Positions 1 to 64,000 of a stretch of DNA of 64,000 nucleotides are shown one piece after another. The translations under genes were made by a program, and so were the position numbers. Source of the DNA: Halobellus litoreus (GTDB lineage Archaea; Halobacteriota; Halobacteria; Halobacteriales; Haloferacaceae); the NCBI RefSeq assembly GCF_024464595.1, contig NZ_JANHAW010000001.1:1257083-1321082 (forward strand), read 5' to 3'. Positions within the stretch are counted from its first letter, which is position 1, and every line of letters starts with the position of its first letter. The notes under the pieces are model-generated. The model saw only the letters and a list, made by a program, of their open reading frames with translations. It was not told the DNA's origin and did not search any database.

Positions 1-193
1 CGAGGAGATCGATTCGTGCCATACGGTCCCAAACTACAGTACGGTACAAAATACTGCCCCGACGTTTCGAGCGAGAAACACGGTCGAATCCGACGCGAGA
101 GTCTTCGTGTCGCGTTCGGGAGGTTGGGACCGCACCCGAGCGACCCGGACGGAATCCGCGCGGTATATTAACCAGGTATTCCCAAGAGAATAT

Positions 194-367
194 ATGCCCA
201 AAATAAGCGTCGAGATTCCCGAGGAACTCCTCGAAGACCTCGACGAGCACGTCGGCGACGACGGCAAGTTCGTCAACCGGAGCGACGCGGTGCGCGCTTC
301 GATCCGCAAGACGCTGGATCTGCTCGACGAGATCGACTCCCGGCACGGGCGGATCGACGATGAGTGA
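194..367 (+). CDS. Ribbon-helix-helix (CopG/NikR-like) small protein
   Basis: A 57-residue protein. The N-terminus (MPKISVEIPEELLEDLDEHV) is the beta-strand plus first helix of a ribbon-helix-helix fold, and the following NRSDAVRASIRKTL fits the second helix, as in CopG/NikR-type DNA-binding proteins. The ATG at 194 is chosen because the RHH strand begins there; the upstream in-frame stretch looks non-coding. It overlaps the next gene by 8 bases, so the two are translationally coupled and it may regulate the transporter. Most RHH proteins act as dimers on palindromic operators. Its target is unknown. Confidence 0.85.
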   Translation: MPKISVEIPEELLEDLDEHVGDDGKFVNRSDAVRASIRKTLDLLDEIDSRHGRIDDE

Positions 368-1073
368 GGCGCGGACGCAGGCCGGCCAGATCGCACTCGT
401 GGCGCTGTTCGTGACCGCGCTGACGACGGCGCAACTGACGGCGTCGAAACTGCTTGCGTTCGGGCTCCCGTTCGAGTTCCCGGTGACGGGCGCGAGCATC
501 GTGCTCCCGGGCGCGGCGCTGGCGTACGCGCTGACCTTCTTCGCCTCGGACTGCTACTCCGAACTGTACGGCCGCCGCGCGGCGCAGGTGATGGTCAACG
601 TCGGCTTCGCGATGAATTTCGTCCTGCTCGCGCTCGTCTGGAGCACCATCCTCGCGCCCGCGGCGAACCCCGAGTCGGCCGCGCAGTACCGCGCGGTGCT
701 CGCCCCTGGGACGAACATCGTCCTCGGGAGCCTGCTCGCGTACCTCGTCAGCCAGAACTGGGACGTCCTCGTCTTCCACCGCATCCGCGACGCCACCGGC
801 GCGTCGATGCTGTGGCTTCGCAACATCGCCTCGACGGCGACGAGTCAGGCGATCGACACGGTGCTGTTCGTCGCCATCGCGTTCTACGTCGCCCCGCGGG
901 TGCTCGGGTTCGGCGCGCAGTTCGAGATCCCGGTGATCCTCTCGCTGATCGTCGGCCAATACCTGCTGAAACTGCTCATCGCCCTGGTCGACACGCCGTT
1001 CGTCTACGCGGTCGTCGCGTTCTTCGGCGGGTCGACGATCGACGACGACGAGAACGCCTGGGCGGCCGACTGA
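360..1073 (+). CDS. VUT/YhhQ family transporter (putative queuosine/archaeosine precursor)
   Basis: A 237-residue integral membrane protein with about six hydrophobic segments. It shows the family signature near the N-terminus (TAQLTASKLLAF) and the polar helix FASDCYSELYGRRAAQ, typical of the vitamin-uptake-like YhhQ family. Members import 7-deazaguanine precursors such as preQ0; in archaea these feed archaeosine synthesis in tRNA. Family assignment is firm, the substrate is inferred from the family. It overlaps the upstream RHH gene and ends convergently 18 bases from rlmE. Confidence 0.88.
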   Translation: MSEARTQAGQIALVALFVTALTTAQLTASKLLAFGLPFEFPVTGASIVLPGAALAYALTFFASDCYSELYGRRAAQVMVNVGFAMNFVLLALVWSTILAPAANPESAAQYRAVLAPGTNIVLGSLLAYLVSQNWDVLVFHRIRDATGASMLWLRNIASTATSQAIDTVLFVAIAFYVAPRVLGFGAQFEIPVILSLIVGQYLLKLLIALVDTPFVYAVVAFFGGSTIDDDENAWAAD

Positions 1074-1091
1074 GCGACCGCGAAAACTCGG

Positions 1092-1868
1092 CTATGCTTC
1101 GTCGACGACCTCGGCGAAGCCGAACTTCGCCTTGACGTCGGTGACGCGGATCCGAACGGAATCGCCCGTCTCCGTCCCGGGGACGAACAGCGCGTAGCCG
1201 TCGATCTTGACGACGCCGTCGCCCTCGCTGCCGACGTCGTCGACGACGACGTCGAGTTCCTCGCCCTCGCGGACGGGTGCCGTGATCCGGTGTTTGCCGA
1301 CCAGATAGAGTTCCGAAGAGGAGTCCCTGGAGGCGTCCGGGCGGATCGAGCGGACGTACTCGAACTCCCGGTCGACGTCTTCGCGGAGGTCGTCGAGGTC
1401 CTGGCCGTCGAACACCTTCGCGGCGAAGTCGCCGCCGGCCGGGAGGAGTTCGAGCGCGACCTCAAGGGCCTGGCGGGCGAGATGGACCGAGCGAGCGTGA
1501 TCCAGCGAGTACTCGCCGGTCATATTCGGCGCCATATCGGAGATCACGACGTCCGCGCCGTCGTCGCCGATTTTCTCCTTCAGTTCGGCTTTGGTGTCCT
1601 CCTCGGTCATATCGCCGCGGATCGTCTCGACGTTGTCGTGCTCTAGGTCGCGGATCCGCTGGAAGTCGACGCCGACGACGGTTCCGCGGTCGCCGACGGC
1701 CTCGGCGGCCACCTGCAGCCACCCGCCGGGGGCGGCCCCGAGGTCGACGACGGTGTTCCCGGGACCGAACAGGCCCGCAGCCTCGTCGAGTTGCTTCAGT
1801 TTGTACGCCGAGCGGGCGCGGTAGCCCTCCTGTTTGGCCTTGTTGTAGTAGTGGTCCTTTCGTGTCAT
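1092..1868 (-). CDS. rlmE: 23S rRNA 2'-O-ribose methyltransferase RlmE (FtsJ/RrmJ) with TRAM domain
   Basis: 258 residues. The SAM-binding motif VVDLGAAPGGW lies at about 40-50. The catalytic K-D-K-E tetrad can be placed at about K23, D111 (SDMAPN), K151 (KVFDGQD) and E186 (SELYLVGK), as in RrmJ, which methylates the 2'-OH of a uridine in the peptidyl-transferase region of 23S rRNA. Residues from about 197 to the end (APVREGEELDVVVDDVG onward) form a TRAM RNA-binding domain, an extension common in haloarchaeal members and absent from the bacterial enzyme. Convergent with the transporter gene. Confidence 0.95.
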   Translation of the reverse strand: MTRKDHYYNKAKQEGYRARSAYKLKQLDEAAGLFGPGNTVVDLGAAPGGWLQVAAEAVGDRGTVVGVDFQRIRDLEHDNVETIRGDMTEEDTKAELKEKIGDDGADVVISDMAPNMTGEYSLDHARSVHLARQALEVALELLPAGGDFAAKVFDGQDLDDLREDVDREFEYVRSIRPDASRDSSSELYLVGKHRITAPVREGEELDVVVDDVGSEGDGVVKIDGYALFVPGTETGDSVRIRVTDVKAKFGFAEVVDEA

Positions 1869-2250
1869 ACGGTCCTCACTGAATCGGCTGCCGTGTTCCG
1901 CGGGGAAACAGCCGGCGAATTCGCGTTCATATCGATAGAAAGGAGGTTGAGTCGGAAATGGATGCCGAATTCAGGGGCGTCTTCGAGAGGGACGCCATCG
2001 AGGGAAGTGGGAATCCTCGCTGAGACCCGTTCGAGCCCGCGGTGACGGCAAAGTCGGCGAGTCGAAAGCATCGGATGCGGCTGTCGAGGCCCCCCGGGAT
2101 CTGAGAGCACGCCGAAGTCGTCCGTTCGTCGTCGTCGCACGTTCACCACCGGACGAATTGTTGAATCCGGGCAGAAACAGTCGCACTCTGGGAGCCCCAC
2201 GACTGCGGGAGTTCGGTACAATAAAGGGCGACTAAGTACGAACTCCGCAA
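1869..2250. other. Intergenic region with no recognisable gene
   Basis: 382 bases between the divergent rlmE and ccmE starts. Reading frames here give arginine- and serine-rich translations typical of non-coding GC-rich DNA. A weak TATA-like stretch (ACAATAAAGG near 2219-2228) lies about 28 bases upstream of the GTG start of ccmE and may be its promoter, which would make that transcript leaderless. Nothing else was recognised. Confidence 0.5.
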
Positions 2251-2631
2251 GTGCGCCGGAAGAACAAACTGCTCGTCACGACCGTCGGGATACTCATCCT
2301 CTTGACCACTCTCGGCGTGACGAGTATGAACGCCTCGGCCGCGTTCGTGTCGCCGACCCAGGTCTCCGAGTCGGATGGAGCGTATCAGGGCGATTGGGTC
2401 AATCTCGAGGGCGTCGTCACTGACCTCGACGCCGACGGAGCGGCGATCACCTTCGAGGTGACCGACGAGAACCACACCGTTCCGGTAGTGTACGAAGGGA
2501 CGTTACCCGACACACTTCAGGACGGCCGCGTCGTCGTCGCCAAAGGACAGTTCGACGGCGACCGACTGGTCGCGAACAAGCTCTCCGTCCGAGCACACGA
2601 AGGCGAGGAACGCCCCGAGAGCACTCGATGA
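2251..2631 (+). CDS. ccmE: CcmE-like haem chaperone (cytochrome c maturation)
   Basis: 126 residues, GTG start. One N-terminal membrane helix (about 7-30) is followed by an OB-fold region with the CcmE pattern (GDWVNLEGVVTDLD, ITFEVTDENHTVPVVYEGTLPD, GRVVVAKGQFD). CcmE carries haem outside the membrane between the CcmABCD export complex and CcmF. In the canonical protein a histidine (HxxxY) or, in archaeal variants, a cysteine (CxxxY) binds haem covalently. Here the aligned tail reads RAHEGEERPE: His116 matches the haem histidine but the tyrosine position is acidic. The stop overlaps the ccmA start (ATGA). Confidence 0.82.
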   Translation: MRRKNKLLVTTVGILILLTTLGVTSMNASAAFVSPTQVSESDGAYQGDWVNLEGVVTDLDADGAAITFEVTDENHTVPVVYEGTLPDTLQDGRVVVAKGQFDGDRLVANKLSVRAHEGEERPESTR

Positions 2632-3398
2632 CGCCAGAGGAGGAGGAGCGGTCGGGACCGGCCTCGGAACCGCCGGCCGTCGAAGTCGACGAGGTGACGA
2701 AATCCTACGGACACTTCACCGCCGTCGACCGCCTGTCGTTCGCGGTCGAGCACGGCTCGACGGTCGGGCTTTTCGGACCGAACGGCGCAGGGAAGACGAC
2801 GTTGCTTCGGATGATCGCCGGACTCGCGCGGCCGACCCGCGGGACCATCACGGTCGACGGCGTGCGACTCACCCCGGACGATTACACCGCCTACCGAACG
2901 ATGGGTATCGTCACCCACGAGACGATGCTGTACGACGAACTCACCGCTCGGGAGAATCTCAGATTCCACGCTGATCTCCACGGCGTCGACGACCCCACCG
3001 GCCGGTGTGCGTCGGTGCTCGAGACAGTCGGGTTATCCCACCGCGGGAGCGACCGGCCGAGGACGTTCTCACACGGGCTTCGAAAACGGCTGTCGCTCGC
3101 TCGAGCGCTGCTCCACGACCCCGACGTGCTGTTGCTCGACGAACCGTACACTGGACTCGACCAGCGCTCCGTCGCCGACCTCGAATCGGTCCTCGACGGG
3201 TTCGACGACCGGACAGTCCTCCTGACGACGCACGACCTCGAACGCGGTGTCGCCCGCTGCGACAGGGCGATCGTCGTCGACCACGGCCGACTCGAGGCGG
3301 ACCTCGTGCTCGACGACGGGACGTCGTTCGCCGCGACGTATCGCCGGATACTGGGCGTCGACTCCGAGTCGGAACGCGCGGGGGAACGAGCAGGATGA
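2628..3398 (+). CDS. ccmA: CcmA-like haem exporter ATP-binding protein
   Basis: 256-residue ABC ATPase. Walker A is GPNGAGKTT (about 50-58), Walker B VLLLDEP (about 167-173), with an H-loop at TTHD. The signature is unusual (FSHGLRKRLSLARAL instead of LSGGQ), as in other CcmA-type subunits. It starts inside the last codons of ccmE and is followed 19 bases later by ccmB, so ccmE-ccmA-ccmB form one operon. CcmA powers the CcmABCD complex that releases haem-loaded CcmE. Sequence alone would allow a generic ABC ATPase; the neighbours decide the call. Confidence 0.85.
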   Translation: MTPEEEERSGPASEPPAVEVDEVTKSYGHFTAVDRLSFAVEHGSTVGLFGPNGAGKTTLLRMIAGLARPTRGTITVDGVRLTPDDYTAYRTMGIVTHETMLYDELTARENLRFHADLHGVDDPTGRCASVLETVGLSHRGSDRPRTFSHGLRKRLSLARALLHDPDVLLLDEPYTGLDQRSVADLESVLDGFDDRTVLLTTHDLERGVARCDRAIVVDHGRLEADLVLDDGTSFAATYRRILGVDSESERAGERAG

Positions 3399-3417
3399 CC
3401 ACCATCGAACCAGTCCG

Positions 3418-4092
3418 ATGAAGGCGTTTCTCCGCGCGGTGTACCGGGTCTTCAGGAAGGATCTCCGGATCGAACAGCGGACGAAGCAAGTGACGACGAC
3501 CGTCGCCGTCTTCGCGCTGCTCGTCGTGCTCGTGTTCGCGTTCAGTTTCGTCCAGACGCTCCAGAGTTCGGCGCTGCTCGGACGCGGTGCACTTTGGGTC
3601 GCCTTCGTGTTCGCCGGGACGTTCGGCGTCACGAAGACGACCGAACTCGAAGACCGAAACGGGGCGCTCGATGGCCTGCTGATCGCCCCGGTGGACCGCT
3701 CGGCGATCTACCTCGGGAAAGTGCTCAGCACGGCGGCGTTCGTTTTCGCGGTGAGTCTGGTGACGTTGGGCGCGACTGCGGTCTTTCTCGGCTACAGTCC
3801 GTCGATGCCGACGGCGGTCTCTGTCGTGGCCGTGCTCCTCGTCACCGCCGTCGGATTTTCCGCTATCGGCGTCGTCGTCTCGGTTCTGACGTTTCGATCG
3901 GGCCTCGGCGAACTCGCGCTGCCGGTCCTCCTCGTGCCGCTCGTCGTGCCGCTACTCTTAGCCGGGGTCGAGCTCACCGCGGCGCTCGAAAGCGGCGCGC
4001 CGCTCGGTGGTTGGCTCCGACTCCTTGGGCTGTACACCGGAATCGTGCTACTCGCTGGCGTCGCGACGTTCGAGTACGTCGTCGAAGAGTGA
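3418..4092 (+). CDS. ccmB: CcmB-like haem exporter permease
   Basis: 224 residues with about six membrane helices. The start MKAFLRAVYRVFRKDLRIEQR and the segment FAGTFGVTKTTELEDRNGALDGLLIAPVDR, read in parts, are typical of CcmB, the membrane subunit of the cytochrome c maturation ABC complex. The ATG at 3418 is used because the characteristic cytoplasmic N-terminus begins there; the longer upstream frame overlaps ccmA and is not protein-like. Last gene of the ccmEAB operon; it converges with the halocyanin gene 36 bases away. Confidence 0.88.
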   Translation: MKAFLRAVYRVFRKDLRIEQRTKQVTTTVAVFALLVVLVFAFSFVQTLQSSALLGRGALWVAFVFAGTFGVTKTTELEDRNGALDGLLIAPVDRSAIYLGKVLSTAAFVFAVSLVTLGATAVFLGYSPSMPTAVSVVAVLLVTAVGFSAIGVVVSVLTFRSGLGELALPVLLVPLVVPLLLAGVELTAALESGAPLGGWLRLLGLYTGIVLLAGVATFEYVVEE

Positions 4093-4128
4093 CAACGGGG
4101 GCGACGCCCGGGAGGGGCATTCGTCAGA

Positions 4129-4842
4129 TCACTCGGCCTTCGCCGGCGGTTCCGCGGAGTCGGTCTGCTTGAGAAGGAGGAACACACCGAAGAAGACCGG
4201 AGAGAGCAGTCCGAGCGCGAGGATGGTGACGAACGTTGCGTTCTCGAAGGATATCGGCGTCCCCGATCCCTCGGATCCACCGCCCGATTCGCCGCCGCTG
4301 CCGCCACCGCCGCTGTCCCCACCGCCGCTGGCTTCGAGAAGCGGCTGTTCGACCTGGCTCGAATCGAGGCCGCCGCTGCCGCCGACGACGACTGCTCCGA
4401 GCATTCCGAGGGACTGGTGCGGAGCGCAGTAGTACGTGTACGTTCCCTCGCTCTCGAAGGTGTGTTCGAACGTCTCGCCAGGAGCGCTGTAGAGTTCGCT
4501 CTCGAAGCTGCCGTCCTCGGCGACGACGTTATGGCTGTTCCCCTCGCCGGTCCACTCCCAGACGACGGTGGTTCCGGGGTCGACCCGAATCGCCGCGGGG
4601 CCGAAGCCGTAGTACCCGCCGTTGGCCTCGGAGCCGACTGCGACGGTCACCTCCGATTGGCCGGTGTAGTCGTAGGTTCCTTCGTAGTTGGAAACGCCGT
4701 CGAACCAGCCGCCGTAATCCGGCTCCGATTGGGCGGTCGCGGTGCCGCTGGCGAGGCCACTCGTGGCTGCCGCGCCGAGTCCGATCGCGGTCCGGCGCAG
4801 GAACGCTCGTCGGTCGGTCGATCTCTTGGGTTGCTCTGACAT
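4129..4842 (-). CDS. Halocyanin (membrane-anchored blue copper protein)
   Basis: 237 residues. A twin-arginine signal (RRAFLRRTAIGLGAAA, from about 11) directs Tat export. The plastocyanin-like domain shows type-1 copper ligands His104 (NSHNVV), Cys139, His142 (YYCAPH) and Met147 (GMLG). A Gly/Ser-rich linker (about 170-200) leads to a C-terminal membrane helix (about 208-228), so the copper domain sits on the outer face tethered at its C-terminus. Halocyanins are mobile electron carriers. It is last in an operon with a di-haem cytochrome, ccdA, ccmC and ccmD, which suggests it accepts electrons from that cytochrome. Confidence 0.93.
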   Translation of the reverse strand: MSEQPKRSTDRRAFLRRTAIGLGAAATSGLASGTATAQSEPDYGGWFDGVSNYEGTYDYTGQSEVTVAVGSEANGGYYGFGPAAIRVDPGTTVVWEWTGEGNSHNVVAEDGSFESELYSAPGETFEHTFESEGTYTYYCAPHQSLGMLGAVVVGGSGGLDSSQVEQPLLEASGGGDSGGGGSGGESGGGSEGSGTPISFENATFVTILALGLLSPVFFGVFLLLKQTDSAEPPAKAE

Positions 4843-4924
4843 TGTGTGTCGGTCGTGAATCGTCTGTGTTCTCGGTCGGTGTCGAATACGATCGATCGGC
4901 GGTGTATCGCCCGTCTGTTCGGTC

Positions 4925-5044
4925 TTACGCCTGTGCGTCTTCGAGTCGCCGTTCGAGCCGCGCCATCCGACGCTGCAGATACGTCACGTATCCGAAAAAC
5001 GCGACGAAGAGCGCGGAGTAGCCAGCCAGGAGTAGTGGTTCCAT
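4925..5044 (-). CDS. ccmD: CcmD-like small membrane protein
   Basis: 39 residues. A single membrane helix (LLLAGYSALFVAFFGYVTY) is followed by a basic, coiled tail (LQRRMARLERRLEDAQA). This is the layout of CcmD, the small subunit that joins CcmC and CcmE in the haem-delivery complex. The start at 5044 lies 2 bases after the ccmC stop, so it is coupled to ccmC. Such proteins are poorly conserved in sequence; size, topology and position carry the call. A larger in-frame reading upstream is antisense-like and overlaps ccmC. Confidence 0.85.
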   Translation of the reverse strand: MEPLLLAGYSALFVAFFGYVTYLQRRMARLERRLEDAQA

Positions 5045-5046
5045 CG

Positions 5047-5826
5047 TTATCGCCTCCGTGAGAGCTGTGCTCTGCGAACGTGCTGTTCGAGTTCGTGGAT
5101 GCGGATCCGAATGCCTAGGAGGTAGAGATAGAGGAAGGTTGCCGCGACGAGCGTCACGACGAGCGTCAGCGGGTCGATGTTCGCGCTGACGCCGCTGTTT
5201 CCGATCGTGGTCTCGTGGAACGTCGGCGTCCAGAGCCGCGTGGATGCGTACGAAAGCGGCACGGTCACGAACCCGACGACCCCGTAGACCGCCGCGTACC
5301 GGTCGCCCGACTGAGCCTCGGTCGCGGAGTAGACCACGAGATAACCGGCGTAGATGAACCACACGATCAGGAACGTCACCAGCCTGACGTCGGTCCACTC
5401 CCACCAGGAGTTCCAGATGACCCGCCCCCACGCGCTGCCGAGGAGCAGCGTCAGCGTCGCAAAGAGAAAACCCAGTTCACCGGAACTGTGGGCCAGCCGG
5501 CTCCAGAACGGACCTCGGTAGCGCAGATACAGCGCGCTGCCGACGAACGTCGACCCGAGCGCGGCCGCGGCGACCCACGCGAGCGAGATGTGCCAGTACG
5601 CGAGGAGGTTCGCGCCGTGTTCGATGCCGTACATCGTGTCCGACGCGACCCCGAAGATCAGGAGCATCGAGAGTAGTCCGAAGCCGAACGCGCCCCACGC
5701 GACGAACCGACTTCCTGTCACGCGGTGGAGAAACGCCGTGACCGTGGCGAGAATCCGGGCGAACCGAACGTTGCTGCTTCTGCTCCCGCGAGCGTCCCCG
5801 TCGTCCGTCGATGAGCTACCGTTCAT
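5047..5826 (-). CDS. ccmC: CcmC-type haem handling protein (cytochrome c assembly)
   Basis: 259 residues, about six membrane helices. The tryptophan-rich WWD motif reads WGRVIWNSWWEWTD at about 133-146. Two histidines flank it in the expected places (about His79 in YWHIS and His204 in PTFHE), which would ligand haem on the outer side. CcmC loads haem onto CcmE. It sits between ccdA and ccmD with gaps of 2 to 4 bases, so the four genes form one operon. A Ser/Asp/Arg-rich N-terminal extension of about 30 residues is haloarchaeal in character. Confidence 0.92.
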   Translation of the reverse strand: MNGSSSTDDGDARGSRSSNVRFARILATVTAFLHRVTGSRFVAWGAFGFGLLSMLLIFGVASDTMYGIEHGANLLAYWHISLAWVAAAALGSTFVGSALYLRYRGPFWSRLAHSSGELGFLFATLTLLLGSAWGRVIWNSWWEWTDVRLVTFLIVWFIYAGYLVVYSATEAQSGDRYAAVYGVVGFVTVPLSYASTRLWTPTFHETTIGNSGVSANIDPLTLVVTLVAATFLYLYLLGIRIRIHELEQHVRRAQLSRRR

Positions 5827-5830
5827 ACTG

Positions 5831-6523
5831 TTAGAGCCAAGTCGTTACCGATGCGAGTGCAAGTTTGTCGAACCCGAAGAGCACGGCGATCCCGAGCGCG
5901 ATGAGCGCGTAGCCGGTCGCCGTCCGGAACGATTCTGTCGACGCGCCGCTCGCGACCGAGTCGAACAGCCGACTGCTGCCGGCCTGTCCGAGGTACGCGA
6001 CGCCCAAGAGCGGAATCGAAAAGCCGGCCCCGTACGTCGCCAACAGCCGAGCGCTGCCGACGACGTCCGAAGTCGTCCCGACGTACGCCAAGACGCCACC
6101 GAGGACGGGGCCGACACAGGGGAGCCAGATGACGCCTAGGAGCAGCCCTACCGCGAACGCGTTGCCCAGCGGATAGGCCTCCTCGTCGACGCGGTTGGAA
6201 AGCCGCGATGCCCGTCCGGCGAGGCGGGAGGCGTACCGCGAGTAGACCTCGTTGAGGTCGTCGTCGGCCATCACAGCCCCGAACGCCAGCATCAGGATGG
6301 CGAACGGCGCACGGACGGTGTCAGGCGTCACCGAGCCGATCATCCCGGTCAGGACACCGAGGGCGGTGAACGTCACCGTGCTCCCGACGACGATGGCGAC
6401 CGGCCGCAACCGGTGGCCGTTCGCGCCAACGACGAGGACGGGAATCATCGGAAGACAACACGGAGTCAGAATCGTCAATACCCCCGCGAGAAAGACGGTG
6501 ACGGCGGTCGGGTCAGTTATCAT
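5831..6523 (-). CDS. ccdA: CcdA/DsbD-type thiol reductant transporter
   Basis: 230 residues with about six membrane helices. The redox cysteines appear in the two expected membrane motifs: LTPCCLP (Cys22/23) and LPCVGP (Cys136). CcdA moves electrons from cytoplasmic thioredoxin across the membrane to reduce extracellular thiols, keeping apocytochrome CxxCH cysteines reduced for haem attachment. The likely acceptor is the membrane-anchored thioredoxin encoded at 8144. Located 24 bases after the di-haem cytochrome and 4 bases before ccmC. Confidence 0.92.
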   Translation of the reverse strand: MITDPTAVTVFLAGVLTILTPCCLPMIPVLVVGANGHRLRPVAIVVGSTVTFTALGVLTGMIGSVTPDTVRAPFAILMLAFGAVMADDDLNEVYSRYASRLAGRASRLSNRVDEEAYPLGNAFAVGLLLGVIWLPCVGPVLGGVLAYVGTTSDVVGSARLLATYGAGFSIPLLGVAYLGQAGSSRLFDSVASGASTESFRTATGYALIALGIAVLFGFDKLALASVTTWL

Positions 6524-6547
6524 TCGATACTGATCGTTGTGGAGTCG

Positions 6548-7915
6548 TTAGCTCGCGGTCTCGCTCGTGGATTGCTCGGTTGCCAAGGCGGTCGTGACCG
6601 CGTCCTGTGCGGTCACCGACGACTGGTTCGCGGCGTCTTCGCTCGTCGAGTTGTCGACGTCCTCGTAGGTCCGGATCCACGTCGTCTCCCAGGACCCGTC
6701 GACGGACTCGTTCCGAAGCGGCTGGTCGTACCGTTCGACGTTGTCGGGGATCACGCTCTCGTCGATCTCCGAATCGTCGATCGGGATGTCTGCGAGCATG
6801 AGCTTCTTCGTCATCGGGTTCATCTCGTACCCGAGACGCTGCTGCGTGCGGTTGTAGTAGACCGCTTCGTCCGGCGCACCGGCGGCCGCCCAGTCCTTGG
6901 GCTGTCGCGGCAGGTGCGGCCGCTTGTGCGCGTTCATAAATCCGGCGACGTCCTGGACGTCTTCCCAGTCGGAGAACGTGTGCGCTGCGCCGTAGGGCAT
7001 CGCCTCGCGGGTGAAGCCGGCGGACGTGTAGACGCGACCCATTCCGGCCCCGTCGTTGAACGAGTCCGCACCCCAAAGCGGTGGGTACTGGCCCTCGATC
7101 CCCTGCCCGTCTGCACCGTGACAGGAGGCGCAGTTCTCAAGGTACAGTTCGGCCCCGCGGACCGGGTTGATCTCCGAGACCGGGACTTTCTCGTCGCCCT
7201 CGGGCTTTTCGATGTGCCGCCAGTAGGGGACCGTCTCGCTCGGCGTTCCCTTGTTCAGCCAGACCATGTACGACTCCATCGCTTGGATCTCGCGGCTGTC
7301 GTACGCGGGGACGCCCTCTTCGGACCCCGGTGAGTTCATACTCCGGAGGAAACAGCCCATAATCCGCTGGCGCATATCCCGCATCCGCTGGGTTCGGCCG
7401 GTCCACTCCGGATAGCCGGCCGCGGTCCCGACGAGCGGGATCATATCGATGTCCTGCCCGACCATACCGGTCGTCGTGGGGAGATCGCCCCCGCCGTGGC
7501 AGTTCGCACACGAGAGGTCGTTTCCGACGTGTTCGGGCATCTCGTTGGACGTGTTCGCGAAGATCGCACGTCCCTCACGGATAAGCTCCCGCCGGTTTTC
7601 GTTCTCCGGGAGCGTCGAGTTGTTCATCTTCTTGGGAACGAAATTCACCTCCTCGCCGGCGGTCGCGTTCTTGTACTGGAACTCCTGTTCGCGCAGGTCT
7701 TCGCTGTACCACTTGCTGCCGTTCCACGTGCCAGGGAGGTCACGAACCTCGCCACCGCCAGCGCTGGCTGCCGGCGCGTCCCCCGGGCCACCGAGGAACG
7801 CGACCGCGCCGTTGATGGCGAATACGACGACGATCGCCGCGAAGACCGTCCCGAAGACGAGCAGGACGGGTTTGAGTAAGAGCGTCGAGTCGCTCTTACT
7901 CATGTAGTTGCCCAC
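6548..7915 (-). CDS. Membrane-anchored di-haem cytochrome c, TsdA (thiosulfate dehydrogenase)-like
   Basis: 455 residues. One N-terminal membrane anchor (about 12-40) precedes two haem c sites: CANCH (136-140) and CASCH (262-266). Family features of TsdA are present: GRAIFANTSN before haem 1, RIMGCFLRSMN with Cys188 where TsdA has its unusual axial cysteine, SREIQAMESYMVWL, YPPLWGADSFNDGAGM after haem 2, and Met306 (EAMPYG) as a candidate ligand of haem 2. TsdA joins two thiosulfates to tetrathionate or runs in reverse. First gene of the operon with ccdA, ccmC, ccmD and halocyanin. A second in-frame ATG at 7903 is possible. Activity is inferred from family features only. Confidence 0.85.
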   Translation of the reverse strand: MGNYMSKSDSTLLLKPVLLVFGTVFAAIVVVFAINGAVAFLGGPGDAPAASAGGGEVRDLPGTWNGSKWYSEDLREQEFQYKNATAGEEVNFVPKKMNNSTLPENENRRELIREGRAIFANTSNEMPEHVGNDLSCANCHGGGDLPTTTGMVGQDIDMIPLVGTAAGYPEWTGRTQRMRDMRQRIMGCFLRSMNSPGSEEGVPAYDSREIQAMESYMVWLNKGTPSETVPYWRHIEKPEGDEKVPVSEINPVRGAELYLENCASCHGADGQGIEGQYPPLWGADSFNDGAGMGRVYTSAGFTREAMPYGAAHTFSDWEDVQDVAGFMNAHKRPHLPRQPKDWAAAGAPDEAVYYNRTQQRLGYEMNPMTKKLMLADIPIDDSEIDESVIPDNVERYDQPLRNESVDGSWETTWIRTYEDVDNSTSEDAANQSSVTAQDAVTTALATEQSTSETAS

Positions 7916-8143
7916 CTAGCAGTTAGATAGTCTATCATTTCATATCTCCCTCTACGGTATCGTGTTTCCGAATGAAAAATAGATAGATAATAAAGCTTCT
8001 CTTCTACACAACTGCTGCGGGTCAGTTTTTGTTTTCGATAGACAGCACTCACTAAATATTGTTTTATTGATTCATTTTTGCACTCGACCACTGGATCGAC
8101 GACGGTAGGTTTTACTGTCACAGTCTAATAGCCGGGACTATCG
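7916..8143. promoter_or_regulatory. AT-rich divergent promoter region of the cytochrome c maturation island
   Basis: 228 bases between the divergent cytochrome and thioredoxin starts, strikingly AT-rich for this genome. It contains a perfect palindrome GATAGTCTATC (7926-7936) close to the cytochrome start, further GATAG-type boxes near 7980 and 8037, and ATAG...CTAT just before the thioredoxin ATG (about 8129-8141). The two arms would drive the tsdA-like operon leftward and the ccmF operon rightward. Control by a shared regulator is an inference. Confidence 0.6.
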
Positions 8144-8707
8144 ATGAATCCACGAAAGGCGATGACGATCGCCTTCTTCGCCGCACTGCTCGGAATCGGG
8201 TACGTCTCGATGAACGCGGCGCCCGTTCTCTCCGGAGAAGGATACTCCTACCACGGAGAGACGCGATGGCAGACCGATTACGCCGACGCCGTCGAAACAG
8301 CCGCCGCCGAAGACGAGCCGGTCGTGATCTACTTCTGGACGACCTGGTGTACCTACTGTGAGGACTACAATCAGAACCACTACAGCGACCCGGCGGTGCG
8401 ATCGGAACTCGACGAGTTCACGAAGGTAGCGGTGAACTTGGACAGCGACGCCGAGGCCGACGCGCGACTGCAGCAGCGGTACAACGTCAACTACCCGCCG
8501 CAGCACGTCGTCGTGACGCCCGAGGGCGACGTGCTCACGCGGATCCCCGGCTACGCCTCACCCGAGGATTTCCTCACGTACCTGGAGACGGCCAGAGAAC
8601 GCTACCAGTCCGGCACGACAACCGATAACGGGTCGGCGACAGCCGCCGCCGGACCGACATCGACGCCCAGAACCGAATCGGAGCCGACCACGGAGGTCGC
8701 ACAGTGA
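8144..8707 (+). CDS. Membrane-anchored thioredoxin-fold protein (CcmG/ResA-like)
   Basis: 187 residues. An N-terminal hydrophobic anchor (about 7-28) is followed by a thioredoxin fold with active site WCTYC (Cys69, Cys72) and the cis-proline segment NYPPQHVVV. The C-terminal 35 residues are Ser/Thr/Ala-rich and probably extended. In the ccm context it would reduce the CxxCH cysteines of apocytochromes (CcmG/ResA role), being re-reduced by CcdA. Its stop overlaps the GTG start of ccmF by 4 bases. Confidence 0.88.
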   Translation: MNPRKAMTIAFFAALLGIGYVSMNAAPVLSGEGYSYHGETRWQTDYADAVETAAAEDEPVVIYFWTTWCTYCEDYNQNHYSDPAVRSELDEFTKVAVNLDSDAEADARLQQRYNVNYPPQHVVVTPEGDVLTRIPGYASPEDFLTYLETARERYQSGTTTDNGSATAAAGPTSTPRTESEPTTEVAQ

Positions 8708-11154
8708 ACCCCGGGACGATCCTGCTGGCGCTCGCGTTCCTCGCCGGACTGTCGAGTACGGGCCTTCTCACGCGGGCGTACCTCCTCGACGACGACCGGT
8801 ACCTCTCGTACGTCCCAAAACTGACCGCGGGAACGGCGGTCCTCCTGGTCGCGGCGCTGTCGCATCTCACCTACCAGTTCGTGCGTCTCGACTACTCGAA
8901 CGCGTACGTGTGGGAGAACACCGCCGCGTACCTCTCGGTGCTCTACCGCGTGACGGGCGTGTACGCGGCCAACGAGGGATCGGTGCTCCTGTGGGCCTCG
9001 ATCGTCGCCGTCGTCGCGCTGGTCGCCGGCGTGACGCGGGGCTTCCCGACGCGACGCGGAAAACTCGTCCACGCGCTCACCGTCGGCGTCGTGACGTACT
9101 TCTCGGCGATGCTGTTGCTGCAGAGCCCGTTCGCCTCGGTCCGAACGGCGTTCCCCAACGCGCCTCCGGGGTTCACGCCGACGAGCGGCCAAGGACTGAA
9201 CCCACTCCTCGTCGATCCGTATATGGCGATCCACCCGCCGGTGATGTTCATCTCCTACGCGCTGCTGACGATGCCGTTCGCCATCGGGGCCGCACACTTC
9301 ATCGCGCTGTTCCGCGGCGACGACGGACTCTTCTCGGCGTGGGTCGGCAGCGTGATCCGCTGGCTCCGACTCGGATGGCTGTTTCTCACCGCCGCCGTCG
9401 CGCTGGGCGGACTCTGGTCGTACACGGTACTCGGCTGGGGCGGGATCTGGGCGTGGGACCCCGTCGAGACGGCCATCCTGGTCCCGTGGCTGTTCCTGAC
9501 GGCGACGTTGCACGCGGTCACGAACTACCGACCGGGCGGACGGTACCGGATCCTCGCGCCCGCGATGACCGCCAGCGTGTTCGCGCTGGCCGTGTACACG
9601 ACGTCGGTGGTCCGCAGCGGCGTCTTCCGAAGCATCCACTCGTTCGCCGACGGCGGGATCGGCGCGTCGTTCCTCGTGTTGATGGGCGTGACAACTCTCC
9701 TCGGCGTCGTGCTGCCGCTCGCCTACTGGATGGTGACCGAGGAGAACAGCGGCGGCACTGTCGCTCCCGAATCGACCGAAGGGGGCCGTCTCGACGCGTG
9801 GGTCACCCGATCGAACCTGCTGCATCTCGCCGTCCTCCTCTTCGGACTGCTCACCTTCGTTTCGCTGTGGGGGCTCTCGTTCCCGCTGCTCCGGAGCGCG
9901 ATGACGGGCCTCGAGGTGTCGGTCGAATCGCGCTACTACAACCTGTGGAGTTTCCCGCTCGTCCTCGCGGTGTTGCTCCTCCTCGGTTTCTATATGGACT
10001 ACGACCGGGAGGGCCTCCGACGGAGCCTCGCCGGACTCGCGGTGTTCGGCCTCGCGACGCTCGTCGGTGCCGCTGTCGCGCCGTCGGAAACCTGGCGGTT
10101 GGCGTCCGCGCGCCCAGGGGACGCGTTCATCTATCAGGTCATCGGCAACGCGAGCGCGCTCTCGGTGCTGCCACCCGTGGCGTACGCGATTCTCGGGACA
10201 GTCAAACGAACGGGGCAGCGGATCGCCGCGACGACGAGCCGTGATGCAAAACTGAAAGAGACCGGAATCACGCTGATTCACGTCGGCGCCGCGCTGCTCG
10301 TGCTCTCGCTACCGTTTATGTATCTCTTCGCCGGACAGGCGTCGGTGATGGCGACCGGGGTCGCGGCCGGCGCGGTCGACACGTCCCAACGCGACGTCGG
10401 GACGTCTTCGTACGACGTCCGCGTGCTCGGGTACGAGCGGACCGAGTTCCCGACCGACCCCGAACCGGGGACGTACGCGCTCTCCTCCTCGCAGGTTCTC
10501 ACACGCGGACAGTCGCTGAATACGTCGGTACAGACCGTTCACGGGACGGTGACCGCGATACGCGAGGGGCCACAGGCGACGGTGGTGCAACTGGACGACT
10601 CCCAGGTGTGGATCGGCGTCGCGGGCAACGGAACGGTGGGTCTCGAAACCGGCCAATCGGTCGTCGCCCGCGGACAGGTGATGTGGGAGTTCGTCCCGAC
10701 GGCTGACGCCATCGTCCTCGCCGGGCCGGAAACCGTCGGTCCCGCCGACGACCCGCCGGACGCGGCCGTTCCGACCCGGGTGATCGCCACCGGCGTGTCG
10801 CTCGCGGTGTACGACGATACCGGTCTCGTCGTCTCCGGCGTCGCCGGCCAGCGAGAGTATCCCGAGCAGGGCGGACTCCAGGTCAGAGACGTCCTGATCG
10901 ATCGGGGACTGTTCGTCGACACGTACGTCATCGCCGGCGTGAGCGACGGAACCGCCTCGATGTCCGTCAAGCGGATTCCGTTCGTGACCCTGATGCGGGC
11001 GAGTATCGCGGCGCTCCTCCTCGGGATGTTGCTCGTGATCGTCTTCGACCCGCGACACGGCGTTCGAACGAACTCGATCGTCGGTTCCAGCGACTCGACT
11101 GCAGCGACGACTCGCGATCGTCAGGAAGGCGTGAGGGAGGTTTCGGACCAATGA
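8704..11154 (+). CDS. ccmF: CcmF-type cytochrome c haem lyase
   Basis: 816 residues, longer than typical CcmF (about 650), GTG start overlapping the thioredoxin stop. It has about 14 membrane helices and the WWD motif GWGGIWAWDPVETA at about 242-255, with conserved flanking stretches YAANEGSVLLWAS and LVDPYMAIHPPVMF carrying candidate haem-ligand histidines. A large extracytoplasmic domain (about 560-760, containing SSYDVRVLGYER) follows, then a final helix. CcmF takes haem from CcmE and attaches it to apocytochrome. No ccmH or ccmI gene is next to it; the extra C-terminal domain might replace part of that function. Confidence 0.92.
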   Translation: MNPGTILLALAFLAGLSSTGLLTRAYLLDDDRYLSYVPKLTAGTAVLLVAALSHLTYQFVRLDYSNAYVWENTAAYLSVLYRVTGVYAANEGSVLLWASIVAVVALVAGVTRGFPTRRGKLVHALTVGVVTYFSAMLLLQSPFASVRTAFPNAPPGFTPTSGQGLNPLLVDPYMAIHPPVMFISYALLTMPFAIGAAHFIALFRGDDGLFSAWVGSVIRWLRLGWLFLTAAVALGGLWSYTVLGWGGIWAWDPVETAILVPWLFLTATLHAVTNYRPGGRYRILAPAMTASVFALAVYTTSVVRSGVFRSIHSFADGGIGASFLVLMGVTTLLGVVLPLAYWMVTEENSGGTVAPESTEGGRLDAWVTRSNLLHLAVLLFGLLTFVSLWGLSFPLLRSAMTGLEVSVESRYYNLWSFPLVLAVLLLLGFYMDYDREGLRRSLAGLAVFGLATLVGAAVAPSETWRLASARPGDAFIYQVIGNASALSVLPPVAYAILGTVKRTGQRIAATTSRDAKLKETGITLIHVGAALLVLSLPFMYLFAGQASVMATGVAAGAVDTSQRDVGTSSYDVRVLGYERTEFPTDPEPGTYALSSSQVLTRGQSLNTSVQTVHGTVTAIREGPQATVVQLDDSQVWIGVAGNGTVGLETGQSVVARGQVMWEFVPTADAIVLAGPETVGPADDPPDAAVPTRVIATGVSLAVYDDTGLVVSGVAGQREYPEQGGLQVRDVLIDRGLFVDTYVIAGVSDGTASMSVKRIPFVTLMRASIAALLLGMLLVIVFDPRHGVRTNSIVGSSDSTAATTRDRQEGVREVSDQ

Positions 11155-12371
11155 GACGGCTGTTCGCGCTGCTCGTCGTCGTCAGCGCACTCGCGTTCGT
11201 TCCCGTCGCCAGCGCGACGACGACGGTCGGCGGGACGGTCACCGTCGACGACGGGAGCGCAGACGGCGCGACCGTCGAGGTCGTCCCGCTCAGCGAGCAA
11301 CGGCAGCGAGCGGACGACGCAGTGACCACGACCGTCGAGGACTCGTCCTTCTCGGTCGACGCGCCGGACGCGCCGGCGTATGCCGTGCGCGTCGAGCACG
11401 GCGGCACGACACACTACGAGGTGCTGCAGAACCGCACGCAGGTCGAATTCGAACTGTCCGAGCGGTTCGCCGGGCGGGTCGTCGACGACGATGGGGAAGC
11501 GGAGCCGGGCGCTGTCGTCGAACTGATCGACGAGAACGAGTACGTCGTCGGCACGCGACGCACGAACGAGACGGGCGCGTTCGCGTTCGGCCCGCTGGAA
11601 TCCGACGAGACGTACGAGCTCCGTACCACGGTCGGGAACGCGGCGTATCGGCGGACGATCGATCCGTCGACGACACGGAACGTGACGGTTACGGCGCTGC
11701 AGCCGACGAACGACACGTCGGTACTCGGTGTCGCGAACCGGACGCCGACCGGCCACGTCGTCCAGATCGTGCCGCCGGGGAACGAATCGGACGCGCCGAG
11801 CGTCATCGAGACGATCGCGTTCGAGAACCCGAGCGACCGACCGTTCGTCGGGACCGTGACGATCGGAACGCCCGCCGACGCGTCGGCGTACGCGGCGATG
11901 GTCGACGGCTCGGGGGCGGAGTATCGACAGACAGAAGCGGGCGTCGAATTGAACGTCAGCGTCCCCGCGAACGGAAGCACGCAGGTGGGCGCGGCCTACG
12001 ATCTCACCGGGACGCAGTTCCGGAAAGAGATCCGACGGGACACGACCTCTCTCGCGGTCGTGCTCCAGGGTTACGATCCGTCCCGGGTGAGCCACTCGGC
12101 GAACCTCCGGGTCGGATCGGCACCGATCCCGCTGCTCACCACGAACGAGTCGCTGGACGCAGGCGCGACCATCAGCGCCGACGTCGCCGGCGCTCGGAGG
12201 ACCACCGCGGAGTCGACGGCGGGAACCAACTCGGAGACAGGGGCCGTGGAGACGTCCTCCTCCGGGAGCGGGTCGATCCCGGCCTTCCCCGGCGTCCCGA
12301 TACTCGCCGGCATCTTCGGAACGGTCTTCGTCGGCCTCGGCGCGTACCGACTGACCCGACCGGAACCCTGA
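11151..12371 (+). CDS. Secreted, C-terminally anchored protein with carboxypeptidase-regulatory-like domain
   Basis: 406 residues. A signal peptide (about 1-20, ending ASA) precedes beta-rich segments: GGTVTVDDGSADGATVEVVPL and a second repeat GRVVDDDGEAEPGAVVELID resemble carboxypeptidase-regulatory-like (beta-sandwich) domains. A third beta-rich part (about 190-330) follows, then a Ser/Thr linker and a C-terminal membrane helix (FPGVPILAGIFGTVFVGLGAY). It overlaps ccmF by 4 bases (ATGA), so it is made with the haem lyase. No CxxC or CxxCH is present. A scaffold for ccmF or the apocytochrome is a guess; the molecular role is unknown. Confidence 0.78.
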   Translation: MRRLFALLVVVSALAFVPVASATTTVGGTVTVDDGSADGATVEVVPLSEQRQRADDAVTTTVEDSSFSVDAPDAPAYAVRVEHGGTTHYEVLQNRTQVEFELSERFAGRVVDDDGEAEPGAVVELIDENEYVVGTRRTNETGAFAFGPLESDETYELRTTVGNAAYRRTIDPSTTRNVTVTALQPTNDTSVLGVANRTPTGHVVQIVPPGNESDAPSVIETIAFENPSDRPFVGTVTIGTPADASAYAAMVDGSGAEYRQTEAGVELNVSVPANGSTQVGAAYDLTGTQFRKEIRRDTTSLAVVLQGYDPSRVSHSANLRVGSAPIPLLTTNESLDAGATISADVAGARRTTAESTAGTNSETGAVETSSSGSGSIPAFPGVPILAGIFGTVFVGLGAYRLTRPEP

Positions 12372-12614
12372 CGTCGAGTCACCGCGACGTCGCTGACCGG
12401 AGCGTCGGTGGTGTTGACCACGGTGACGGTCACACGATCTGCATCGGGGTATGTTCCACACTCGTCGATCGGGGGTGCCGGCGTCGGTCACGCGCCGAGG
12501 GTTTGCGTCACGAACGACCGCCGGATCCGGACCCGTTCGCGCGCGTCCGCCCCCGCAGAAACACACAACCGAATCGGGTGCCTTTTTATCACATCCCGGC
12601 CAATCCCTCCCTAT
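12372..12614 (-). pseudogene. Possible remnant of an exported-protein gene
   Basis: On the minus strand, about 12372-12480 reads as a protein-like stretch ([20 protein letters not shown], then PVSDVAVT) resembling the beta-strands of a secreted haloarchaeal protein. It has no start codon and continues downstream into the antisense of the preceding gene. It may be a fragment left by rearrangement, or chance. The remaining bases hold the PCNA promoter. Confidence 0.25.
12583..12590 (+). promoter_or_regulatory. TATA box of the PCNA gene
   Basis: TTTTTATC centred about 28 bases before the PCNA ATG. This spacing places transcription initiation at or within a few bases of the start codon, the leaderless arrangement usual in haloarchaea. 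Confidence 0.7.
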
Positions 12615-13358
12615 ATGTTCAAGGCCATCGTGAGCGCGTCTACGCTCCAGGACGCGCTCGACTCGGTGAGCGTGCTGGTCGACGAGTGCAAGATCCGACT
12701 GAACGAGGACGAACTGTCGATTCGCGCCGTCGATCCCGCGAACGTCGGTATGGTCGATCTCTCGCTCGATGCCGCCGCCTTCGAATCCTACGAGGCCGAC
12801 GGGGGCGTCATCGGCGTCAACCTCGCGAAACTCGAAGACTTCGTCGGGATGGCCTCGGGGGACGAACTCGTCGAACTCGAACTCGACGAGGAGACCCGGA
12901 AGCTGAACATCCGGATGGACGGCCTCTCCTCGACGCTCGCGCTGATCGACCCCGACTCCATCCGTCAGGAGCCGGACATCCCCGACCTCGACCTGGCGGC
13001 CGAGATCGTCCTCGAAGGCGCCCAGTTGGACCGCGGGATCAAGGCCGCCGACATGGTGTCGGACCACGTCCGCCTCCGCGTCGACGCCGACGACGAGGCC
13101 TTCCACATCGAGGCCGAGGGCGACACCGACGACGTCGACTTCGAACTCGACGCCGACGACCTCATCGCGCTCACGGCCGGTACGGCCGACTCGCTGTTCT
13201 CGCTGGACTACCTGAAGGACATGAACAAGGCGATCCCGAAGGACGCCGAGGTCACCGTCGAACTCGGCGAGGAGTTCCCGGTCAAGATCCACTACGCGGT
13301 CGCCGAGGGGCAGGGCAACGTCACGTACATGCTCGCGCCGCGCATCCAGAGCGACTAG
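12615..13358 (+). CDS. pcn: DNA polymerase sliding clamp PCNA
   Basis: 247 residues, the normal length for the archaeal clamp. The ATG at 12615 begins [20 protein letters not shown], the typical PCNA N-terminus; the longer upstream frame is not protein-like. The interdomain region and C-terminus ([20 protein letters not shown], then LAPRIQSD) match the family. It forms a homotrimeric ring that tethers DNA polymerase, FEN1 and ligase. Strongly acidic, as expected for a halophile. Other replication genes nearby are priL, hjc, rfcS and mcm. Confidence 0.97.
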
Positions 13359-13382
13359 CGTTTCTCTCCTCCTTTTCAGGCA

Positions 13383-14915
13383 TCACACCCGAACGGGCCG
13401 TCTGTGCCATCCCGTCGCGCCGCTCGGACGGGGCGAACTCCGCTCCTCGGTCTGGACGGTGCCGTCCCGGGTGATCGCGCGGACGACGACCTCGAACTCC
13501 GAGCGGTTCGGCGCGTCGAACGCGTACCGCCAGCGCCGCCACGCGTGGGGCGCGATCGGCGACTCCAACTCGGCCTCGGTCCACGTGTCGCCGCCGTCGA
13601 CGCTGACCTCGACGGCCGCGATCTCCTCGACGCCGGTCGCTAACCCACCGAACGCGACTCCCCCGACGACGACGCGATCGCCGTCGCGTTCGACGCCGCG
13701 GACGTACGACATCGTGTTGACGACGGCCTCCTCGTCCCATCCGCGCGCCTCCCAGTAGGCCTCGTGGTCGGCGGCCGAGACCTCGATTCGCGTGATCCAC
13801 TTGGTCATCTTCATCCCGTAGCGGCCGGGGACGAGCAACCGGGCCGGAAAGCCGTGTTCCGTCGCGAGCGGCTCCGACCCCATCCGATAGGCGATCAGGA
13901 TGTCCTCGCGCTCGACGATGTCGAGCGGGATCGCCTCGCTGTACCCGTCGGCGGCGTGGGTGACGACGTCGACCGCCTCGGCGGCGGGGTCGGCGTCGGC
14001 CACCAGGTCCGACAGTTGGACGCCCGTCCAGCGGGGCGTCCCGATGAGGTCGCCGCCGACGGTGTTCGAGACGCAGACCATCGTCGTGACCTGTTCGACG
14101 CTCGCGTCGTGCTCGCGAAGTTCGTCGTACGAGAGGCTGTAGGGTCGCTCGACCGCACCGTCGACGTCGAGCGTCCACGACGCCGGATCGAGATCCGGCG
14201 GTCGGATGTTGATGTCGACGACGTAGTGGTCCTCCGGGGCCGTGACCGCCGCCGGCATCCCCTCGAAGTCGAACCGAGGATCGCCGGGGGTGGCAACCGG
14301 CGATGCTTCTCCGGCGGCGTCGGTGCCGCCGTCGGAACCGCCCGCATCGACGCCGTCCACGTCGCCGCCGCGACCGCGCCCGCCAGCGAGTCGGTCGAAC
14401 GCCGCGCGCACGCCGAGGAGCGACCCCGTCCCGACGACCGCGACCGCGCCGATCCGTCGAAGGAACCGGCGGCGGTCGGGCGATCGGCGGGTCGTCGGCG
14501 TCGAGAGCAGGCGACTCGCGATGTACGCCGGCACGACGGCGACGACGACGCCGAGGACCGCGCTCGGCGAGAGGGGAACCCCGGCGGCGAGAAAGACGGC
14601 TACGGTCGCGCCCACGGCCAGAAAACCCGCCAGGAACGGCGTCTCCGCTCGAACGCGCGGCCAGACGGCACCCCCGATCGCCGAGAGGGCGACGATCCCG
14701 ACGAGCACCGATGCCAACAACACCGGCTTCGCGGAGAACCCCAAGAGGCCGACCGCTAAGGTCGACAGCCACCCCGGCGAGCGGACGATGATCCCCTCCG
14801 CGAGGGCGACGGGAGCGAATCCCCCGACGAGCGGTGCAGCGAGGTACAGTCCGGCGAGCCACACGGTGCCGACGACGGCACCGACCGTCCCGCGTCGAAC
14901 GGTCGTCGAACGCAT
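13383..14915 (-). CDS. Sulfite-oxidase-family molybdopterin oxidoreductase fused to membrane domain
   Basis: 510 residues. Residues 1-140 contain four membrane helices. An internal twin-arginine-like motif (RRRFLRRIGAVAVVG, about 148-162) plus hydrophobic stretch follows, then a Gly/Asp linker. The molybdopterin domain (about 225-390) has the cofactor cysteine in TMVCVSNTVGGD (Cys281) and the family stretch PARLLVPGRYGMKMTKWI. A dimerisation-type Ig-like domain ends the protein. The enzyme should act on the outer face of the membrane. Family members oxidise sulfite or reduce sulfoxides or nitrate; the substrate here is not readable. Convergent with pcn. Confidence 0.88.
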   Translation of the reverse strand: MRSTTVRRGTVGAVVGTVWLAGLYLAAPLVGGFAPVALAEGIIVRSPGWLSTLAVGLLGFSAKPVLLASVLVGIVALSAIGGAVWPRVRAETPFLAGFLAVGATVAVFLAAGVPLSPSAVLGVVVAVVPAYIASRLLSTPTTRRSPDRRRFLRRIGAVAVVGTGSLLGVRAAFDRLAGGRGRGGDVDGVDAGGSDGGTDAAGEASPVATPGDPRFDFEGMPAAVTAPEDHYVVDINIRPPDLDPASWTLDVDGAVERPYSLSYDELREHDASVEQVTTMVCVSNTVGGDLIGTPRWTGVQLSDLVADADPAAEAVDVVTHAADGYSEAIPLDIVEREDILIAYRMGSEPLATEHGFPARLLVPGRYGMKMTKWITRIEVSAADHEAYWEARGWDEEAVVNTMSYVRGVERDGDRVVVGGVAFGGLATGVEEIAAVEVSVDGGDTWTEAELESPIAPHAWRRWRYAFDAPNRSEFEVVVRAITRDGTVQTEERSSPRPSGATGWHRRPVRV

Positions 14916-15026
14916 AGCGTTACCAAGGGTCGCAGAGGGATAACGCTGCGGCGTGGCTCGCTACGGCGCGGGAGCCACCCTGTACCGGAACGGAAGAGTG
15001 AATCCGACACCGAGAAGACGTCGTCT

Positions 15027-15617
15027 TCAGCTGCGATGGCGATCGATGACGCGCTTGGCCGCCTCGGCTTTCTCCTTCCAGCCGTAGCCCGCCTCGTAGA
15101 CGTGACGTTTCGCGTCGACGAGGGCTTCGGGCGACGACTCCTCGAAGCCGCCGCGGGCCCACGCACCGCTGTCGTGGAGCCACTCGATCACGTTCTCGCG
15201 CGTCTCCGCCCACGAGAGGCCGACCATCTCGTACCACGCGATCATCGCGAAGACCGCGTTGTCGTGACAGCCCGGGACGCTCCCGTTGCGGTAGATGGTG
15301 CGCATCGGCTCGCGGGTCGGCTCGGACACCTCCTCGCGGAACTCCTCGGACGTGCGCAGTCGGAGCACGTCGTTGCCCTCCGTGATCCGCTCGTCGCGCT
15401 TGAGGCGTTCGAGCGCCGCGCGGTGGAGCGCGCCCCACTCGCCGTCGACCGCGTCGTAGAGTTCGGACTCCTCGGTCGGCGCGGCCGTGAGTCGGGCCAC
15501 GATGTCGGTGTAAGCCTTTTCGACGGCCGGCCAGGCCGTCCCCTCGAACTCGCAGTCGGTGTCGTGGAGGCTGTTCGTGGCCCGGCAGTCGGGACACGGG
15601 TAGTCGAACTGCGGCAC
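15027..15617 (-). CDS. Conserved haloarchaeal protein with N-terminal zinc-ribbon-like cysteines
   Basis: 196 residues. It opens with YPCPDCRATNSLHDTDCEFEG, a C-x2-C plus further cysteine that could bind zinc. The rest is soluble and helical, rich in Trp, Glu and Arg (GLSWAETRENVIEWLHDSGA, WKEKAEAAKRVIDRH). I do not recognise a catalytic motif. It is oriented away from priL and probably has its own promoter. It looks like a conserved protein rather than a chance frame because of normal composition and the start-proximal cysteine motif. Confidence 0.75.
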   Translation of the reverse strand: MPQFDYPCPDCRATNSLHDTDCEFEGTAWPAVEKAYTDIVARLTAAPTEESELYDAVDGEWGALHRAALERLKRDERITEGNDVLRLRTSEEFREEVSEPTREPMRTIYRNGSVPGCHDNAVFAMIAWYEMVGLSWAETRENVIEWLHDSGAWARGGFEESSPEALVDAKRHVYEAGYGWKEKAEAAKRVIDRHRS

Positions 15618-15811
15618 GTGGAGGGAAACGGCGGGGTCCGTCTTAGATGATGCGGTGTGGGTGCCGACGGGTCCCGCCGCTGGGAGCGTTTGGGAGCCCT
15701 CGTTCGTCGAAGGGGCGTCGGTAGGTAGTGGGTGGCTGTCGGTAGATGCGGGGGCCGTCAGTAGCTACCCAATCGTCGTGTTTATTCGGCGGCGGGAGAA
15801 AAGGAGAGGCG

Positions 15812-16978
15812 ATGCAGCTGGACCCGCTCTACGCGCGCTACCCGTTCTTCGACGGGGCGCGCGAGGCCGTCCGAGAGGCCGACATCTCGCCGGCGGCGCT
15901 CATCACCGAGGACGCCCCCGCAGTCGATCGGGCCACGGAGCGGGTCAAACGCGCCCTGATGGAGGGGACCGTCGCCGCCGAGGAGCCGTCCCGGTGGGAC
16001 GACCGCGAGAAGTTGCTCTCGTATCCGATCGCCCGGATTCTGGTCTCGTTGATCGAGACGCCTGCGGCCGTCGAGAAGTACGCGACCGCGGAGGCCGCGA
16101 CGGCGCGCGAGCGGTTCGAGACCGACTTCGCGGCCGACGACGACTTCCAGAGCACGGGGCGACGCCGCGCATCGCTCGACGACGTCCTGCGGGAGTTCGA
16201 CCTCGCCGACGCCGTCCGGCCAGAGCGGGACCGAGTCGGAGCGGAGCGGGCAGGACGCGGCGGCCGGCGCGGAGGCGGGCGGGGCGGTCGCGGCCCCACG
16301 CACTACTGGGTCGGTATCGGGCCGTACCTCGAACTCGCCGACGCCGATTGGGGGGAGCGCTGGCGACTCGTCAACCGGGAGGTCGCCGACGGCGAGGTCC
16401 GGATCTCCGCCGAGCACCTCTCGCGGCTCCTCGAAGCGGCCGTCGAGCGCCGCGTGGCGGAGGGCCTCCCGTTCGAGGTGCGCGGCACCGACGGCGGCGA
16501 CGCCCTCGCGGAGGCCTTGGAATCGGCCGTCTCGGAGCTTCGGGGGCTGCTCGACGACCACGACGCCGTCGACCCGCGACGGGTCGACACCGTCGTCCCC
16601 GCGCTGTTTCCCCCGTGTATGCGGACGCTCGTCCGCCGTGCCCGGGAGGGCGAAGCGCTCTCGGACCACGCGGAGTTCTCGCTCGTCTCGTTCCTCGTGG
16701 CGCTCGGGATGGACCGCGGCGACGTGGCGACGCTCCTCGACGTCAGTCCCGAGAGCGAGGCCGGCGCGCGCATCGAAACGCGCGTCGAGTACCTCACGGA
16801 GCGCGACGGGACGCAGTACCCGCCGCCGTCGTGCGCGACGATGAAGGAGTACGGCACCTGCGTCGATCCGGACGAGCGCTGTGAGACGATTTCGCACCCG
16901 TTGTCGTACTACACCGACGCGATCCGGGACGCCGGCGACGTCCGCGACTGGCGTGAGACCGCCGAACGCGCGGAGTGA
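15812..16978 (+). CDS. priL: DNA primase large subunit PriL
   Basis: 388 residues. The ATG at 15812 follows an AAGGAGAGG ribosome-binding-like stretch and a TATA-like TTTATT about 30 bases upstream. Four cysteines expected to bind the 4Fe-4S cluster are visible: FPPCMRT (about 271) and the cluster PPSCATMKEYGTCVDPDERC (about 341-360), followed by the family end motif SHPLSYYT. PriL partners PriS to synthesise primers. A low-complexity Gly/Arg stretch (about 148-164) is a linker. Typical length for haloarchaea. Confidence 0.95.
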   Translation: MQLDPLYARYPFFDGAREAVREADISPAALITEDAPAVDRATERVKRALMEGTVAAEEPSRWDDREKLLSYPIARILVSLIETPAAVEKYATAEAATARERFETDFAADDDFQSTGRRRASLDDVLREFDLADAVRPERDRVGAERAGRGGRRGGGRGGRGPTHYWVGIGPYLELADADWGERWRLVNREVADGEVRISAEHLSRLLEAAVERRVAEGLPFEVRGTDGGDALAEALESAVSELRGLLDDHDAVDPRRVDTVVPALFPPCMRTLVRRAREGEALSDHAEFSLVSFLVALGMDRGDVATLLDVSPESEAGARIETRVEYLTERDGTQYPPPSCATMKEYGTCVDPDERCETISHPLSYYTDAIRDAGDVRDWRETAERAE

Positions 16979-17120
16979 GGCGGTGCTGGGAAGAGTCGGA
17001 GAGGCGTCGCAGGCGGCGCCTGGCGCTACTCCGGAATCGACGACGCGAGGGACTGCTCGCCGGACTGCAGGGCAGAGATAGACGAGCGGGAACCGGATCG
17101 CGATACCGACGGAGCGAGAG

Positions 17121-17315
17121 TCAGTCCTGCAGGACGAGGCCGACGCCGGCCATCACGAGCACGAACAGCGCGATCGCGCCGACGAGCGCGAGCCCGCCGG
17201 TCTCGCCGAGGTCCGGGCCGTACGTGGCACCGATGCCGATGAAGAGCGCGAAGAACGCACCGACGGAGACGAGAGAGACCACGATCTTCCGGCGCATCGC
17301 CGCGTCGATTTCCAT
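17121..17315 (-). CDS. Small two-helix membrane protein, haloarchaeal
   Basis: 64 residues with two hydrophobic helices (VVSLVSVGAFFALFIGIGATY and LALVGAIALFVLVMAGVGLVL, approximate) and a charged N-terminus MEIDAAMRRK. A TATA-like TTTTAGAATG lies about 25 bases upstream of the start. No function can be read. The balanced composition and clear start support a real gene. Confidence 0.75.
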   Translation of the reverse strand: MEIDAAMRRKIVVSLVSVGAFFALFIGIGATYGPDLGETGGLALVGAIALFVLVMAGVGLVLQD

Positions 17316-17474
17316 ACCCGGGCCTTCCGGAGGACATTCTAAAAGGGCTTCGATGCGACGCGCTCCCCGCCGAACTCCACCTGAAACGAGGGTTTAGGGT
17401 CGTCGGGCGCGTACGAGTACGTAACGAGGGAGCGATCCGACTTCGTAGGAGACGCCCCCTCGGGAGAGCCACCA

Positions 17475-18299
17475 ATGACGCACACCCGAAACACAGCCGC
17501 GTCAGACGAGACTACGACCCGACTGGGACGAGGAGCGGACGCCCGCACCACGGACCGGCCCTCCCGCGGTCGTCGAGACGGATCGACCGCCGGCGACCGG
17601 GGAGGCCGGACGTTCCCCGCCGCGGGCTACGAAGGCCGCGCGTACCGCGCACGGACCGAACCGATGACCGTCCGGCCGCTGCGTGACGGCCGCTACGTCG
17701 TCGAGAGCGAGGGCGGCACGTACGTCGTCGACGCCGAACGAACGACCTGCACCTGTCCGGACAACGCGATCCGCGGCGCTCGCTGCAAGCACATCCGTCG
17801 CGTGAGTCTCGAAATCGAGGCGGGAGCGGTCCCCGCGCCGAACGAGCGCGAACGCGTCTGCGCCGTCTGCGGCGGTCGGACGTTCGGCCCGATCGACGAC
17901 TGGAGCCCCGCGCTCTGTGACCGACACGACCACGAACCCGGCGACGTCGTCCGGGATCGGGAGACCGGTAGCCTCCTCGTGGTCGTCGACGCGATCGGCG
18001 AGCGGGCCGACGAGACGCGGACCGACGAGGGGCGCCTCGTCTCCGAGTACGAGACCAACGCGGCCTACGGCGGTCAGGAACCCGTGTTCGCGGCGGTCTA
18101 CGCGGAATCTCTGCCGATCGATCCCGGCGACGCGCGGCGGTACCTGTTCCCGGCGTCCCGCCTCCGCCCGCTCCCGAAGGACGCCGGCCGGGACGACGTC
18201 TCTCGCCGGGAGGCGGGCGCAGACGATGCCGGTCGCGACCGCGCTTCCTCCTTACTCGGCCCCGTCGTCGACGCCGTCGCCGACGTCGGTCAGCCGTGA
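17475..18299 (+). CDS. SWIM zinc-finger domain protein
   Basis: 274 residues. After a disordered Arg/Thr-rich N-terminus, the SWIM motif CxCx(n)CxH is seen as [16 protein letters not shown] (about 94-109), preceded by the usual beta-strands [15 protein letters not shown]. Further pairs VCAVCGG and CDRHDH may form a second metal site. SWIM domains bind DNA or proteins. The start could be further downstream, since the first 50 residues are low complexity. Its 3' end overlaps the 3' end of hjc by 48 bases in convergent orientation. Confidence 0.82.
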
Positions 18300-18701
18300 C
18301 TGCGCGGGGCCGCCGACGAACGAGTCGAAGCCCTCGCCCTCCGCGAGCGCCGTCTCCTTTTTCACCCGGTAGTTGCCGCCGTCGGTCACGTGGAGGTCGC
18401 CGGGGTGGAAGAAGAACCACTCCTCGCGGTCGAAGCGGACGCCGATGCGGGCCTTCGCGCCGAAGTTCTGCGCGAAGTAGATCAGGGCCTCGACCTCCTC
18501 GCCGGAGAGGTAGATCGGCCGGCCGGAGCTGGACTTCGCCTCGATGGCGTAGAAGACGTCGCCGTCGCCGGCGAGCACGTCCGGGAGTTCCCGCTCCGTC
18601 GCCGACCCCGAGGCGGGCGCGCGCATCACCGCGAATCCGGCCTCGTCGAGGCGGTTGACCAGTTCGCGCTCGCGGCGGTCGCCCTTTCGATTCGAGGACA
18701 T
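18252..18701 (-). CDS. hjc: Holliday junction resolvase Hjc
   Basis: 149 residues. The nuclease-fold catalytic residues are recognisable: the N-terminal [10 protein letters not shown] glutamate (about E11/E13), LPD (Asp41) and EAKSS (Glu54, Lys56), as in archaeal Hjc. It cuts four-way junctions during recombination repair. The last 30 residues are an acidic tail beyond the core. A TTTAAC element lies about 27 bases before the start, consistent with leaderless transcription. The end overlaps the SWIM gene. Confidence 0.93.
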
Positions 18702-18775
18702 ACCCGTACTCGTCCGGAGAGACAGTTAAACGGGACGACCGCGGTCGTCGAGGCGAGTCAAAACAAATCCGCGGG

Positions 18776-18781
18776 TATAAA
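18776..18781 (+). promoter_or_regulatory. TATA box upstream of the sulfatase gene
   Basis: TATAAA in GGGTATAAATG, about 80 bases before the sulfatase start. It would give a 5' untranslated leader of roughly 50 bases. Confidence 0.4.
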
Positions 18782-18858
18782 TGTCTAAAATGCCATTACC
18801 GGGATAGTACGTCGTTCCGCGGATCGGGGCTCCGCGTCGAACGAGTCCGCGCACACAG

Positions 18859-20292
18859 ATGAACACAGATACTCACGTCTCGAACGTCGTCCTCGTCACG
18901 GTCGATTCGCTGCGGGCCGACGCGATCGGCGCGTACGATCGAGACCGACACACGCCCGTGATGGACGACCTCGCCGACCGCGGGACCGTGTTCGAGCGGG
19001 CGTTCGCGACCGGCAACTGGACGCCCTTCTCCTTCCCCTCGATCCTGGCGTCGCGGCCGGTGTTCGCCGACTCCGGCGAGATCGGCGTCGAGAACGTGCC
19101 GACGCTCGCCGGGACGGTCTCCGACGCCGGCGTCGCGACCGGGGGGTTCAACGCCGCGAACGGCTTTCTCACCTCGCATTGGGGGTACGACGACGGCTTC
19201 GACGAGTTCGAGCCGTTCGTCGCCAGCGTCGGATCGAGCATCTACAGCCGGTACCTGGCGACGCACCCGACCGTCGAAGCGTGGCTCCAGTTGGCCGCGT
19301 CGCCGATCAGGCGGATCCGGTCGCGGCTCGCCGGCGACACGGACGACCGGCCGTTCCTGGACACCTCGCGGATGTTCGACGTCGAACACGCCGCCGGCGA
19401 GTTCCTCGACGCGACCGAGGAACCGTTCTTCCTCTGGGTGCACTACATGGACACCCACACGCCGTACGTGCCCGCGCCGCGGTACATCCGGGAGGTCTCC
19501 GACGGGATCTTGGGAACCCACCGGATGCTCCACGCCCACACGCGGACCGGCCTCGGCTGGGAGGTGGGCGAGCGGACCCTCGACGACCTCCGGACGCTGT
19601 ACCAGGCGGCCGCCCGGCAGGTCGACGCCAGCATCGGTCGCCTGCTGGACGAACTCGCGGCCAACGGCCTCGACGACGAGACGGCGGTAATCCTCGCCGG
19701 CGACCACGGCGAGGAGTTCCAGGAGCACGGTCACCTGGCGCACTACCCGAAACTGTACGACGAACTGATCCACGTCCCGTTCGTCGTCGACGTGCCGGGC
19801 GCGGACGGACGGCGGGTCGAACAGCAGGTCGGCCTGGACGCGATCCCCCCCACGGTGACTGAACTGCTCGGGATCGACGCCCCCGAGGAGTGGACCGGCG
19901 ACTCGCTCGCGTCGACCGTCATCGACGGCGACGCGCCGGCGGACGAACCGGTCGTCTCCGTCACCGTCCGCGACGAGGACGTGACCGCCCAGCCGATCCC
20001 GCGGTCGCTCGACGACGGGGACCTGCTGGTGAGCGTCCGCGACCGCGACTGGACCTACATCCGGAACGTCGACGCGGAGACGGAGGAAATGTATTACCGC
20101 CCCGACGACCCGACCCAGCAGGACGACCGGGGCGACGACGCCGACGGGGACGCGCGGGCGGTCCGCAAGCGCTTCCGACCGATCGTCGACGCCCACGCGG
20201 AACTGCTCCGCGAGACGGGCGACGTCGCCGCGGACGCCGGCGACGTGAACGAAGACCTCGGGGCACGGCTGGAGGCGCTCGGCTACCGATAG
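18859..20292 (+). CDS. Sulfatase / alkaline-phosphatase superfamily hydrolase
   Basis: 477 residues. Metal-binding segments are at the N-terminus (LVTVDSLRADAIG, Asp16) and at LAGDHGEEFQEHGH (about 277-290). The nucleophile position reads FSFPSI: Ser58 stands where sulfatases have Cys or Ser in C/S-x-P-S-R, and the arginine is missing. Such variants include sulfatases and phospho-transferases that modify surface glycans. No signal peptide, so probably cytoplasmic. It is directly followed by a GtrA gene with no gap, which points to surface polysaccharide or N-glycan modification. Confidence 0.85.
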   Translation: MNTDTHVSNVVLVTVDSLRADAIGAYDRDRHTPVMDDLADRGTVFERAFATGNWTPFSFPSILASRPVFADSGEIGVENVPTLAGTVSDAGVATGGFNAANGFLTSHWGYDDGFDEFEPFVASVGSSIYSRYLATHPTVEAWLQLAASPIRRIRSRLAGDTDDRPFLDTSRMFDVEHAAGEFLDATEEPFFLWVHYMDTHTPYVPAPRYIREVSDGILGTHRMLHAHTRTGLGWEVGERTLDDLRTLYQAAARQVDASIGRLLDELAANGLDDETAVILAGDHGEEFQEHGHLAHYPKLYDELIHVPFVVDVPGADGRRVEQQVGLDAIPPTVTELLGIDAPEEWTGDSLASTVIDGDAPADEPVVSVTVRDEDVTAQPIPRSLDDGDLLVSVRDRDWTYIRNVDAETEEMYYRPDDPTQQDDRGDDADGDARAVRKRFRPIVDAHAELLRETGDVAADAGDVNEDLGARLEALGYR

Positions 20293-20718
20293 ATGCTCCG
20301 GAGCTTCCTGCGCAACCTCCATAGCGGCCCGCTCGCGCTTCAGCTCCGTCGGTTCGTCGTCGTGGGCGCGGTCACCGCCGGCATCCAGATGGTGCTTTTG
20401 TGGGTCTTCGTCGACGTCGTGGGGCTGTTCTACCTCCTCGGCGCGCTCTTCTCGATCGAGATCACGATCATCCTCTCGTACGTCCTCAACAACGCCTGGA
20501 CGTTTCAGGCCACGCAGAACACCGGAACGGTCGAGTACCTCTCGGGGCTGCTCAAGACGAACGTGGTCCGCGGGACGGCGATCCCGATCCAGCTCGCGGT
20601 GCTGTATCTGCTCGTCGAGTGGCGCTCGGTGCCGTACCTCGCGGCCAACGCCGTCGCGATCGTGGTGAGCGGGATCTACCGCTACGTGCTCGACGCGAAG
20701 TGGACGTGGGGGCAGTGA
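20293..20718 (+). CDS. GtrA family membrane protein
   Basis: 141 residues, four membrane helices. It shows the family pattern LRRFVVVGAVTAGIQMVLLW at the start, LNNAWTFQ in the middle and YVLDAKWTW at the end. GtrA proteins move or present polyprenyl-linked sugars used in cell-surface glycosylation. Its ATG follows the sulfatase stop without any gap, so the two are translationally coupled. Confidence 0.92.
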   Translation: MLRSFLRNLHSGPLALQLRRFVVVGAVTAGIQMVLLWVFVDVVGLFYLLGALFSIEITIILSYVLNNAWTFQATQNTGTVEYLSGLLKTNVVRGTAIPIQLAVLYLLVEWRSVPYLAANAVAIVVSGIYRYVLDAKWTWGQ

Positions 20719-20821
20719 GCGGCGCGGTAGAGAGCGGTGGGCGGCGCAGCGAAGAGCGGAAAGCGGTGAACGGCGCGCCCGGAGCGGAAGTTTTGTGCCG
20801 GCCGTCGCCGAGTCGACGGGT

Positions 20822-21514
20822 ATGAAGACGACCGGCGGAACCGACGACCAGAAGCGACGCGCGGGCGAACGCGCCGCCGAACTCGTTTCCGACGGCGACG
20901 TCGTCGGCCTCGGAACCGGCAGCACCGCCGCGCACGCGATCCGCGCGCTCGGACAGGCGGTCGACGACGGCCTCGACCTTCGAGGGGTCCCGACGTCGTT
21001 CGACTCCCGAGCACTCGCCCGCGAGGCCGGGATCCCGCTCCGCTCGCTCGACGAAGTCGACGGCGTCGACCTCGCGATCGACGGTGCGGACCAAGTCGAC
21101 GAGGACCTCCAGGCGATCAAGGGCGGCGGCGCGGCCCACGCCCGCGAGAAAGTCGTCGACGCCGCAGCCGACCGGTTCGTCGTCGTCGCGGACCCCTCGA
21201 AGGTCACCGAGGCGCTGTCGCGCCCGGTGCCGGTCGAAGTTCTCCCCGACGCGCACGCGGCGGTCGAACGGGATCTGACGGACCTCGGCGGCGAGCCGAC
21301 GCTCCGACGGGCAGAGCGAAAGGACGGGCCGGTCGTCACCGACAACGGGAACCTCCTCTTCGACTGCGACTTCGGCGTCGTCGACGATCCGGCGTCGCTG
21401 GCGACGGGGCTCTCGGGTCTGCCGGGCGTCGTCGAACACGGGCTGTTCGTCGGCCTCGTGGATACGGTGTACGTCGGAACCGACGACGACGTCGAGGTGC
21501 GGCGTCGGGAGTGA
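20822..21514 (+). CDS. rpiA: Ribose-5-phosphate isomerase A
   Basis: 230 residues. Motifs GLGTGSTA (phosphate loop), DGADQVD and KGGGAAHAREK contain the substrate-binding and catalytic residues of RpiA, which interconverts ribose-5-phosphate and ribulose-5-phosphate. The ATG at 20822 gives the normal start; a GTG-type extension to 20795 is possible but not needed. The product feeds PRPP synthetase, encoded in this window at 55290. Confidence 0.95.
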   Translation: MKTTGGTDDQKRRAGERAAELVSDGDVVGLGTGSTAAHAIRALGQAVDDGLDLRGVPTSFDSRALAREAGIPLRSLDEVDGVDLAIDGADQVDEDLQAIKGGGAAHAREKVVDAAADRFVVVADPSKVTEALSRPVPVEVLPDAHAAVERDLTDLGGEPTLRRAERKDGPVVTDNGNLLFDCDFGVVDDPASLATGLSGLPGVVEHGLFVGLVDTVYVGTDDDVEVRRRE

Positions 21515-21619
21515 CGGCGGTCTCGACCGAGCGGAACGTCGTGTAGGGTTGCCCAGGCTATCGACGGACCGGGGACTGCACGGGCGGCTATCGCGAAAAA
21601 ATCGGATCGAGTCGCCGAC

Positions 21620-21787
21620 TTACAGGTCGCGGGGCTGGACCGTCTTGCGGTCGTTCTGTTCCGCGCGACGGGCAGCGTCTTCGAGCAGTTCGTTCACTTC
21701 TTCGTCGAGCGCGTCGTAGAAGTCAGAAGCAACGTTCTTGTCCTGGAGCGCTTCCTTCACGGCCGCTTTGACAATAAGGTCTGCCAT
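21620..21787 (-). CDS. DUF1931 histone-fold small protein
   Basis: 55 residues, beginning MADLIVKAAVKEALQDKNVA and ending NDRKTVQPRDL. The helix-loop pattern and the ending RKTVQPRDL match the DUF1931 group of single-domain histone-fold proteins conserved in haloarchaea. It is distinct from the two-domain haloarchaeal histone. A near-perfect TATA box lies 28 bases upstream, suggesting a strong leaderless promoter. Whether it binds DNA or acts otherwise is not settled by sequence. Confidence 0.88.
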   Translation of the reverse strand: MADLIVKAAVKEALQDKNVASDFYDALDEEVNELLEDAARRAEQNDRKTVQPRDL

Positions 21788-21810
21788 ACAACACCCTCTA
21801 TATCGGCACT

Positions 21811-21820
21811 ATATAAAAAG
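21811..21820 (-). promoter_or_regulatory. TATA box of the DUF1931 gene
   Basis: CTTTTTATAT on the minus strand, centred about 28 bases upstream of the ATG at 21787. It is one of the best matches to the haloarchaeal TATA consensus in the window. Confidence 0.75.
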
Positions 21821-21883
21821 ATTTTCCAAAACGCCCGCCTCTCCGTCCGTGCGCCTCGTCTGTAGCGTTTGCTATGGGAATGA

Positions 21884-21891
21884 TTTATATA
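21884..21891 (+). promoter_or_regulatory. Orphan TATA box pointing toward larB
   Basis: TTTATATA in GATTTATATACCC. Transcription would start near 21915, leaving about 185 bases before larB: either a long leader or a separate small RNA. Confidence 0.5.
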
Positions 21892-22101
21892 CCCGGGCAC
21901 CGCATTAGACTGATCGAACTGTTTCGGGCGATTCGACACCTGTGGCGTCCCGAATCGACTGATTGGAACGATACGATCCGGCGAGCGCGGTCCGAGTCGA
22001 TCGCCGCGGTGGCGAGCGCCGCGACGCCGATCGCCTCGGCTGTTTGTCCGGTCCGGCCTCTCGAACGATAGGTACGTGACGCTCGACCCCGGAAGGTGGG
22101 T

Positions 22102-22893
22102 ATGCGCGAACTGTTAGAGGCCGTCGCGGCGGGCGAACTCTCGCCGACGGAGGCCGAGGCTCGACTGGCCGGGTACGTGACCACCGACGCGGGGCGGTTC
22201 GACGCCGCTCGGGAGCAGCGGCGCGGGGCTCCCGAGGGCATCCTCGCCGAGGGCAAGACGCCCGCAGAGGTCGCGACGCTCGCCACCGCGGCGCTCGACT
22301 CGACCGGCCGCGCGGTCATCACGCGAGTCGCCGCCGCGGACGTCGCCGCCGTCGAGGCGGCCGTCGACGAATCCGTCGAGTTGGTCCACGACGAGCGCGC
22401 GGGGACGCTCGTGGCTCGCCGAGCGGACTACGAACCGCCGACACTGGACGCGACCGCGGCGATCGTCACCGGCGGGACGGCCGACGCCGCCGTCGCCGGA
22501 GAGGCGGCGACGGTACTCGACGCGATGGGAGCCACCGTCGAGCGAATCGACGACGTCGGCGTGGCCCACCTCGGCCGGATCCTGGATCACCTCGACGCGC
22601 TCCGCGCCGCGGACGTCCTGGTCGTCGCCGCCGGACGGGAGGGCGCGCTCCCCACCGTCGTCGCCGGTCTCGTCGACACCCCCGTGATCGGCGTGCCGGT
22701 CTCGACGGGCTACGGGCACGGCGGCGACGGCGCGGCGGCGCTCTCCGGAATGCTCCAGTCCTGTACCGTGCTCTCGGTGGTCAACGTCGACGCCGGATTC
22801 GTCGCCGGGACGCAGGCGGGGCTCGTCGCTCGCGCCGTCAGCGACGCCCGCGGCGGCGAGTCCGACCCTCGCGACGCTCCGGACGCCGAGTGA
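22102..22893 (+). CDS. larB: LarB-type AIR carboxylase-like protein
   Basis: 263 residues. The C-terminal half has the AIR-carboxylase (PurE-like) signatures: IVTGGTADAAVAGEAATVL, VVVAAGREGALPTVVAGLVD, and GVPVSTGYGHGG. LarB carboxylates and hydrolyses nicotinate adenine dinucleotide to begin synthesis of the nickel-pincer cofactor of lactate racemase. The N-terminus MRELLEAVAAGELSPTEAEARL is characteristic. ATG at 22102 is preferred over a GTG six bases upstream. larC and larE partners are not in the window, so the cofactor pathway cannot be confirmed here. Confidence 0.88.
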   Translation: MRELLEAVAAGELSPTEAEARLAGYVTTDAGRFDAAREQRRGAPEGILAEGKTPAEVATLATAALDSTGRAVITRVAAADVAAVEAAVDESVELVHDERAGTLVARRADYEPPTLDATAAIVTGGTADAAVAGEAATVLDAMGATVERIDDVGVAHLGRILDHLDALRAADVLVVAAGREGALPTVVAGLVDTPVIGVPVSTGYGHGGDGAAALSGMLQSCTVLSVVNVDAGFVAGTQAGLVARAVSDARGGESDPRDAPDAE

Positions 22894-23118
22894 GTGCCGC
22901 GCGGCGTCGCACCGTCCTGTCGCTCGCCGCGGTCGCTTTCGCCCCGTCCCTCGTCTGTCGCCGTCGCGACGTGGCTGTCGCCATCGCCCCTCCGCCGTCG
23001 CCGTCGCCGCGTTCCTGTCACCGCCAGGTTCTCGAATCTCGCGCGCGTGCGCGGAAAGCCCTATAAGTCGCGGGTCCGTATGGGAATCACCGGCAAATGG
23101 TGGCTGCCGGACACACGC

Positions 23119-23268
23119 ATGCCAAGTTGTGACCACTGCGGGTCACACGTCTCCGACCGCTTCGCGCGCGTGTTCGCCGACAAGCAAGGGCGACTCCTCG
23201 CCTGTCCAAACTGCTCGGCGAACGCGGGTATCGCGGAGGTCGCACGGCGGCGCACCCGCACAGCGTGA
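23119..23268 (+). CDS. Small haloarchaeal zinc-ribbon protein
   Basis: 49 residues with two C-x2-C knuckles: PSCDHCGSHV and LACPNCSANAG, a treble-clef or rubredoxin-like zinc site. Between them is SDRFARVFADKQGR, a pattern shared by many small haloarchaeal zinc fingers. The ATG at 23119 is chosen because the knuckle begins immediately after it; a start at 23080 is possible. A CTATAAG element near 23061 could be the promoter. Function unknown; likely a regulatory or RNA/DNA-binding microprotein. Confidence 0.8.
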   Translation: MPSCDHCGSHVSDRFARVFADKQGRLLACPNCSANAGIAEVARRRTRTA

Positions 23269-23399
23269 CCACTGAAACGGACACAGACCACCACGCGAAG
23301 CCGACTCCCGTTTTCGATCGGGCGGGCGAACCACCCCCCGATCGTCGTACCCAGTCCCGTACCGGAAGGGCTACCTGTCTCTCCGCGAACGCTCTCTCA

Positions 23400-24266
23400 A
23401 TGAGCGACGGTCCCGCGATCCTCCTGACCAACGACGACGGCATCGACGCGCCGGGCATCGCGACCCTCCGGACGGAACTCACCGCCTTCGGGGACGTCAC
23501 CGTCGTCGCGCCCGATGCGAACCAGAGCGGCGTCGGCCGGACCCGGAGCCACACGGCCCGGATCCGCGAGCATCCCTGGGGGTACCGGCTCTCCGGCACG
23601 CCCGCCGACTGCGTCGCGTACGGCCTGCGGGGACTGGAGACCGACTTCGACGTGGTCGTCTCCGGCGTCAACAACGGTCCGAACGCCGGCAACTACGTCG
23701 TCGGGCGCTCCGGGACCGTCGGCGCGGGCATCGAGGCGGCGTTCCTCGGCACGCCCGCGCTCGCCATCTCGGCGTACCACTCGACGGACTTCTTCCTCTC
23801 GCCGCCGGAGGAGTACGACTTCGCCCGTCCCGCTCGGATCGCCGGCCGCCTGGTCTCACGCGCCCTCGAATCCGGCGTGTACGAGGACGTCGACCTGCTG
23901 AACGTCAACGCACCGGTGGACGCGTCGTCGCCGCCAGTCATCCTCACCGAACCGTACCACGACTACGAACAGGACGTCGAACCCGCCGACCCCGAGGCGC
24001 TCGACGACGGCGAGATCGACGCCGACGGCGGAGAGTTAGCCGCGGACGAACAGATCGTTCACCTCCACGACCGGACGTGGCCCGGCGTCGTCGGCTGGGA
24101 GAACCCGTTCCCGCCGACCGACGAACACCGCGAGCGGTACCCCGTCGGGACGGACCGCCGCGCGATGGTCGACGCCGCCGTCAGCGTCTCGCCGCTCTCG
24201 ATGAGCCACGCCTCGCCCGATAGCGCCGCGCTGGCCGAGGTCGTCGAGACGATCGACGTGGAGTGA
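23400..24266 (+). CDS. surE: 5'/3'-nucleotidase SurE
   Basis: 288 residues. The metal-binding start [12 protein letters not shown] (Asp12, Asp13) and the loops [22 protein letters not shown] and [12 protein letters not shown] define SurE, a divalent-metal phosphatase acting on nucleoside monophosphates. An acidic insertion (about 190-218) is halophile-typical. ATG at 23400 is chosen because the conserved strand begins at once. Its last bases overlap a potential GTG start of the next gene. Confidence 0.95.
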
Positions 24267-24280
24267 CTGCCCGCGGCGAG

Positions 24281-24622
24281 ATGTCCGATCACGACTCACG
24301 AGAACCGACCGCCGATCACGATTCACGAGACGTGACTGCCGACTCCGACGACCGCGAGGTTGGCGCCGACCCCGACGGCGATCACTACGTCTACGTCCTG
24401 GAGTGCGCCGACGGCTCGCTGTACACGGGCTACACGACCGAGGTGGAGCGCCGCGTCGCCGAACACAACGCCGGCGAGGGCGCGAAGTACACGCGCGGTC
24501 GGACGCCCGTCGAGTTGGTCCACGTCGAGTCCTTCGACTCGAAGTCGGCGGCGATGTCGCGGGAGTACGAGATCAAACAGTTCTCGCGCCGGGAAAAGGC
24601 GGAGTTGGTCGGCCTCGACTAG
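24281..24622 (+). CDS. GIY-YIG nuclease superfamily protein (UPF0213-like)
   Basis: 113 residues from the ATG at 24281, or 119 from a GTG at 24263 that overlaps the surE stop. An acidic N-terminus with a repeated DHDSR motif precedes the GIY-YIG core: [25 protein letters not shown], then [14 protein letters not shown] and [16 protein letters not shown]. Small single-domain members of this group have uncertain roles in DNA repair. Coupled to surE. Confidence 0.85.
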
Positions 24623-25190
24623 TCGAAACGGGTCTCACGCGTGCGGGACCGCCCACACGGTGGTCGTCGCGATCGATCTGCGGCGCAGACACAGAGCGTA
24701 CACTGCTGTATCTCCGCTGTGTGAGGATCTGAAAGGACGAATCACCGTCCATCGCTACGAACGACGGGCGAGACGGGTCGTTAGTCGCGGACGAGGTTCG
24801 TCGCGCGGGATCCCTTGGGGGGGGACGATTCGATTTCGAATTCGACTTCCCGTCCCTCTTCGAGGTCGGAACTGCCGACGTCCTCTCTGTGGAAGAACAC
24901 TCCCCGTCGTCGACAACGTCGTCGTCAGTCGAAGTGAAACCGTAGCCGCCGGTGTCGTTGGAGAGAGCGACGGTACCGTTTGCCCCGACAAGAGAACGGA
25001 CTCTGCTTTCGGAAATGACGCTTCCGAGGGTCGAGGCACCACGACAGTCGCCGGCTTCGGACGGGGCGCACCAATCACGCAACCGGGCCGTTCGGGTTCC
25101 GGTTATCGGTTCGGCTCCAGGCTCGTGTAGCCAGTTCGGTTGCGGAGGCAGGTATATACGGGCCGATCACGAGACGTACTGTGCACCGCT
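24623..25190. other. Gene-poor stretch holding a cold-shock gene relic
   Basis: 568 bases without an intact gene. The centre holds a decayed cspA-like sequence (24781-24986). The right end contains a TATA-like GGTATATACG near 25151-25160 serving the next gene. Other frames are not protein-like. Confidence 0.6.
24781..24986 (-). pseudogene. Decayed CspA-type cold-shock protein gene
   Basis: On the minus strand the residues ANGTVALSNDTGGYGFTSTD and DDVVDDG match the first half of haloarchaeal CspA. A frameshift near 24898-24903 moves the reading to VFFHREDVGSSDLEEGREVE, then FEIESSPPKGSRATNLVRD and a stop at 24781. The codon where the ATG should be (before ANG) is GGG. Loss of the start plus one frameshift makes this a pseudogene. 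Functional CspA binds RNA/ssDNA; another copy presumably exists elsewhere in the genome. Confidence 0.85.
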
Positions 25191-25460
25191 ATGAAACCGT
25201 GTCACGGCTGCCAGTCGGTTATCGACGAGTATCTCCTGGATAAACAACTCGAACCGCTGCGCGAACTCACGGCCGACGATTTCAACCTCTGTGCGGACTG
25301 TGCGACCATCGTCGCGGACGCGTGCGTGGAGTGCGGCGGCGGAGTGTACGTTCCTCGAAGCGACTCCGTCACCCCCGACTACTGCCCGGCGTGTCGGTCC
25401 GACCTCATCGATCGCACCGGTCACGACCCTGGCTGGACGCGCGGCCGCGTGTCCGGCTGA
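25191..25460 (+). CDS. Multi-cysteine zinc-finger protein, haloarchaeal
   Basis: 89 residues with four C-x2-C pairs: CHGC, CADC, CVEC and CPAC, enough for two zinc sites. The N-terminal MKPCHGCQSVIDEYLLDKQL and the later DYCPACRSDLIDR are characteristic of a haloarchaeal family whose role is unknown. ATG at 25191 follows a TATA-like sequence about 35 bases upstream. It ends 6 bases from the convergent ABC exporter gene. Confidence 0.78.
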   Translation: MKPCHGCQSVIDEYLLDKQLEPLRELTADDFNLCADCATIVADACVECGGGVYVPRSDSVTPDYCPACRSDLIDRTGHDPGWTRGRVSG

Positions 25461-25466
25461 GCGACG

Positions 25467-27380
25467 CTACCCCGCTCGATCCGCGCTGACCGCTGCGGAC
25501 TCGTCGAGTTGCGCGTCCCACAGCGCGGCGTACTCTCCCGACCCGGCGAGCAACTCGTCGTGGGTGCCCGATTCGACGACTTCGCCGTCGTCGAGGACGA
25601 CCACCCGATCGGCGTCCCGAATCGTCGAGAGGCGGTGTGCGATGACGAAGGCGGTTCGGTCCTCGATTAACCGATCGATGCTCGCTTTGATCCGTTCCTC
25701 GGTCTCGGTGTCGACGTCGCTGGTTGCCTCGTCGAAGACGATGATCGCCGGATCGTTGAGCAGCGCCCGGGCGATCGCGATCCGCTGTCGCTGGCCGCCG
25801 GAGAGCTTGATCCCCCGTTCGCCGATCTGTGTCTCGTAGCCGTCCGGGAGGTCGGCGACGAATTCGTGGGCTGCCGCCGCTTTCGCGGCCGAGACCACGC
25901 GGTCGCGGTGCTCCCGTGCGCCGTGCCGTTCGGCGGCGAGCACCTCGCTGTCGCCGTAGGCAACGTTCTCGGCGACGGTTCCGGAGAAGAGGTAGGGGTT
26001 CTGCTCGACGACCGCGATCTCCTCGCGGAGGGCCTGCAGGTCGTACGCTCTAACGTCCCGACCGTCCACGGAGACGGAGCCTTCGTCGACGTCGTGCAAG
26101 CGCGGGACGAGCTTCACGAGCGTCGACTTTCCGGCACCGGTCGCCCCGGCGAGGCCGACCGTCGCGCCGCTCGGGACGTCCAACGAGACTGATTCGAGTA
26201 CCGACTCGCGGTCGTCGTAGCTGAACGAGACGTCCTCGAACGTCACGTGACCGTCTATCCCGTCGGGCACGTGTGGGTCCTCGGGTTCGGTGACGGTCGG
26301 CTCGCGCCCGAGCAGGCCGAACACCCGCTCGGCGCTGGACTTGGCGAGCTGGTACTTGTTGGCCGACCGGCCGATCCGACGCATCGGGGAGTACAGCCGC
26401 CGGAGGTACAGGAAGAAGGCCGCGAAGGCCCCCGTCGAGATCAGGGCCGCTTCGCCGGGGGGCGTCGTGATGATGGCCCGGCCGCCGACGAACAGGATGA
26501 GGACGAACACGACGCCGGTGAGGAGGCGGAGCGCGGCGAAGAACCCCCGGCGGATACGCAGGGCGGCGACTTTCTCGTCGTGATACGCCTCGCTCTGCTC
26601 GGCGACGCGGTCGCGTTCGAAGGCGTATCGGTTGAACGACTTCACGACGGCGACGCCCCCGAGGTTGTTCTCCAGGCGGGTGTTAAGCCGGGCGACCGTC
26701 TCTCGAATCGACTTGTATCGCGGTTCGATCCACCGGAGGAATAGCACGCTACCGAGACCGATCACGGGGACGGGAGCTAACGCGATGAGCGCCAGCGTCG
26801 GCGCGTAGTACCAGAGGATCACCGCAATCCCGCCGACGGTCGCGACGACGCGAATGAGTTGACGGAACTCGGTGTTGAGGAACTGCTCCAACCGATTGAT
26901 GTCGCTGTTGAGAATCGACATCAACCCGCCGGTCTGGTGGTCGGCGAAGAAGTCCATCGAGAGGTGCTGGAGGTGATCGTACGTGTCGTCGCGGAGGTCT
27001 CGCTGGATCTTCTGTGCGGAGGACTGTAACAGATACCGCGACCCGAAACGCGTGACAGAGCGCAGGAGATACGCCAGCGCAGCGATCGCGACGAGTCGCT
27101 GTAAGAACGCCAAGCGGGCGGCCTCACCGGTGATCGCGCCGCCCGGCAACAGGCCCGCCTCGGTCAGCAGCCCCGGTTCGTCAGCTCCGAGAACGATCCG
27201 ATCGATGGTGGTCGCGACGATGATCGGCGGGACCAGTCGGGCGAACCGGGTCCCGATCGCCGCGATCACCCCGAGCGTGATCCGGGGCCAGTACGGGCGA
27301 GCGTACCCGAGCAGGCTCCGCATCGGATGTCCGTCGACTGTCTCACTGACGTCGGAAAAGCCGCCGTCTTCGTCGGTCAC
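25467..27380 (-). CDS. ABC exporter, fused permease and ATPase (MsbA/LmrA type)
   Basis: 637 residues. Six membrane helices (about 30-340) form a type-1 exporter domain. The ATPase domain has Walker A GATGAGKST, signature LSGGQRQRIAIARAL, Walker B IIVFDEATSDVD and an H-loop IAHRLSTIRDAD. It works as a homodimer and exports lipids, peptides or drugs; the substrate cannot be read. An insertion rich in His/Arg (about 475-490) separates the Q-loop region from the signature. It stands alone on the minus strand. Confidence 0.92.
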   Translation of the reverse strand: MTDEDGGFSDVSETVDGHPMRSLLGYARPYWPRITLGVIAAIGTRFARLVPPIIVATTIDRIVLGADEPGLLTEAGLLPGGAITGEAARLAFLQRLVAIAALAYLLRSVTRFGSRYLLQSSAQKIQRDLRDDTYDHLQHLSMDFFADHQTGGLMSILNSDINRLEQFLNTEFRQLIRVVATVGGIAVILWYYAPTLALIALAPVPVIGLGSVLFLRWIEPRYKSIRETVARLNTRLENNLGGVAVVKSFNRYAFERDRVAEQSEAYHDEKVAALRIRRGFFAALRLLTGVVFVLILFVGGRAIITTPPGEAALISTGAFAAFFLYLRRLYSPMRRIGRSANKYQLAKSSAERVFGLLGREPTVTEPEDPHVPDGIDGHVTFEDVSFSYDDRESVLESVSLDVPSGATVGLAGATGAGKSTLVKLVPRLHDVDEGSVSVDGRDVRAYDLQALREEIAVVEQNPYLFSGTVAENVAYGDSEVLAAERHGAREHRDRVVSAAKAAAAHEFVADLPDGYETQIGERGIKLSGGQRQRIAIARALLNDPAIIVFDEATSDVDTETEERIKASIDRLIEDRTAFVIAHRLSTIRDADRVVVLDDGEVVESGTHDELLAGSGEYAALWDAQLDESAAVSADRAG

Positions 27381-27578
27381 GCGTGCGGTACCCGAAGGCT
27401 CGCGCCGCTTCCCGTACGATCGACACCGAATCTCTCAATCATAGCGTAGCCACGTCGATCAAACGCGTCGAACCCAAACAAAGGTGTTGTTCGCCCCGCG
27501 ACACGCCGGAACTCGAACGCTACTCGGCGCGCTCTGCTTCGAGCGTCGACAGCTGCGCGTGCGGGTCGCCGTTTGGAT

Positions 27579-28115
27579 TCACGAATCCGGATGCAACCGC
27601 CGCGCCTCCTCGACGACCGCCACGCCGAGTTCTTCGAGTCGACGCCGCGTGTCGGCGTCGGCGAGGCGGTCGCCGTCGTACTTCTTCGAGGCGTTCCGAA
27701 CGCCCACCTGTTCGGGGACCGTGTGGCCGTATACGCCGCGCACCGTGCTCCGCATGTGTTCCAGCGTCGGACCGTAGGAACCGCCCCCGGCGGTCGCGAC
27801 CAGGCCGACTGCCGTGTTTCGGTAGTCGTCCTTCGAGCAGTAGTCGTGGAAGTTGCGGAACGTCGAGGAGTACGACCCATGGTAGACGGGCGAGCCGAGG
27901 ACGACCGCCTCCGCCCCGCGGACGCGACGCGTGAGTTCCGCCGAGTCGCCCTGCTCGTCGCGGTCGGGGTCGTACAGCGGGAGGTCGACCGCACCGAGGT
28001 CGAGCAGTTGGGTCTCGACGCCCGTCTCACCCGCGGCGTCGAGGACCACCTGCAGGGACTTCTTCGTGTAACTCCGCTCGCGCCGGCTCCCGGAGACTGC
28101 GAGGACCGTAATCAT
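27579..28115 (-). CDS. NADPH-dependent FMN reductase family flavoprotein
   Basis: 178 residues from ATG 28115; a GTG three codons upstream is an alternative. The flavodoxin-like fold begins MITVLAVSGSRRERSYTK, the FMN-phosphate loop. Further family stretches are EAVVLGSPVYHGSYSSTFRNF and GLVATAGGGSYG. Such enzymes reduce FMN, quinones or azo compounds with NAD(P)H. It is divergent from the phosphomutase gene. Confidence 0.9.
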   Translation of the reverse strand: MITVLAVSGSRRERSYTKKSLQVVLDAAGETGVETQLLDLGAVDLPLYDPDRDEQGDSAELTRRVRGAEAVVLGSPVYHGSYSSTFRNFHDYCSKDDYRNTAVGLVATAGGGSYGPTLEHMRSTVRGVYGHTVPEQVGVRNASKKYDGDRLADADTRRRLEELGVAVVEEARRLHPDS

Positions 28116-28247
28116 TACACTCACCTCGGGGTCCGAGGGCGAAAAGAGCCGTGGGTGCGGCGGGACGCGGAGCGCGAGCGGCGCGGAGCGAGAAACCGCG
28201 AGGGCAGCGAGGCGCGGGACGGTCGGGCGAGGCCCCGCCGCCGCATC

Positions 28248-28255
28248 TTTTTATC
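28248..28255 (+). promoter_or_regulatory. TATA box of the phosphohexomutase gene
   Basis: TTTTTATC centred about 27 bases before the ATG at 28278, indicating a leaderless transcript. Confidence 0.65.
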
Positions 28256-28277
28256 CGATGCCGGAAACAGTGCGTGT

Positions 28278-29651
28278 ATGGACGCCATCTCCTTCGGGAC
28301 GGACGGCTGGCGGGCGACGCTCGACACCTTCACCGACGAGCGGGTGCGGATCGTCGGGCAGGCGGTGGCCGACTATCTCGCCGACGAAGGCTACGACGAC
28401 CCCGTCGTGATCGGCTACGACGCCCGTCTGAGCTCCGAGGGGTTCGCCGGGTCGCTGGCGGACGTGTTCACCGGCAACGGCTTCGACGTCCTCCTCCCCA
28501 GGCGCGACTGTCCGACGCCGCTCGTCGCCCACGCGATCGTCGAGCGCGGACTCTCCGGCGGGCTGATGATCACGGCCTCGCACAACCCCCCGGAGTACAA
28601 CGGCGTGAAGTTCATCCCCGCCGACGGCGCGCCGGCGCTCCCGGAGGTGACAGACGCCGTCGCTGACCGGCTCGCCGAGCCCGATCTCCGCCCCGAATCC
28701 GAGCGCGGGACCGTCAGGCGGGTGGACCTCGTGACGCCGCACGCCGAACACGCCCGCGAGCTGGTCGACGCGGACCTCTCGGGGCTCACGGTCGTTCACG
28801 ACGCGATGCACGGCTCCGGCCGCGGCGTCACCGACGAACTCCTCCGCTCCGCTGGCGCGGAGGTGTTCAACGTCCGCGACGACCGCGATCCCGAGTTCGG
28901 GGGGACGCCGCCGGAACCCAGCGCCGAGAACCTCGGGCCGCTCGTGGAAGCCGTGGAACGACACGGCGCGGACCTCGGCGTCGCCAACGACGGCGACTCC
29001 GACCGCGTCGCGTTCGTGACGCCCGATCGCGGCCACTTAGACGAGAACCTCTTCTTCGCGGCCGCGTACGACTACCTGCTGGAGTCGGACTCCGGCCCCG
29101 CGATCCGGACAGTCTCGACGACGTTCCTGATCGACCGGATCGCCGAGGCGCACGGGGAAGAGGTGTTCGAGACGGCGGTCGGCTTCAAGTGGGTCGCGCA
29201 GTCGATGGCCGAGCACGACGCGCTGATGGGCGGCGAGGAGTCCGGCGGCTTCTCGATCCGCGGGCACGTCCGCGAGAAGGACGGCGTCCTGATGGGACTG
29301 CTCGGCGCGGCCGCGGCAGCCGCCGAACCGATGGACGACCGCGTCGACCGCCTGCTCGACACCCACGGCGACATCGTCGCCGACAAGATCGGCCTCGACT
29401 GCCCTGACGCGGAGAAGGACCGCGTCATCGACGAACTCGACGACGCCCTTCCCGACCGGGTCGCGGATCGCGACATCGCCGAGGTGGTGACGCTCGACGG
29501 CTTCAAACTCCTGCTCGACGACGGCTCGTGGCTCCTCGTCCGCCCCTCCGGGACGGAACCCAAAATGCGGATCTACGCCGAAGCGGCGAGCCAGGAGCGC
29601 GCGGACGCGTTGCTGGCGGCGGGCCGGGAGTTAGTCGAGCCGCTCATTTGA
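28278..29651 (+). CDS. glmM: Phosphoglucomutase/phosphomannomutase (GlmM-like)
   Basis: 457 residues. The four alpha-D-phosphohexomutase loops are present: phosphoserine loop TASHNPPEYNG (Ser101), metal loop NDGDSDR (about 238), sugar loop GGEESGGFS (about 318-326) and phosphate loop RPSGTEPKMR (about 420-429). It interconverts hexose 1- and 6-phosphates for surface glycan precursors. Archaeal paralogues differ in substrate (glucosamine, mannose, glucose), so the symbol is provisional. Confidence 0.88.
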   Translation: MDAISFGTDGWRATLDTFTDERVRIVGQAVADYLADEGYDDPVVIGYDARLSSEGFAGSLADVFTGNGFDVLLPRRDCPTPLVAHAIVERGLSGGLMITASHNPPEYNGVKFIPADGAPALPEVTDAVADRLAEPDLRPESERGTVRRVDLVTPHAEHARELVDADLSGLTVVHDAMHGSGRGVTDELLRSAGAEVFNVRDDRDPEFGGTPPEPSAENLGPLVEAVERHGADLGVANDGDSDRVAFVTPDRGHLDENLFFAAAYDYLLESDSGPAIRTVSTTFLIDRIAEAHGEEVFETAVGFKWVAQSMAEHDALMGGEESGGFSIRGHVREKDGVLMGLLGAAAAAAEPMDDRVDRLLDTHGDIVADKIGLDCPDAEKDRVIDELDDALPDRVADRDIAEVVTLDGFKLLLDDGSWLLVRPSGTEPKMRIYAEAASQERADALLAAGRELVEPLI

Positions 29652-29667
29652 GAGGGTCGCAAACCGC

Positions 29668-30330
29668 TCACCTGAGCACACCGTACAGGCGGTCGTCGCT
29701 GCCGACGGGATCGCCGGCGCCCTCGACACCGCTATCTTCCGACCCGCCGACGCCGGTCCCCGATTCATCGTCGCGGCCCGTCTCGCCGGCGTGCTCGCGG
29801 ATCTCGAACCCGAGCGCCTCGTAGAACGGCCGCACCTGCTCGTGGAAGCGGGCGACGAGCGGGCCCGCCGAGCGCGTCGCGGCCGCGTCGACGAGCGCGC
29901 GGCCGATCCCGCGCCCGCGCCGGGAGCGGTGGACGGCGATCGATTCGATCTCGGTCGCGGAGCGATCGGTTCCGACGAGGTCCGAGACAGCCGCGAAATC
30001 GCCCACGTCCGCCGGTTCCAGTCCGGTCGCGTCGCCGTCATCGTCCACCCCTGCGAGGACACAGACGCCGACGACGCGGTCCGCCAACGTCTCAGAGCCG
30101 TCGGCTTCGCGGTCTCTCCCCTCGGTGTCGCCCTCGCGCTCCAGTTCACCGGCTCCGGATTCGTCGACCTCCGCGGGCGTTCCGTACTCGTCGACCACGG
30201 CTACGAGCACGTCCCCAGCCTCGACGCGACGAACCAGTCGCTCCCGATCGAATTCGAGCATCGCGGCGTCGAGCAGTCGGGCGACGTCGTCGGCGTCGTC
30301 GGCCGTCGCCTCGCGGATCTCGTGGGTCAC
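29668..30330 (-). CDS. GNAT family N-acetyltransferase
   Basis: 220 residues from GTG 30330, chosen because [19 protein letters not shown] is the usual GNAT first strand and helix; an extension to 30375 uses a TTG. The acetyl-CoA motif is [22 protein letters not shown], with [14 protein letters not shown] after it. A highly acidic loop (about 52-82) and an acidic Gly/Ser tail (about 185-210) are unusual additions. Located 52 bases downstream of the SAMP2-like gene in the same direction, so possibly co-transcribed. The substrate is unknown. Confidence 0.85.
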
Positions 30331-30382
30331 GAGGGGAACCTCGCGGGTGTCGCGGGCGACCGAAACGCCTCGCAAGGGACCG

Positions 30383-30595
30383 TCATCGCGGCGACGATCC
30401 GCCCTTGATCAGCCGAAGCACCCGCACGCGGTCGACTTCCACGGGCTGATCCTCCGGCACCGGACTGCCGTCGATCAGCACCGAGACCTCGTGGGGCGAG
30501 TAGCCGACGGCACGGACGACGTCGGCGTAGGTGTCGGTGTCGCCGACTTCGACCGCCTCTTCGCCTTCGCCGACGACGTCGACGGTCACGCGCAT
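30383..30595 (-). CDS. samp2: SAMP2-like ubiquitin-fold modifier with C-terminal extension
   Basis: 70 residues of the MoaD/ThiS beta-grasp family. It strongly resembles Haloferax SAMP2 (segments [41 protein letters not shown]). SAMP2 is adenylated by UbaA and forms isopeptide bonds with target lysines or supplies sulfur for tRNA thiolation. It normally ends exactly at the diglycine; here SSPR follows it, so the protein would need trimming before use, for instance by a JAMM-type protease. ATG at 30595 is chosen by comparison. Next to rfcS, as in Haloferax. Confidence 0.9.
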
Positions 30596-30697
30596 ACGCC
30601 CGATTCGGTCGGCGCGGGCTTGCCGGTTTCGCTTTCGGCGGTGAGGCGGCGACCGGAACGCGGGTGGTTTATGAGCCACGGGGCCCCTCTCTCGCGT

Positions 30698-31678
30698 ATG
30701 AGTGAGGCCGACGCCTCGGAGGGGGCCCCGGCGGGGCGCGAGATCTGGATCGAGAAGTATCGACCGGAGACCTTCGACGACATCTACGGACAGGAGGAGA
30801 TCGTCGGGCGCCTCCGGTCCTACGTCGAGCGCGACGACCTACCGCACCTGTTGTTTTCAGGCCCGGCCGGCGTGGGGAAAACCACCGCAGCCACCGCGAT
30901 CGCCCGCGAAGTCTACGGCGACGACTGGCGGAACAACTTCCTCGAACTGAACGCCTCCGACGAGCGCGGGATCGACGTCGTGAGGGATCGAATCAAGAAC
31001 TTCGCGCGCTCGTCGTTCGGCGGCTACGACCACCGGATCATCTTCCTCGACGAGGCCGACAGTCTCACCGACGACGCCCAGTCAGCGCTGCGCCGGACGA
31101 TGGAGCAGTTCTCCGACAACACGCGCTTCATTCTCTCGTGTAACTACTCCTCGAAGATCATCGACCCGATTCAGTCCCGATGCGCGGTATTCCGCTTCTC
31201 GCCGCTGTCGGACGAGGCGATCCGACAGCAGGTCGAAGCGATCGCCGAAGCGGAGGACATCGAGGTCACCGAGGACGGCCTCGACGCGCTCGTGTACGCC
31301 GCCAGCGGCGATATGCGCCGCGCGATCAACTCCCTGCAGGCGGCGGCGACGACCGGCGAGGTCGTCGACGAGGAGGCCGTGTATCTGATCACCTCGACGG
31401 CCCGCCCCGAGCAGATCGAGGAGATGGTGGAGGCGGCCATCGACGGCGACTTCGCGTCGGCGCGGTCCCAACTCGAAACGCTACTGGTCGACACCGGGAT
31501 GGCGGGCGGCGACGTCATCGATCAGCTGCACCGCTCGGCGTGGGACTTCGACCTCGACGAGCGAACGACGATCCGGCTGATGGAGCGGATCGGCGAGGCC
31601 GATTATCGGATCACGGCGGGGGCGAACGAGCGAGTGCAGTTGGAGGCGCTGTTGGCCTCTCTCGCCGCCGAGGAGTAG
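30698..31678 (+). CDS. rfcS: Replication factor C small subunit
   Basis: 326 residues. Clamp-loader boxes are clear: [16 protein letters not shown], Walker [10 protein letters not shown] (about 54-62), Walker B FLDEAD (about 113-118), sensor 1 [11 protein letters not shown], and SRC ([10 protein letters not shown]) arginine finger. With the large subunit it loads PCNA onto primed DNA. The ATG at 30698 gives the correct start; the longer upstream frame overlaps the divergent SAMP2 gene. No intein, unlike some haloarchaeal RFC genes. Confidence 0.96.
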
Positions 31679-31800
31679 GCGTCACTCGGCATCGACGTGC
31701 CGCCGCCGGCCGCTAATCAGTCGTTAAACGGCCTCGAACGACCGTCGACGCCTCCCGCACCCGGAACTGTTTTACCCGGCCGTGGGTCAACTGACGGGTA

Positions 31801-34569
31801 ATGAGTGAACTCGAAGCGGAGTACCGTCTCGACTACTTCGAGGAGGAGGGGTTCCACCGGAAGCAGTGTCCGGTGACGGACGTCCACTTCTGGACGCGCG
31901 ACCCCGACCGCGAGACCTGCGGCGAACCCCCCGCGGACGACTACTCCTTCATCGACAACCCCGGCTTCGACGAGGAGTACACCTTAGAGGAGATGCGCGA
32001 GGAGTTCCTCTCCTTCTTCGAGGAGCACGGTCACGAGCGGATCGAACCGTACCCGGTCGCGGCGAACCGCTGGCGCGACGACGTCCTCCTGACGCAGGCG
32101 TCGATCTACGACTTCCAGCCGCTGGTCACGAGCGGGCAGACGCCGCCCCCGGCGAATCCCCTCACCATCTCCCAGCCGTGCATCCGAATGCAGGACATCG
32201 ACAACGTCGGCAAGACCGGTCGGCACACGATGGCCTTCGAGATGATGGCCCACCACGCGTTCAACGCCCGCGAGGAGGTCGGCGACGAGTACGCCTACTC
32301 CGGCGAGGTCTACTGGAAGGACGAGACCGTCGAACTCTGCGATCAGTTCTTCGAGCATATGGGCGCTGACCTCGAAGAGATCACCTACATCGAGGACCCG
32401 TGGGTCGGCGGCGGCAACGCCGGTCCCGCCTTCGAGGTCCTGTACCGCGGCGCCGAACTCGCGACGCTCGTCTTCATGTCGATGGAGCAGGACGACGAGG
32501 GCGACTACGAGATGAAGGACGGCAACCGGTACTCGCCGATGGACACCTACATCGTCGACACCGGCTACGGCCTCGAACGCTGGACGTGGGTGTCGCAGGG
32601 GACGCCCACCGTGTACGAGGCGGTCTATCCCGACATGATCGAGTTCCTCAAGGAGAACGCCGGGGTCACCCTGAGCGATGAGGAGGCGGAACTCGTCCAC
32701 CGCGCGGCGAAGCTCTCGGGCTATCTCGACATCGACGAGATCGACGACCTGACCCAGGCCCGCGCGGACGTCGCCGACGAACTCGGCGTCGACGCCGACG
32801 AACTCACGGAACTGCTGCACCCCCTCGAAACGATCTACGCCATCGCGGACCACTGTCGGACGATGGCCTACATGTTCGGTGACGAGATCGTCCCCTCGAA
32901 CGTCGGCACGGGCTACCTCGCGCGGATGGTGCTGCGCCGGACGAAGCGCCTCGTCGACGACGTCGGCGTCGACGCGCCGCTCGACGAACTCGTGGACATG
33001 CAGGCCGAGCGCCTCGGGTACGAGAACCGGGACACGATCCGCGATATCGTCCGCACCGAGGAGCGGAAGTACCGGGAGACCCTGGAACGCGGGCGCCGGA
33101 AGGTCGAGAGCCTGGCCGCCGAGTACGCCGACAAGGACGCGGCGATTCCGGTCGAAGAGCTCATCGAACTGTACGACTCCCACGGCATCCAGCCCGAGAT
33201 GGTCGCCGAGATCGCCGCCGATCGCGGCGCGAGCGTCGACGTCCCGGACGACTTCTATTCGCTCGTCGCGGAGCGGCACGAGGGCGAGGGGGCCTCCCGG
33301 GAGGCCGTCGAGCGAAGCGAACGCCTCGCGGACCTCCCCGAGACCGAGCGACTGTACTACGACGACCAGGAGCGCACGGAGTTCGAGGCCGTCGTTCTCG
33401 ACGTCATCGAGCGCGAGGATGGCTACGACGTCGTCCTCGACCAGACGATGTTCTACCCCGAGGGCGGCGGCCAGCCGGCCGACCACGGGACGCTCTCGAC
33501 CGACGACGTGACGGTGCAGGTGACGGACGTCCAGATCCGCGACGGCGTCGTGCTCCACCGGGCGGACGGCAACCCCGGAAAGGGCGAGTTCGTCCGCGGC
33601 CAACTCGACGTCGAGCGCCGGCGGCGACTGATGCGGCACCACACCGCCACGCACGTCATCGGTTACGCCGCCCGCCAGGTGCTCGGCGAGCACGTCCGAC
33701 AGGCCGGCGCACAGAAGGGAACGCACCGCTCGCGACTCGACGTCAGGCACTACGAGCGGATCTCCCGGGAGGAAGTAAAGCGGATCGAGGCGGTCGCGAA
33801 CGATCTCGTGATGCGGAACGTCGCGGTCAAGCAGCGCTGGCCGGACCGACACGAGGCCGAGGAGGAGCACGGCTTCGACCTCTACCAGGGGGGTATCCCG
33901 CCGGGACAGAACATCCGGACGATCACCATCAGCGACGACGTCCAGGCCTGCGGCGGCACGCACGTGAGTCGCACCGGCGACATCGGCACGATCAAGATCC
34001 TCACGACGGAGCCGGTGCAGGACGGCATCGAGCGCATCGTCTTCGCCGCCGGCGACGCCGCGATCGAAGCCACGCAGCGGACCGAGGACGCCCTCTACGC
34101 GGCGGCCGACGTGCTCGACGTGACGCCCGAGGACGTCCCCGAAACGGCCGAGCGGTTCTTCACCGAGTGGAAGGAGCGCGGCAAGACGATCGATCGGCTG
34201 AAGACCGAACTGGCGGAGGCGCGCGCGGCCGCCGGCGAGGACGAGATCGACATCGACGGGACGCCCGCCGTGGTGCGCCGACTCGACGGCGACGCCGACG
34301 AACTGAGAGCGACCGCGAACGCGCTCGTCGAGGAGGGCAAAGTGGCCGTTCTCGGCTCCGGAAGCGGCGGAAGCGCGCAGTTCGTCGTCGGCGTCCCGGA
34401 CGGAGCGGGAATCAACGCGGGCGAGGTCGTCGGGCAACTCGCCGGCCGGGTCGGCGGCGGCGGCGGCGGCCCGCCGGACTTCGCACAGGGCGGCGGTCCC
34501 GACGTCGACGCGCTGGACGAGGTTCTCGACGACGCCCCCGAGATTCTCCGCGCCATCCGGAGCGCCTGA
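31801..34569 (+). CDS. alaS: Alanyl-tRNA synthetase
   Basis: 922 residues, archaeal type. The catalytic domain (about 60-400) contains the class II motifs ([20 protein letters not shown] and [10 protein letters not shown]). The editing domain has HHTATHVIG and [10 protein letters not shown], whose His and Cys bind zinc to deacylate mischarged Ser-tRNA(Ala). The C-terminal region (about 750-920) has the oligomerisation/C-Ala part with a Gly-rich stretch [18 protein letters not shown]. It charges tRNA(Ala) with alanine. Single gene, normal length. Confidence 0.97.
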
Positions 34570-34755
34570 TTGCGGCGGGTCACCGTGTCACGCGATCGCA
34601 GCGCGTCGCAGGCAGTCGCCAGACTGCGGCGTGTCGGAGTTGGCCACCTGATCGCGGGCCGTCGTTAGTCACCTGACCGCGGCACGTCGCTGTCGGTCTC
34701 GGCAACAGACTCGTTCGACACAAGACTTATCGATACTTGTTGGTTATCTAACATT

Positions 34756-35364
34756 GTGTCCTCCATAGAGCAGGTGGCTTCCCGGATCGAGGAGGCGTCT
34801 ACCGTGCTAGTTCTCCGGCCACAGCGTGCGGCCTTCGACGATGTCCAGTGGAAAGGGGCGCTCGTCGGGGACTCCACGGAGGTCGAACTGCTCGGTGTCT
34901 CCTTCTCACAGCCACCCGCTGTCTGGTACGAAGAGTGGGTCGACGCGCTCGGGAACGCCCCCGCAGCGTCGGCCGTGATCTCGACGGCGGAGCTCGCGGG
35001 AGGGACGCCCGAGGATTGCGACGCCAACGTCGAAACGGTGGCCACTCCCTCCAACCTCACGGGGATCGGCGTCAAATCGACGCCGTACCTGAACGAGTGG
35101 GACGACGCTCTCGCGGTCGTGGAATCGCTGACGGTGCTGCTCCAGTACGCCGACACGCAGAGCGTCTACAAGTTTCTCCACGTGCTGACGAGTCGGCTCC
35201 AGGCGACCGACGCGGCGGGGCAGTTCTACCTCGATCCGACACTCGAAGACGACCGGACGGTCGAACTGTTCAAGACGCTGTTCGACGCCGTCGTCGAGTG
35301 CGAGGTCGACGACGACGGTGACGACTCGACGGTCGAGTGGTCGGTCGCGATTCGAAACGGGTGA
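34756..35364 (+). CDS. Conserved haloarchaeal protein of unknown function
   Basis: 202 residues, GTG start with a TATA-like ACTTATCG about 30 bases upstream. Strand-helix alternation (STVLVLRPQRAAFDDV, then AVWYEEWVDALGNAPAASAV) and the closing YADTQSVYKFLHVLTSRLQA resemble degenerate RecA/KaiC-like domains common in haloarchaea. No Walker A is visible, so ATP binding is doubtful. The acidic C-terminus (CEVDDDGDDSTVEW) is typical of halophiles. It stands alone between alaS and the hydrolase gene. Confidence 0.7.
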   Translation: MSSIEQVASRIEEASTVLVLRPQRAAFDDVQWKGALVGDSTEVELLGVSFSQPPAVWYEEWVDALGNAPAASAVISTAELAGGTPEDCDANVETVATPSNLTGIGVKSTPYLNEWDDALAVVESLTVLLQYADTQSVYKFLHVLTSRLQATDAAGQFYLDPTLEDDRTVELFKTLFDAVVECEVDDDGDDSTVEWSVAIRNG

Positions 35365-35415
35365 GCGGCGGTCGCGCTCCGAGACGCCTAAGCCGCTCCT
35401 GTCTCACTCGTACGT

Positions 35416-36195
35416 ATGGTTCGAACCTCGAACGGCGACGTCGGCCTCTACTACGAGACGGCCGGCAGCGGCCCGACCGTCGCGTTCGTCGGCGACGTCG
35501 GGTACGGCGCGTGGCAGTGGGGCTGGCAGCACGCCGCGGTCGCGGGGCCGTACGAGAGCCTCGTGGCGGACCTCCGCGGGACCGGACGTTCGGACGCCCC
35601 GTCCGGCCCGTACGCCGTCGAAGACCTGGTCGCGGACTTCACGACCGTCCTCTCGGACGCCGGGGTTCGCTCGGCGCACGTCGTCGGCGCGGGGCTCGGC
35701 GGGATGGTCGCCCTGGAGGCGGCTCGAACCACCGCGCGCGTCGACAGCCTCGTCCTGCTCGGCACGGCCGCGAGCGGCGCGGACCTCGACCTCGAACCGC
35801 TGTGGGGCGACCCCGACGACCCGGACGCGCTCGAATCCTCGCTCGCGGCCGGCCTGTCGGACGCGTTCGTCGACGCCCGTCCCGACGCCGTCGAGCGGAT
35901 GGTCGAGTGGCGGTCCGAAGCGGACGCCGACCGGGCGGCGTGGGAGGCGCAGGCCGCCGCCGTCGCCGACTTCGACGTCTCGGACCGGCTCTACGAGATC
36001 ACCGCCCCCGCGCTCGTGTGCCACGGCCGCGACGACGCCGTCTGGCCGCCCGCCCGCGGCGAGGCGCTGGCCGAGGGGCTCCCGCGGGGCGAGTTCTACG
36101 GCGTCGAAGACGCGGGCCACTTCGTCCACGTCGAGGCGTCGCGGCGGGTGAACGACGACCTGATCGGCTTCCTCGACGGGCAGGTCGAGGAGTGA
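35416..36195 (+). CDS. Alpha/beta-hydrolase fold protein lacking the usual nucleophile serine
   Basis: 259 residues. The fold is recognisable: DLRGTGRSD (about 52-60), nucleophile-elbow strand HVVGAGLGGMVALEA, acid-strand LVCHGRDDAVWPP and histidine GHFVHVEAS. The elbow normally reads G-x-S-x-G; here position 93 is glycine (GAGLG). The acid and histidine remain. It may hydrolyse by another mechanism, bind ligands only, or use a different residue. Stand-alone gene. Confidence 0.82.
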   Translation: MVRTSNGDVGLYYETAGSGPTVAFVGDVGYGAWQWGWQHAAVAGPYESLVADLRGTGRSDAPSGPYAVEDLVADFTTVLSDAGVRSAHVVGAGLGGMVALEAARTTARVDSLVLLGTAASGADLDLEPLWGDPDDPDALESSLAAGLSDAFVDARPDAVERMVEWRSEADADRAAWEAQAAAVADFDVSDRLYEITAPALVCHGRDDAVWPPARGEALAEGLPRGEFYGVEDAGHFVHVEASRRVNDDLIGFLDGQVEE

Positions 36196-36301
36196 TCTGA
36201 CCCGATCGGATCTCGCCCGGTCGGCCCAGTCGCGTCCGAGAGACCGGCACGACTGCCCGTGGGCGCAAGGTCTTTTTCGGCGCATCGCGTTTTCCAGACC
36301 G

Positions 36302-37015
36302 ATGACCCGGTCCAGCGACCGACTGCGCCTCGCGCTTCTCGACGCCTCCCACGGCGACGAACACACGCCGCGGAACTTCCGCCGGGAACTCGACGCCGAC
36401 CTCGTGGAGTTCGACGTGACGGCGAACGAGCGACCGGCGGGGTTCGACTTCGACGGCGTCGTCGTCACCGGCTCCCGCTCGTCGGTCTACTGGGACCGCG
36501 ACTGGATCAGACCCCTAGTCGACTACGTCGCCGAGGCCGACGAGCGCGGACTGCCGATCCTCGGCGTCTGTTACGGGCACCAAGTGGTCGCCTCGGCGCT
36601 CGGCGGCCGCGTCCGAGACATGGGCGAGTACGAGATCGGCTACCGCGAGATCGAGCGGGTCGCCGACGACGAACTGTTCGAGGGGATCCCGGAGACCTTC
36701 GTCGCCTTCACGACGCACTCGGACGCGGTGACCGAACTCCCGCCCGGGGCCGAACTGCTCGCCGAGAACGACTACGGCGTGCACGCGTTCCGCCGCGGCG
36801 ACGCGTGGGGCGTGCAGTTCCACCCCGAGTACGACCGCGAGACCGCCGTCGCGGTCACGAACGAGAAGGACCTCTCCCCCGAGCGCCGGCAGTCGGTGCT
36901 CGACGGCGTCACCGACGAGAACTACGCGGCCGCCTGTCGCACGAAGCGGCTGTTCGACAACTTCACTGACGCGGTTCGGCGGATTCGGGGCGAGCGAGCG
37001 GCTGCGGTGCGGTGA
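36302..37015 (+). CDS. Class I glutamine amidotransferase
   Basis: 237 residues. The catalytic triad is visible: Cys90 in GVCYGHQ, His174 and Glu176 in QFHPEYD. The protein is a stand-alone amidotransferase domain resembling GMP-synthase glutaminase subunits and the YvdE-like group, which hydrolyse glutamine or gamma-glutamyl compounds. The partner synthetase is not adjacent. The C-terminal helix LFDNFTDAVRRIR is common in the haloarchaeal group. Confidence 0.88.
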   Translation: MTRSSDRLRLALLDASHGDEHTPRNFRRELDADLVEFDVTANERPAGFDFDGVVVTGSRSSVYWDRDWIRPLVDYVAEADERGLPILGVCYGHQVVASALGGRVRDMGEYEIGYREIERVADDELFEGIPETFVAFTTHSDAVTELPPGAELLAENDYGVHAFRRGDAWGVQFHPEYDRETAVAVTNEKDLSPERRQSVLDGVTDENYAAACRTKRLFDNFTDAVRRIRGERAAAVR

Positions 37016-37060
37016 CCGCTGCCGCGGCGCGGTGATCGCACCACCGATCGGTCTTGCTCC

Positions 37061-37220
37061 CGCTCGATTACGATTCCGCTATTCGATTACGATTCGTCCC
37101 GCTCGATTACGATTCGTCCCGCTCGATTACGATTCGTCCCGCTCGATTACGATTCGTCCCGCTCGATTACGATTCGTCCCGCTCGATTACGATTCGTCCC
37201 GCTCGATCACGATTTCCTGC
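37061..37220. repeat. 20-bp direct tandem repeat next to the cupin gene
   Basis: The unit GCTCGATTACGATTCGTCCC occurs five times without change at 37101-37200, with degenerate copies at about 37061-37100 and a partial copy at 37201-37220. On the minus strand each unit reads GGGACGAATCGTAATCGAGC and resembles the 3' end of the cupin gene (GAGGACGAGTCGTGATCAAGC region), so the array probably arose by duplication of that gene's end and stop codon. Intergenic between converging genes. Confidence 0.92.
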
Positions 37221-37224
37221 TTGA

Positions 37225-37710
37225 TCACGACTCGTCCTCCCAGTAGTCGACGTCGTCGTCGCGGCGGTAGTAGCCAGAGACGACCCGCTCGTCGGCGTCG
37301 CCGCCGGGCGGCGATCCCGCGTACACGCCGATCTTCTCGGAGTCCGGATAGACGGTCACGTCGGGGTCCTGCATCGTCGAGACGGCGAGAAAGCGGAGCG
37401 GGTCATCGCCGTCGTTGTGGAGCCGGTGTGCGCCATCGGGGGCCGCCGGGAAGGCGCAGAAGTCGCCCGGTCCGACCCGGGTCTCGCCGTCGGGCGTCCG
37501 AAGCAGCCCGCTCCCCGCGAGGACGTACACCGCCTCCTCGTTGCCGGCGTGGAAGTGATACGGCCACGACGATGCCCCCGGCGGGAGTTCGTAGAGGCTC
37601 GCGCCGAGGTCCGCCGCGTCGGTCTCGGCCGCGAGTTTCTTTCGTCTGAAATGCGTCTCCTCGCGTTCGGTTTCGCTCCACTCGACGTCCTGTTCGTTGA
37701 CACGGCCCAT
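37225..37710 (-). CDS. Cupin-domain protein
   Basis: 161 residues. The double-stranded beta-helix motif is clear: SWPYHFHAGNEEAVYVLAG with two His and a Glu metal ligands, then GPGDFCAFPAAPDGAHRLHN with a further His. Small cupins of this type bind a divalent metal and may sense or isomerise small molecules. A TATA-like GTATTTAAGC (37733-37742) is 27 bases before the start. The acidic C-terminus DDDVDYWEDES lies next to a tandem repeat derived from it. Confidence 0.85.
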   Translation of the reverse strand: MGRVNEQDVEWSETEREETHFRRKKLAAETDAADLGASLYELPPGASSWPYHFHAGNEEAVYVLAGSGLLRTPDGETRVGPGDFCAFPAAPDGAHRLHNDGDDPLRFLAVSTMQDPDVTVYPDSEKIGVYAGSPPGGDADERVVSGYYRRDDDVDYWEDES

Positions 37711-37919
37711 ACGTTCCGTCCCAGAGCTGGCGGCTTAAATACGGGGGCGGCGGCTCGAGTCGAGGACCGGTGGCTCGATGGTCAGGCGCGGCCGACTGAG
37801 TGTCGTAAACGTCGTGGCATAGCGGCTAGGGAGCGCCAGCTTTTGCACCGGGACGCGCCGGCCCGAACGCAGAGGAAGGAGCGGCACCGACGGCGTTTTC
37901 ATCCTCTCCACTGTACTGA

Positions 37920-38291
<372 letters not shown>

Positions 38292-38339
38292 GAGCCACCG
38301 CGTCCCGCTCGGACCGATTCTCCTCCGACCTGACGGTCG

Positions 38340-39674
38340 TCACTCGGTCACATCGCGTATCGCCGCTCGAATCCGGCTTCCGACCCGGCCGGCCGCGCGC
38401 TCGGGGCGGACGCCGTGCGTCGCCGCCGCGCACGCGAGCAGCATAATCGCGATGCCGTACAGCGGCACCGTCGCGAACGTGAACACGTCGACGAGGGCGA
38501 CCTCCAGGAGAGACGGGAGGCCGAACTCCCGAACCGCCTCGACCAGCGACCCCGGGTACTCGTTCGCGAACAGCACCGCGCTGCCGGCGAGAAAGAGCCG
38601 GCGTCCCGGACCGTCCCAGACGTACCACAGCGGGATCATCGGGAAGAACAGCAGCACGAGATACCACTGCAGCGCCGGGATCAGCGTGATCGTGACGACG
38701 AGCGTCGCGAAGATCCCGATCAGTCGCCCCTGAAGCGTCGCCACGTCGGCGTAAAGAGAACGAAGGATCACGACACCGACGAGCGCGGCGAGGGGCGTCA
38801 GCACCTCCGGCGGGGCGTTCGGGAAGAGCCCCCAGACGACGTGCGACAGCGGCCGCTGGAGCGTCACGTAGAACGTCGCGTCCGCGGGGTAGCCCCCGAC
38901 GAAGGCCGCGGTCTCCGCGCGGTCGAACACGACCGCCGAAAAGAACGTGACCGTCGGCTCCGTGCCGTACGCGACGACGCCCGCGAGAAGCCCGCCGACG
39001 CCGACGGCCGTCGCGCTCGCGATCGACCGCCACGACCGGCGTTTGAGCAGCCACGCGCCGACGAGCGCGGGGAACAGTTTGAACAGCGCCGCGAGCCCGA
39101 ACGCGGCACCGGCGACGCCCTCGCGGTCGCGGTCGAGCGCGAGAAAGCCCGCGACGAACGCCAGCGCGACGAGCAGGTTGATGTTGCCGTAGTACATCGT
39201 CCCGAAGGTGAACGGCGAGACGAGCACGAGTCCGGTGATCAACCCGACGTCGAGCCACCCGAGCCGGTACGCCACTCGATCGACGAAGCGCACGACTGCG
39301 GCCGCGACGGCGAGGCCGGCGAGGACGTTCAGCGCGACGACGACCCAGTAGCCGGTCAGCCACTCGAAGCCGGTGAACGGGTAGTAGACGGTGACGGTGA
39401 TCGGCGGGTAGAGGTAGACCGCCCACTCGCCCAGTTCCGGCGGGGCGACGCCGTAGAACGACTGTCCGTCCCGGGCCAGTTTCGCGGCGTACCGATAGGT
39501 CCGGACGTTCGCCCCGAGGTTGCCACCGGGGTTCCAGGCCCACTCGGCCCAGTCGGGGTTGAAGTTGCGGTCGTACGCGGCGGTCCCGACCAGAATCGCG
39601 AAGGCCATCACGGCCCAGACGGTTCTCTTCGAGCGGGCGACGAGCGGTCGACGGGAGAGATCTGGCGGGGACAT
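38340..39674 (-). CDS. GT87/DUF2029-type polyprenyl-phosphate sugar glycosyltransferase
   Basis: 444 residues with about ten membrane helices. The N-terminal extracytoplasmic loop contains DRNFNPDWAEWAWNPGGNL and, later, YLYPPITVTVYYPF; the aromatic and Asp-rich loop fits a GT-C fold. DUF2029/GT87 enzymes move a sugar from a polyprenyl phosphate carrier onto surface glycans. A TATA box (39729-39736) is 58 bases upstream of the start. Confidence 0.85.
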   Translation of the reverse strand: MSPPDLSRRPLVARSKRTVWAVMAFAILVGTAAYDRNFNPDWAEWAWNPGGNLGANVRTYRYAAKLARDGQSFYGVAPPELGEWAVYLYPPITVTVYYPFTGFEWLTGYWVVVALNVLAGLAVAAAVVRFVDRVAYRLGWLDVGLITGLVLVSPFTFGTMYYGNINLLVALAFVAGFLALDRDREGVAGAAFGLAALFKLFPALVGAWLLKRRSWRSIASATAVGVGGLLAGVVAYGTEPTVTFFSAVVFDRAETAAFVGGYPADATFYVTLQRPLSHVVWGLFPNAPPEVLTPLAALVGVVILRSLYADVATLQGRLIGIFATLVVTITLIPALQWYLVLLFFPMIPLWYVWDGPGRRLFLAGSAVLFANEYPGSLVEAVREFGLPSLLEVALVDVFTFATVPLYGIAIMLLACAAATHGVRPERAAGRVGSRIRAAIRDVTE

Positions 39675-39728
39675 CGGTCGCCACGGTGCGGTCGAGTCGT
39701 GACGGGCGAAGCATCTCCGTTCAAATCC

Positions 39729-39736
39729 TTATATAT
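39729..39736 (-). promoter_or_regulatory. TATA box upstream of the GT87 gene
   Basis: TATATAAG-type element on the minus strand. It would leave a leader of about 30 bases before the GT87 start at 39674. Confidence 0.6.
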
Positions 39737-39775
39737 GTCTCTCCGTCGTCTCGTCGCTGTCGGAGACGCAACAAC

Positions 39776-39804
39776 TCGACGGGGCGGGGACAGCGCCCCG
39801 TCGA
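39776..39804. other. Perfect 11-bp inverted repeat (stem-loop) between divergent genes
   Basis: TCGACGGGGCG (39776-39786), loop GGGACAG, and CGCCCCGTCGA (39794-39804). It lies in the 247-base region between the GT87 and ferritin-like genes, both transcribed away from it. It may be an operator or structured RNA element. Confidence 0.7.
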
Positions 39805-39921
39805 CGGTCCGCTGACTGATCCGTAGTCGGCGGATGGGATCGACGGCCCACGCGTCGCAGACAGCCCCCGATCACGATCGCCGACAGTGTCTTGCCGCCG
39901 GCGGCCGAACGCAAAACCACG

Positions 39922-40374
39922 ATGTCTGACGAAGTCGTTCGGCTGTTGCAGAAGGCCTACCAGGACGAGATCGAGACCGTGATGAACTACATGACGAACT
40001 CCATCGTCCTCGACGGCGTCCGCGCCGAGGAGATCAAGGAATCACTCCAGCAGGACATCCAGGAGGAACTCGGCCACGCCGAGCAGCTCGGCAACCGACT
40101 CAAGCAGCTCGACGAGCACCCGCCCGGCTCGGCCGCCTTCGAGGCGAACCAGCTGAGCCTCCAGCCGCCCGAGGACAGCACGGACGTGCTCTCGGTGATC
40201 GAGGGCGTCCTCGACGCCGAGGACGACGCCATCGAGACGTACCGCGCGCTCGTCGCCGCGGCCGAGGAGGCGAACGACCCGGTGACCGAAGACCTCGCAG
40301 TGACGCTTCTGGCCGACGAGGAGGCCCACCGGACGGAGTTCCGCGGGTTCAAGAAGGAGTACAGCCAGGACTGA
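39922..40374 (+). CDS. Ferritin-like di-iron protein
   Basis: 150 residues of four-helix-bundle character. Ligand pairs fit a di-iron centre: first-helix YQDEIETVMNY, then QEELGHAEQLGNRL (E-x2-H), and third/fourth helix AEDDAIETYRAL and ADEEAHRTEFRGF (E-x2-H). This matches the bacterioferritin/rubrerythrin superfamily, which stores iron or detoxifies peroxide. ATG at 39922 chosen as the start of the conserved helix. It has its own upstream region with the stem-loop described separately. Confidence 0.86.
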   Translation: MSDEVVRLLQKAYQDEIETVMNYMTNSIVLDGVRAEEIKESLQQDIQEELGHAEQLGNRLKQLDEHPPGSAAFEANQLSLQPPEDSTDVLSVIEGVLDAEDDAIETYRALVAAAEEANDPVTEDLAVTLLADEEAHRTEFRGFKKEYSQD

Positions 40375-40421
40375 CGGACCGCGTCTCGGCACCCGTGGAG
40401 AGCGGCAGCAGCCTGCATAAA

Positions 40422-40463
40422 TCGACAGCAGCCCCGCGTCGCTCGACAGCCTCCCCGCGTCGC
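40422..40463. repeat. Two tandem 21-bp copies downstream of ferritin-like gene
   Basis: TCGACAGCAGCCCCGCGTCGC followed directly by a copy with two changes (AG to CT). A third partial copy follows. Located between converging genes; possibly part of transcription ends. Confidence 0.6.
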
Positions 40464-40471
40464 TCGATACG

Positions 40472-40912
40472 CTACTCTCGCAGATCGACCGCCCACACGT
40501 CGACGCTGACGCGAACGGTCACCCGTGCGGGGCCGTCGCCCGTATTCTCACAGAGGAGGACCCACTCGCCGGCCTCGATTTCGCTCTGAGTCACGTACGC
40601 CTCGTCGTCGTGCCACAGTGCGACGGCCTCCCGCTCGGCGTCTGGAATCGGTTCTTCGGCCGCGTACGCCTCGTACTGGGCGGGCGTCATCGTCGTGACA
40701 CGGGCGTCGCCCGCGTGTTCCTCGAGTGCGAGCCGCCCGTCGCGGTCCCAGGCGAGTTCGAACCGCCACGCGCGGTGTCCGTCGGGCGGGATCGTCACCG
40801 ACGCCGACACCGGCTGGCGGACGCGCGGCTCGAACACGCCGGCGTTACAGCCCGCAAACGAGGCGACGACGGCGGTTGCGGCGCCGGCGAGGAACCGGCG
40901 TCTGGAAGGCAT
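40472..40912 (-). CDS. Tat-exported lipoprotein of unknown function
   Basis: 146 residues. The N-terminus SRRRFLAGAATAVVASFAGC combines a twin-arginine motif with a lipobox (FAGC, lipid-attached Cys22), the usual haloarchaeal lipoprotein export signal. The mature part has beta-rich segments (VSASVTIPPDGHRAWRFELAW, read approximately; EAGEWVLLCENTGDGPARV) and resembles small extracellular Ig-like proteins. It sits next to the biotin transporter genes but is read in the same direction with 79 bases between; a link is not shown. Confidence 0.8.
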   Translation of the reverse strand: MPSRRRFLAGAATAVVASFAGCNAGVFEPRVRQPVSASVTIPPDGHRAWRFELAWDRDGRLALEEHAGDARVTTMTPAQYEAYAAEEPIPDAEREAVALWHDDEAYVTQSEIEAGEWVLLCENTGDGPARVTVRVSVDVWAVDLRE

Positions 40913-40990
40913 CGCCGTGAGTTGACCGTTCGACGGAAAGTGCTTTGCGCCCGGCGGTCGGGTCGCGTCTCTCCCGGAGCGGGCCCCGCC

Positions 40991-41752
40991 TCAGAGCAGT
41001 ACCGATCCCGCGAGCGCCGCAACGACCAGGAGCCCCAGGCCGTCGAGCCGTCCGAATCGGAGCGCCGGCAGCGTCGGGTTCCACGCGAAGCAGCGGGCGC
41101 GGAGCGCGAGCGCCAGCCGATCCGCGCGGCCGAAGGCTCGGCGGATGCCCGCCGCGGCGACGAGTTGCATCCGCTCGCGGAGCGGTCGTTCCGCCCCCAA
41201 CCGCGCGGCCGACGCCTCCCGGACGGACCGGAGGTCCGAACGCAGGAGCGGGAGGAAGCGGAACACGAGCGCGACGCCGACGCCGAGCAGGCGGCCGACG
41301 CGCCCGGGGACGAATCGCTGGATCGCCGCGCGGGAGTCGCGGACGGGCGTCGTGTGCAGGTAGACCGCCGACACGAGCAGGATGAGAAGCACCCGGTAGC
41401 TCGCCAGCAACGGATCGGTCGCCGCGGCGAGATCGATCCCGAACGACCACGCTGACGCTCCGGCTCCCGCGGTCCACGTCGCCGGATCCGGACCCACGCC
41501 GATCCCGACGTCGACGACCGAGATCAGCGGCCCGGCCGCCAGAAACGGCAACGCCGGCAGGTACCCGCGGAGCGCCCGGAGCGGAGAGAGCCGCCCGGCG
41601 GCGAGGAACGCCGCCGCGACGACGGTCGCGACGACGAGCCCCCGCGGCGTCGTGTGCGCGAACGCGGCGGCGGCGAATGCGGCCTGTGCCAGCAGTTTCG
41701 TCCGCGGATCGAGCCGGTGGGCGAGCGAGTCGCCGGGGGCGTAGGTCAGCAT
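40991..41752 (-). CDS. bioN: Energy-coupling factor transmembrane protein BioN/EcfT
   Basis: 253 residues, about five membrane helices. The start MLTYAPGDSLAHRLDPRTKL is a hallmark of EcfT proteins; the coupling helices with A-R-G-like signatures appear as RSVREASAARLG and DRLALALRARCF. EcfT links the ATPase to the substrate-binding membrane subunit. It overlaps the ATPase gene by 7 bases and belongs to the bioY-bioM-bioN operon, so biotin is the likely substrate. Confidence 0.9.
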   Translation of the reverse strand: MLTYAPGDSLAHRLDPRTKLLAQAAFAAAAFAHTTPRGLVVATVVAAAFLAAGRLSPLRALRGYLPALPFLAAGPLISVVDVGIGVGPDPATWTAGAGASAWSFGIDLAAATDPLLASYRVLLILLVSAVYLHTTPVRDSRAAIQRFVPGRVGRLLGVGVALVFRFLPLLRSDLRSVREASAARLGAERPLRERMQLVAAAGIRRAFGRADRLALALRARCFAWNPTLPALRFGRLDGLGLLVVAALAGSVLL

Positions 41753-42498
41753 CGACCGGGCGGGCGGGCGGATCGGCCCCGAACGTCCGTTTCGGTCGTC
41801 TCCGGCACGCGAACGTCGTACCCCGCGAGCGAGTCGACGACGCGTTCCGGTGGGCCATCGACGACGATTCGGCCCTCGGCCATCGCAACGACGCGGTCCG
41901 CCAGTCCGAGAACGTCGCGGAGGTCGTGCGTGACGATCACGACGCTCGTTCCGGACGCCGACAGTTCGCGAAGCCGATCCAGCACGGACGCCCGCGCGGG
42001 GTCGTCGAGCCCGGTGAACGGCTCGTCGAGGACGAGGTGATCCGGCTCCATCGCCAGCGCGCCTGCGATGGCGACGCGCTCGCGCTCGCCGCCCGAGAGT
42101 TGGTCGACCCGGTCGTCCCCGCGCCCCGAGAGGTTCACCGCCGCGAGCGCGTCCGCGACCCGGCGGTCGATCTCGTCTCTCGCGAGGCCGAGGTTCTCCG
42201 GGCCGAAGGCGACGTCCGCGCCGACCGTCGCGGCGACCAGTTGGTCGCGCGGCTCCTGGAACACCATCCCGACGGCCGTCCGCGCGGCGACGAGGTCCGC
42301 CCCCACGCCTCGCCCGTTCACCTCGACCGTCCCCTCGTCGGGTTCCAGCAGCCCGTTGAAGTGACGGACGAGCGTGGTCTTTCCGGAGCCGTTCGCGCCA
42401 GCGAGGACGACGCACTCGCCGTCCTCGATCGCGAGCGTGACGTTATCGACGGCGACGGCGTCGCCGTAGCGGCGGGTCAGTCCCTCAGTTCGGATCAT
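41746..42498 (-). CDS. bioM: Energy-coupling factor ATPase BioM/EcfA
   Basis: 250-residue ABC ATPase. Walker A GANGSGKTTL (about 34-43), Q-loop VFQEPRDQLVAATV, signature LSGGERERVAIAGAL, Walker B HLVLDEPFTGLDD and H-loop VTHDLRD. The Q-loop stretch FQEP-DQ is typical of ECF ATPases. It powers biotin uptake through BioN and BioY. The start lies 37 bases after the bioY stop. Confidence 0.92.
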   Translation of the reverse strand: MIRTEGLTRRYGDAVAVDNVTLAIEDGECVVLAGANGSGKTTLVRHFNGLLEPDEGTVEVNGRGVGADLVAARTAVGMVFQEPRDQLVAATVGADVAFGPENLGLARDEIDRRVADALAAVNLSGRGDDRVDQLSGGERERVAIAGALAMEPDHLVLDEPFTGLDDPARASVLDRLRELSASGTSVVIVTHDLRDVLGLADRVVAMAEGRIVVDGPPERVVDSLAGYDVRVPETTETDVRGRSARPPGRC

Positions 42499-42535
42499 CG
42501 CGATCTATCCCCGACGTGCCAGGTCATCGCGTCGG

Positions 42536-43117
42536 TCACGCTGCTGCCGCGGCGTCGCTGCGAACGACGCCGACGGCCGCCGCGATCTTCACGGCCTCGA
42601 AGGGGACGAACGCCAGCGCACTCACCGCGAAGGCCTCGACGAGGCCGACGTTCTGGACGAGCGCGAACCCGACCGTCCCGAGCGCGTAGATCACGACCGT
42701 CCCGGCGAGCATCCCGCCGACGAGGCGAACGGTGCCGACCGCCTTCGGGTCCTCCAGGCCGTCGAACCCGTGGACGGCGGCGCCGATGAGCGCCGCCGCG
42801 ATCGGGTACGACCAGAGGTATCCCGCCGTGTAGCCGACGAGCGGACCGAACCCGGCCGCTCCGCCGGCAAAGATCGGCGCCCCCGCAGCGCCGGCCGCGA
42901 GGTAGAACGCCATCGACGCGCCGCCCCACACCGGGCCGAGGAAGACGCCGGCGAGGAACACGCCGAGCACCTGGAGGCTCACGGGCACCGGCGAGATCGG
43001 GTTCGGAAACGATACGTACGCGAACGCGCCGGTGAGCGCCGCGAACAGCGCCGCGCGGGCGACGTTGCCGACGACGTCCTCTCCGACGAGTTCGATCGAC
43101 TGCGTCTCTGCCGACAT
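42536..43117 (-). CDS. bioY: Biotin-specific ECF S-component BioY
   Basis: 193 residues with six membrane helices. Family segments are SFPNPISPVPVSLQVLGVFL (the loop contacting biotin), LAGAAGAPIFAGGAAGFGPL and GYTAGYLWSYPIAAAL. BioY binds biotin and works alone or with BioM and BioN. First gene of the operon; a BirA-like inverted repeat lies immediately upstream, so the operon is probably repressed when biotin is sufficient. Confidence 0.94.
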   Translation of the reverse strand: MSAETQSIELVGEDVVGNVARAALFAALTGAFAYVSFPNPISPVPVSLQVLGVFLAGVFLGPVWGGASMAFYLAAGAAGAPIFAGGAAGFGPLVGYTAGYLWSYPIAAALIGAAVHGFDGLEDPKAVGTVRLVGGMLAGTVVIYALGTVGFALVQNVGLVEAFAVSALAFVPFEAVKIAAAVGVVRSDAAAAA

Positions 43118-43130
43118 ACTCTCTGCCCTC

Positions 43131-43162
43131 TCGTAAACTCCAATGAATACTTCGGTTTACGA
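43131..43162. promoter_or_regulatory. BirA-like biotin operator
   Basis: A perfect 8-bp inverted repeat TCGTAAAC (43131-43138) and GTTTACGA (43155-43162) with a 16-base spacer. This is close to the known BirA site TTGTAAACC-N14-16-GGTTTACAA. It starts 14 bases upstream of the bioY start codon. Confidence 0.8.
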
Positions 43163-43201
43163 TGGTAACGTTTGTACGCCCACGGGTCCTAGACGCTTCC
43201 G

Positions 43202-43918
43202 ATGGACGAGAAGACGGCCGACCTCCGGGACCTCTTCGTGGAGACGACCGGCGAGGAGACCGTGACCGAGTCGCAGTCGGCGCCGCGGGGTTCTCTCGGG
43301 AGCGACCGCGACGAGGCGGCCGTCGACGAGCGGTTGACGGCCATCGTCGAGGAGATGCGCGAGCGCGACGCGTTCGCGTCGTCGCTTTCGGTGCCCGACC
43401 TCCGTCGCGTCGTCCGCGCGTTCTTCGATCCCGAGGCGGCGGGCGCGGACGCCGGGTCGTGGTCGGCGGAAGCCGACGCGGCGCTCGCGGCGTCGCTCGA
43501 CAGCGACGTCGACGCCGACGAGGTGTTCCGCGCGCGGATGGATCTCCACCTCGTCAGCGACGCGGACCGTGACGGACCCGTTCCGTACGACCGGCTTCGA
43601 CGGCGGCTCTCGGCGGACGATACCGGCGATTCCGACGCCTCGGACGGGCCGTCAGAGGTCGCAGACGGACCTCACGACGACGCGCTCGCGGCCGAACTCG
43701 CCGCGGAGGTCGACGGGACGGTCGACGCCGACGCGGTCCGCCGCTACCGACGCGTCGTCGCGGCCGACCTGGCGTCCCGCCGCGTGAACCACCGCTTCCG
43801 CGACGCCTTCTCGGACCTGCTGACCGACGCGGACCTGTCGACGCGACTCGCGGCGGACGCCCGCCGCGACGGCCTGAAAGAGGCGACCGAAGACATCGAG
43901 ACCGACGTGTCTTTGTGA
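43202..43918 (+). CDS. Haloarchaeal Cmi4-like protein (conditioned medium-induced protein 4 family)
   Basis: 238 residues, acidic and soluble. The start MDEKTADLRDLFVETTGEET and VTESQ(S/E) match, as I recall, a protein family annotated as conditioned medium-induced protein 4, which is found only in haloarchaea. The C-terminal part (RRYRRVVAADLASRRVNHRF onward) is helical. No catalytic motif is visible. It lies just upstream of the mcm gene. The family name comes from expression studies; the function is unknown. Confidence 0.65.
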   Translation: MDEKTADLRDLFVETTGEETVTESQSAPRGSLGSDRDEAAVDERLTAIVEEMRERDAFASSLSVPDLRRVVRAFFDPEAAGADAGSWSAEADAALAASLDSDVDADEVFRARMDLHLVSDADRDGPVPYDRLRRRLSADDTGDSDASDGPSEVADGPHDDALAAELAAEVDGTVDADAVRRYRRVVAADLASRRVNHRFRDAFSDLLTDADLSTRLAADARRDGLKEATEDIETDVSL

Positions 43919-44023
43919 GCGTCTGCGGCGCGCTTTCGCCCCTCACTCCCGTCGAGCGCGGGCCGATCACTTTCACTTCCCTTGGCGAAGACTCTTACCC
44001 GATGAGGACCCTACTCCGGTGCG

Positions 44024-47000
44024 ATGGCCCAGGCCCCCCAGGACTCGCGCGACCTCACCGATCGGTTCATCCAGTTCTATCGGAAGTACTACCGCGACGA
44101 GATCGGCACGCTCGCCCAGAAATACCCGAACGAACAGCGCTCGCTGTACATCAACTACGAGGACCTCTACAAGTTCGACGCGGAGTTAGCCGAGGACTAC
44201 AAGCAGAAACCCGACCAGATACGCGAGTACGCCGAGGAGGCGTTGCGCCTCTACGACCTCCCCGCCGACGTCAAACTCGGGCGCGCGCACGTCCGCCTGG
44301 CGAACCTCCCCGAGACGGTCGACATCCGGGGCATTCGGGTCCACGACGACCACATCGGCCGGATGATCGCGGTCCAGGGAATCGTCCGGAAGGCGACCGA
44401 CGTCCGGCCGAAGATCACCGAGGCGGCCTTCGAGTGCCAGCGCTGCGGGACGATGACCTACATCCCCCAGTCGGACAGCGGCTTCCAGGAACCCCACGAG
44501 TGCCAGGGCTGTGAGCGGCAGGGACCGTTTCACGTCGACTTCGATCAATCCGAGTTCGTCGACGCCCAGAAGGTGCGCGTCCAGGAGAGCCCCGAGGGCC
44601 TGCGGGGCGGCGAGACGCCACAGAGCATCGACATCGACCTCGAAGACGACGTCACCGGTCGGGTGACCGCCGGCGATCACGTCACCGTCACGGGCGTCCT
44701 CCACATCGAACAGCAGACCTCCGGCAACGAGAAGACGCCCATCTTCGACCTCTACATGGACGGGGTCGCCGTCGAGATCGAGGACGAGGAGTTCGAGGAC
44801 ATGGACATCACCGACGAGGACGTCGCCGAGATCGTCGACCTCTCGAACGAACCCGACATCTACGAGAAGATGGTCGCCTCCGTCGCGCCCTCGATCTACG
44901 GATACGACCAGGAGAAACTCGCGATGATTCTGCAACTGTTCTCGGGCGTGACCAAGCACCTCCCGGACGGGTCACGGATCCGGGGCGACCTGCATATGCT
45001 CTTGATCGGGGATCCCGGGACGGGCAAGTCCGCGATGCTTCAATATATACGCAACATCGCGCCCCGATCGGTGTACACCTCCGGGAAAGGCAGTTCGTCC
45101 GCCGGTCTCACGGCGGCCGCCGTCCGCGACGACTTCGGCGACGGCCAACAGTGGACGCTCGAAGCCGGTGCGCTCGTCCTGGCCGACAAGGGAATTGCGG
45201 CTGTCGACGAGCTGGATAAGATGAGATGCGTGACTGGCGATACGCTCGTCCATACGACAGACGGGATCCGGCCGATCCGTGAGCTCGCACACGAAGCTGC
45301 GTCGTCGGGAGTCATTGAGCCATTGTCGAACGGGCGGACGATCCGCGACGACGTCGCGGACGTCTGGACGCTCACAGAAGACGGGACACTCGTCACGCGG
45401 CCCGTTACCGCAGTCCACGAGTATGACGCCCCTGACACGCTCTACGAAGTGACACTCGAATCCGGGGAAGCAGTGTCGGCTACTGCCGATCACCCCTTCT
45501 TCGTCTTAGAGAGCGGTAAGCGAACCGAGAAATCCACTGGGGAACTTGAGCCCGGCGATTGGGTGTACGTGCCCGAGGCCGTTCGGGAAACGGCGACAGA
45601 CGGCGGTACGGCATCGGCTCCGATTCCAGAGACAGTCGGGAGCGAGCCCGGAGATACGGCGGATCTCCCCCCGGCAAAGGGTGCGATACTAGGGTATCTC
45701 GCCGGTGACGGCAACGTTTACAGCAACGAATCCGAGGGAAGTCACGGGATCCGGTTTACGAACAAGGAAGAACAACTCCTGAGTCACTTCGAATCCGTCT
45801 GCCGAACGGCGTACGGCAAAGAAGCGGTTCGTCACCCCAGTGAACAGCGAGACGATGGGGTCGAAACCGTCCGACTCCACGGGAAAGAGTGTGTTGACGA
45901 CCTCCTTGAATCAGGCCTGAACCTCGAAACGTACGAAAACAAACGTGTCCCGGTCGAAGTCACTCGGAGTGGTGGCGATACGAAAGCCGCCTTCATCCGA
46001 GGCCTCGCTGATTCGGAGGCGACCGTGGACCTACGGTCGGTCAAGATCCATTCCAGCAGTTACGACTTGCTGCTAGGGACGAAAATGCTCCTCTCGGAGT
46101 TCGGAATCCGCAGTCAAATACAGACCCGCTCGTACTCGAACAAGCGTGACCTCTATATTTTGGCGATTACTGCGGCAGATTCCCTGGAAGCGTACAACCG
46201 CGAGATCGGGTTCACACTCGACAGAAAGCAGTCGGCGCTGAACGAGGCAGTCGAACGGACGACTGGAGACAGAGCGATTATCGATGTCCTCCCGGAGATC
46301 GGGGACCGATTCCAGCGACTCCGAGAGTCGCTTCGGCTTTATCAGTCCGAATGCGGGCTCAACGATGCCACGTATTGCAATTTCGAGAACGGCGATGCCA
46401 ACCCATCACTTCATCGGGCTAGACGGATTGTCACCCGATTCACGGAACGCCGGCACCAGGCCTACGCCGACTTGGAACTGCTTGAGAAGTCCCCGTCGTG
46501 GACGGGTTTGAACGTTCTCCGTGACGAGTATCACGTCTCACAGCGAGAAATCGCCGAAGGAACAGCGTACACGCAACAACAGATCTCCCGTCTCTGGGGG
46601 CAAAACAATGCGCTCCGACGAACCGTCGTAGACCGGTTCCGAAGCATCCTGAAATCCATCTCGAATACAAATACATCTGGTATTTCCGCGCTGGTCGAGG
46701 CTGACGTTCGGTGGCGTCGGGTCGAATCTGTCGAGCCGACCGTGCCGTCTTCCGGCGACGATAGGATTCCGGTTTTGGAGCGTCAGTTAGCCGATGAGAT
46801 CGGTTGCGATCGTGACCGCGCCCGAGACTCCGCTCGGATGCTCCTCTCTACGGAGCCGACAGCCGAATCGTGGGACGAACTCCGCTGTGAACTCGAACGA
46901 CACAGCGTTTCGTTCCAGCGGCTCGCTGACCAGTTAGACGTTGCAGGATCGACAGTCTCTCGCTGGTTCTCGGGCACGGTCGACGTCGACAACTTCGAGG

Positions 47001-48067
47001 AAGTGCGACGTGCCGCATTCGAGTTGATCGAAGCGGTTCGAGCGCGGATTGCGTCGATTCACGACGAAATCGAGAGCCGGAATCGGTCACCAAAAGTGTA
47101 CGATCTCACGGTCCAAGGAACGCACAACTTCGTCGCGAACGGAATGGTTGTTCACAACTCAGAGGACCGCTCTGCAATGCATGAAGCGCTGGAACAGCAA
47201 TCGATTTCGGTATCAAAGGCCGGCATCAACGCCACCCTCAAATCCCGGTGTTCGCTGCTCGGCGCGGCCAACCCGAAGTACGGCCGCTTCGACCAGTACG
47301 AACCGATCGGCGAGCAGATCGACCTCGAACCAGCGCTCATTTCCAGATTCGACCTGATCTTCACGGTCACGGACAACCCCGACCCCGAGACCGACGCCGA
47401 ACTCGCCGAGCACATCATCAACACGAACTACGCGGGGGAGTTGAACACCCAGAAGTCCAAGATCCCGAGTTCGGAGTTCACCGACGGGGAGGTCGAGAGC
47501 GCGACCGAGGAGGTAACCCCCGAAATCGACGCGGAACTCCTGCGGAAGTACATCGCCTACGCGAAGCGCAACTGCTACCCGACGATGACCGACGAGGCGA
47601 AGGAGGTCATCCGGGACTTCTACGTCGACTTCCGGGCGAAGGGCGCCGACGACGACGCGCCCGTGCCGGTGACGGCGCGGAAGCTCGAAGCGCTCGTTCG
47701 CCTCTCGGAGGCCTCCGCGCGGCTTCGACTCTCGGATACGGTCGAACGCGATGACGCCGTCCGCGTCACCGAGATCGTCGAATCGTGTCTCCGCGACATC
47801 GGAATGGATCCCGAAACGGGTGAGTTCGACGCCGACATCGTCGAGACCGGGACCTCGAAGAACCAGCGCGATCGGATCAAGGACATCAAGCACCTGATCG
47901 AGGACCTCGAAGACGAGTACGAGGAGGGTGCGCCGGTCGAGCAGGTCATCGAACGCGCGGGCACGGACCTCGGCTTAGAGGAGACGAAGGCCGAAGACGA
48001 GATCGAGAATCTCAAGCGGAAGGGAGAGCTCTACGAACCGCGAAACGACTACCTCCGGACGACGTAA
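44024..48067 (+). CDS. mcm: Replicative helicase MCM containing an intein
   Basis: 1347 residues as translated; 703 after intein removal, the usual haloarchaeal MCM length. The N-terminal domain has the zinc motif ECQRCGTM..HECQGCERQ (about 139-172). Walker A is GDPGTGKSA (about 327-335), Walker B AAVDELDKM (about 391-400) and the arginine finger SRFDLIF lies in the C-terminal extein. MCM forms a hexameric DNA unwinding ring at replication forks. The intein (residues 402-1045) interrupts immediately after Walker B (DKMR), where splicing must restore DKMRSEDR. Downstream genes overlap by one base. Confidence 0.95.
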   Translation: MAQAPQDSRDLTDRFIQFYRKYYRDEIGTLAQKYPNEQRSLYINYEDLYKFDAELAEDYKQKPDQIREYAEEALRLYDLPADVKLGRAHVRLANLPETVDIRGIRVHDDHIGRMIAVQGIVRKATDVRPKITEAAFECQRCGTMTYIPQSDSGFQEPHECQGCERQGPFHVDFDQSEFVDAQKVRVQESPEGLRGGETPQSIDIDLEDDVTGRVTAGDHVTVTGVLHIEQQTSGNEKTPIFDLYMDGVAVEIEDEEFEDMDITDEDVAEIVDLSNEPDIYEKMVASVAPSIYGYDQEKLAMILQLFSGVTKHLPDGSRIRGDLHMLLIGDPGTGKSAMLQYIRNIAPRSVYTSGKGSSSAGLTAAAVRDDFGDGQQWTLEAGALVLADKGIAAVDELDKMRCVTGDTLVHTTDGIRPIRELAHEAASSGVIEPLSNGRTIRDDVADVWTLTEDGTLVTRPVTAVHEYDAPDTLYEVTLESGEAVSATADHPFFVLESGKRTEKSTGELEPGDWVYVPEAVRETATDGGTASAPIPETVGSEPGDTADLPPAKGAILGYLAGDGNVYSNESEGSHGIRFTNKEEQLLSHFESVCRTAYGKEAVRHPSEQRDDGVETVRLHGKECVDDLLESGLNLETYENKRVPVEVTRSGGDTKAAFIRGLADSEATVDLRSVKIHSSSYDLLLGTKMLLSEFGIRSQIQTRSYSNKRDLYILAITAADSLEAYNREIGFTLDRKQSALNEAVERTTGDRAIIDVLPEIGDRFQRLRESLRLYQSECGLNDATYCNFENGDANPSLHRARRIVTRFTERRHQAYADLELLEKSPSWTGLNVLRDEYHVSQREIAEGTAYTQQQISRLWGQNNALRRTVVDRFRSILKSISNTNTSGISALVEADVRWRRVESVEPTVPSSGDDRIPVLERQLADEIGCDRDRARDSARMLLSTEPTAESWDELRCELERHSVSFQRLADQLDVAGSTVSRWFSGTVDVDNFEEVRRAAFELIEAVRARIASIHDEIESRNRSPKVYDLTVQGTHNFVANGMVVHNSEDRSAMHEALEQQSISVSKAGINATLKSRCSLLGAANPKYGRFDQYEPIGEQIDLEPALISRFDLIFTVTDNPDPETDAELAEHIINTNYAGELNTQKSKIPSSEFTDGEVESATEEVTPEIDAELLRKYIAYAKRNCYPTMTDEAKEVIRDFYVDFRAKGADDDAPVPVTARKLEALVRLSEASARLRLSDTVERDDAVRVTEIVESCLRDIGMDPETGEFDADIVETGTSKNQRDRIKDIKHLIEDLEDEYEEGAPVEQVIERAGTDLGLEETKAEDEIENLKRKGELYEPRNDYLRTT
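45227..47158 (+). mobile_element. Intein with LAGLIDADG endonuclease motifs and extra HTH modules in mcm
   Basis: 644 residues. Splicing block A starts at Cys402 (CVTGDTLVHTTDG), block B is SATADHPFFVL, block F/G is VYDLTVQGTHNFVANGMVVHN; the next extein residue is Ser. Endonuclease motifs are ILGYLAGDGNV and FIRGLADSEATV (degenerate Asp/Glu). After them come three helix-turn-helix-like segments: LYQSECGLNDATYCNFENGD, VSQREIAEGTAYTQQQISRL and FQRLADQLDVAGSTVSRWFS. Codon use is more AT-rich than the extein. Homing into an intein-free mcm is the family mechanism. Confidence 0.92.
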
Positions 48068-48351
48068 TGGACCGAATATCCGCGCTCCGGAACGTCGAGG
48101 AGGCGCTTCGGGACTTCGAGTCGGGGGAGTCCGATCTCGCGGCGACCGAGCAGCGCGTCGTGACGATCCTCCGGACGTACGCGACCGACTTCGAGGGCGA
48201 AACGGGCCTTCGAGCGTATCAGGCGACGGGTGACGGTCGTGCGCACGGTTTGGTCGTCGTCGCCGAGAACGAGAGCGAGGCCCGCGAGCGCATCGCGGAC
48301 CTGCTGGACGAGGATCCGACGACGATCGACGCCGACGTCTCGCCGGTGTAA
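48067..48351 (+). CDS. Haloarchaeal conserved protein following mcm
   Basis: 94 residues; its ATG overlaps the mcm stop by one base, so it is translated with mcm. Segments RNVEEALRDFESGESDLAAT and GLVVVAENESEAREREAD-type (as read: GLVVVAENESEARERIADLL) suggest an alpha/beta ferredoxin-like small domain. No known motif. Its fixed place behind mcm hints at a replication-linked or housekeeping role. Confidence 0.75.
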   Translation: MDRISALRNVEEALRDFESGESDLAATEQRVVTILRTYATDFEGETGLRAYQATGDGRAHGLVVVAENESEARERIADLLDEDPTTIDADVSPV

Positions 48352-48408
48352 GCCGGTTTCGACGATGTAGGTGGGTTTTTATTCCATCCCGGAAACCTCG
48401 GCGTAGCC

Positions 48409-48747
48409 GTGTTGTTGGTAGTGACGTACTCGCGTCGGGCGCGCGAGACGCTCCGGAACGCCTGCCGGGCCCACGAGGAGACCGTCGTCCGTCGATTCGG
48501 CCGCGTCGCGCTCCTGCGGGAGACCGAGTACGGCGCGTTTCTGGCGTGTCGGCTCCGCGAGCGACACGCCGGGGACGTGCAGATCGAACGGACCGAACCG
48601 TTCAACGAGTTCGCCGACGCGCCGGACGCCGTCCGGGAGGCGGCGGCCGCCTACGAGGCACGGGAGTCGCCGAGTACGCCGTACGACCGGTTCGCGGCCG
48701 GGACCGAGCATCCGGACTCCGAGGCGATGCGCGGGCGGGAGCTGTGA
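48409..48747 (+). CDS. Haloarchaeal conserved protein, unknown function
   Basis: 112 residues, GTG start. The N-terminus MLLVVTYSRRARETLRNACR and the strand-rich VVRRFGRVALLRETEYGAFL suggest a compact alpha/beta domain. The closing residues DRFAAGTEHPDSEAMRGREL are polar. The stop overlaps the next gene's start (GTGA). Function unknown; part of a conserved haloarchaeal gene series. Confidence 0.72.
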   Translation: MLLVVTYSRRARETLRNACRAHEETVVRRFGRVALLRETEYGAFLACRLRERHAGDVQIERTEPFNEFADAPDAVREAAAAYEARESPSTPYDRFAAGTEHPDSEAMRGREL

Positions 48748-49658
48748 CCGACAGCGTCGCCGAGCGGGACTTTACGATCCGGTTCCCAGACGGGAGCACC
48801 GAGACCGGCCCCGTCGTCGACCTCCGCGATTCGGCGGCCGCGACGGGTCCGATCGCATCTCGGATCCAACGGGCGATACGCCACGGATGCCCGTCGGCTC
48901 CGGGCCGCCCGACGGTCCACGCGTCCGCCCCCGGTCGGGTGCACGCGCATATCGCCCGACTCGATTGCGACGCCGACGTTCGGACACGTCCCGCACTGGC
49001 CGCCGTCGCGGCCGACCGCGGGGTCGAGACGCCGCACGACGACGACTTAGTCGGCGCAGTCCGGTCGCTGCGTTCGTCGCCGCCCGCCGCCGTCGACGAC
49101 GCCGAACTCCGGGAGGCGCGGCGGCGGGCCGCTGAGGCGGGGGCCGAGACCGAGCGGCTCCGAGAACGGGTCGCCACGGTCCGCGGACGGGTGACGGCCC
49201 TCCGGGACGCCCCGTCGGCAGACGGCGAGGCCCTGACCGCCGCGGAGGCGTCACTGTCGGAAGCGACCCGGCAGTTCTCGGAGGTCGCGACCGAGCGGGT
49301 CGCCGCCGCGCAGCGGCTGGCGGTGCTCGAAAAACGCGTTCGGAGCGCCCGCGACCAGCGAGACGCTCGATTGCGGCTCGAAGACCGGGTCGGGAACCTC
49401 GAACGGGCGGTTCGCGACGCCCGCGTCGCCGCCGTCGCAGACGACTTCCGCGACGCGCGTCACGCGCTGCGGGACCGGATCCGTGACCGTGGCGGGATCG
49501 AACCCGCGGAGCCGTCGGCGGACGTTCTCGACGCGCTGGCGATCACGCGCCTCGCGCCGATCCGCGCACCCGTCGTCGTCGCCGCCGACGTCGTCGACGC
49601 GTTCGGCGGCCCGACCGCGACGTTCGAGTCCCTCGATGCGCCGCTCGTGATCGGCTAG
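48744..49658 (+). CDS. Haloarchaeal coiled-coil protein of unknown function
   Basis: 304 residues. The GTG at 48744 overlaps the previous stop. A short beta-rich N-terminal domain (about 1-95) is followed by a long Arg/Glu/Ala-rich coiled coil (about 115-250: AELREARRRAAEAGAETERL, then ASLSEATRQFSEVATERVAA) and a C-terminal alpha/beta part (LAITRLAPIRAPVVVAADVV). It resembles a cytoskeletal or DNA-bridging partner, but no family is recognised. Sits two genes upstream of minD1. Confidence 0.72.
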   Translation: MTDSVAERDFTIRFPDGSTETGPVVDLRDSAAATGPIASRIQRAIRHGCPSAPGRPTVHASAPGRVHAHIARLDCDADVRTRPALAAVAADRGVETPHDDDLVGAVRSLRSSPPAAVDDAELREARRRAAEAGAETERLRERVATVRGRVTALRDAPSADGEALTAAEASLSEATRQFSEVATERVAAAQRLAVLEKRVRSARDQRDARLRLEDRVGNLERAVRDARVAAVADDFRDARHALRDRIRDRGGIEPAEPSADVLDALAITRLAPIRAPVVVAADVVDAFGGPTATFESLDAPLVIG

Positions 49659-49689
49659 GTGGCGTCGGTGCCGGCGGGCCCGACGGTTT

Positions 49690-50736
49690 ATGTACGAACG
49701 CGCCACCAGAGCCCGCGTGCAATCCGCTCTCGACGCTCCCGAGGCTACTGACGGATCCAACGCTTCCAACGCGGCCGACGGATCCAACGCTTCCAACGCG
49801 GCCGACGGATCCAACGCTCCCAACGCGGCCGACGGATCCAACGCTCCCAACGCGGCAGAGGCGACTCCCGTCGACGGACCCCTGGAGGCCACCGTCTCGA
49901 CGACGACCAGTTCAGGCGTGACGCTGGTGCGAGTCGAGCTGCAGAGCACTGTCGACGCCGACCTCCGCGTCCGGATCGCGAACGGACTGGACGGTCCCGT
50001 CCTGCCGCCGCGCCCGGAAGGCGTCCCGGCGGCCGGATGGGACGCCGAGGGGTTCCGCGGGGTCGTCCCCGCCTCGGGACGCCTCGGCGTGGGCTACGCC
50101 TGTCCGGTATCGACCTCGGGGGCGAGACGTTCGGCCGATCACGGAACGACCCGAGAGCGGACCGCTACGGCGGGAGAGTCCGATGCGGTCTCGGTCGAAC
50201 TGCTCGGCCCCGCGGACGAAGCGGGAGCGGAATCGGCGTCCGTCGAGGCGACGATTCGGTCGCTCGGGCGTGCTCGCCCGCCCCAGGACGCCGTTCCGAT
50301 CGGTGCCGGTGCACGTTCACCCGAGACGACCGCGAGCGACGGAACGCACGGATCGACCGACGAGACGGACGCTGGCCCGTGGGCGACCGACGCGACGAAC
50401 ACTGAACCGAGGGCGGCCGACGCCGTCCCGGTGGCAGTCGACGATTGGTTCGACGAGGTCGAGTCTCGCGTGGGGGTCGCCGACCGGCTGACCGACGCGT
50501 CAGCCGAGGAGGCGACGGCGGTGCTGGCTGCCCGCGGCGGCGTCGACGCGCTCTCGGATCTTCCCGAGGCGGTCGCGGCCGACGAATCCGCGCTGCGGGC
50601 CGTCGCCGCGCGCGCCGACGCGCTCGCCGACCGTGCGGCGACGACGAACGCAGCCCCGGTCGTCGCCTCGCTGTCGGCGGCCGCGAACGGAGATCGACCG
50701 ACCACCCCGACGTCCCGGATCGGTGTCGATCGATGA
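49690..50736 (+). CDS. Haloarchaeal protein with in-frame repeats, upstream of minD1
   Basis: 348 residues. The start MYERATRARVQSALDAPEA is followed by four 9-residue repeats (DGSNASNAA / DGSNAPNAA, about 21-56). A beta-sandwich-like domain (about 64-140: LEATVSTTTSSGVTLVRVEL, RIANGLDGPVLPPRPEGVP) and Ser/Thr/Asp-rich linkers follow. The last 90 residues (VDDWFDEVESRVGVADRLTD onward) are helical. The stop overlaps the minD1 start (ATGA), so the two proteins are made together and may interact. Confidence 0.72.
   Translation: MYERATRARVQSALDAPEATDGSNASNAADGSNASNAADGSNAPNAADGSNAPNAAEATPVDGPLEATVSTTTSSGVTLVRVELQSTVDADLRVRIANGLDGPVLPPRPEGVPAAGWDAEGFRGVVPASGRLGVGYACPVSTSGARRSADHGTTRERTATAGESDAVSVELLGPADEAGAESASVEATIRSLGRARPPQDAVPIGAGARSPETTASDGTHGSTDETDAGPWATDATNTEPRAADAVPVAVDDWFDEVESRVGVADRLTDASAEEATAVLAARGGVDALSDLPEAVAADESALRAVAARADALADRAATTNAAPVVASLSAAANGDRPTTPTSRIGVDR
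49749..49856 (+). repeat. Four in-frame 27-bp repeats
   Basis: The unit GACGGATCCAACGC(T)TCCAACGCGGCC occurs four times in tandem (last two with CCC for TCC), encoding DGSNA(S/P)NAA. Length 27 bases keeps the frame. It lies in a flexible linker of the host protein. Confidence 0.85.
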
Positions 50737-51401
50737 TTCTCGCCGTCACCGGCGGTAAAGGCGGCGTGGGCAAGTCCACGATGTCGGTCGAACTCGGGGC
50801 GGCCCTCGACGCGACCGTCGTCGACGCCGACCTCGGAATGGCCGACCTCCCGACGGGTCCCGGCCCCGACCTTCACGACGTCCTCGCCGACCGTGCGGAC
50901 CCCATAGAGGCGGTACGGGAGGGCTGCGGACCGGTCCGGCTGCTCCCCTGCGGCCGATCGCTCGCGGGCGCTCGCGCGGCGGACGTCGCGATGCTCGACG
51001 ACGCGCTCCGCGCCGTCGAGGCCGCCTACGGGGACGTCGTGGTCGACTGCCCCGCGGGGATGAAGGCCGACGCGGGCGTGCCGCTGGCCGTCGCCGACGC
51101 CTGCGTCGTCGTGGCGTCACCGCAGCCGTACGCGCTCGCGGACGCAGCCCGCTCGCGGGAACTCGCACGCGAACTCGACGCGGGGCTCGTCGGAGTGGTC
51201 GTCAACCGCGTCGTCGACGACCCGCCGACCGAGGCCTTCGAGGAGGTGCTGGGCGCGCCGACAGTCACCGTGCCGGCGGACCCACGCGTGAGCGAGACTG
51301 TCCCCGCATTCCGTCCGGTGGTCCGGTCCGCGCCGTCGACGCGGGCGGCCCGCGCGGTGACGGCCGTCGCGGACGCGGTGCGTCGGGCGAAGCGGGTCTG
51401 A
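50733..51401 (+). CDS. minD1: MinD/ParA-type P-loop ATPase (probable MinD1)
   Basis: 222 residues. The deviant Walker A GGKGGVGKST (7-16) and the loops VVDADLGMADLPT and VVVDCPAGMKADA place it in the MinD/ParA family, which forms ATP-dependent dimers on membranes or DNA to position cell structures. Haloferax MinD1 occupies the corresponding place near mcm and tfb, as I recall. The ATG at 50733 matches the family start. No amphipathic membrane-targeting helix is obvious at the C-terminus (VRRAKRV). Confidence 0.88.
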   Translation: MILAVTGGKGGVGKSTMSVELGAALDATVVDADLGMADLPTGPGPDLHDVLADRADPIEAVREGCGPVRLLPCGRSLAGARAADVAMLDDALRAVEAAYGDVVVDCPAGMKADAGVPLAVADACVVVASPQPYALADAARSRELARELDAGLVGVVVNRVVDDPPTEAFEEVLGAPTVTVPADPRVSETVPAFRPVVRSAPSTRAARAVTAVADAVRRAKRV

Positions 51402-51543
51402 TTCTCTCTTCGGCAGAACGGATTCGTATCGCAGCGTGTGCGGTCGGATCGATTCGGAGACAGGGTCGATTCCTCCGCCACATCGGCGAGCCGGGAGGTC
51501 CGATTCGCGAGTTGTGGAGTCTGATTCGCGAGCCGGGGGTGTC

Positions 51544-52431
51544 TCACTCCCCACTGAGCTCTTGATAGGTCGACCGGAGCGTCACCGGCGTCACGCCGGC
51601 GACGTCGGCGGCCTCCTGCTGCGTCACTCCGGAACCCACGTCGCGGCCGGCGGTGTACAGACACGCCGCGGCGACGCCGCTGGGATTCCGGCCGACGGCG
51701 ATGCCGTCTTCGACCGCCTCCGCGACGTAGTCGCGGGCGCGCCGTTCCACCGCGCCGGAGAGGTCTAACTGCGAGGCGAATCGCGGGACGTACTCGGCGG
51801 GATCGATCGGTCCGACGGGGAGGCCGAGTTCCCGGTTGATCGCGTCGTAGGCGGTGGTCTGTTCGTCCTCAGTGGCCTTCGCCACGTCGGCGACCTCCCC
51901 CACCGTTCGCGACACCCGTGCGACGCGGCAGGCGGCGTAGACGCAGGCCGAAGCGAAGCCCTCCAGCGAGCGTCCGGGGAGCAGGTCCGCCGACTGGGCG
52001 GACCGAAACAGCGAGCAGGCGTGGTCTCTGATCCGATCCGGAAGCGACAGCACGCTCGTGAGCCGGCGGATCTCTGTGAACGCGTACACCTGATTGCGCT
52101 CGCGCTTCGAGGAGATGCGCGCGCGGTTGTGCTGCCGACGCATCCGGGCGAACTGCCGGCGCTTACGTCCCTTCGCTCGCGTCGAACGACCGATCTTCGT
52201 CGACAACCCCCGGTCGTGTCGCGAGCGCGTCAGGGGCGCGCCGGTCCGTTTCGGGTCCCGGTCATCGTCGGCGAAGGAGCGCCAGTCGGGACCGTGATCG
52301 ATCCGGTACTCCGAGAGCACGAGTCCGCAGTCCCCACACAGCGTCTCTCCGCGAGCGGTCTCCGGGCGACCGCCGCATTCGGGGCAGGTGTTCGTCGTCG
52401 TGGCAGCGTCGGCGGCGGGTGCTTCACTCAT
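51544..52431 (-). CDS. tfb: Transcription initiation factor TFB
   Basis: 295 residues. The N-terminal zinc ribbon CPECGG..CGDCG (about 16-37) is followed by the B-finger/linker region (HGPDWRSFADDDRDPKRTGA, then LTRSRHDRGLSTKIG) and two cyclin-like repeats. The second repeat ends with the HTH GVTQQEAADVAGVTPVTLRS, which contacts BRE. TFB bridges TBP and RNA polymerase. Haloarchaea carry several TFBs; which paralogue this is cannot be told. ATG at 52431 is preferred over an adjacent GTG. Confidence 0.95.
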   Translation of the reverse strand: MSEAPAADAATTTNTCPECGGRPETARGETLCGDCGLVLSEYRIDHGPDWRSFADDDRDPKRTGAPLTRSRHDRGLSTKIGRSTRAKGRKRRQFARMRRQHNRARISSKRERNQVYAFTEIRRLTSVLSLPDRIRDHACSLFRSAQSADLLPGRSLEGFASACVYAACRVARVSRTVGEVADVAKATEDEQTTAYDAINRELGLPVGPIDPAEYVPRFASQLDLSGAVERRARDYVAEAVEDGIAVGRNPSGVAAACLYTAGRDVGSGVTQQEAADVAGVTPVTLRSTYQELSGE

Positions 52432-52458
52432 CACAATTGAAACTCGGTCGTGAAGCCA

Positions 52459-52466
52459 TATTTAAA
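52459..52466 (-). promoter_or_regulatory. TATA box of the tfb gene
   Basis: TTTAAATA on the minus strand, centred about 31 bases upstream of the ATG at 52431. Two copies of ACCGGT (52514-52519 and 52521-52526) lie further upstream in the same divergent region. Confidence 0.6.
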
Positions 52467-52594
52467 GACGTGAGAAATCGGGGTTTTGGACCCTTGGTGA
52501 CGGACTTTAACCGACCGGTAACCGGTACGTAGTAGAATCAGATTTGATACTCAAAGCGAACCTACTTATCCGGAGGGGTGGACAGACACCCACG

Positions 52595-53116
52595 ATGGGT
52601 TTGTCGGAAATCGCAGCGGGGTTGGAGCTGAAGACGGAGCAGGTACAGCGCGGCGTCGCGACGGTCGACGACACGGACGTCGACCTCGACGCGCGACTCC
52701 GGGAGTTCGAGGCCGACCTCCCGTGTTCGGCCGCGGCGGCGGGGACCGTCCTCGACCGATACGACGAGGGCGCAAGCGTCGGCGACGCGGGCGAGGCCGC
52801 GGCGCTCGCGCCGGTCACGGCCGCGAAGCTATTGCACCGGTGTGGGTTCGAAGGCGTGACGCCGCTGTCGCCGACGGCCCGCCGCGTGCTCCGCGACTGG
52901 ATCGACGGGCGGCTCTCCCGCGCGGACGCGCTCGAACTCACGGATACCGACGACGCGGAGTTCGCACTCGCCGCCTACGTCGAGACGCACGAACCGATCG
53001 CCGAACTCGCCGAGGCCATTCGCCGCGACGCCTCGGCACCGATCGCGGGCGACGCGCTGGTCTCGAAGCGTGACGCGCTCGCCGAGACGATGACCGGCAG
53101 TTCCGACCTCCGATAA
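52595..53116 (+). CDS. Haloarchaeal conserved protein divergent from tfb
   Basis: 173 residues; the ATG at 52595 has a CTTATCC element 27 bases upstream. It starts MGLSEIAAGLELKTEQVQRG and has helical segments suggestive of winged-helix or HTH domains (CSAAAAGTVLDRYDEGASVG, VTAAKLLHRCGFEGVTPLSP, RRVLRDWIDGRLSRADALEL). I do not recognise the family. Divergent from tfb across a 160-base AT-rich region, so the two may share control. Confidence 0.72.
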   Translation: MGLSEIAAGLELKTEQVQRGVATVDDTDVDLDARLREFEADLPCSAAAAGTVLDRYDEGASVGDAGEAAALAPVTAAKLLHRCGFEGVTPLSPTARRVLRDWIDGRLSRADALELTDTDDAEFALAAYVETHEPIAELAEAIRRDASAPIAGDALVSKRDALAETMTGSSDLR

Positions 53117-53200
53117 GAGAGGACCGGCGGCACCCACACCCCGCGGTCCGTTCCCGATCAGGGGTAGGACCGCCGGGGGAAACCGTCGCGAGCGCCGTTC

Positions 53201-53959
53201 CTACCGACCGACGAGTCCGCCGACCGACTCGAGCAGTCCGTCGCGTTCGGCCTCCGGATCGGCGATCTCGCCTCCCGTGACCGCGGCCGCGAGGCGACCG
53301 ACTGCGCCGGCGAACGCGTCGTCGCCGTCGAAGCACGCAGGGACCGAGTCGGCCGCCGTCACGTCGGTCTCCGGGACCGACACGTCGGCCGTCTCCAGGT
53401 CACCGCGGACCGAGACGACGAGCGACGCCTCGGTGCCGACGTCCACCAGTCGCTCGTGGCACCGCTGGACGGCCTCGGTGCCCCGTTCGCTCGCCGGCGC
53501 GACGATCGCGACCCTGTCTGCGGCGTTCACCGCGGCGACGGCCTGGTTCGCCGCGATCGGCGGCACGTCCAGGAGGACGTGATCGAACCGCGCCGCCGCG
53601 GTCGCGATGAGCGACTCGAACCGTCGCGCGGCCTCGACGCGCTTGGCCCGTGCCAGTCGCTCGAAGGGCGCGTTCGCAGGGCAGACGGCGACGCGACCGG
53701 CGACCGCGTCGCTGAAACCCAGTTCCGACAGTCCGGTCGAGAGGTCTCGGTCGTCGTCGACGACGAGCGCCGTCAGGTCCGGATCGATCCGCCCCTCGAC
53801 GTGGTCTGCGAGGCCCTGCGTCGCGAACGCGGCGTCGAGGATCGCCGTCTCGCGGCCGTCCGCCGCCAGCGCCGCGCCGACCTCGACGGCCGTCCGTGTC
53901 GTCCCCGCGCCGCCCGTCGCGCCGACGAACGCCGTGACGTTCGCCCGTGTCTCGCTCAT
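53201..53959 (-). CDS. ParA/MinD-like protein with degenerate P-loop
   Basis: 252 residues from the ATG at 53959. The fold is ParA-like (ETAILDAAFATQGLADHVEG, HVLLDVPPIAANQAV, DRVAIVAPASERGTEAV). The P-loop reads GATGGAGTTRT: both the signature lysine (position 15) and the Walker lysine (position 20) are Thr, so ATP hydrolysis is doubtful. CpaE-like relatives also lose catalytic residues and act as scaffolds. Located in the minD1/tfb gene series. A frame extension upstream to 53992 is less likely. Confidence 0.8.
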   Translation of the reverse strand: MSETRANVTAFVGATGGAGTTRTAVEVGAALAADGRETAILDAAFATQGLADHVEGRIDPDLTALVVDDDRDLSTGLSELGFSDAVAGRVAVCPANAPFERLARAKRVEAARRFESLIATAAARFDHVLLDVPPIAANQAVAAVNAADRVAIVAPASERGTEAVQRCHERLVDVGTEASLVVSVRGDLETADVSVPETDVTAADSVPACFDGDDAFAGAVGRLAAAVTGGEIADPEAERDGLLESVGGLVGR

Positions 53960-54038
53960 ACCCAGTCTGGCCGCGTACTGTGGTTTAAACAATCCGGTCG
54001 ACCGTCCGTCGACGAGGGGAGTCTGGGCGGATCGACGC

Positions 54039-54467
54039 TCACGCGCTCGTCTCGATGGCGGCGGCGATGTCGTCGAGTTCGTCGTCGGAGAGGTCCGGTC
54101 GGCCGCCCGCGACCGCGTGGATCGGCTTGCCGCCGTCGCCCTCGAACCGGGGGACGATATGCACGTGCACGTGCGGGACCTCCTGACCGGCGGCGCTTCC
54201 GTTGTTTACGCCGACGTTCGACGCGTCGGCGTCGACCGCTGACTCGATCCGCGGCGTCAACTCCTGAACGGCCGCCCAGAGGTCGGCCGCGAGGCCTTCG
54301 GGCAGGTCGTCGAGTCGCTCGTAGGGCTCCTTCGGCACCACGAGCGTGTGTCCCGGCGCGAGCGGGTTCGCGTCCAGGAACGCCGCGACGGTGTCGTTCT
54401 CGTAGACGATGCGCGCCGGGATGTCGCCGGCGATGATCTGCTCGAAGATGGTCGGTTCCTCACTCAT
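54039..54467 (-). CDS. HIT family nucleotide hydrolase/transferase
   Basis: 142 residues. The histidine triad HVHVHIVPR lies at about 99-107, preceded by LAPGHTLVVPKEPYERLDDL, as in Hint/Fhit-like proteins that hydrolyse AMP-linked compounds. The ATG at 54467 begins MSEEPTIFEQIIAGDIPA, the usual Hint N-terminus. Read in the same direction as the uracil-DNA glycosylase gene but separated from it by a structured intergenic stretch. Confidence 0.93.
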   Translation of the reverse strand: MSEEPTIFEQIIAGDIPARIVYENDTVAAFLDANPLAPGHTLVVPKEPYERLDDLPEGLAADLWAAVQELTPRIESAVDADASNVGVNNGSAAGQEVPHVHVHIVPRFEGDGGKPIHAVAGGRPDLSDDELDDIAAAIETSA

Positions 54468-54639
54468 ACGCGGTACGTCGGACGAATCGCCGAAGTAAGT
54501 TCGGGTCAATATGTTTGATCGGATTTGTACTTCGTCGAGCGTCGCGGAGCAGAGACGACCTCGGAAGCCCCCTTCCAGTCCCGCCCATAGGGACTTTGGC
54601 CTGTACTTGCGCGCCAAAAGCCGCTGTTCGACTCCGGAG
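54468..54639. other. Highly structured intergenic element
   Basis: 172 bases with adjoining inverted repeats: GGAAG-CCCC-CTTCC (54563-54576), AGTCCC-N7-GGGACT (54577-54595), TTTGGC-N12-GCCAAA (54595-54618) and the palindrome GACTCCGGAGTC (54630-54641) overlapping the glycosylase gene end. Four stems in about 80 bases suggest a structured RNA, a terminator cluster or a dispersed repeat. Confidence 0.6.
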
Positions 54640-55269
54640 TCAGGATCGGTCGTCGCCGAGCGCCGTTCGGATCGCGTCGTGGACCGCCTCGCGGTACTCC
54701 TCGGCGCTGTAGCCGAGCCGCGCCCGCCAGATATCCTGATAGGAGGGGTGCAGAATGGGGAGCAGCGTCGAAAAGGGCAGTTCGATCGGCTCCAGGATCA
54801 GATCGACGAAGCCGTCGATCGTTCGGTCCTCGAGCGCGAGCGTCGTCGTCGTGGCGTGCCTGCCGGTCGCGACGATCACCGACGGGTCGACGGTCTCGAT
54901 CTCTGTCCGGAGGTGCGTCCGGCAGTTCGCGCGCTCGGTCTCGGTCGGCTCGCGGTTCGACCCCTCACCGTCGCAGGGGAAGCACTTCACGGCGTTCGTG
55001 ACGTAGGCGCGGGGGTGGCCGATATCTGCGAGGAGCCGGCGGACGCGACGCCCCGAGTGCCGCGCGGTGTACGCCTTCCCGGTCCAGTTGCCGCCGCGCC
55101 ACCGCTCGGCGTCGGGGTTCCCCGCGCCGGGCGCTTCGCCCACGACCATCACGTCGGCGTCGCGGTCGCCGGTGCCCCACGAGATATGCTCACGACACGC
55201 GACGAGCGCGGGACAGCGCGTACAGTCGGCTTCGAGGACGTGTTTCTCGTCGGGGAATTGGGGGTCCAT
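54640..55269 (-). CDS. Uracil-DNA glycosylase family protein
   Basis: 209 residues. The N-terminal cysteines CTRCPALVAC and later cysteines (KCFPCDG, ANCRTH) fit the iron-sulfur site of family 4/5-like glycosylases. Motif GEAPGAGNPD (about 44-53) is the catalytic water-binding segment, NAVKCFP the pocket and LPILHPSY the DNA-intercalating loop. It removes uracil from DNA to begin base-excision repair. ATG at 55269 is chosen by motif position; the longer frame upstream overlaps the PRPP synthetase gene. Confidence 0.88.
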   Translation of the reverse strand: MDPQFPDEKHVLEADCTRCPALVACREHISWGTGDRDADVMVVGEAPGAGNPDAERWRGGNWTGKAYTARHSGRRVRRLLADIGHPRAYVTNAVKCFPCDGEGSNREPTETERANCRTHLRTEIETVDPSVIVATGRHATTTTLALEDRTIDGFVDLILEPIELPFSTLLPILHPSYQDIWRARLGYSAEEYREAVHDAIRTALGDDRS

Positions 55270-55289
55270 CGTCTGTGCTGATCGCGTTC

Positions 55290-56156
55290 TCAGGCCACAT
55301 CCACCGCGTCGACGGCGGCGGCGACGATCGGGGCGACCGAGACGGCGCTCACGTCGCGCTCGACGGAGTCTGTTCCGACGATCCGCTCGATCCCGGCGCG
55401 TTCGAGTTTCGTCCGAGCGCTTCGGGCCAGGATCGGGTGAACGCACGCCGCGAAGACGCGCTCGGCCCCGTCGTCGTCGAGGTGGGCGACGGCCTCGCTC
55501 ATCGTCGACCCGGTCGCGACGATGTCGTCGACGATCACGACGTCGCGGCCCGTGGCGTCGGCGTCGCTCGGCGAGATCTCGACCTCGGTCCCGGAGAGAC
55601 GAGTCTTCTCGAAGTAGTCGATCTCGCCGGTTCCGTAGGCGTCGCGCGTCGCCGCCGCGAGTTCGACCGCGCCGGCGTCCGGCGAGAGAAACAGCGGCTC
55701 CGTGAGATCGTCCGGGAGCGGCTCGGCAAGCAGCCCCGCGGCGTCGCAGACGGTGACGTGGGCGTCGAAGAAGTCCGCGATCGACTCCTCGTGGGGGTTC
55801 ACTAGCACGATCCGGTCGGCACCGGTCGAGACCGCACGAGCCATCGCCCGAGCGGAGACCGGTTCGCCGGGCTCGAACGACCGGTCCTGTCGCGCGTAGC
55901 TCATATACGGAATCACGGTGACGACCTCCGAGGCCCCGGCCTCCCGGACGGCGTCCTGCAGCTGCAGCAGTTCGACCCACGCGTCGTTCGAGTCCGTCGT
56001 CGCGACGACAACCGCGCGGTCGGCGTCGAAGTCGGGGACGGCCGCGAACGTCTCGCCGTCGGGGAAGCGATCGTACTCGACGGCCGAGATCGGTTCGTCC
56101 AACTGCGTGGCGAGTGCGGCCGCGAGCGCCTGCGAGGATGCGCCGGGAACGATCAT
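55290..56156 (-). CDS. prs: Ribose-phosphate pyrophosphokinase (PRPP synthetase)
   Basis: 288 residues. The family loops are present: YMSYARQDRSFEPGEPVSAR (ATP and flexible loop), NPHEESIADFF, and the PRPP-binding motif VVIVDDIVATGSTM (about 213-226). It makes PRPP from ribose-5-phosphate for nucleotide and amino-acid biosynthesis. ATG at 56156 fits the normal N-terminus MIVPGASSQALAAALA. Located 20 bases upstream of the glycosylase, which suggests one transcript. Confidence 0.94.
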   Translation of the reverse strand: MIVPGASSQALAAALATQLDEPISAVEYDRFPDGETFAAVPDFDADRAVVVATTDSNDAWVELLQLQDAVREAGASEVVTVIPYMSYARQDRSFEPGEPVSARAMARAVSTGADRIVLVNPHEESIADFFDAHVTVCDAAGLLAEPLPDDLTEPLFLSPDAGAVELAAATRDAYGTGEIDYFEKTRLSGTEVEISPSDADATGRDVVIVDDIVATGSTMSEAVAHLDDDGAERVFAACVHPILARSARTKLERAGIERIVGTDSVERDVSAVSVAPIVAAAVDAVDVA

Positions 56157-56238
56157 ACCGATACCCTCTCGACCCGCGGTAAAACCCCTTTTCGTCTGCG
56201 CCCCGGAACCGCGCCGCCGTCGGGCTGCCGCGGTGCTG

Positions 56239-57246
56239 TCAGACCGCGGCGGCCGCGACGTCCCGCACGCCGAGTCCGCGATAGCGCCACGCTCCGTCGG
56301 GCAGCCGTACCGCGAGCGTCCCGTCGGCGGTGACCGCGTACGACGCGTCGACGCCGTGGGTGACGGCAACGACGTCACCGTCGACCGGCAGCACCGCTTC
56401 GGTCCAGCCGTCCGTCGCGATCCCGTCCCAGTCGTCGCCGTCTTCACCGTTCGCGGCCCCGCTCCGGCCGTCGTCGTCCCTCTCGTTCGGGACCCCGCTC
56501 CGATCAGCGGCGTCCCCCACGTCCGCGGCTCGCTCGGTATCGAGCCCTCGCGCGTACAGCGCGCCGTCGACCGCCGCCAGCCCCCGCTCGCCGGCGGCGT
56601 CGACGGCGTCGACCGGGCCGTCGAGGACGTCCATCCAGCCGTTGCCGAGTTTGTACAGTCCCGATCCGGTGGCTACGAGCGGTTCCGCGTCGACGTCGCG
56701 CGCGTCGTCGAGGCCTGCGTGGGTGACACCCGCGGAGCCGACCCGATAGACGCCGTCGGCGGCGGCGACGAGGCCGCCCTCGACGGCGCGCACCGCGCCG
56801 GTCGTCCCGACCTCGGTCCACGCCGTTCCGTCGCTCTCGTTTCGTTCGCCGCCTTCAGGGCCGCTGAGACGTTCCTCGGCCGCGCTGCGCGCGACGCGTC
56901 CGCTCTCGTCGCCCGCTAGCAGCGTCTTCTCGTCGAATCCGACGGCCGTCGCCGGCCCGAACCCCGTCTCCGCGAAGTCGAGCCGCTGGGTGGCGGTCGA
57001 GGTGGCGGCGTCGGACGCGACGTCCGCGTCGGAACGGTCCGCGAGCAACACGTCTTCCTCGGTCGCGACGGCCACGAGCGAACCGGCGGTCGCGACGTCG
57101 CGGGCCTCACACCGGCGGACGACCCCGAACTCGCCGATCAGGTCGTCGGAGACCGAGACGGAGACGACGCCGAGTCCGGTCGCGAGCAGCACCGTTTCGG
57201 TGCCGGCGTTGTCGGTGTACACCCGCTTCTCGTCGATCGTGGGCAT
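56239..57246 (-). CDS. HVO_0234-family beta-propeller-like protein
   Basis: 335 residues with repeated short beta-segments (ETVLLATGLGVVSVSVSD, AGSLVAVATEEDVLLADR, GGLVAAADGVYRVGSAGVTH, PLVATGSGLYKLGNGWMDVL) that look like blades of a beta-propeller. It matches the haloarchaeal family named after HVO_0234. No signal peptide, so cytoplasmic. Acidic Asp/Gly-rich loops (about 255-285) separate blades. Ligand unknown. Confidence 0.8.
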   Translation of the reverse strand: MPTIDEKRVYTDNAGTETVLLATGLGVVSVSVSDDLIGEFGVVRRCEARDVATAGSLVAVATEEDVLLADRSDADVASDAATSTATQRLDFAETGFGPATAVGFDEKTLLAGDESGRVARSAAEERLSGPEGGERNESDGTAWTEVGTTGAVRAVEGGLVAAADGVYRVGSAGVTHAGLDDARDVDAEPLVATGSGLYKLGNGWMDVLDGPVDAVDAAGERGLAAVDGALYARGLDTERAADVGDAADRSGVPNERDDDGRSGAANGEDGDDWDGIATDGWTEAVLPVDGDVVAVTHGVDASYAVTADGTLAVRLPDGAWRYRGLGVRDVAAAAV

Positions 57247-57366
57247 TGTCGGAGGTTGGTCGAGACGGGGTAAAAACGGTGCGGAGCGGGCGGGTGCCGG
57301 ACCCGGCGTCGGAACCGGGCGATCCCGCGGCAGTCGCGACTTCCGGAGTCGGAGTCGGCCGGCCCG

Positions 57367-57834
57367 TCACAGGAAGTCCCGCACTTCCGAGTACCACATC
57401 TCGTGGTGGTCGACCTCGCCGATGCGCTCGGCGACGGCGACCGCGAGGACGTGCCAGCAGCGCTCCGTCGGGTCCTCGGGGTCGAGGTTGTAGGCGCTGT
57501 CCTTGCAGGTGCACCCGCCGTCCTCGACGACGTACTCGTCCTCGTGGCCGACGACGACGGTGAAGTCGCGGTAGCGCTTGACGCGCCCCTCAGAGACGGC
57601 CTCGATGGCGCGCGCCCCGCGGTCGCCGTGACGCGAGATCAGCGCGTCGACCGCGTCCGGGATGAGTTCGCCGCGCTCGGCCAGCGCGCGCCGCCAGGCG
57701 GTCTCGGCCTCGGTTCCGGTCTCTGTCGGAACGACGAACTCTTCGAGCGGGCCAGGGGCGTCGGCAGCGCCGCCCGTCTCCGATCCGCGGGCGTCGCCGT
57801 CTTCCCGTTCGTCCGAGTCGTCGCCGTCGCTCAC
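57367..57834 (-). CDS. Small SWIM zinc-finger protein
   Basis: 155 residues from the GTG at 57834. An acidic disordered N-terminus (about 1-40) precedes helices ([20 protein letters not shown]) and the SWIM motif [22 protein letters not shown] (Cys-x-Cys ... Cys-x-His, about 108-128, read in parts). SWIM proteins may bind DNA or regulate recombinases. A longer TTG-started frame to 57861 is possible. Confidence 0.82.
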
Positions 57835-57990
57835 GGCCCGCTCTTCCCCCGGCCCGGACAAAACGTCACCGGTGCCCCGCGGCCGGCGGCGACTCCGGCG
57901 CGGTCCCGGTTCAGTGCCCCAGCCTCAGATCCTCGGTCCCGACTCACGCCGACCGCATCGCTTTTCGCCGCGGAGCGTCCGACCGGAGGT

Positions 57991-59106
57991 ATGGACGTTC
58001 GTGAGGGCGGCGTCGAGGTGTCTGTTCCCGACGCCCGCGACGGCGCATCCGAGGGCGCGGGCGACGGCGTGTTCTACAACCCGACGCAGGAACTCAACCG
58101 CGATGTGACGGTGGCGACGCTCCGGGCGTACCGCGAGCGAGAGCCCCGCGCGAGTTCGTACCTCGACGCGATGGCGGCGAGCGGGATCCGCGGCGTCCGG
58201 GCCGCCGCCGAGGGGTACGACGTCACCTGCGCCGACGTCGACCCCGACGCCGTCGAACTGGCCCGCGAGAACCTGGCGCGGAACGACCTCGACGGCGAGG
58301 CCATCGAGCGCGACGTCAACGCGTTGCTGTACGAATCGCTGTTCGACGTCGTGGACCTCGATCCGTTCGGGACGCCGATCCCCTTCGCGGACGCGGCGCT
58401 GTCGAACGCGCGGAGTATGGTCTGCGTCACCGCCACCGACACCGCCCCCCTCTGCGGCGCACACCAGCGCTCCGGGATTCGAAAGTACTCGACGCTCCCG
58501 CAGAACACCGACTACCACCCCGAGATGGGCCTCCGCGTCCTGCTCTCGGCGCTGATCCGCACGGCGGCGCGGTACGACAAGGCCGCCGTTCCGATCCTCT
58601 CGCACGTCAGCCGCCACTACGTCCGCACGTACCTCCAGATCGACGCGCGAGCGACGCAGGCGGACGAACTGATCGACCGATTGGGCTACGTCCACCACTG
58701 CGAGGACTGCCTCCGCCGGACGCACGAGGTCGGTCTGATCGCGCACCCGCCCGACCGGTGCGACGCCTGCGGCGGCGACCGCCTCCTCTCGGCGGGGCCG
58801 CTCTACCTCGGCCCGATTCGCGACGCCGACTTCGTCCATACCGTCCGCGAGCACGTCACCGACGAGATGGGCGAGGCCGCCCGGGCCGAGCGGCTGCTGG
58901 AGACGGTCGCGACGGAGCTCGACACGCCGACGCACTACGATCAACACCGCCTCTGCAAGCAGTGGAGCCGTTCCGCGCCCGCGATGGACGACTTCCTGGC
59001 GTCGCTTCGGGACGCCGGCTTCGCGGCCACGCGGGCGCACTACTCGGGGACGGCGTTCAAGACCGACGCGACCGTCCCGGAGATCCGCGACGCCACCGCC
59101 GAGTGA
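57991..59106 (+). CDS. trm1: tRNA (guanine(26)-N2)-dimethyltransferase Trm1
   Basis: 371 residues. It has the SAM-binding Rossmann stretch [20 protein letters not shown], the acidic loop [15 protein letters not shown], the motif [11 protein letters not shown] and a C-terminal zinc site ([15 protein letters not shown]). It methylates G26 in tRNA using S-adenosylmethionine. ATG at 57991 begins the conserved N-terminus ([20 protein letters not shown]); the much longer upstream frame is an artefact overlapping the SWIM gene. Confidence 0.94.
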
Positions 59107-59220
59107 GTGCGTACTGCGCTGACTGCGTCGCGAGCATCGAGTCGACGTGGGTGCCGTGACGAAAGCGCCGTACCGACCACCGCCGGGTGATTCTTGTGTC
59201 AATCCGCCGAACCGGACCGT

Positions 59221-60594
59221 GTGAGCGTCTCGACCCCCGACCGACTCGCCGTACCGCGTTCGATCGTCGCGACCGTCCGCGACCGGGAGGTGACCTTCCT
59301 CGCGGCGGGAATCTCCTACTACGTGCTCGTCTCGCTCGTGCCGCTTCTCACGCTCGCCGTCGTCGTCGCGACCGTCGTCGGCGGGGCGGATCTCGCGACG
59401 CAAGTCCAGTCGATCGCCGGGCGGTATCTCCTCCCCACGGGTTCGGAACTCGTCGTGGGCGCGATCACGGACCCCACGGGGCGCGGAGCCGTCTCGATTC
59501 TCAGCCTCCTCGTCACGACCTGGGGGGCGCTGAAGCTCTTCCGCGGCATCGACGTCGCCTTCGCCAGGATCTACGAGTATCCGACGAGCCCCATCGTCGA
59601 CCAACTGTCCGACGGACTGCTCACGCTCGCGACGCTCGGCGGCGCGACGGTGGGCGTCGTGATCGCGACGGCGGTGATGGCGCTCGTCGACGTGCCGTTC
59701 GTCGGGATCGTGAGTCCGCTCGTCCTCCTCGCGTTCCTCGTCGCCGCCTTCCTCCCCCTCTATGCCGTCATCCCGGACGTTCCGGTCGGGGTTCGCGAGG
59801 CCCTCCCCGGCGCGGCCTTCGCCGCCGTCGGCTGGGCCGTTCTCAGCGCCGGGTTCGGACTGTACGCGCAGTTCTCGACGGGCGTCGCCGGGGCGCTCGG
59901 CGCGGTCCTGCTGCTCGTCACCTGGTTCTACTTCTCGGGGATCCTGGTGCTCACCGGTGCCGTGCTCAACGCCGTCCTCGCGGGCCGGGGCGAGGACGGA
60001 GACCGGCAGGTACAACACCCGCGGGACCGACGTCCCGAGCGGACGATGAGCGCGGACGACGAGACGACCGACGACGACGCCGTGTCCGGGGACACCGGCC
60101 CCGCGGGTGACGAATCCACAGCCGACACCGACGCCAACGGTTCGAGCGCCGGCTCTTCGACGGCCGGTCCCTCGACCACCGACGCTTCGAGCGCCGACAC
60201 CGACGTCGATCCCCGCGGCGCGCCCGACATCGACCAACTCGACCGCCGCGTCGAGGAGCTCCGCGCCGACCTCGACGCCTTCGAGGAGGACGTCCAGTCC
60301 CGCACGGTCGACCGGCCGGACGTCGAATCAGAGATGCGCCGCTACGTCCGCGGGCGACTCCGACGGGGGAAGGCCCGCGGCTGGGGACCGTACCTCGTGC
60401 TCCTGTACGGCACGGCGGCGACCATCGCCGCGTTCTATCTGCTCGACGACGACCTGCTCGCGGTCGTCGCGATGCTCGTGATCTACCTGTCGACGCTGGG
60501 GCTCTACGCGCTGTTCGTGATCTTCGGCGTCGGCCTGAACGCCCTCGGCGTGCCCGGCCGGCTCGTCGACTGGGTGCGCGACCGGCGCTCCTGA
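59221..60594 (+). CDS. YihY/BrkB-type membrane protein with fused C-terminal helical domain
   Basis: 457 residues from GTG 59221. The first part (about 1-255) is a YihY domain: REVTFLAAGISYYVLVSLVPL, TTWGALKLFRGIDVAFARIY and LLLVTWFYFSGILVLTGAVLN. A 90-residue acidic Ser/Thr/Asp linker follows, then a predicted coiled segment (LDRRVEELRADLDAFEEDVQ) and two or three more membrane helices (LVLLYGTAATIAAFYLL onward). YihY proteins are of uncertain function (transport or RNase BN misnomer). The C-terminal part looks like an added domain. Confidence 0.86.
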   Translation: MSVSTPDRLAVPRSIVATVRDREVTFLAAGISYYVLVSLVPLLTLAVVVATVVGGADLATQVQSIAGRYLLPTGSELVVGAITDPTGRGAVSILSLLVTTWGALKLFRGIDVAFARIYEYPTSPIVDQLSDGLLTLATLGGATVGVVIATAVMALVDVPFVGIVSPLVLLAFLVAAFLPLYAVIPDVPVGVREALPGAAFAAVGWAVLSAGFGLYAQFSTGVAGALGAVLLLVTWFYFSGILVLTGAVLNAVLAGRGEDGDRQVQHPRDRRPERTMSADDETTDDDAVSGDTGPAGDESTADTDANGSSAGSSTAGPSTTDASSADTDVDPRGAPDIDQLDRRVEELRADLDAFEEDVQSRTVDRPDVESEMRRYVRGRLRRGKARGWGPYLVLLYGTAATIAAFYLLDDDLLAVVAMLVIYLSTLGLYALFVIFGVGLNALGVPGRLVDWVRDRRS

Positions 60595-60692
60595 GGGGAG
60601 TCCCCGTCAGCGGCGGCGGAGTCGACGCGCCCGCGACGACGGCGGACGGTTTCCCCGGGCTATTTGTCGCTCGCGCGGCGAGTGGACGAGCG

Positions 60693-61601
60693 ATGACTCC
60701 TTCGGTCACCCCCCTGGCCTCCCGGGGCGTCGGCGAAGTCGCGTTCGCCGAGTCGCTCCCCGAGGCCGTCACGTCCGTCTTCTGGGGGCTCACCCACCTC
60801 GGCAACCCGTATCTCCTCCTGACGTGCGTCGCACTCGCGTACCTTCTCGGCGACCGCGTCGGGATCTCCCGCCGGAACGCGGCCTTCGCGCTCGGTCTCG
60901 GGCTGTGCGCGATCGGTCTCACGGTCGGGCTGAAGCACTTCTTCGGGCTGCCGCGCCCGCCCATCTCGTATCGAGAGGGGCTCGGTTTCCCGAGCGGGCA
61001 CGCGCTCGGATCGACGACGTTCTGGGGCGGCGTCGCCGTCCTGGCCCACCGCGGGCGGTGGCGACGCCGACTCGCGCTCGCCGGCGGCGTCGTCGCGGTC
61101 GTCGCGCTCTCCCGGGTGCTCATCGGCGTGCACTACCTCGCGGACGTCGCCGCCGGAGTCGCGGCCGGGGTCGCCGTCCTCGCGGCGGCGTTCGCGCTCG
61201 GGCCGGGGTTCTCGGCCGAAGACCCGACTGGACCGATCGCGTCCCCGACGCATCGACACGTCGCGGTGCTCTTCGGCGTCGCGCTCGGCCTCGGCCTCGG
61301 GGCGCTCGCCCTCGCGCCGGGCGAGAGCGAACTGTTCCTCGGGATCGGGACCGCGGCGGGAGGGATCGTCGCCTGGCACCGCTTCGGCGAACGTGCGGCG
61401 TCGACGACGGTCGAACTCTCGGGGAACACCCTCGCGGTCGGCGGGGGCGGACTGGCGATCGTTCTCGGGGTGATGAGCGGGGCGGCGGAACTGGCCGAGA
61501 GCGGCCTCCTGATCGTCGCGGTCGGTGCCGTGGGGGCGGTCTGCCTGCTCGCGCTGCCGGTGGTCGTCGGCGACGAGGGTGACGGTGCCGTCGGTTCCTA
61601 A
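60693..61601 (+). CDS. PAP2-family membrane phosphatase
   Basis: 302 residues, about eight membrane helices. The three PAP2 motifs are seen: KHFFGLPRP (Lys81, Arg88), PSGH (100-103) and SRVLIGVHYLAD (Ser140, Arg141, His147, Asp151). Members remove phosphate from lipid or polyprenyl diphosphates. The extra C-terminal helices (about 170-300) are unusual for the minimal family. It ends 11 bases before a poly-T tract of the converging glnA gene. Confidence 0.9.
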   Translation: MTPSVTPLASRGVGEVAFAESLPEAVTSVFWGLTHLGNPYLLLTCVALAYLLGDRVGISRRNAAFALGLGLCAIGLTVGLKHFFGLPRPPISYREGLGFPSGHALGSTTFWGGVAVLAHRGRWRRRLALAGGVVAVVALSRVLIGVHYLADVAAGVAAGVAVLAAAFALGPGFSAEDPTGPIASPTHRHVAVLFGVALGLGLGALALAPGESELFLGIGTAAGGIVAWHRFGERAASTTVELSGNTLAVGGGGLAIVLGVMSGAAELAESGLLIVAVGAVGAVCLLALPVVVGDEGDGAVGS

Positions 61602-61611
61602 AAGAACAGTC

Positions 61612-61619
61612 AAAAAAAA
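61612..61619 (-). terminator. Poly-T terminator of glnA
   Basis: Eight T residues on the glnA strand (reading TTTTTTTT) about 37 bases after the glnA stop codon, a typical archaeal U-rich termination signal. It also lies just beyond the convergent PAP2 gene. Confidence 0.6.
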
Positions 61620-61655
61620 CGCAGTCGGGCCGTTCGAGCTCAGGTTCGTTCGGGC

Positions 61656-63029
61656 TCAGTACGTCTCGAGGTAGCGGTCGAGTTCCCACTGGGAGACGTC
61701 GATGCGGAACTCGTCGTACTCCTGGGTCTTCGCCTCGATGAACTTCTCGTAGACGTGCTCGCCGAGCGCTTCCGCGATGACCTCGTCCTCTTCGAGCGCG
61801 TCGACGGCCTCGCCGAGGTTCGCGGGAAGCGTGTCGATGCCGTACTCCTCGCGCTTTGCCTCGTCGAACTCGTAGATGTTCTCTCTGACCGGGTCGGGCG
61901 CTTCGAGGCCGTCCTCGACGCCGTTGAGGCCGGCGTGGATGATCGCCGCGAACGCGAGGTAGGGGTTACACGACGGATCCGGCGACCGGAGCTCGATGCG
62001 GGAGGCCGCGGGGACGCGCGCGGCCGGCTTCCGGATGAGCGCCGAGCGGTTGCGGTCGGACCACGCGATGTAGACCGGGGCCTCGTAGCCGGGCACGAGC
62101 CGCTTGTAGGAGTTCACCGTCGGGTCGGCGACGGCCGTGATGGCCGGGGCGTGTTCGAGGACGCCCGCGAGGAAAGAGTGCGCCGTCTCCGAGAGGTTGA
62201 ACTCGTCGTCCTCGTCGTGGAAGGCGTTGTTCCCGTCCTCGTCGAACAGCGAGACGTGGGTGTGCATCCCCGAGCCGTTGATCTTCGGGATCGGCTTGGG
62301 CATAAACGTCGCGTGGAGGTCGTGTTGGGCCGCGATGGCGCGGACGACCGTTCGGAACGTCCCGACGTTGTCGGCCGTCGAGAGCGCGTCGTCGTACTCG
62401 AAGTTGATCTCGTGTTGGCCCTCGGCGACCTCGTGGTGGCTGGCCTCGATCTCGAAGCCCATCTGTTCGAGGCCGTAGATGATGTCGCGGCGCACGTCGC
62501 TGGCGAGGTCCTTCGGCGCGAGGTCGAAGTAGCCCCCGGCGTCGTTCGTCTTCGTCGTCGCGCGACCCTCCTCGTCCTCCTCGAAGAGGAAGAACTCGGG
62601 TTCGGGCGCGACGTTGACGGTGTAGCCCATCTCCTCGGCGCGGTCGAGGGCGTTCTTCAGGACGCGGCGCGGGTCGCCCTCGAAGGGTTCGCCGGTGGAG
62701 GTGTTGATGACGTCGCAGATGAGCCGGGCCGAGCGGCCGTCGCGCCACGGGAGGATGGCGAACGTCTCGGGATCGGGCTTGAGGCGCATGTCCGACTCCT
62801 GAATGCGGACGAAGCCCTCGATGCTGGACCCGTCGAAGTAGATGCCGTCCGTGAAGGCCTTCTCGGCCTGTGTCGCCGGGACGGCGACGTTCTTCACGGT
62901 CCCGAGAATGTCGGTGAACTGCAGGCGGAGAAAGTCCACGTCTTTCTCTTCTATCTCGTCGATGACGCGCTGTGCTTCGGCGGAGAGACCGCCGTCGGGT
63001 GCGGCGGCAGGTGTGTTTTCGTCCGTCAT
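61656..63029 (-). CDS. glnA: Glutamine synthetase, type I
   Basis: 457 residues. Signatures are [17 protein letters not shown] (N-terminal), [14 protein letters not shown] (metal-binding glutamates), [18 protein letters not shown] and the substrate-binding [20 protein letters not shown]. It makes glutamine from glutamate, ammonia and ATP. A TATA box lies about 35 bases upstream. Divergent from an Lrp-family gene that likely regulates it. Confidence 0.97.
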
Positions 63030-63060
63030 ATCCTGGACAATCGAATCCGAACACTCCCAG

Positions 63061-63067
63061 TATAAAG
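63061..63067 (-). promoter_or_regulatory. TATA box of glnA
   Basis: CTTTATA on the minus strand in the 126-base glnA-lrp divergent region. The spacing gives transcription initiation within about 10 bases of the glnA start codon. Confidence 0.6.
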
Positions 63068-63155
63068 ACCTTATCGCTTAGTGCAAATGCCCGTGGTTGC
63101 TAGTCTAATTGGATATTCGTAAAATTCTAATGCCCACAGTCGCATCGTGAGTGTA

Positions 63156-63614
63156 ATGACGTACGAAAACCTCGACGCAAAACTGATCAACGCACTACTC
63201 GGCGACGGACGGGCCAGTCTCCGAAGTCTCGCAGAAGACCTCGACGTCTCCGTCACCACTGTCTCGAATCACCTCCGCGACCTCGAAGACGAGGGGGTCA
63301 TCGAGGGCTATTCCCCGCGCGTGAACTACGACGCGCTCGGCTACGACGTCACGGCGATCATCCAACTGAAGGTCGAGGGGAGTGCCCTTCCGGACATCAC
63401 CGAACGGCTCAAGGGACACAAACAGATGGTCACCGTCTACGAGGTGACCGGCGATTACGACGTCATCGCGGTCGGGAAGTTCGAGGACACAGACGGGATG
63501 AACGATCAGATCAAGGAACTGCTCACCGACACGGACATCCGCGAGTCGAACACGAGCGTCGTCCTCAACGCCGTCGTCGAGAACGCGCAGTTCGACCTCG
63601 ACGTCGACGAGTAG
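63156..63614 (+). CDS. lrp: Lrp/AsnC-family transcriptional regulator
   Basis: 152 residues. The N-terminal HTH ([20 protein letters not shown] and [20 protein letters not shown]) is followed by the RAM ligand-binding domain ([40 protein letters not shown]). Lrp proteins bind DNA as multimers and sense amino acids. The position divergent from glnA, as in other haloarchaea, points to control of nitrogen assimilation. ATG at 63156 is preferred to the in-frame GTG at 63147. Confidence 0.93.
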
Positions 63615-63734
63615 TCGAGACACACCGTCAACGAGCCTCTGGAAAACCCGCTGGGTCGGTCAATGCCGTCGAGAGGTCGACGTCCGTACCGCCGCGGCGT
63701 CGATCCGTCAGGCGGTACACCGCTTCGACCGACG

Positions 63735-64000
63735 TTACGTCGATCCGGCGAGCGGTTCGTCCTCGGCGTGGGCGCGCACCCAGAGCTGGCCGATCCGCGA
63801 GAGTCGGGTCCGGTAGGACTTCCCGTGTTCCTCCTGTTCGATGTATCCCTTCCCGCCCGGGCCGAGCCGGTCGACGTTGTAGATGACCTTGGACCTGAAC
63901 GAGTCGGTGTACTCCTCGTTCATATCGCGGGCGAGCGTCTCCGCGAGCTCGGAGACCGAATCGAACTCGCCGTACTCGCCGAGTTCGAAGAGGATGACCT
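63735..64000 (-). CDS. 3' part of a haloarchaeal protein, cut by the window edge
   Basis: About 88 C-terminal residues are visible: VILFELGEYGEFDSVSELAE, then TLARDMNEEYTDSFRSKVIY, NVDRLGPGGKGYIEQEEHGK and SYRTRLSRIGQLWVRAHAED. The pattern of short helices plus LGPGGKGYIE and a Lys/Arg-rich strand suggests a winged-helix DNA-binding protein. The start lies outside the window. I do not recognise the family. Confidence 0.75.
   Translation of the reverse strand, partial: VILFELGEYGEFDSVSELAETLARDMNEEYTDSFRSKVIYNVDRLGPGGKGYIEQEEHGKSYRTRLSRIGQLWVRAHAEDEPLAGST

Follow-up and report, generated by a model that had tools for sequence, protein, structure and literature searches.

The entry for cluster 28 in the survey of Kletzin et al. 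2015 describes archaeal homologues of thiosulfate dehydrogenase (TDH, TsdA) together with cytochrome c maturation (CCM) genes in five haloarchaea, and suggests horizontal transfer (PMC4429474). In the TsdA of Allochromatium vinosum, haem 1 is ligated by His53/Cys96 and haem 2 by His164 with Lys208/Met209, and the C. jejuni enzyme has Asn/Met at the Lys208/Met209 positions (PMC6879331). With regard to the maturation machinery, a 2022 study of Methanosarcina gave CXXXY as the universal motif of archaeal CcmE and CcmD as absent in archaea (PMC9084895), and a 2011 review assigned a Cys to every archaeal CcmE (PMC3601427). The attachment of haem in archaea without CcmH is an open question on which the haloarchaeal CCM bears.

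The haloarchaeal (Halobellus) block of ~10 kb analysed here is almost certainly a member of the TDH-CCM kind of Kletzin et al. 2015, a kind that is already known. It is interpreted here as a transferable cassette serving a single client cytochrome, and a probability of about 0.75 was assigned to the proposed mechanism as a whole.

Organisation of the locus

The window, meaning the whole stretch of 64,000 nucleotides that was analysed, belongs to a haloarchaeal genome of 3.86 Mb, 99.9% complete, which among named species is closest to Halobellus rarus, rufus and inordinatus. Positions 2251-12371 hold ccmEAB, a halocyanin gene, ccmD, ccmC, ccdA, the gene of a di-haem cytochrome, a CcmG-like thioredoxin gene, ccmF, and the gene of a protein referred to as p11151. 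The System I genes for CcmA, B, C, E and F are all present by family models. The genes named in the earlier note were all found where it had placed them, each matching its family model (Pfam/TIGRFAM-type profiles), and its total of ten becomes eleven once p11151 is counted. Strand and spacing suggest three transcription units, namely ccmE-ccmA-ccmB (plus strand), cytochrome-ccdA-ccmC-ccmD-halocyanin (minus strand) and thioredoxin-ccmF-p11151 (plus strand). The features are as follows.

1092-1868, minus strand: rlmE (FtsJ + TRAM; Pfam), backbone gene at the left edge, adjoining pcn in congeners without the block
1932-12612, no strand: inserted segment, delimited by blastn against the empty sites of G218 and G288
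2251-2631, plus strand: ccmE, haem chaperone, GTG start (PF03100, 9e-16); invariant His116 at 2596-2598, no CxxxY/HxxxY
2628-3398, plus strand: ccmA, ABC ATPase (TIGR01189, 131.2 bits against a cut-off of 131.6)
3418-4092, plus strand: ccmB, ABC permease (PF03379, 4e-24)
4129-4842, minus strand: halocyanin (TIGR03102, above cut-off), with a twin-Arg leader
4925-5053, minus strand: ccmD family, 42 aa (TIGR04391, CcmD_alt_fam, above cut-off), beside ccmC in nearly all loci
5047-5826, minus strand: ccmC, WWD protein (PF01578, 4e-20), WWD and His conserved
5831-6523, minus strand: ccdA, thiol-electron conduit (DsbD_TM/CcdA, PF02683, 5e-20)
6548-7915, minus strand: TsdA-family di-haem cytochrome c (PF00034 and SoxA-TsdA PF21342; PDB TsdA, E 1e-38)
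8144-8707, plus strand: CcmG-like membrane thioredoxin with WCTYC (PF13098, 1e-13)
8704-11154, plus strand: ccmF, haem lyase (PF01578, 3e-25, and CcmF_C)
11151-12371, plus strand: p11151, with a predicted signal peptide, all-beta domains and C-terminal TM anchor; sub-threshold CarboxypepD_reg match only
12612-13358, plus strand: pcn (PCNA; Pfam), backbone gene at the right edge; empty-site homology starts at 12613

The client cytochrome

The cytochrome carries two CxxCH haem sites, CANCH (7496-7510) and CASCH (7118-7132), with SoxA/TsdA-type and cytochrome c domains, and its description as TsdA-like was borne out by alignment to TsdA in the PDB (E ~1e-38 over residues 103-339). Cys188 (7352-7354) aligned to the Cys ligand of TsdA haem 1, within the RI..CF.RS.N motif that surrounds this ligand, and would be the distal ligand of haem 1. 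Met306 (6998-7000) occupies the position of the haem-2 Met, and C136, C139, H140, C188, C262, C265, H266 and M306 were kept in at least 95% of 36 relatives. As the residue preceding the haem-2 Met is not Lys, a stable, permanent His/Met haem 2 is expected, as in C. jejuni. At the N-terminus the Halobellus protein has a hydrophobic anchor, and several relatives have a lipobox-like leader there. Since the relatives begin near 'MSxxDS', the ATG at 7903, four codons downstream, is probably the start, and likelier than the GTG at 7915.

The earlier note saw the block as a self-contained module for extracellular electron transfer; in the multihaem sense such transfer would be conjecture. The fit to the family points to thiosulfate/tetrathionate chemistry on the outer face of the membrane, and family membership and residue conservation suggest a role in thiosulfate metabolism, with thiosulfate as the putative substrate. 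Homology to TsdA does not fix the direction of the reaction, or even the substrate. The cytochrome might use a different substrate, whether a sulfur compound or some other redox compound, or might be mainly a tetrathionate reductase at the end of an anaerobic respiratory chain and not a thiosulfate oxidase. TsdA enzymes run in both directions between thiosulfate and tetrathionate (PMC6879331), the protein extends past the TsdA-aligned stretch at both ends, with an added N-terminal region and a long C-terminal portion, and a literature search turned up neither activity nor haem data for any haloarchaeal member. However, the Cys ligand, the surrounding motif and the haem-2 Met were all retained, and a His/Met haem 2 would have a high potential that favours oxidation, so this alternative is considered unlikely.

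A genome-wide pattern scan for CxxCH codons gave 85 sites, followed by translation around them. No convincing second client was found among the ORFs scanned, in agreement with the idea of a single dedicated assembly line with one client. This result applies to standard CxxCH sites, the only ones detectable; for two of the scanned ORFs (L158 and L171) Pfam returned no family, and the scan covered most but not all of the CxxCH ORFs, leaving out several. Kletzin et al. suspect that non-standard haem sites occur in haloarchaea (PMC4429474). The other CxxCH ORFs scanned belonged to the radical SAM, DsbH/DUF255 thioredoxin, alcohol dehydrogenase, topoisomerase zinc ribbon, phosphoribosyltransferase or zinc-finger families, or were overlapped by longer ORFs; those with high GC3 and acidic translations were zinc, radical-SAM or thioredoxin-like proteins. 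The lack of ccmH, noticed earlier in the block, extends to the whole genome (best E 0.07, under the cut-off), and no CcmH over the cut-off was found in any of the 40 CcmF-bearing haloarchaea. With only one client in the block, thiosulfate oxidation by heterotrophic haloarchaea becomes open to experimental test.

Distribution and insertion site

Of 391 haloarchaeal genomes, 26 (in 14 of 86 genera) encode the TsdA-type cytochrome and 40 encode CcmF, and every one of the 26 TsdA-positive genomes was also CcmF-positive. Thirteen of the 14 CcmF carriers without TsdA have a protein with two CxxCH sites, belonging to one sequence cluster and encoded beside thioredoxin and ccmF; the one representative tested was a MauG-type peroxidase. 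Multihaem cytochromes were found in the remaining carrier (G346), so there are at least two types of client for the haloarchaeal CCM. The G346 locus (L090, G346:C1:2694001-2714000, positions 1289-8836), from a haloarchaeon of another family, is a divergent ccm locus that includes an 8-CxxCH protein, a 4-CxxCH protein, a 4Fe-4S protein and NrfD. The 2015 survey by Kletzin et al., by contrast, gave no multihaem cytochromes for haloarchaea (PMC4429474).

The position of the block between rlmE and pcn had been taken to suggest insertion, and comparison of the locus in relatives upheld this, both by the patchy distribution of the block and by empty sites in several congeners. No gene separates rlmE from pcn in congeners G288, G218 and G126, and the same holds for the more distant G014 and G316. 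In blastn comparisons with G218 and G288, homology of the flanks ended near 1931 on the left and resumed at 12613 on the right, with ~135-155 bp of unaligned intergenic DNA in place of the block. The Halobellus carriers have the block at the same place, some of them with added DNA between ccmE and rlmE; between genera the flanking genes vary. The protein distances of the block genes correlate at 0.75-0.96. Taken from sequence comparison, the patchy distribution and the empty sites argue that the block is a transferable island. A vertically inherited, ordinary housekeeping cytochrome c system would also have a conserved gene set, and this is all that speaks for it; with only 26 of 391 genomes, empty sites inside the genus and variable flanks, the distribution already contradicts this explanation, which is extremely improbable. 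In a tree of the flanking genes, the block-free Halobellus G288 and G218 nest among carriers (support 86-91, deeper nodes being weak), and some of the empty sites may thus be secondary losses.

Other DNA occupies the rlmE-pcn or rlmE-ccmE interval in congeners (L199, 6535-11027, in G275; L004, 15.7-19.1 kb; L198, 6-15 kb), which suggests a hotspot for insertion. Adjoining pcn at 13383-14915 is a sulfite-oxidase-family (SorA/SoxC-like) gene, which was considered as a block member and then treated as backbone because it also lies by pcn in two block-free congeners. A distant relative of this gene occurs in the MauG-type ccm loci. To the left of the block, a queuosine-precursor transporter gene (TIGR00697, 360-1073) overlaps a ribbon-helix-helix gene (107-367).

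p11151 and the halocyanin

In a profile search, full-length matches to p11151 came from the 26 TsdA genomes and no others, and the sole further match was partial (38 bits). The ratio to TsdA was 1:1 for all 28 copies, including two copies each in G319 and G325, which have two TsdAs, and none of the 14 TsdA-less CcmF carriers has p11151. The protein gave no family model above threshold. It was modelled with all-beta domains and a C-terminal membrane helix (mean pLDDT 83), and a structure search recovered S-layer, pilin and other beta-sandwich proteins at low TM scores only, which indicates no more than the fold class.

The earlier note had proposed p11151 as a possible recogniser of the apocytochrome in the absence of CcmH. 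A replacement of CcmH/CcmI as apocytochrome-binding factor would accord with the fact that its gene immediately follows ccmF at nearly every TsdA-type locus and with its predicted extracytoplasmic position. However, the 14 CcmF carriers from which it is missing are themselves without CcmH, and in G021 it adjoins the cytochrome on a contig without ccmF or other ccm genes; it follows the TsdA client and not the CCM machinery. The modelled all-beta fold would resemble neither CcmI, which belongs to the TPR proteins, nor CcmH, which is small and helical. The role of CcmH substitute was rejected as the leading view on this distribution and is considered improbable. As p11151 tracks TsdA 1:1 and is absent from the other CCM carriers, it appears to partner the TsdA cytochrome structurally and not to stand in for CcmH in general; a chaperone function for the TsdA apocytochrome only is possible.

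The halocyanin retains the conserved type-1 copper ligands H104, C139, H142 and M147, and its domain scored over the TIGR03102 cut-off. Its proposed role as the carrier of the module is weakened as an obligate one, and the halocyanin was ruled out as an obligate partner, because its gene lies next to the block in no more than a subset of lineages, namely Halobellus, Halorussus/Halomicrococcus and a few others. It is an accessory in the family and a candidate electron acceptor in the lineages that have it.

CcmE, CcmD and CcmF

The tail His of CcmE was present in all 49 haloarchaeal rows of the alignment, which include a few same-species duplicates. Across these 49 rows the mature part is free of Cys (residue 23 is Cys in a single row) and position +4 from the tail His is never Tyr, so the motif is neither HxxxY nor CXXXY. 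An HxxxH form was seen in 10 of the 14 CcmEs of TsdA-less loci and in none of the 35 TsdA-type CcmEs. The tail His is likely to be equivalent to E. coli His130, although the ungapped PDB alignment places the two one position out of register. A CcmD-family protein above the curated cut-off follows ccmC, and homologues are nearly always present (47 other loci). The published archaeal universals, CXXXY in CcmE and the absence of CcmD, do not hold for haloarchaea. The HxxxH form was reportedly noted in two halobacteria by Allen et al. in 2006, and the CcmE exception may therefore be partly known already.

In CcmF, His177, His270, His312, His526 and the WWD segment were kept in at least 95% of 52 sequences. 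Its C-terminal extracytoplasmic domain was predicted at pLDDT 87, with Foldseek likeness to CcsBA and CcmF, and an OB-like part (about residues 604-684, 10513-10755) lies inside this modelled domain.

Shared and client-specific functions

The single-contig genome G037 carries both client types. Its TsdA locus contains ccdA, cytochrome, thioredoxin, ccmF and p11151, and its MauG-type locus contains the di-haem protein, thioredoxin, ccmF, ccmB, ccmA, ccmE, ccmD and ccmC, giving one CcmC, one CcmE and two CcmFs genome-wide. In the CcmF tree the MauG group forms one clade (100/100) and the two G037 CcmFs sort by client type, the copy at the TsdA locus being placed among TsdA-type CcmFs from another family (100/99). 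A second genome of that genus, G099, has client, thioredoxin and ccmF together, with ccmC and ccmE located about 1.1 Mb away. The simplest reading suggested by these two genomes, one complete with both clients and the other with the separation, is that CcmF and thioredoxin form a client-matched half and ccmABCDE a shared half for haem delivery. Alternatively, the pairing of CcmF with its client could simply reflect linkage through recent transfer and not function. A genome with two CcmF-thioredoxin pairs and a single CcmC/CcmE makes client recognition by CcmF directly testable, and Haloferax, for which the haloarchaeal entries of Kletzin et al. give no ccm genes (PMC4429474), would be a clean host for that reason.

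Every MauG-type ccm locus with ccmE also has a gene for a sulfite-oxidase-family molybdoprotein near ccmE (L076-L085, L087-L089), and this type of locus may represent a separate, conserved redox module.

Proposed mechanism and comparison with known systems

In the proposed mechanism, CcmABCD would load haem onto CcmE, probably at His116, and CcdA and the thioredoxin would hold the CxxCH cysteines of the apocytochrome reduced. CcmF would then attach both haems, without CcmH, to the membrane-anchored TsdA-family cytochrome at the cell exterior. The mature cytochrome would interconvert thiosulfate and tetrathionate at the His/Cys haem, and electrons would leave through the His/Met haem for an acceptor that is either a blue-copper protein or a respiratory component. 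The all-beta, membrane-anchored p11151 might serve at the surface as a dedicated structural partner, with CcmF and thioredoxin as the putative client-specific half and ccmABCDE as the shareable half. A further proposal is put forward tentatively, as possible and not as the expected outcome: haloarchaea might have a third form of System I, with a lone-His CcmE (no Tyr, Cys or partner His), CcmD kept and CcmH dispensed with, in which CcmF and thioredoxin are an interchangeable client module on a shared CcmABCDE and TsdA needs p11151.

The block shares CcmABCDEF, CcdA, a CcmG-like thioredoxin and the His in the CcmE tail with System I (Ccm) of E. coli, but it is without CcmH/I and its CcmE is without Tyr at +4. 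With System I* of Desulfovibrio and Methanosarcina it shares the lack of CcmH; unlike that system, it has His and not Cys in CcmE, and a CcmD-family protein and a CcmG-like thioredoxin are present. As in NrfEFG and other CcmF paralogues for one client, a CcmF-type lyase is assigned to a single cytochrome, whereas here the clients have ordinary CxxCH sites and CcmF is paired with a thioredoxin. The cytochrome resembles TsdA (A. vinosum 4v2k/4wq7; 5lo9) in its two c-type haem domains, haem-1 Cys position, haem-2 Met and RI..CF.RS.N motif, and differs in its membrane anchor or lipobox-like leader, its extra terminal regions, the residue before the haem-2 Met, and its linkage to p11151 and its own CCM. 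Compared with what the cluster 28 entry of Kletzin et al. 2015 describes for what is almost certainly the same type of module, the additions made here are the wider distribution (26 of 391 genomes), the strict link of p11151 to the cytochrome, the presence of CcmD, the CcmE motif, the insertion site, and the arrangement in a shared half and a client half with a client-matched CcmF.

Follow-up and report, generated by a model that had tools for sequence, protein, structure and literature searches.

How a ubiquitin-like modifier of the SAMP2 type becomes available for activation if its translation product does not end at the diglycine is a question raised by the SAMP2 gene of Halobellus litoreus, which lies in the 64,000-nucleotide stretch of DNA analyzed here (hereafter the window). 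Haloarchaeal sampylation was elucidated in Haloferax volcanii, where SAMP2 ends at GG and a maturation step has thus been no issue. We favor, with a probability of roughly 0.7, that SAMP2 is produced here as a ubiquitin-like precursor that would be cut by the protease JAMM1 after Gly66 before activation by the E1-like enzyme UbaA; it is from comparative evidence that we infer both the cleavage and its timing ahead of activation. In a literature search that largely covered papers available without subscription, no report of SAMP2 tails or SAMP2 fusions was found.

The SAMP2 gene of Halobellus litoreus and its tail

The gene is located on the minus strand (30386-30595; 30383-30595 including the TGA stop at 30383..30385) and encodes a protein of 70 amino acids that starts with MRVTV and ends with LIKGG-SSPR. 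Residues 1-66 (30398..30595, minus strand) constitute the β-grasp core with its LIKGG end, in which the diglycine (residues 65-66) closes the ubiquitin-like domain, followed by the S-S-P-R tail (30386..30397, minus strand) as the presumed propeptide. Profile searches gave 109.3 bits against NCBIfam NF041919 over residues 1-66 (cut-off 70) and 102.4 bits against Pfam PF21965 (cut-off 27), scores that exclude a different Ubl family. The alignment with the Haloferax SAMP2 structures 2l32 and 4hrs runs through KGG. The AlphaFold2 model has a mean pLDDT of 87 and the strands and helix of a β-grasp domain, while residues 66-70 have pLDDT values below 50 and are hence flexible in the model. Translation and profile scores thus bear out the sequence-only reading insofar as it described a SAMP2-like modifier with four residues past the diglycine. 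As SSPR follows GG, and as the family models require no terminal GG (the extended member exceeds both cut-offs), the gene product is, judged by its sequence, a SAMP2 precursor rather than a SAMP2 that ends at GG upon translation. SAMP2 is single-copy in this genome, with the second-best match at an E-value of 0.3.

The same GG-SSPR-stop arrangement is found in the separately sequenced, named genomes of H. captivus (L033), whose SAMP2 is the nearest named relative (94% identity), and H. rufus (L034). In total, six Halobellus genomes carry an SSPR, SSRR or SSR tail; other congeners exhibit AE, TR, ten residues or no tail at all. The 12 bases of the tail vary among the four SSPR species at one position only, a third-codon base, whereas the 30 bases past the stop match at just 15-20 of 30 positions per pair. 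The tail hence behaves as coding sequence, and together with its sharing between species this pattern indicates that the gene is correctly predicted and its stop genuine. A sequencing error, which the sequence-only reading had named as a possible objection, or a frameshift is thereby ruled out. More broadly, that an error of sequencing or assembly or the chance extension of a decaying stop created the tail is hardly conceivable, given an identical tail in two independent named genomes and a lone third-position difference among four species.

Tails, fusions and gene neighborhood in haloarchaea

The extended form is not a peculiarity of one genome. In the taxonomic family of the window's genome (170 genomes with 157 SAMP2 matches, of which 150 were fetched), 57 SAMP2 genes stop at the diglycine and 93 read past it, so that the expectation that SAMP2 normally ends at GG does not hold for this family. 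Among the latter, 77 have 2-25 additional residues and 16 continue in frame for 128-177 residues past it, as fusions to a GNAT acetyltransferase or a peroxiredoxin-like domain. The comparison of SAMP2 C-termini over haloarchaea that had been proposed as a check thus reveals widespread tails in the family behind a constant diglycine, which is retained in all 150 genes, including the fused ones. Beyond this family, SAMP2 genes mostly end at GG. In the genus Halorussus (g37), 16 of 17 genomes encode a peroxiredoxin fusion and one a tail consisting of AV.

Within the family, two long extensions were profiled against Pfam, which identified an AhpC/TSA peroxiredoxin-like domain in Halopenitus (g17) and a GNAT domain in genus g18. 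By similarity to these two, the other fusions were assigned to the peroxiredoxin-like kind in g15, g17 and g28 and to the GNAT kind in g18 and in two species of g21. In eight aligned fusions from Halorussus and Halopenitus, VLRLIKGG is invariant and the linker behind it varies freely, as expected if the diglycine is used after a cut, unlike in a fusion that stays whole. A model of the Halorussus fusion with a moderate mean pLDDT of 65, and values below 50 for residues 62-103 (GG and linker), indicates only a flexible joint. Nearly all fused lineages have one SAMP2 match per genome.

A few genomes deserve separate mention. G378 harbors two SAMP2 genes (L389 and L439), each near a different end of one large contig, and their tails differ, one being SR and the other 17 residues long. 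In the metagenome-assembled genome SW_6_65_15, the SAMP2-redoxin frame (L083) departs from its relatives near the end in a way that resembles a metagenome-assembly frameshift. In two members of the window's genus (G098 and G100, 98-99% completeness), SAMP2 was not found at an E-value of 0.01; JAMM1 and other Ubls are present in both.

In the window, a GNAT acetyltransferase gene is situated 3' of SAMP2 (29668..30330, minus strand), as supported by 41.8 bits against PF13508 for the open frame 29668-30375. Its start is likely the GTG at 30330, as suggested by the sequences of relatives, 52 bases past the SAMP2 stop, with the open frame extending further to 30375. A GNAT gene directly downstream of SAMP2 is found in most relatives, and Table 1 of PMC2948915 already lists this neighborhood for Halobacteria. 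The fusions unite neighbors, since species without a fusion have the GNAT gene, and some of them also the redoxin gene, immediately downstream of SAMP2. Elsewhere in the window, positions 44001-48000 display a G+C content of 0.61 versus about 0.69 around, and may represent an acquired segment.

Tails, JAMM1 and the residue at the cut site

A plausible candidate for the removal of the tail is JAMM1. Haloarchaeal JAMM metalloproteases occur in two types, one of which matches PfJAMM1 (PDB 5ld9 and 5lda, the latter also including SAMP2) and the other AfJAMM. The window's genome encodes a JAMM1-type protein (L275) with the E, HxH, S, D motif that resembles PfJAMM1 (5lda). In the Haloferax JAMM1 type, counting on the sequence places Glu31, His88, His90, Ser98 and Asp101, which we take to be the residue numbers in use for HvJAMM1. 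Presence of JAMM1 was scored from the best PF14464 E-value per genome. These values are bimodal, with about 4e-15 or better in the presence of the JAMM1 type and about 4e-13 or worse if only the other type is found; the catalytic residues of 14 intact loci and a broken one were inspected as well. The AfJAMM-like second protease (JAMM2) is found in most genomes, including every JAMM1-lacking genome that was examined closely. In the Haloferax genome G033 (L280 for JAMM1; L032), the JAMM1 frame is devoid of the stretch bearing the catalytic Glu and resembles an internal deletion, which may reflect a recent loss or a faulty assembly. The SAMP2 and SAMP1-type proteins of G033 are tailless, and the SAMP2 tails of four Haloferax congeners are RA, RD or RS.

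In the window's family, SAMP2 is tailed in 92 of 136 genomes with JAMM1. JAMM1 is lacking in 13 genomes, with G049 and G060 being only 83% and 73% complete, and broken in one; 13 of these 14 have a tailless SAMP2. The exception, G078 (79% complete), combines a SAMP2-GNAT fusion with the absence of a JAMM1 match, and JAMM1 is present in its genus mates. Outside the family, none of 80 JAMM1-lacking genomes has a tail (80 of 97 tested, the GG end having been read as sequence in 50 and deduced from a stop at residue 67 in 30). Genomes with JAMM1 are tailed in 24 of 160 cases (136 tailless; G175 among the 24 is a weak SAMP2 match), plus all 17 of Halorussus. At the genus level, tails occur in 26 of 70 genera with JAMM1 versus 0 of 26 without (Fisher's exact test, 6.6e-5), and stratification by family gives an exact P of 7.8e-4. 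With a tree built from the short SAMP2 core (a 66-residue marker, with G078 left out and genomes beyond the family represented by their fetched loci), an independent-pairs test yielded only three supported pairs, none of them contrary (P 0.5), and parsimony counted at least 22 changes in JAMM1 state and at least 26 in tail state. Shared ancestry of the species is hence controlled in part, by a stratification that holds and a tree test underpowered by its few pairs. The many tailless genomes that possess JAMM1 imply that this protease has other work as well.

The association is replicated in SAMP1/SAMP3-type modifiers. In 37 JAMM1-lacking genomes, all 38 copies end at GG, as does the copy of G033. 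In genomes with JAMM1, a set enriched for tailed SAMP2, at least 31 of 71 copies extend past GG. In Halobellus, a VAGG-ending protein is likewise tailed (ARGGVP in the window's genome). With Ala directly before the diglycine, as described for Ala90 of SAMP3 in PMC7305310, this protein is to be regarded as SAMP3-like. Some SAMP1/SAMP3-type copies extend into whole domains (L464, L466, L478, L482 and L502). The SAMP3-type proteins L464, L466, L478 and L482 from g17 (Halopenitus) and g21 (Halorubrum) share an extension of 114-136 residues with a YRGISRRLAAHYL segment. In L502 (G004), the sequence behind a VYGG Ubl is presumably DJ-1/PfpI-like.

Additional evidence comes from the residue that immediately follows the diglycine (P1'). 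In 135 tailed SAMP2 loci, it is S (60), A (43), R (12), T (8), G (3) or, in nine others, N, C, D, E, V, H or Q, thus for the most part Arg or a small residue, and never Pro. As background, the codons behind the stop of tailless genes give Pro in 12% and Pro or a bulky residue in 31% of cases. If each residue is counted once per genus (45 genus-residue pairs), Pro is found in 0 of 45 (P 0.005) and bulky residues or Pro in 2 of 45 (P 2.7e-5). Such a restriction points to a protease that has to accept the P1' side chain, and a neutral extension leaves it unexplained.

Proposed maturation and alternatives

E1-type adenylation requires a free C-terminal glycine. The SSPR tail past the diglycine would thus block the carboxylate that UbaA must adenylate, until the JAMM1-type metalloprotease encoded by the same genome cuts after Gly66. 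Sulfur transfer and conjugation to proteins would then be reserved for the cut SAMP2. Longer tails as well as the peroxiredoxin and GNAT fusions of relatives may undergo the same maturation, which would free both modifier and enzyme. That a maturation step precedes use, as the sequence-only reading had suggested, is supported, albeit not proved, by the invariant diglycine, the association with JAMM1 and a P1' position that avoids Pro and bulky residues. There is precedent for such a cut. According to PMC4443979, HvJAMM1 releases intact SAMP1 from a SAMP1-MoaE fusion in vitro by cutting precisely after GG, and this fusion is functional in cells only with jamm1. Likewise, CsJAMM cleaves SAMP precursors of Caldiarchaeum subterraneum and CsRpn11 takes nine residues off CsUb, as PMC6043591 describes. 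An uneasy fit with a cut precisely after GG is the statement, in PMC8832034, that the GG of SAMP1 is dispensable for the cleavage of linear fusions.

The same data can be held against other explanations. Another protease, be it JAMM2 of the AfJAMM type or some general carboxypeptidase, might remove the tail, with the link to JAMM1 merely reflecting shared ancestry of clades. This would agree with the occurrence of JAMM2-type genes in the closely examined genomes without JAMM1, with the scarcity of independent pairs on supported branches and with the G078 exception. Yet, if JAMM2 were sufficient, tails should also be seen without JAMM1, and they are encountered in 0 of 80 such genomes outside and, G078 aside, in 0 of 13 inside the family. 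Together with an association that persists by family stratum and recurs in SAMP1/SAMP3-type proteins, this renders the involvement of a different protease unlikely. The tail could also stay on harmlessly, so that SAMP2 works with it or acts purely as a non-conjugated protein, and short tails indeed change fast in sequence and length, even inside one genus. However, the diglycine is constant even in the 16 fused genes, no second SAMP2 copy is available here or in nearly all fused lineages, the P1' position is restricted, and a retained tail conflicts with the glycine terminus needed for adenylation; we thus deem this option quite improbable. Far-fetched, finally, is an origin of the tail in translational coupling, i. 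e. in bringing the stop nearer to the start of the GNAT gene that directly follows in most genomes. The probable GNAT start lies 10, 21 and 22 bases past the SAMP2 stop in three SSPR relatives, and further away in the window, in no case with an overlap. Coupling was rejected on these distances, and it would moreover explain neither the JAMM1 link nor the P1' pattern.

Implications and comparison with known systems

If cleavage by JAMM1 is correct, this protease would act both upstream of activation and downstream of conjugation in a family in which well over half of the SAMP2 genes encode precursors or fusions, and species with a tailed SAMP2 should respond to its deletion in the opposite way to those without a tail. 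Physiological partners of SAMP2 are hinted at by the natural fusions, namely a GNAT acetyltransferase and a peroxiredoxin-like protein, whose genes are its neighbors in the same array. A more far-reaching proposal, the odds of which we regard as evenly balanced, is that these fusions evolved several times and work like ubiquitin-ribosomal-protein genes, in that a JAMM1 cut after GG gives rise to equimolar amounts of modifier and enzyme. JAMM1 would then be maturation protease and desampylase in one, and could be lost only where all Ubls end at GG. SAMP2 fusions would provide a simple case of a ubiquitin-type precursor architecture that arose repeatedly in archaea.

The SAMP2 of Haloferax volcanii (2l32, 4hrs; NF041919) belongs to the same family by the curated cut-off and shares the VLRLIKGG end of the fold, but it ends at GG, while the SAMP2 of the window has four residues more. 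In eukaryotes, ubiquitin-ribosomal protein fusions and SUMO precursors are Ubls that are made with a C-terminal extension and matured by cysteine proteases. The extended Ubl is alike in both cases, whereas a zinc-dependent JAMM protease is proposed here. In the bacterial QbsE/QbsD and HcyS/HcyD pairs, C-terminal residues of the sulfur carriers are removed by JAMM proteases before thiocarboxylation. These resemble the system at hand in their short tail past GG, but they are part of bacterial biosynthetic clusters, whereas SAMP2 is also a protein modifier. The likeness to ubiquitin or SUMO precursors drawn in the sequence-only reading hence stands as far as the precursor form is concerned. The nearest parallels are nonetheless archaeal, namely the JAMM/SAMP precursors and the linear Ubl fusions of PMC6043591 and PMC4443979. 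The SAMP and ubiquitin precursors of Caldiarchaeum subterraneum, cut by CsJAMM and CsRpn11, are likewise archaeal Ubls with residues past GG, for which JAMM cleavage is documented there and predicted here. They stem from another archaeal phylum, in which every protease serves a single kind of Ubl (PMC6043591); the haloarchaeal tails, in turn, differ from one sister species to the next, and whole enzymes are among them. SAMP1-MoaE, which is released by HvJAMM1, is also a haloarchaeal Ubl joined via GG to another protein. In contrast to this fusion, which was engineered in Haloferax (PMC4443979), the SAMP2 fusions to peroxiredoxin-like and GNAT domains described here are natural.
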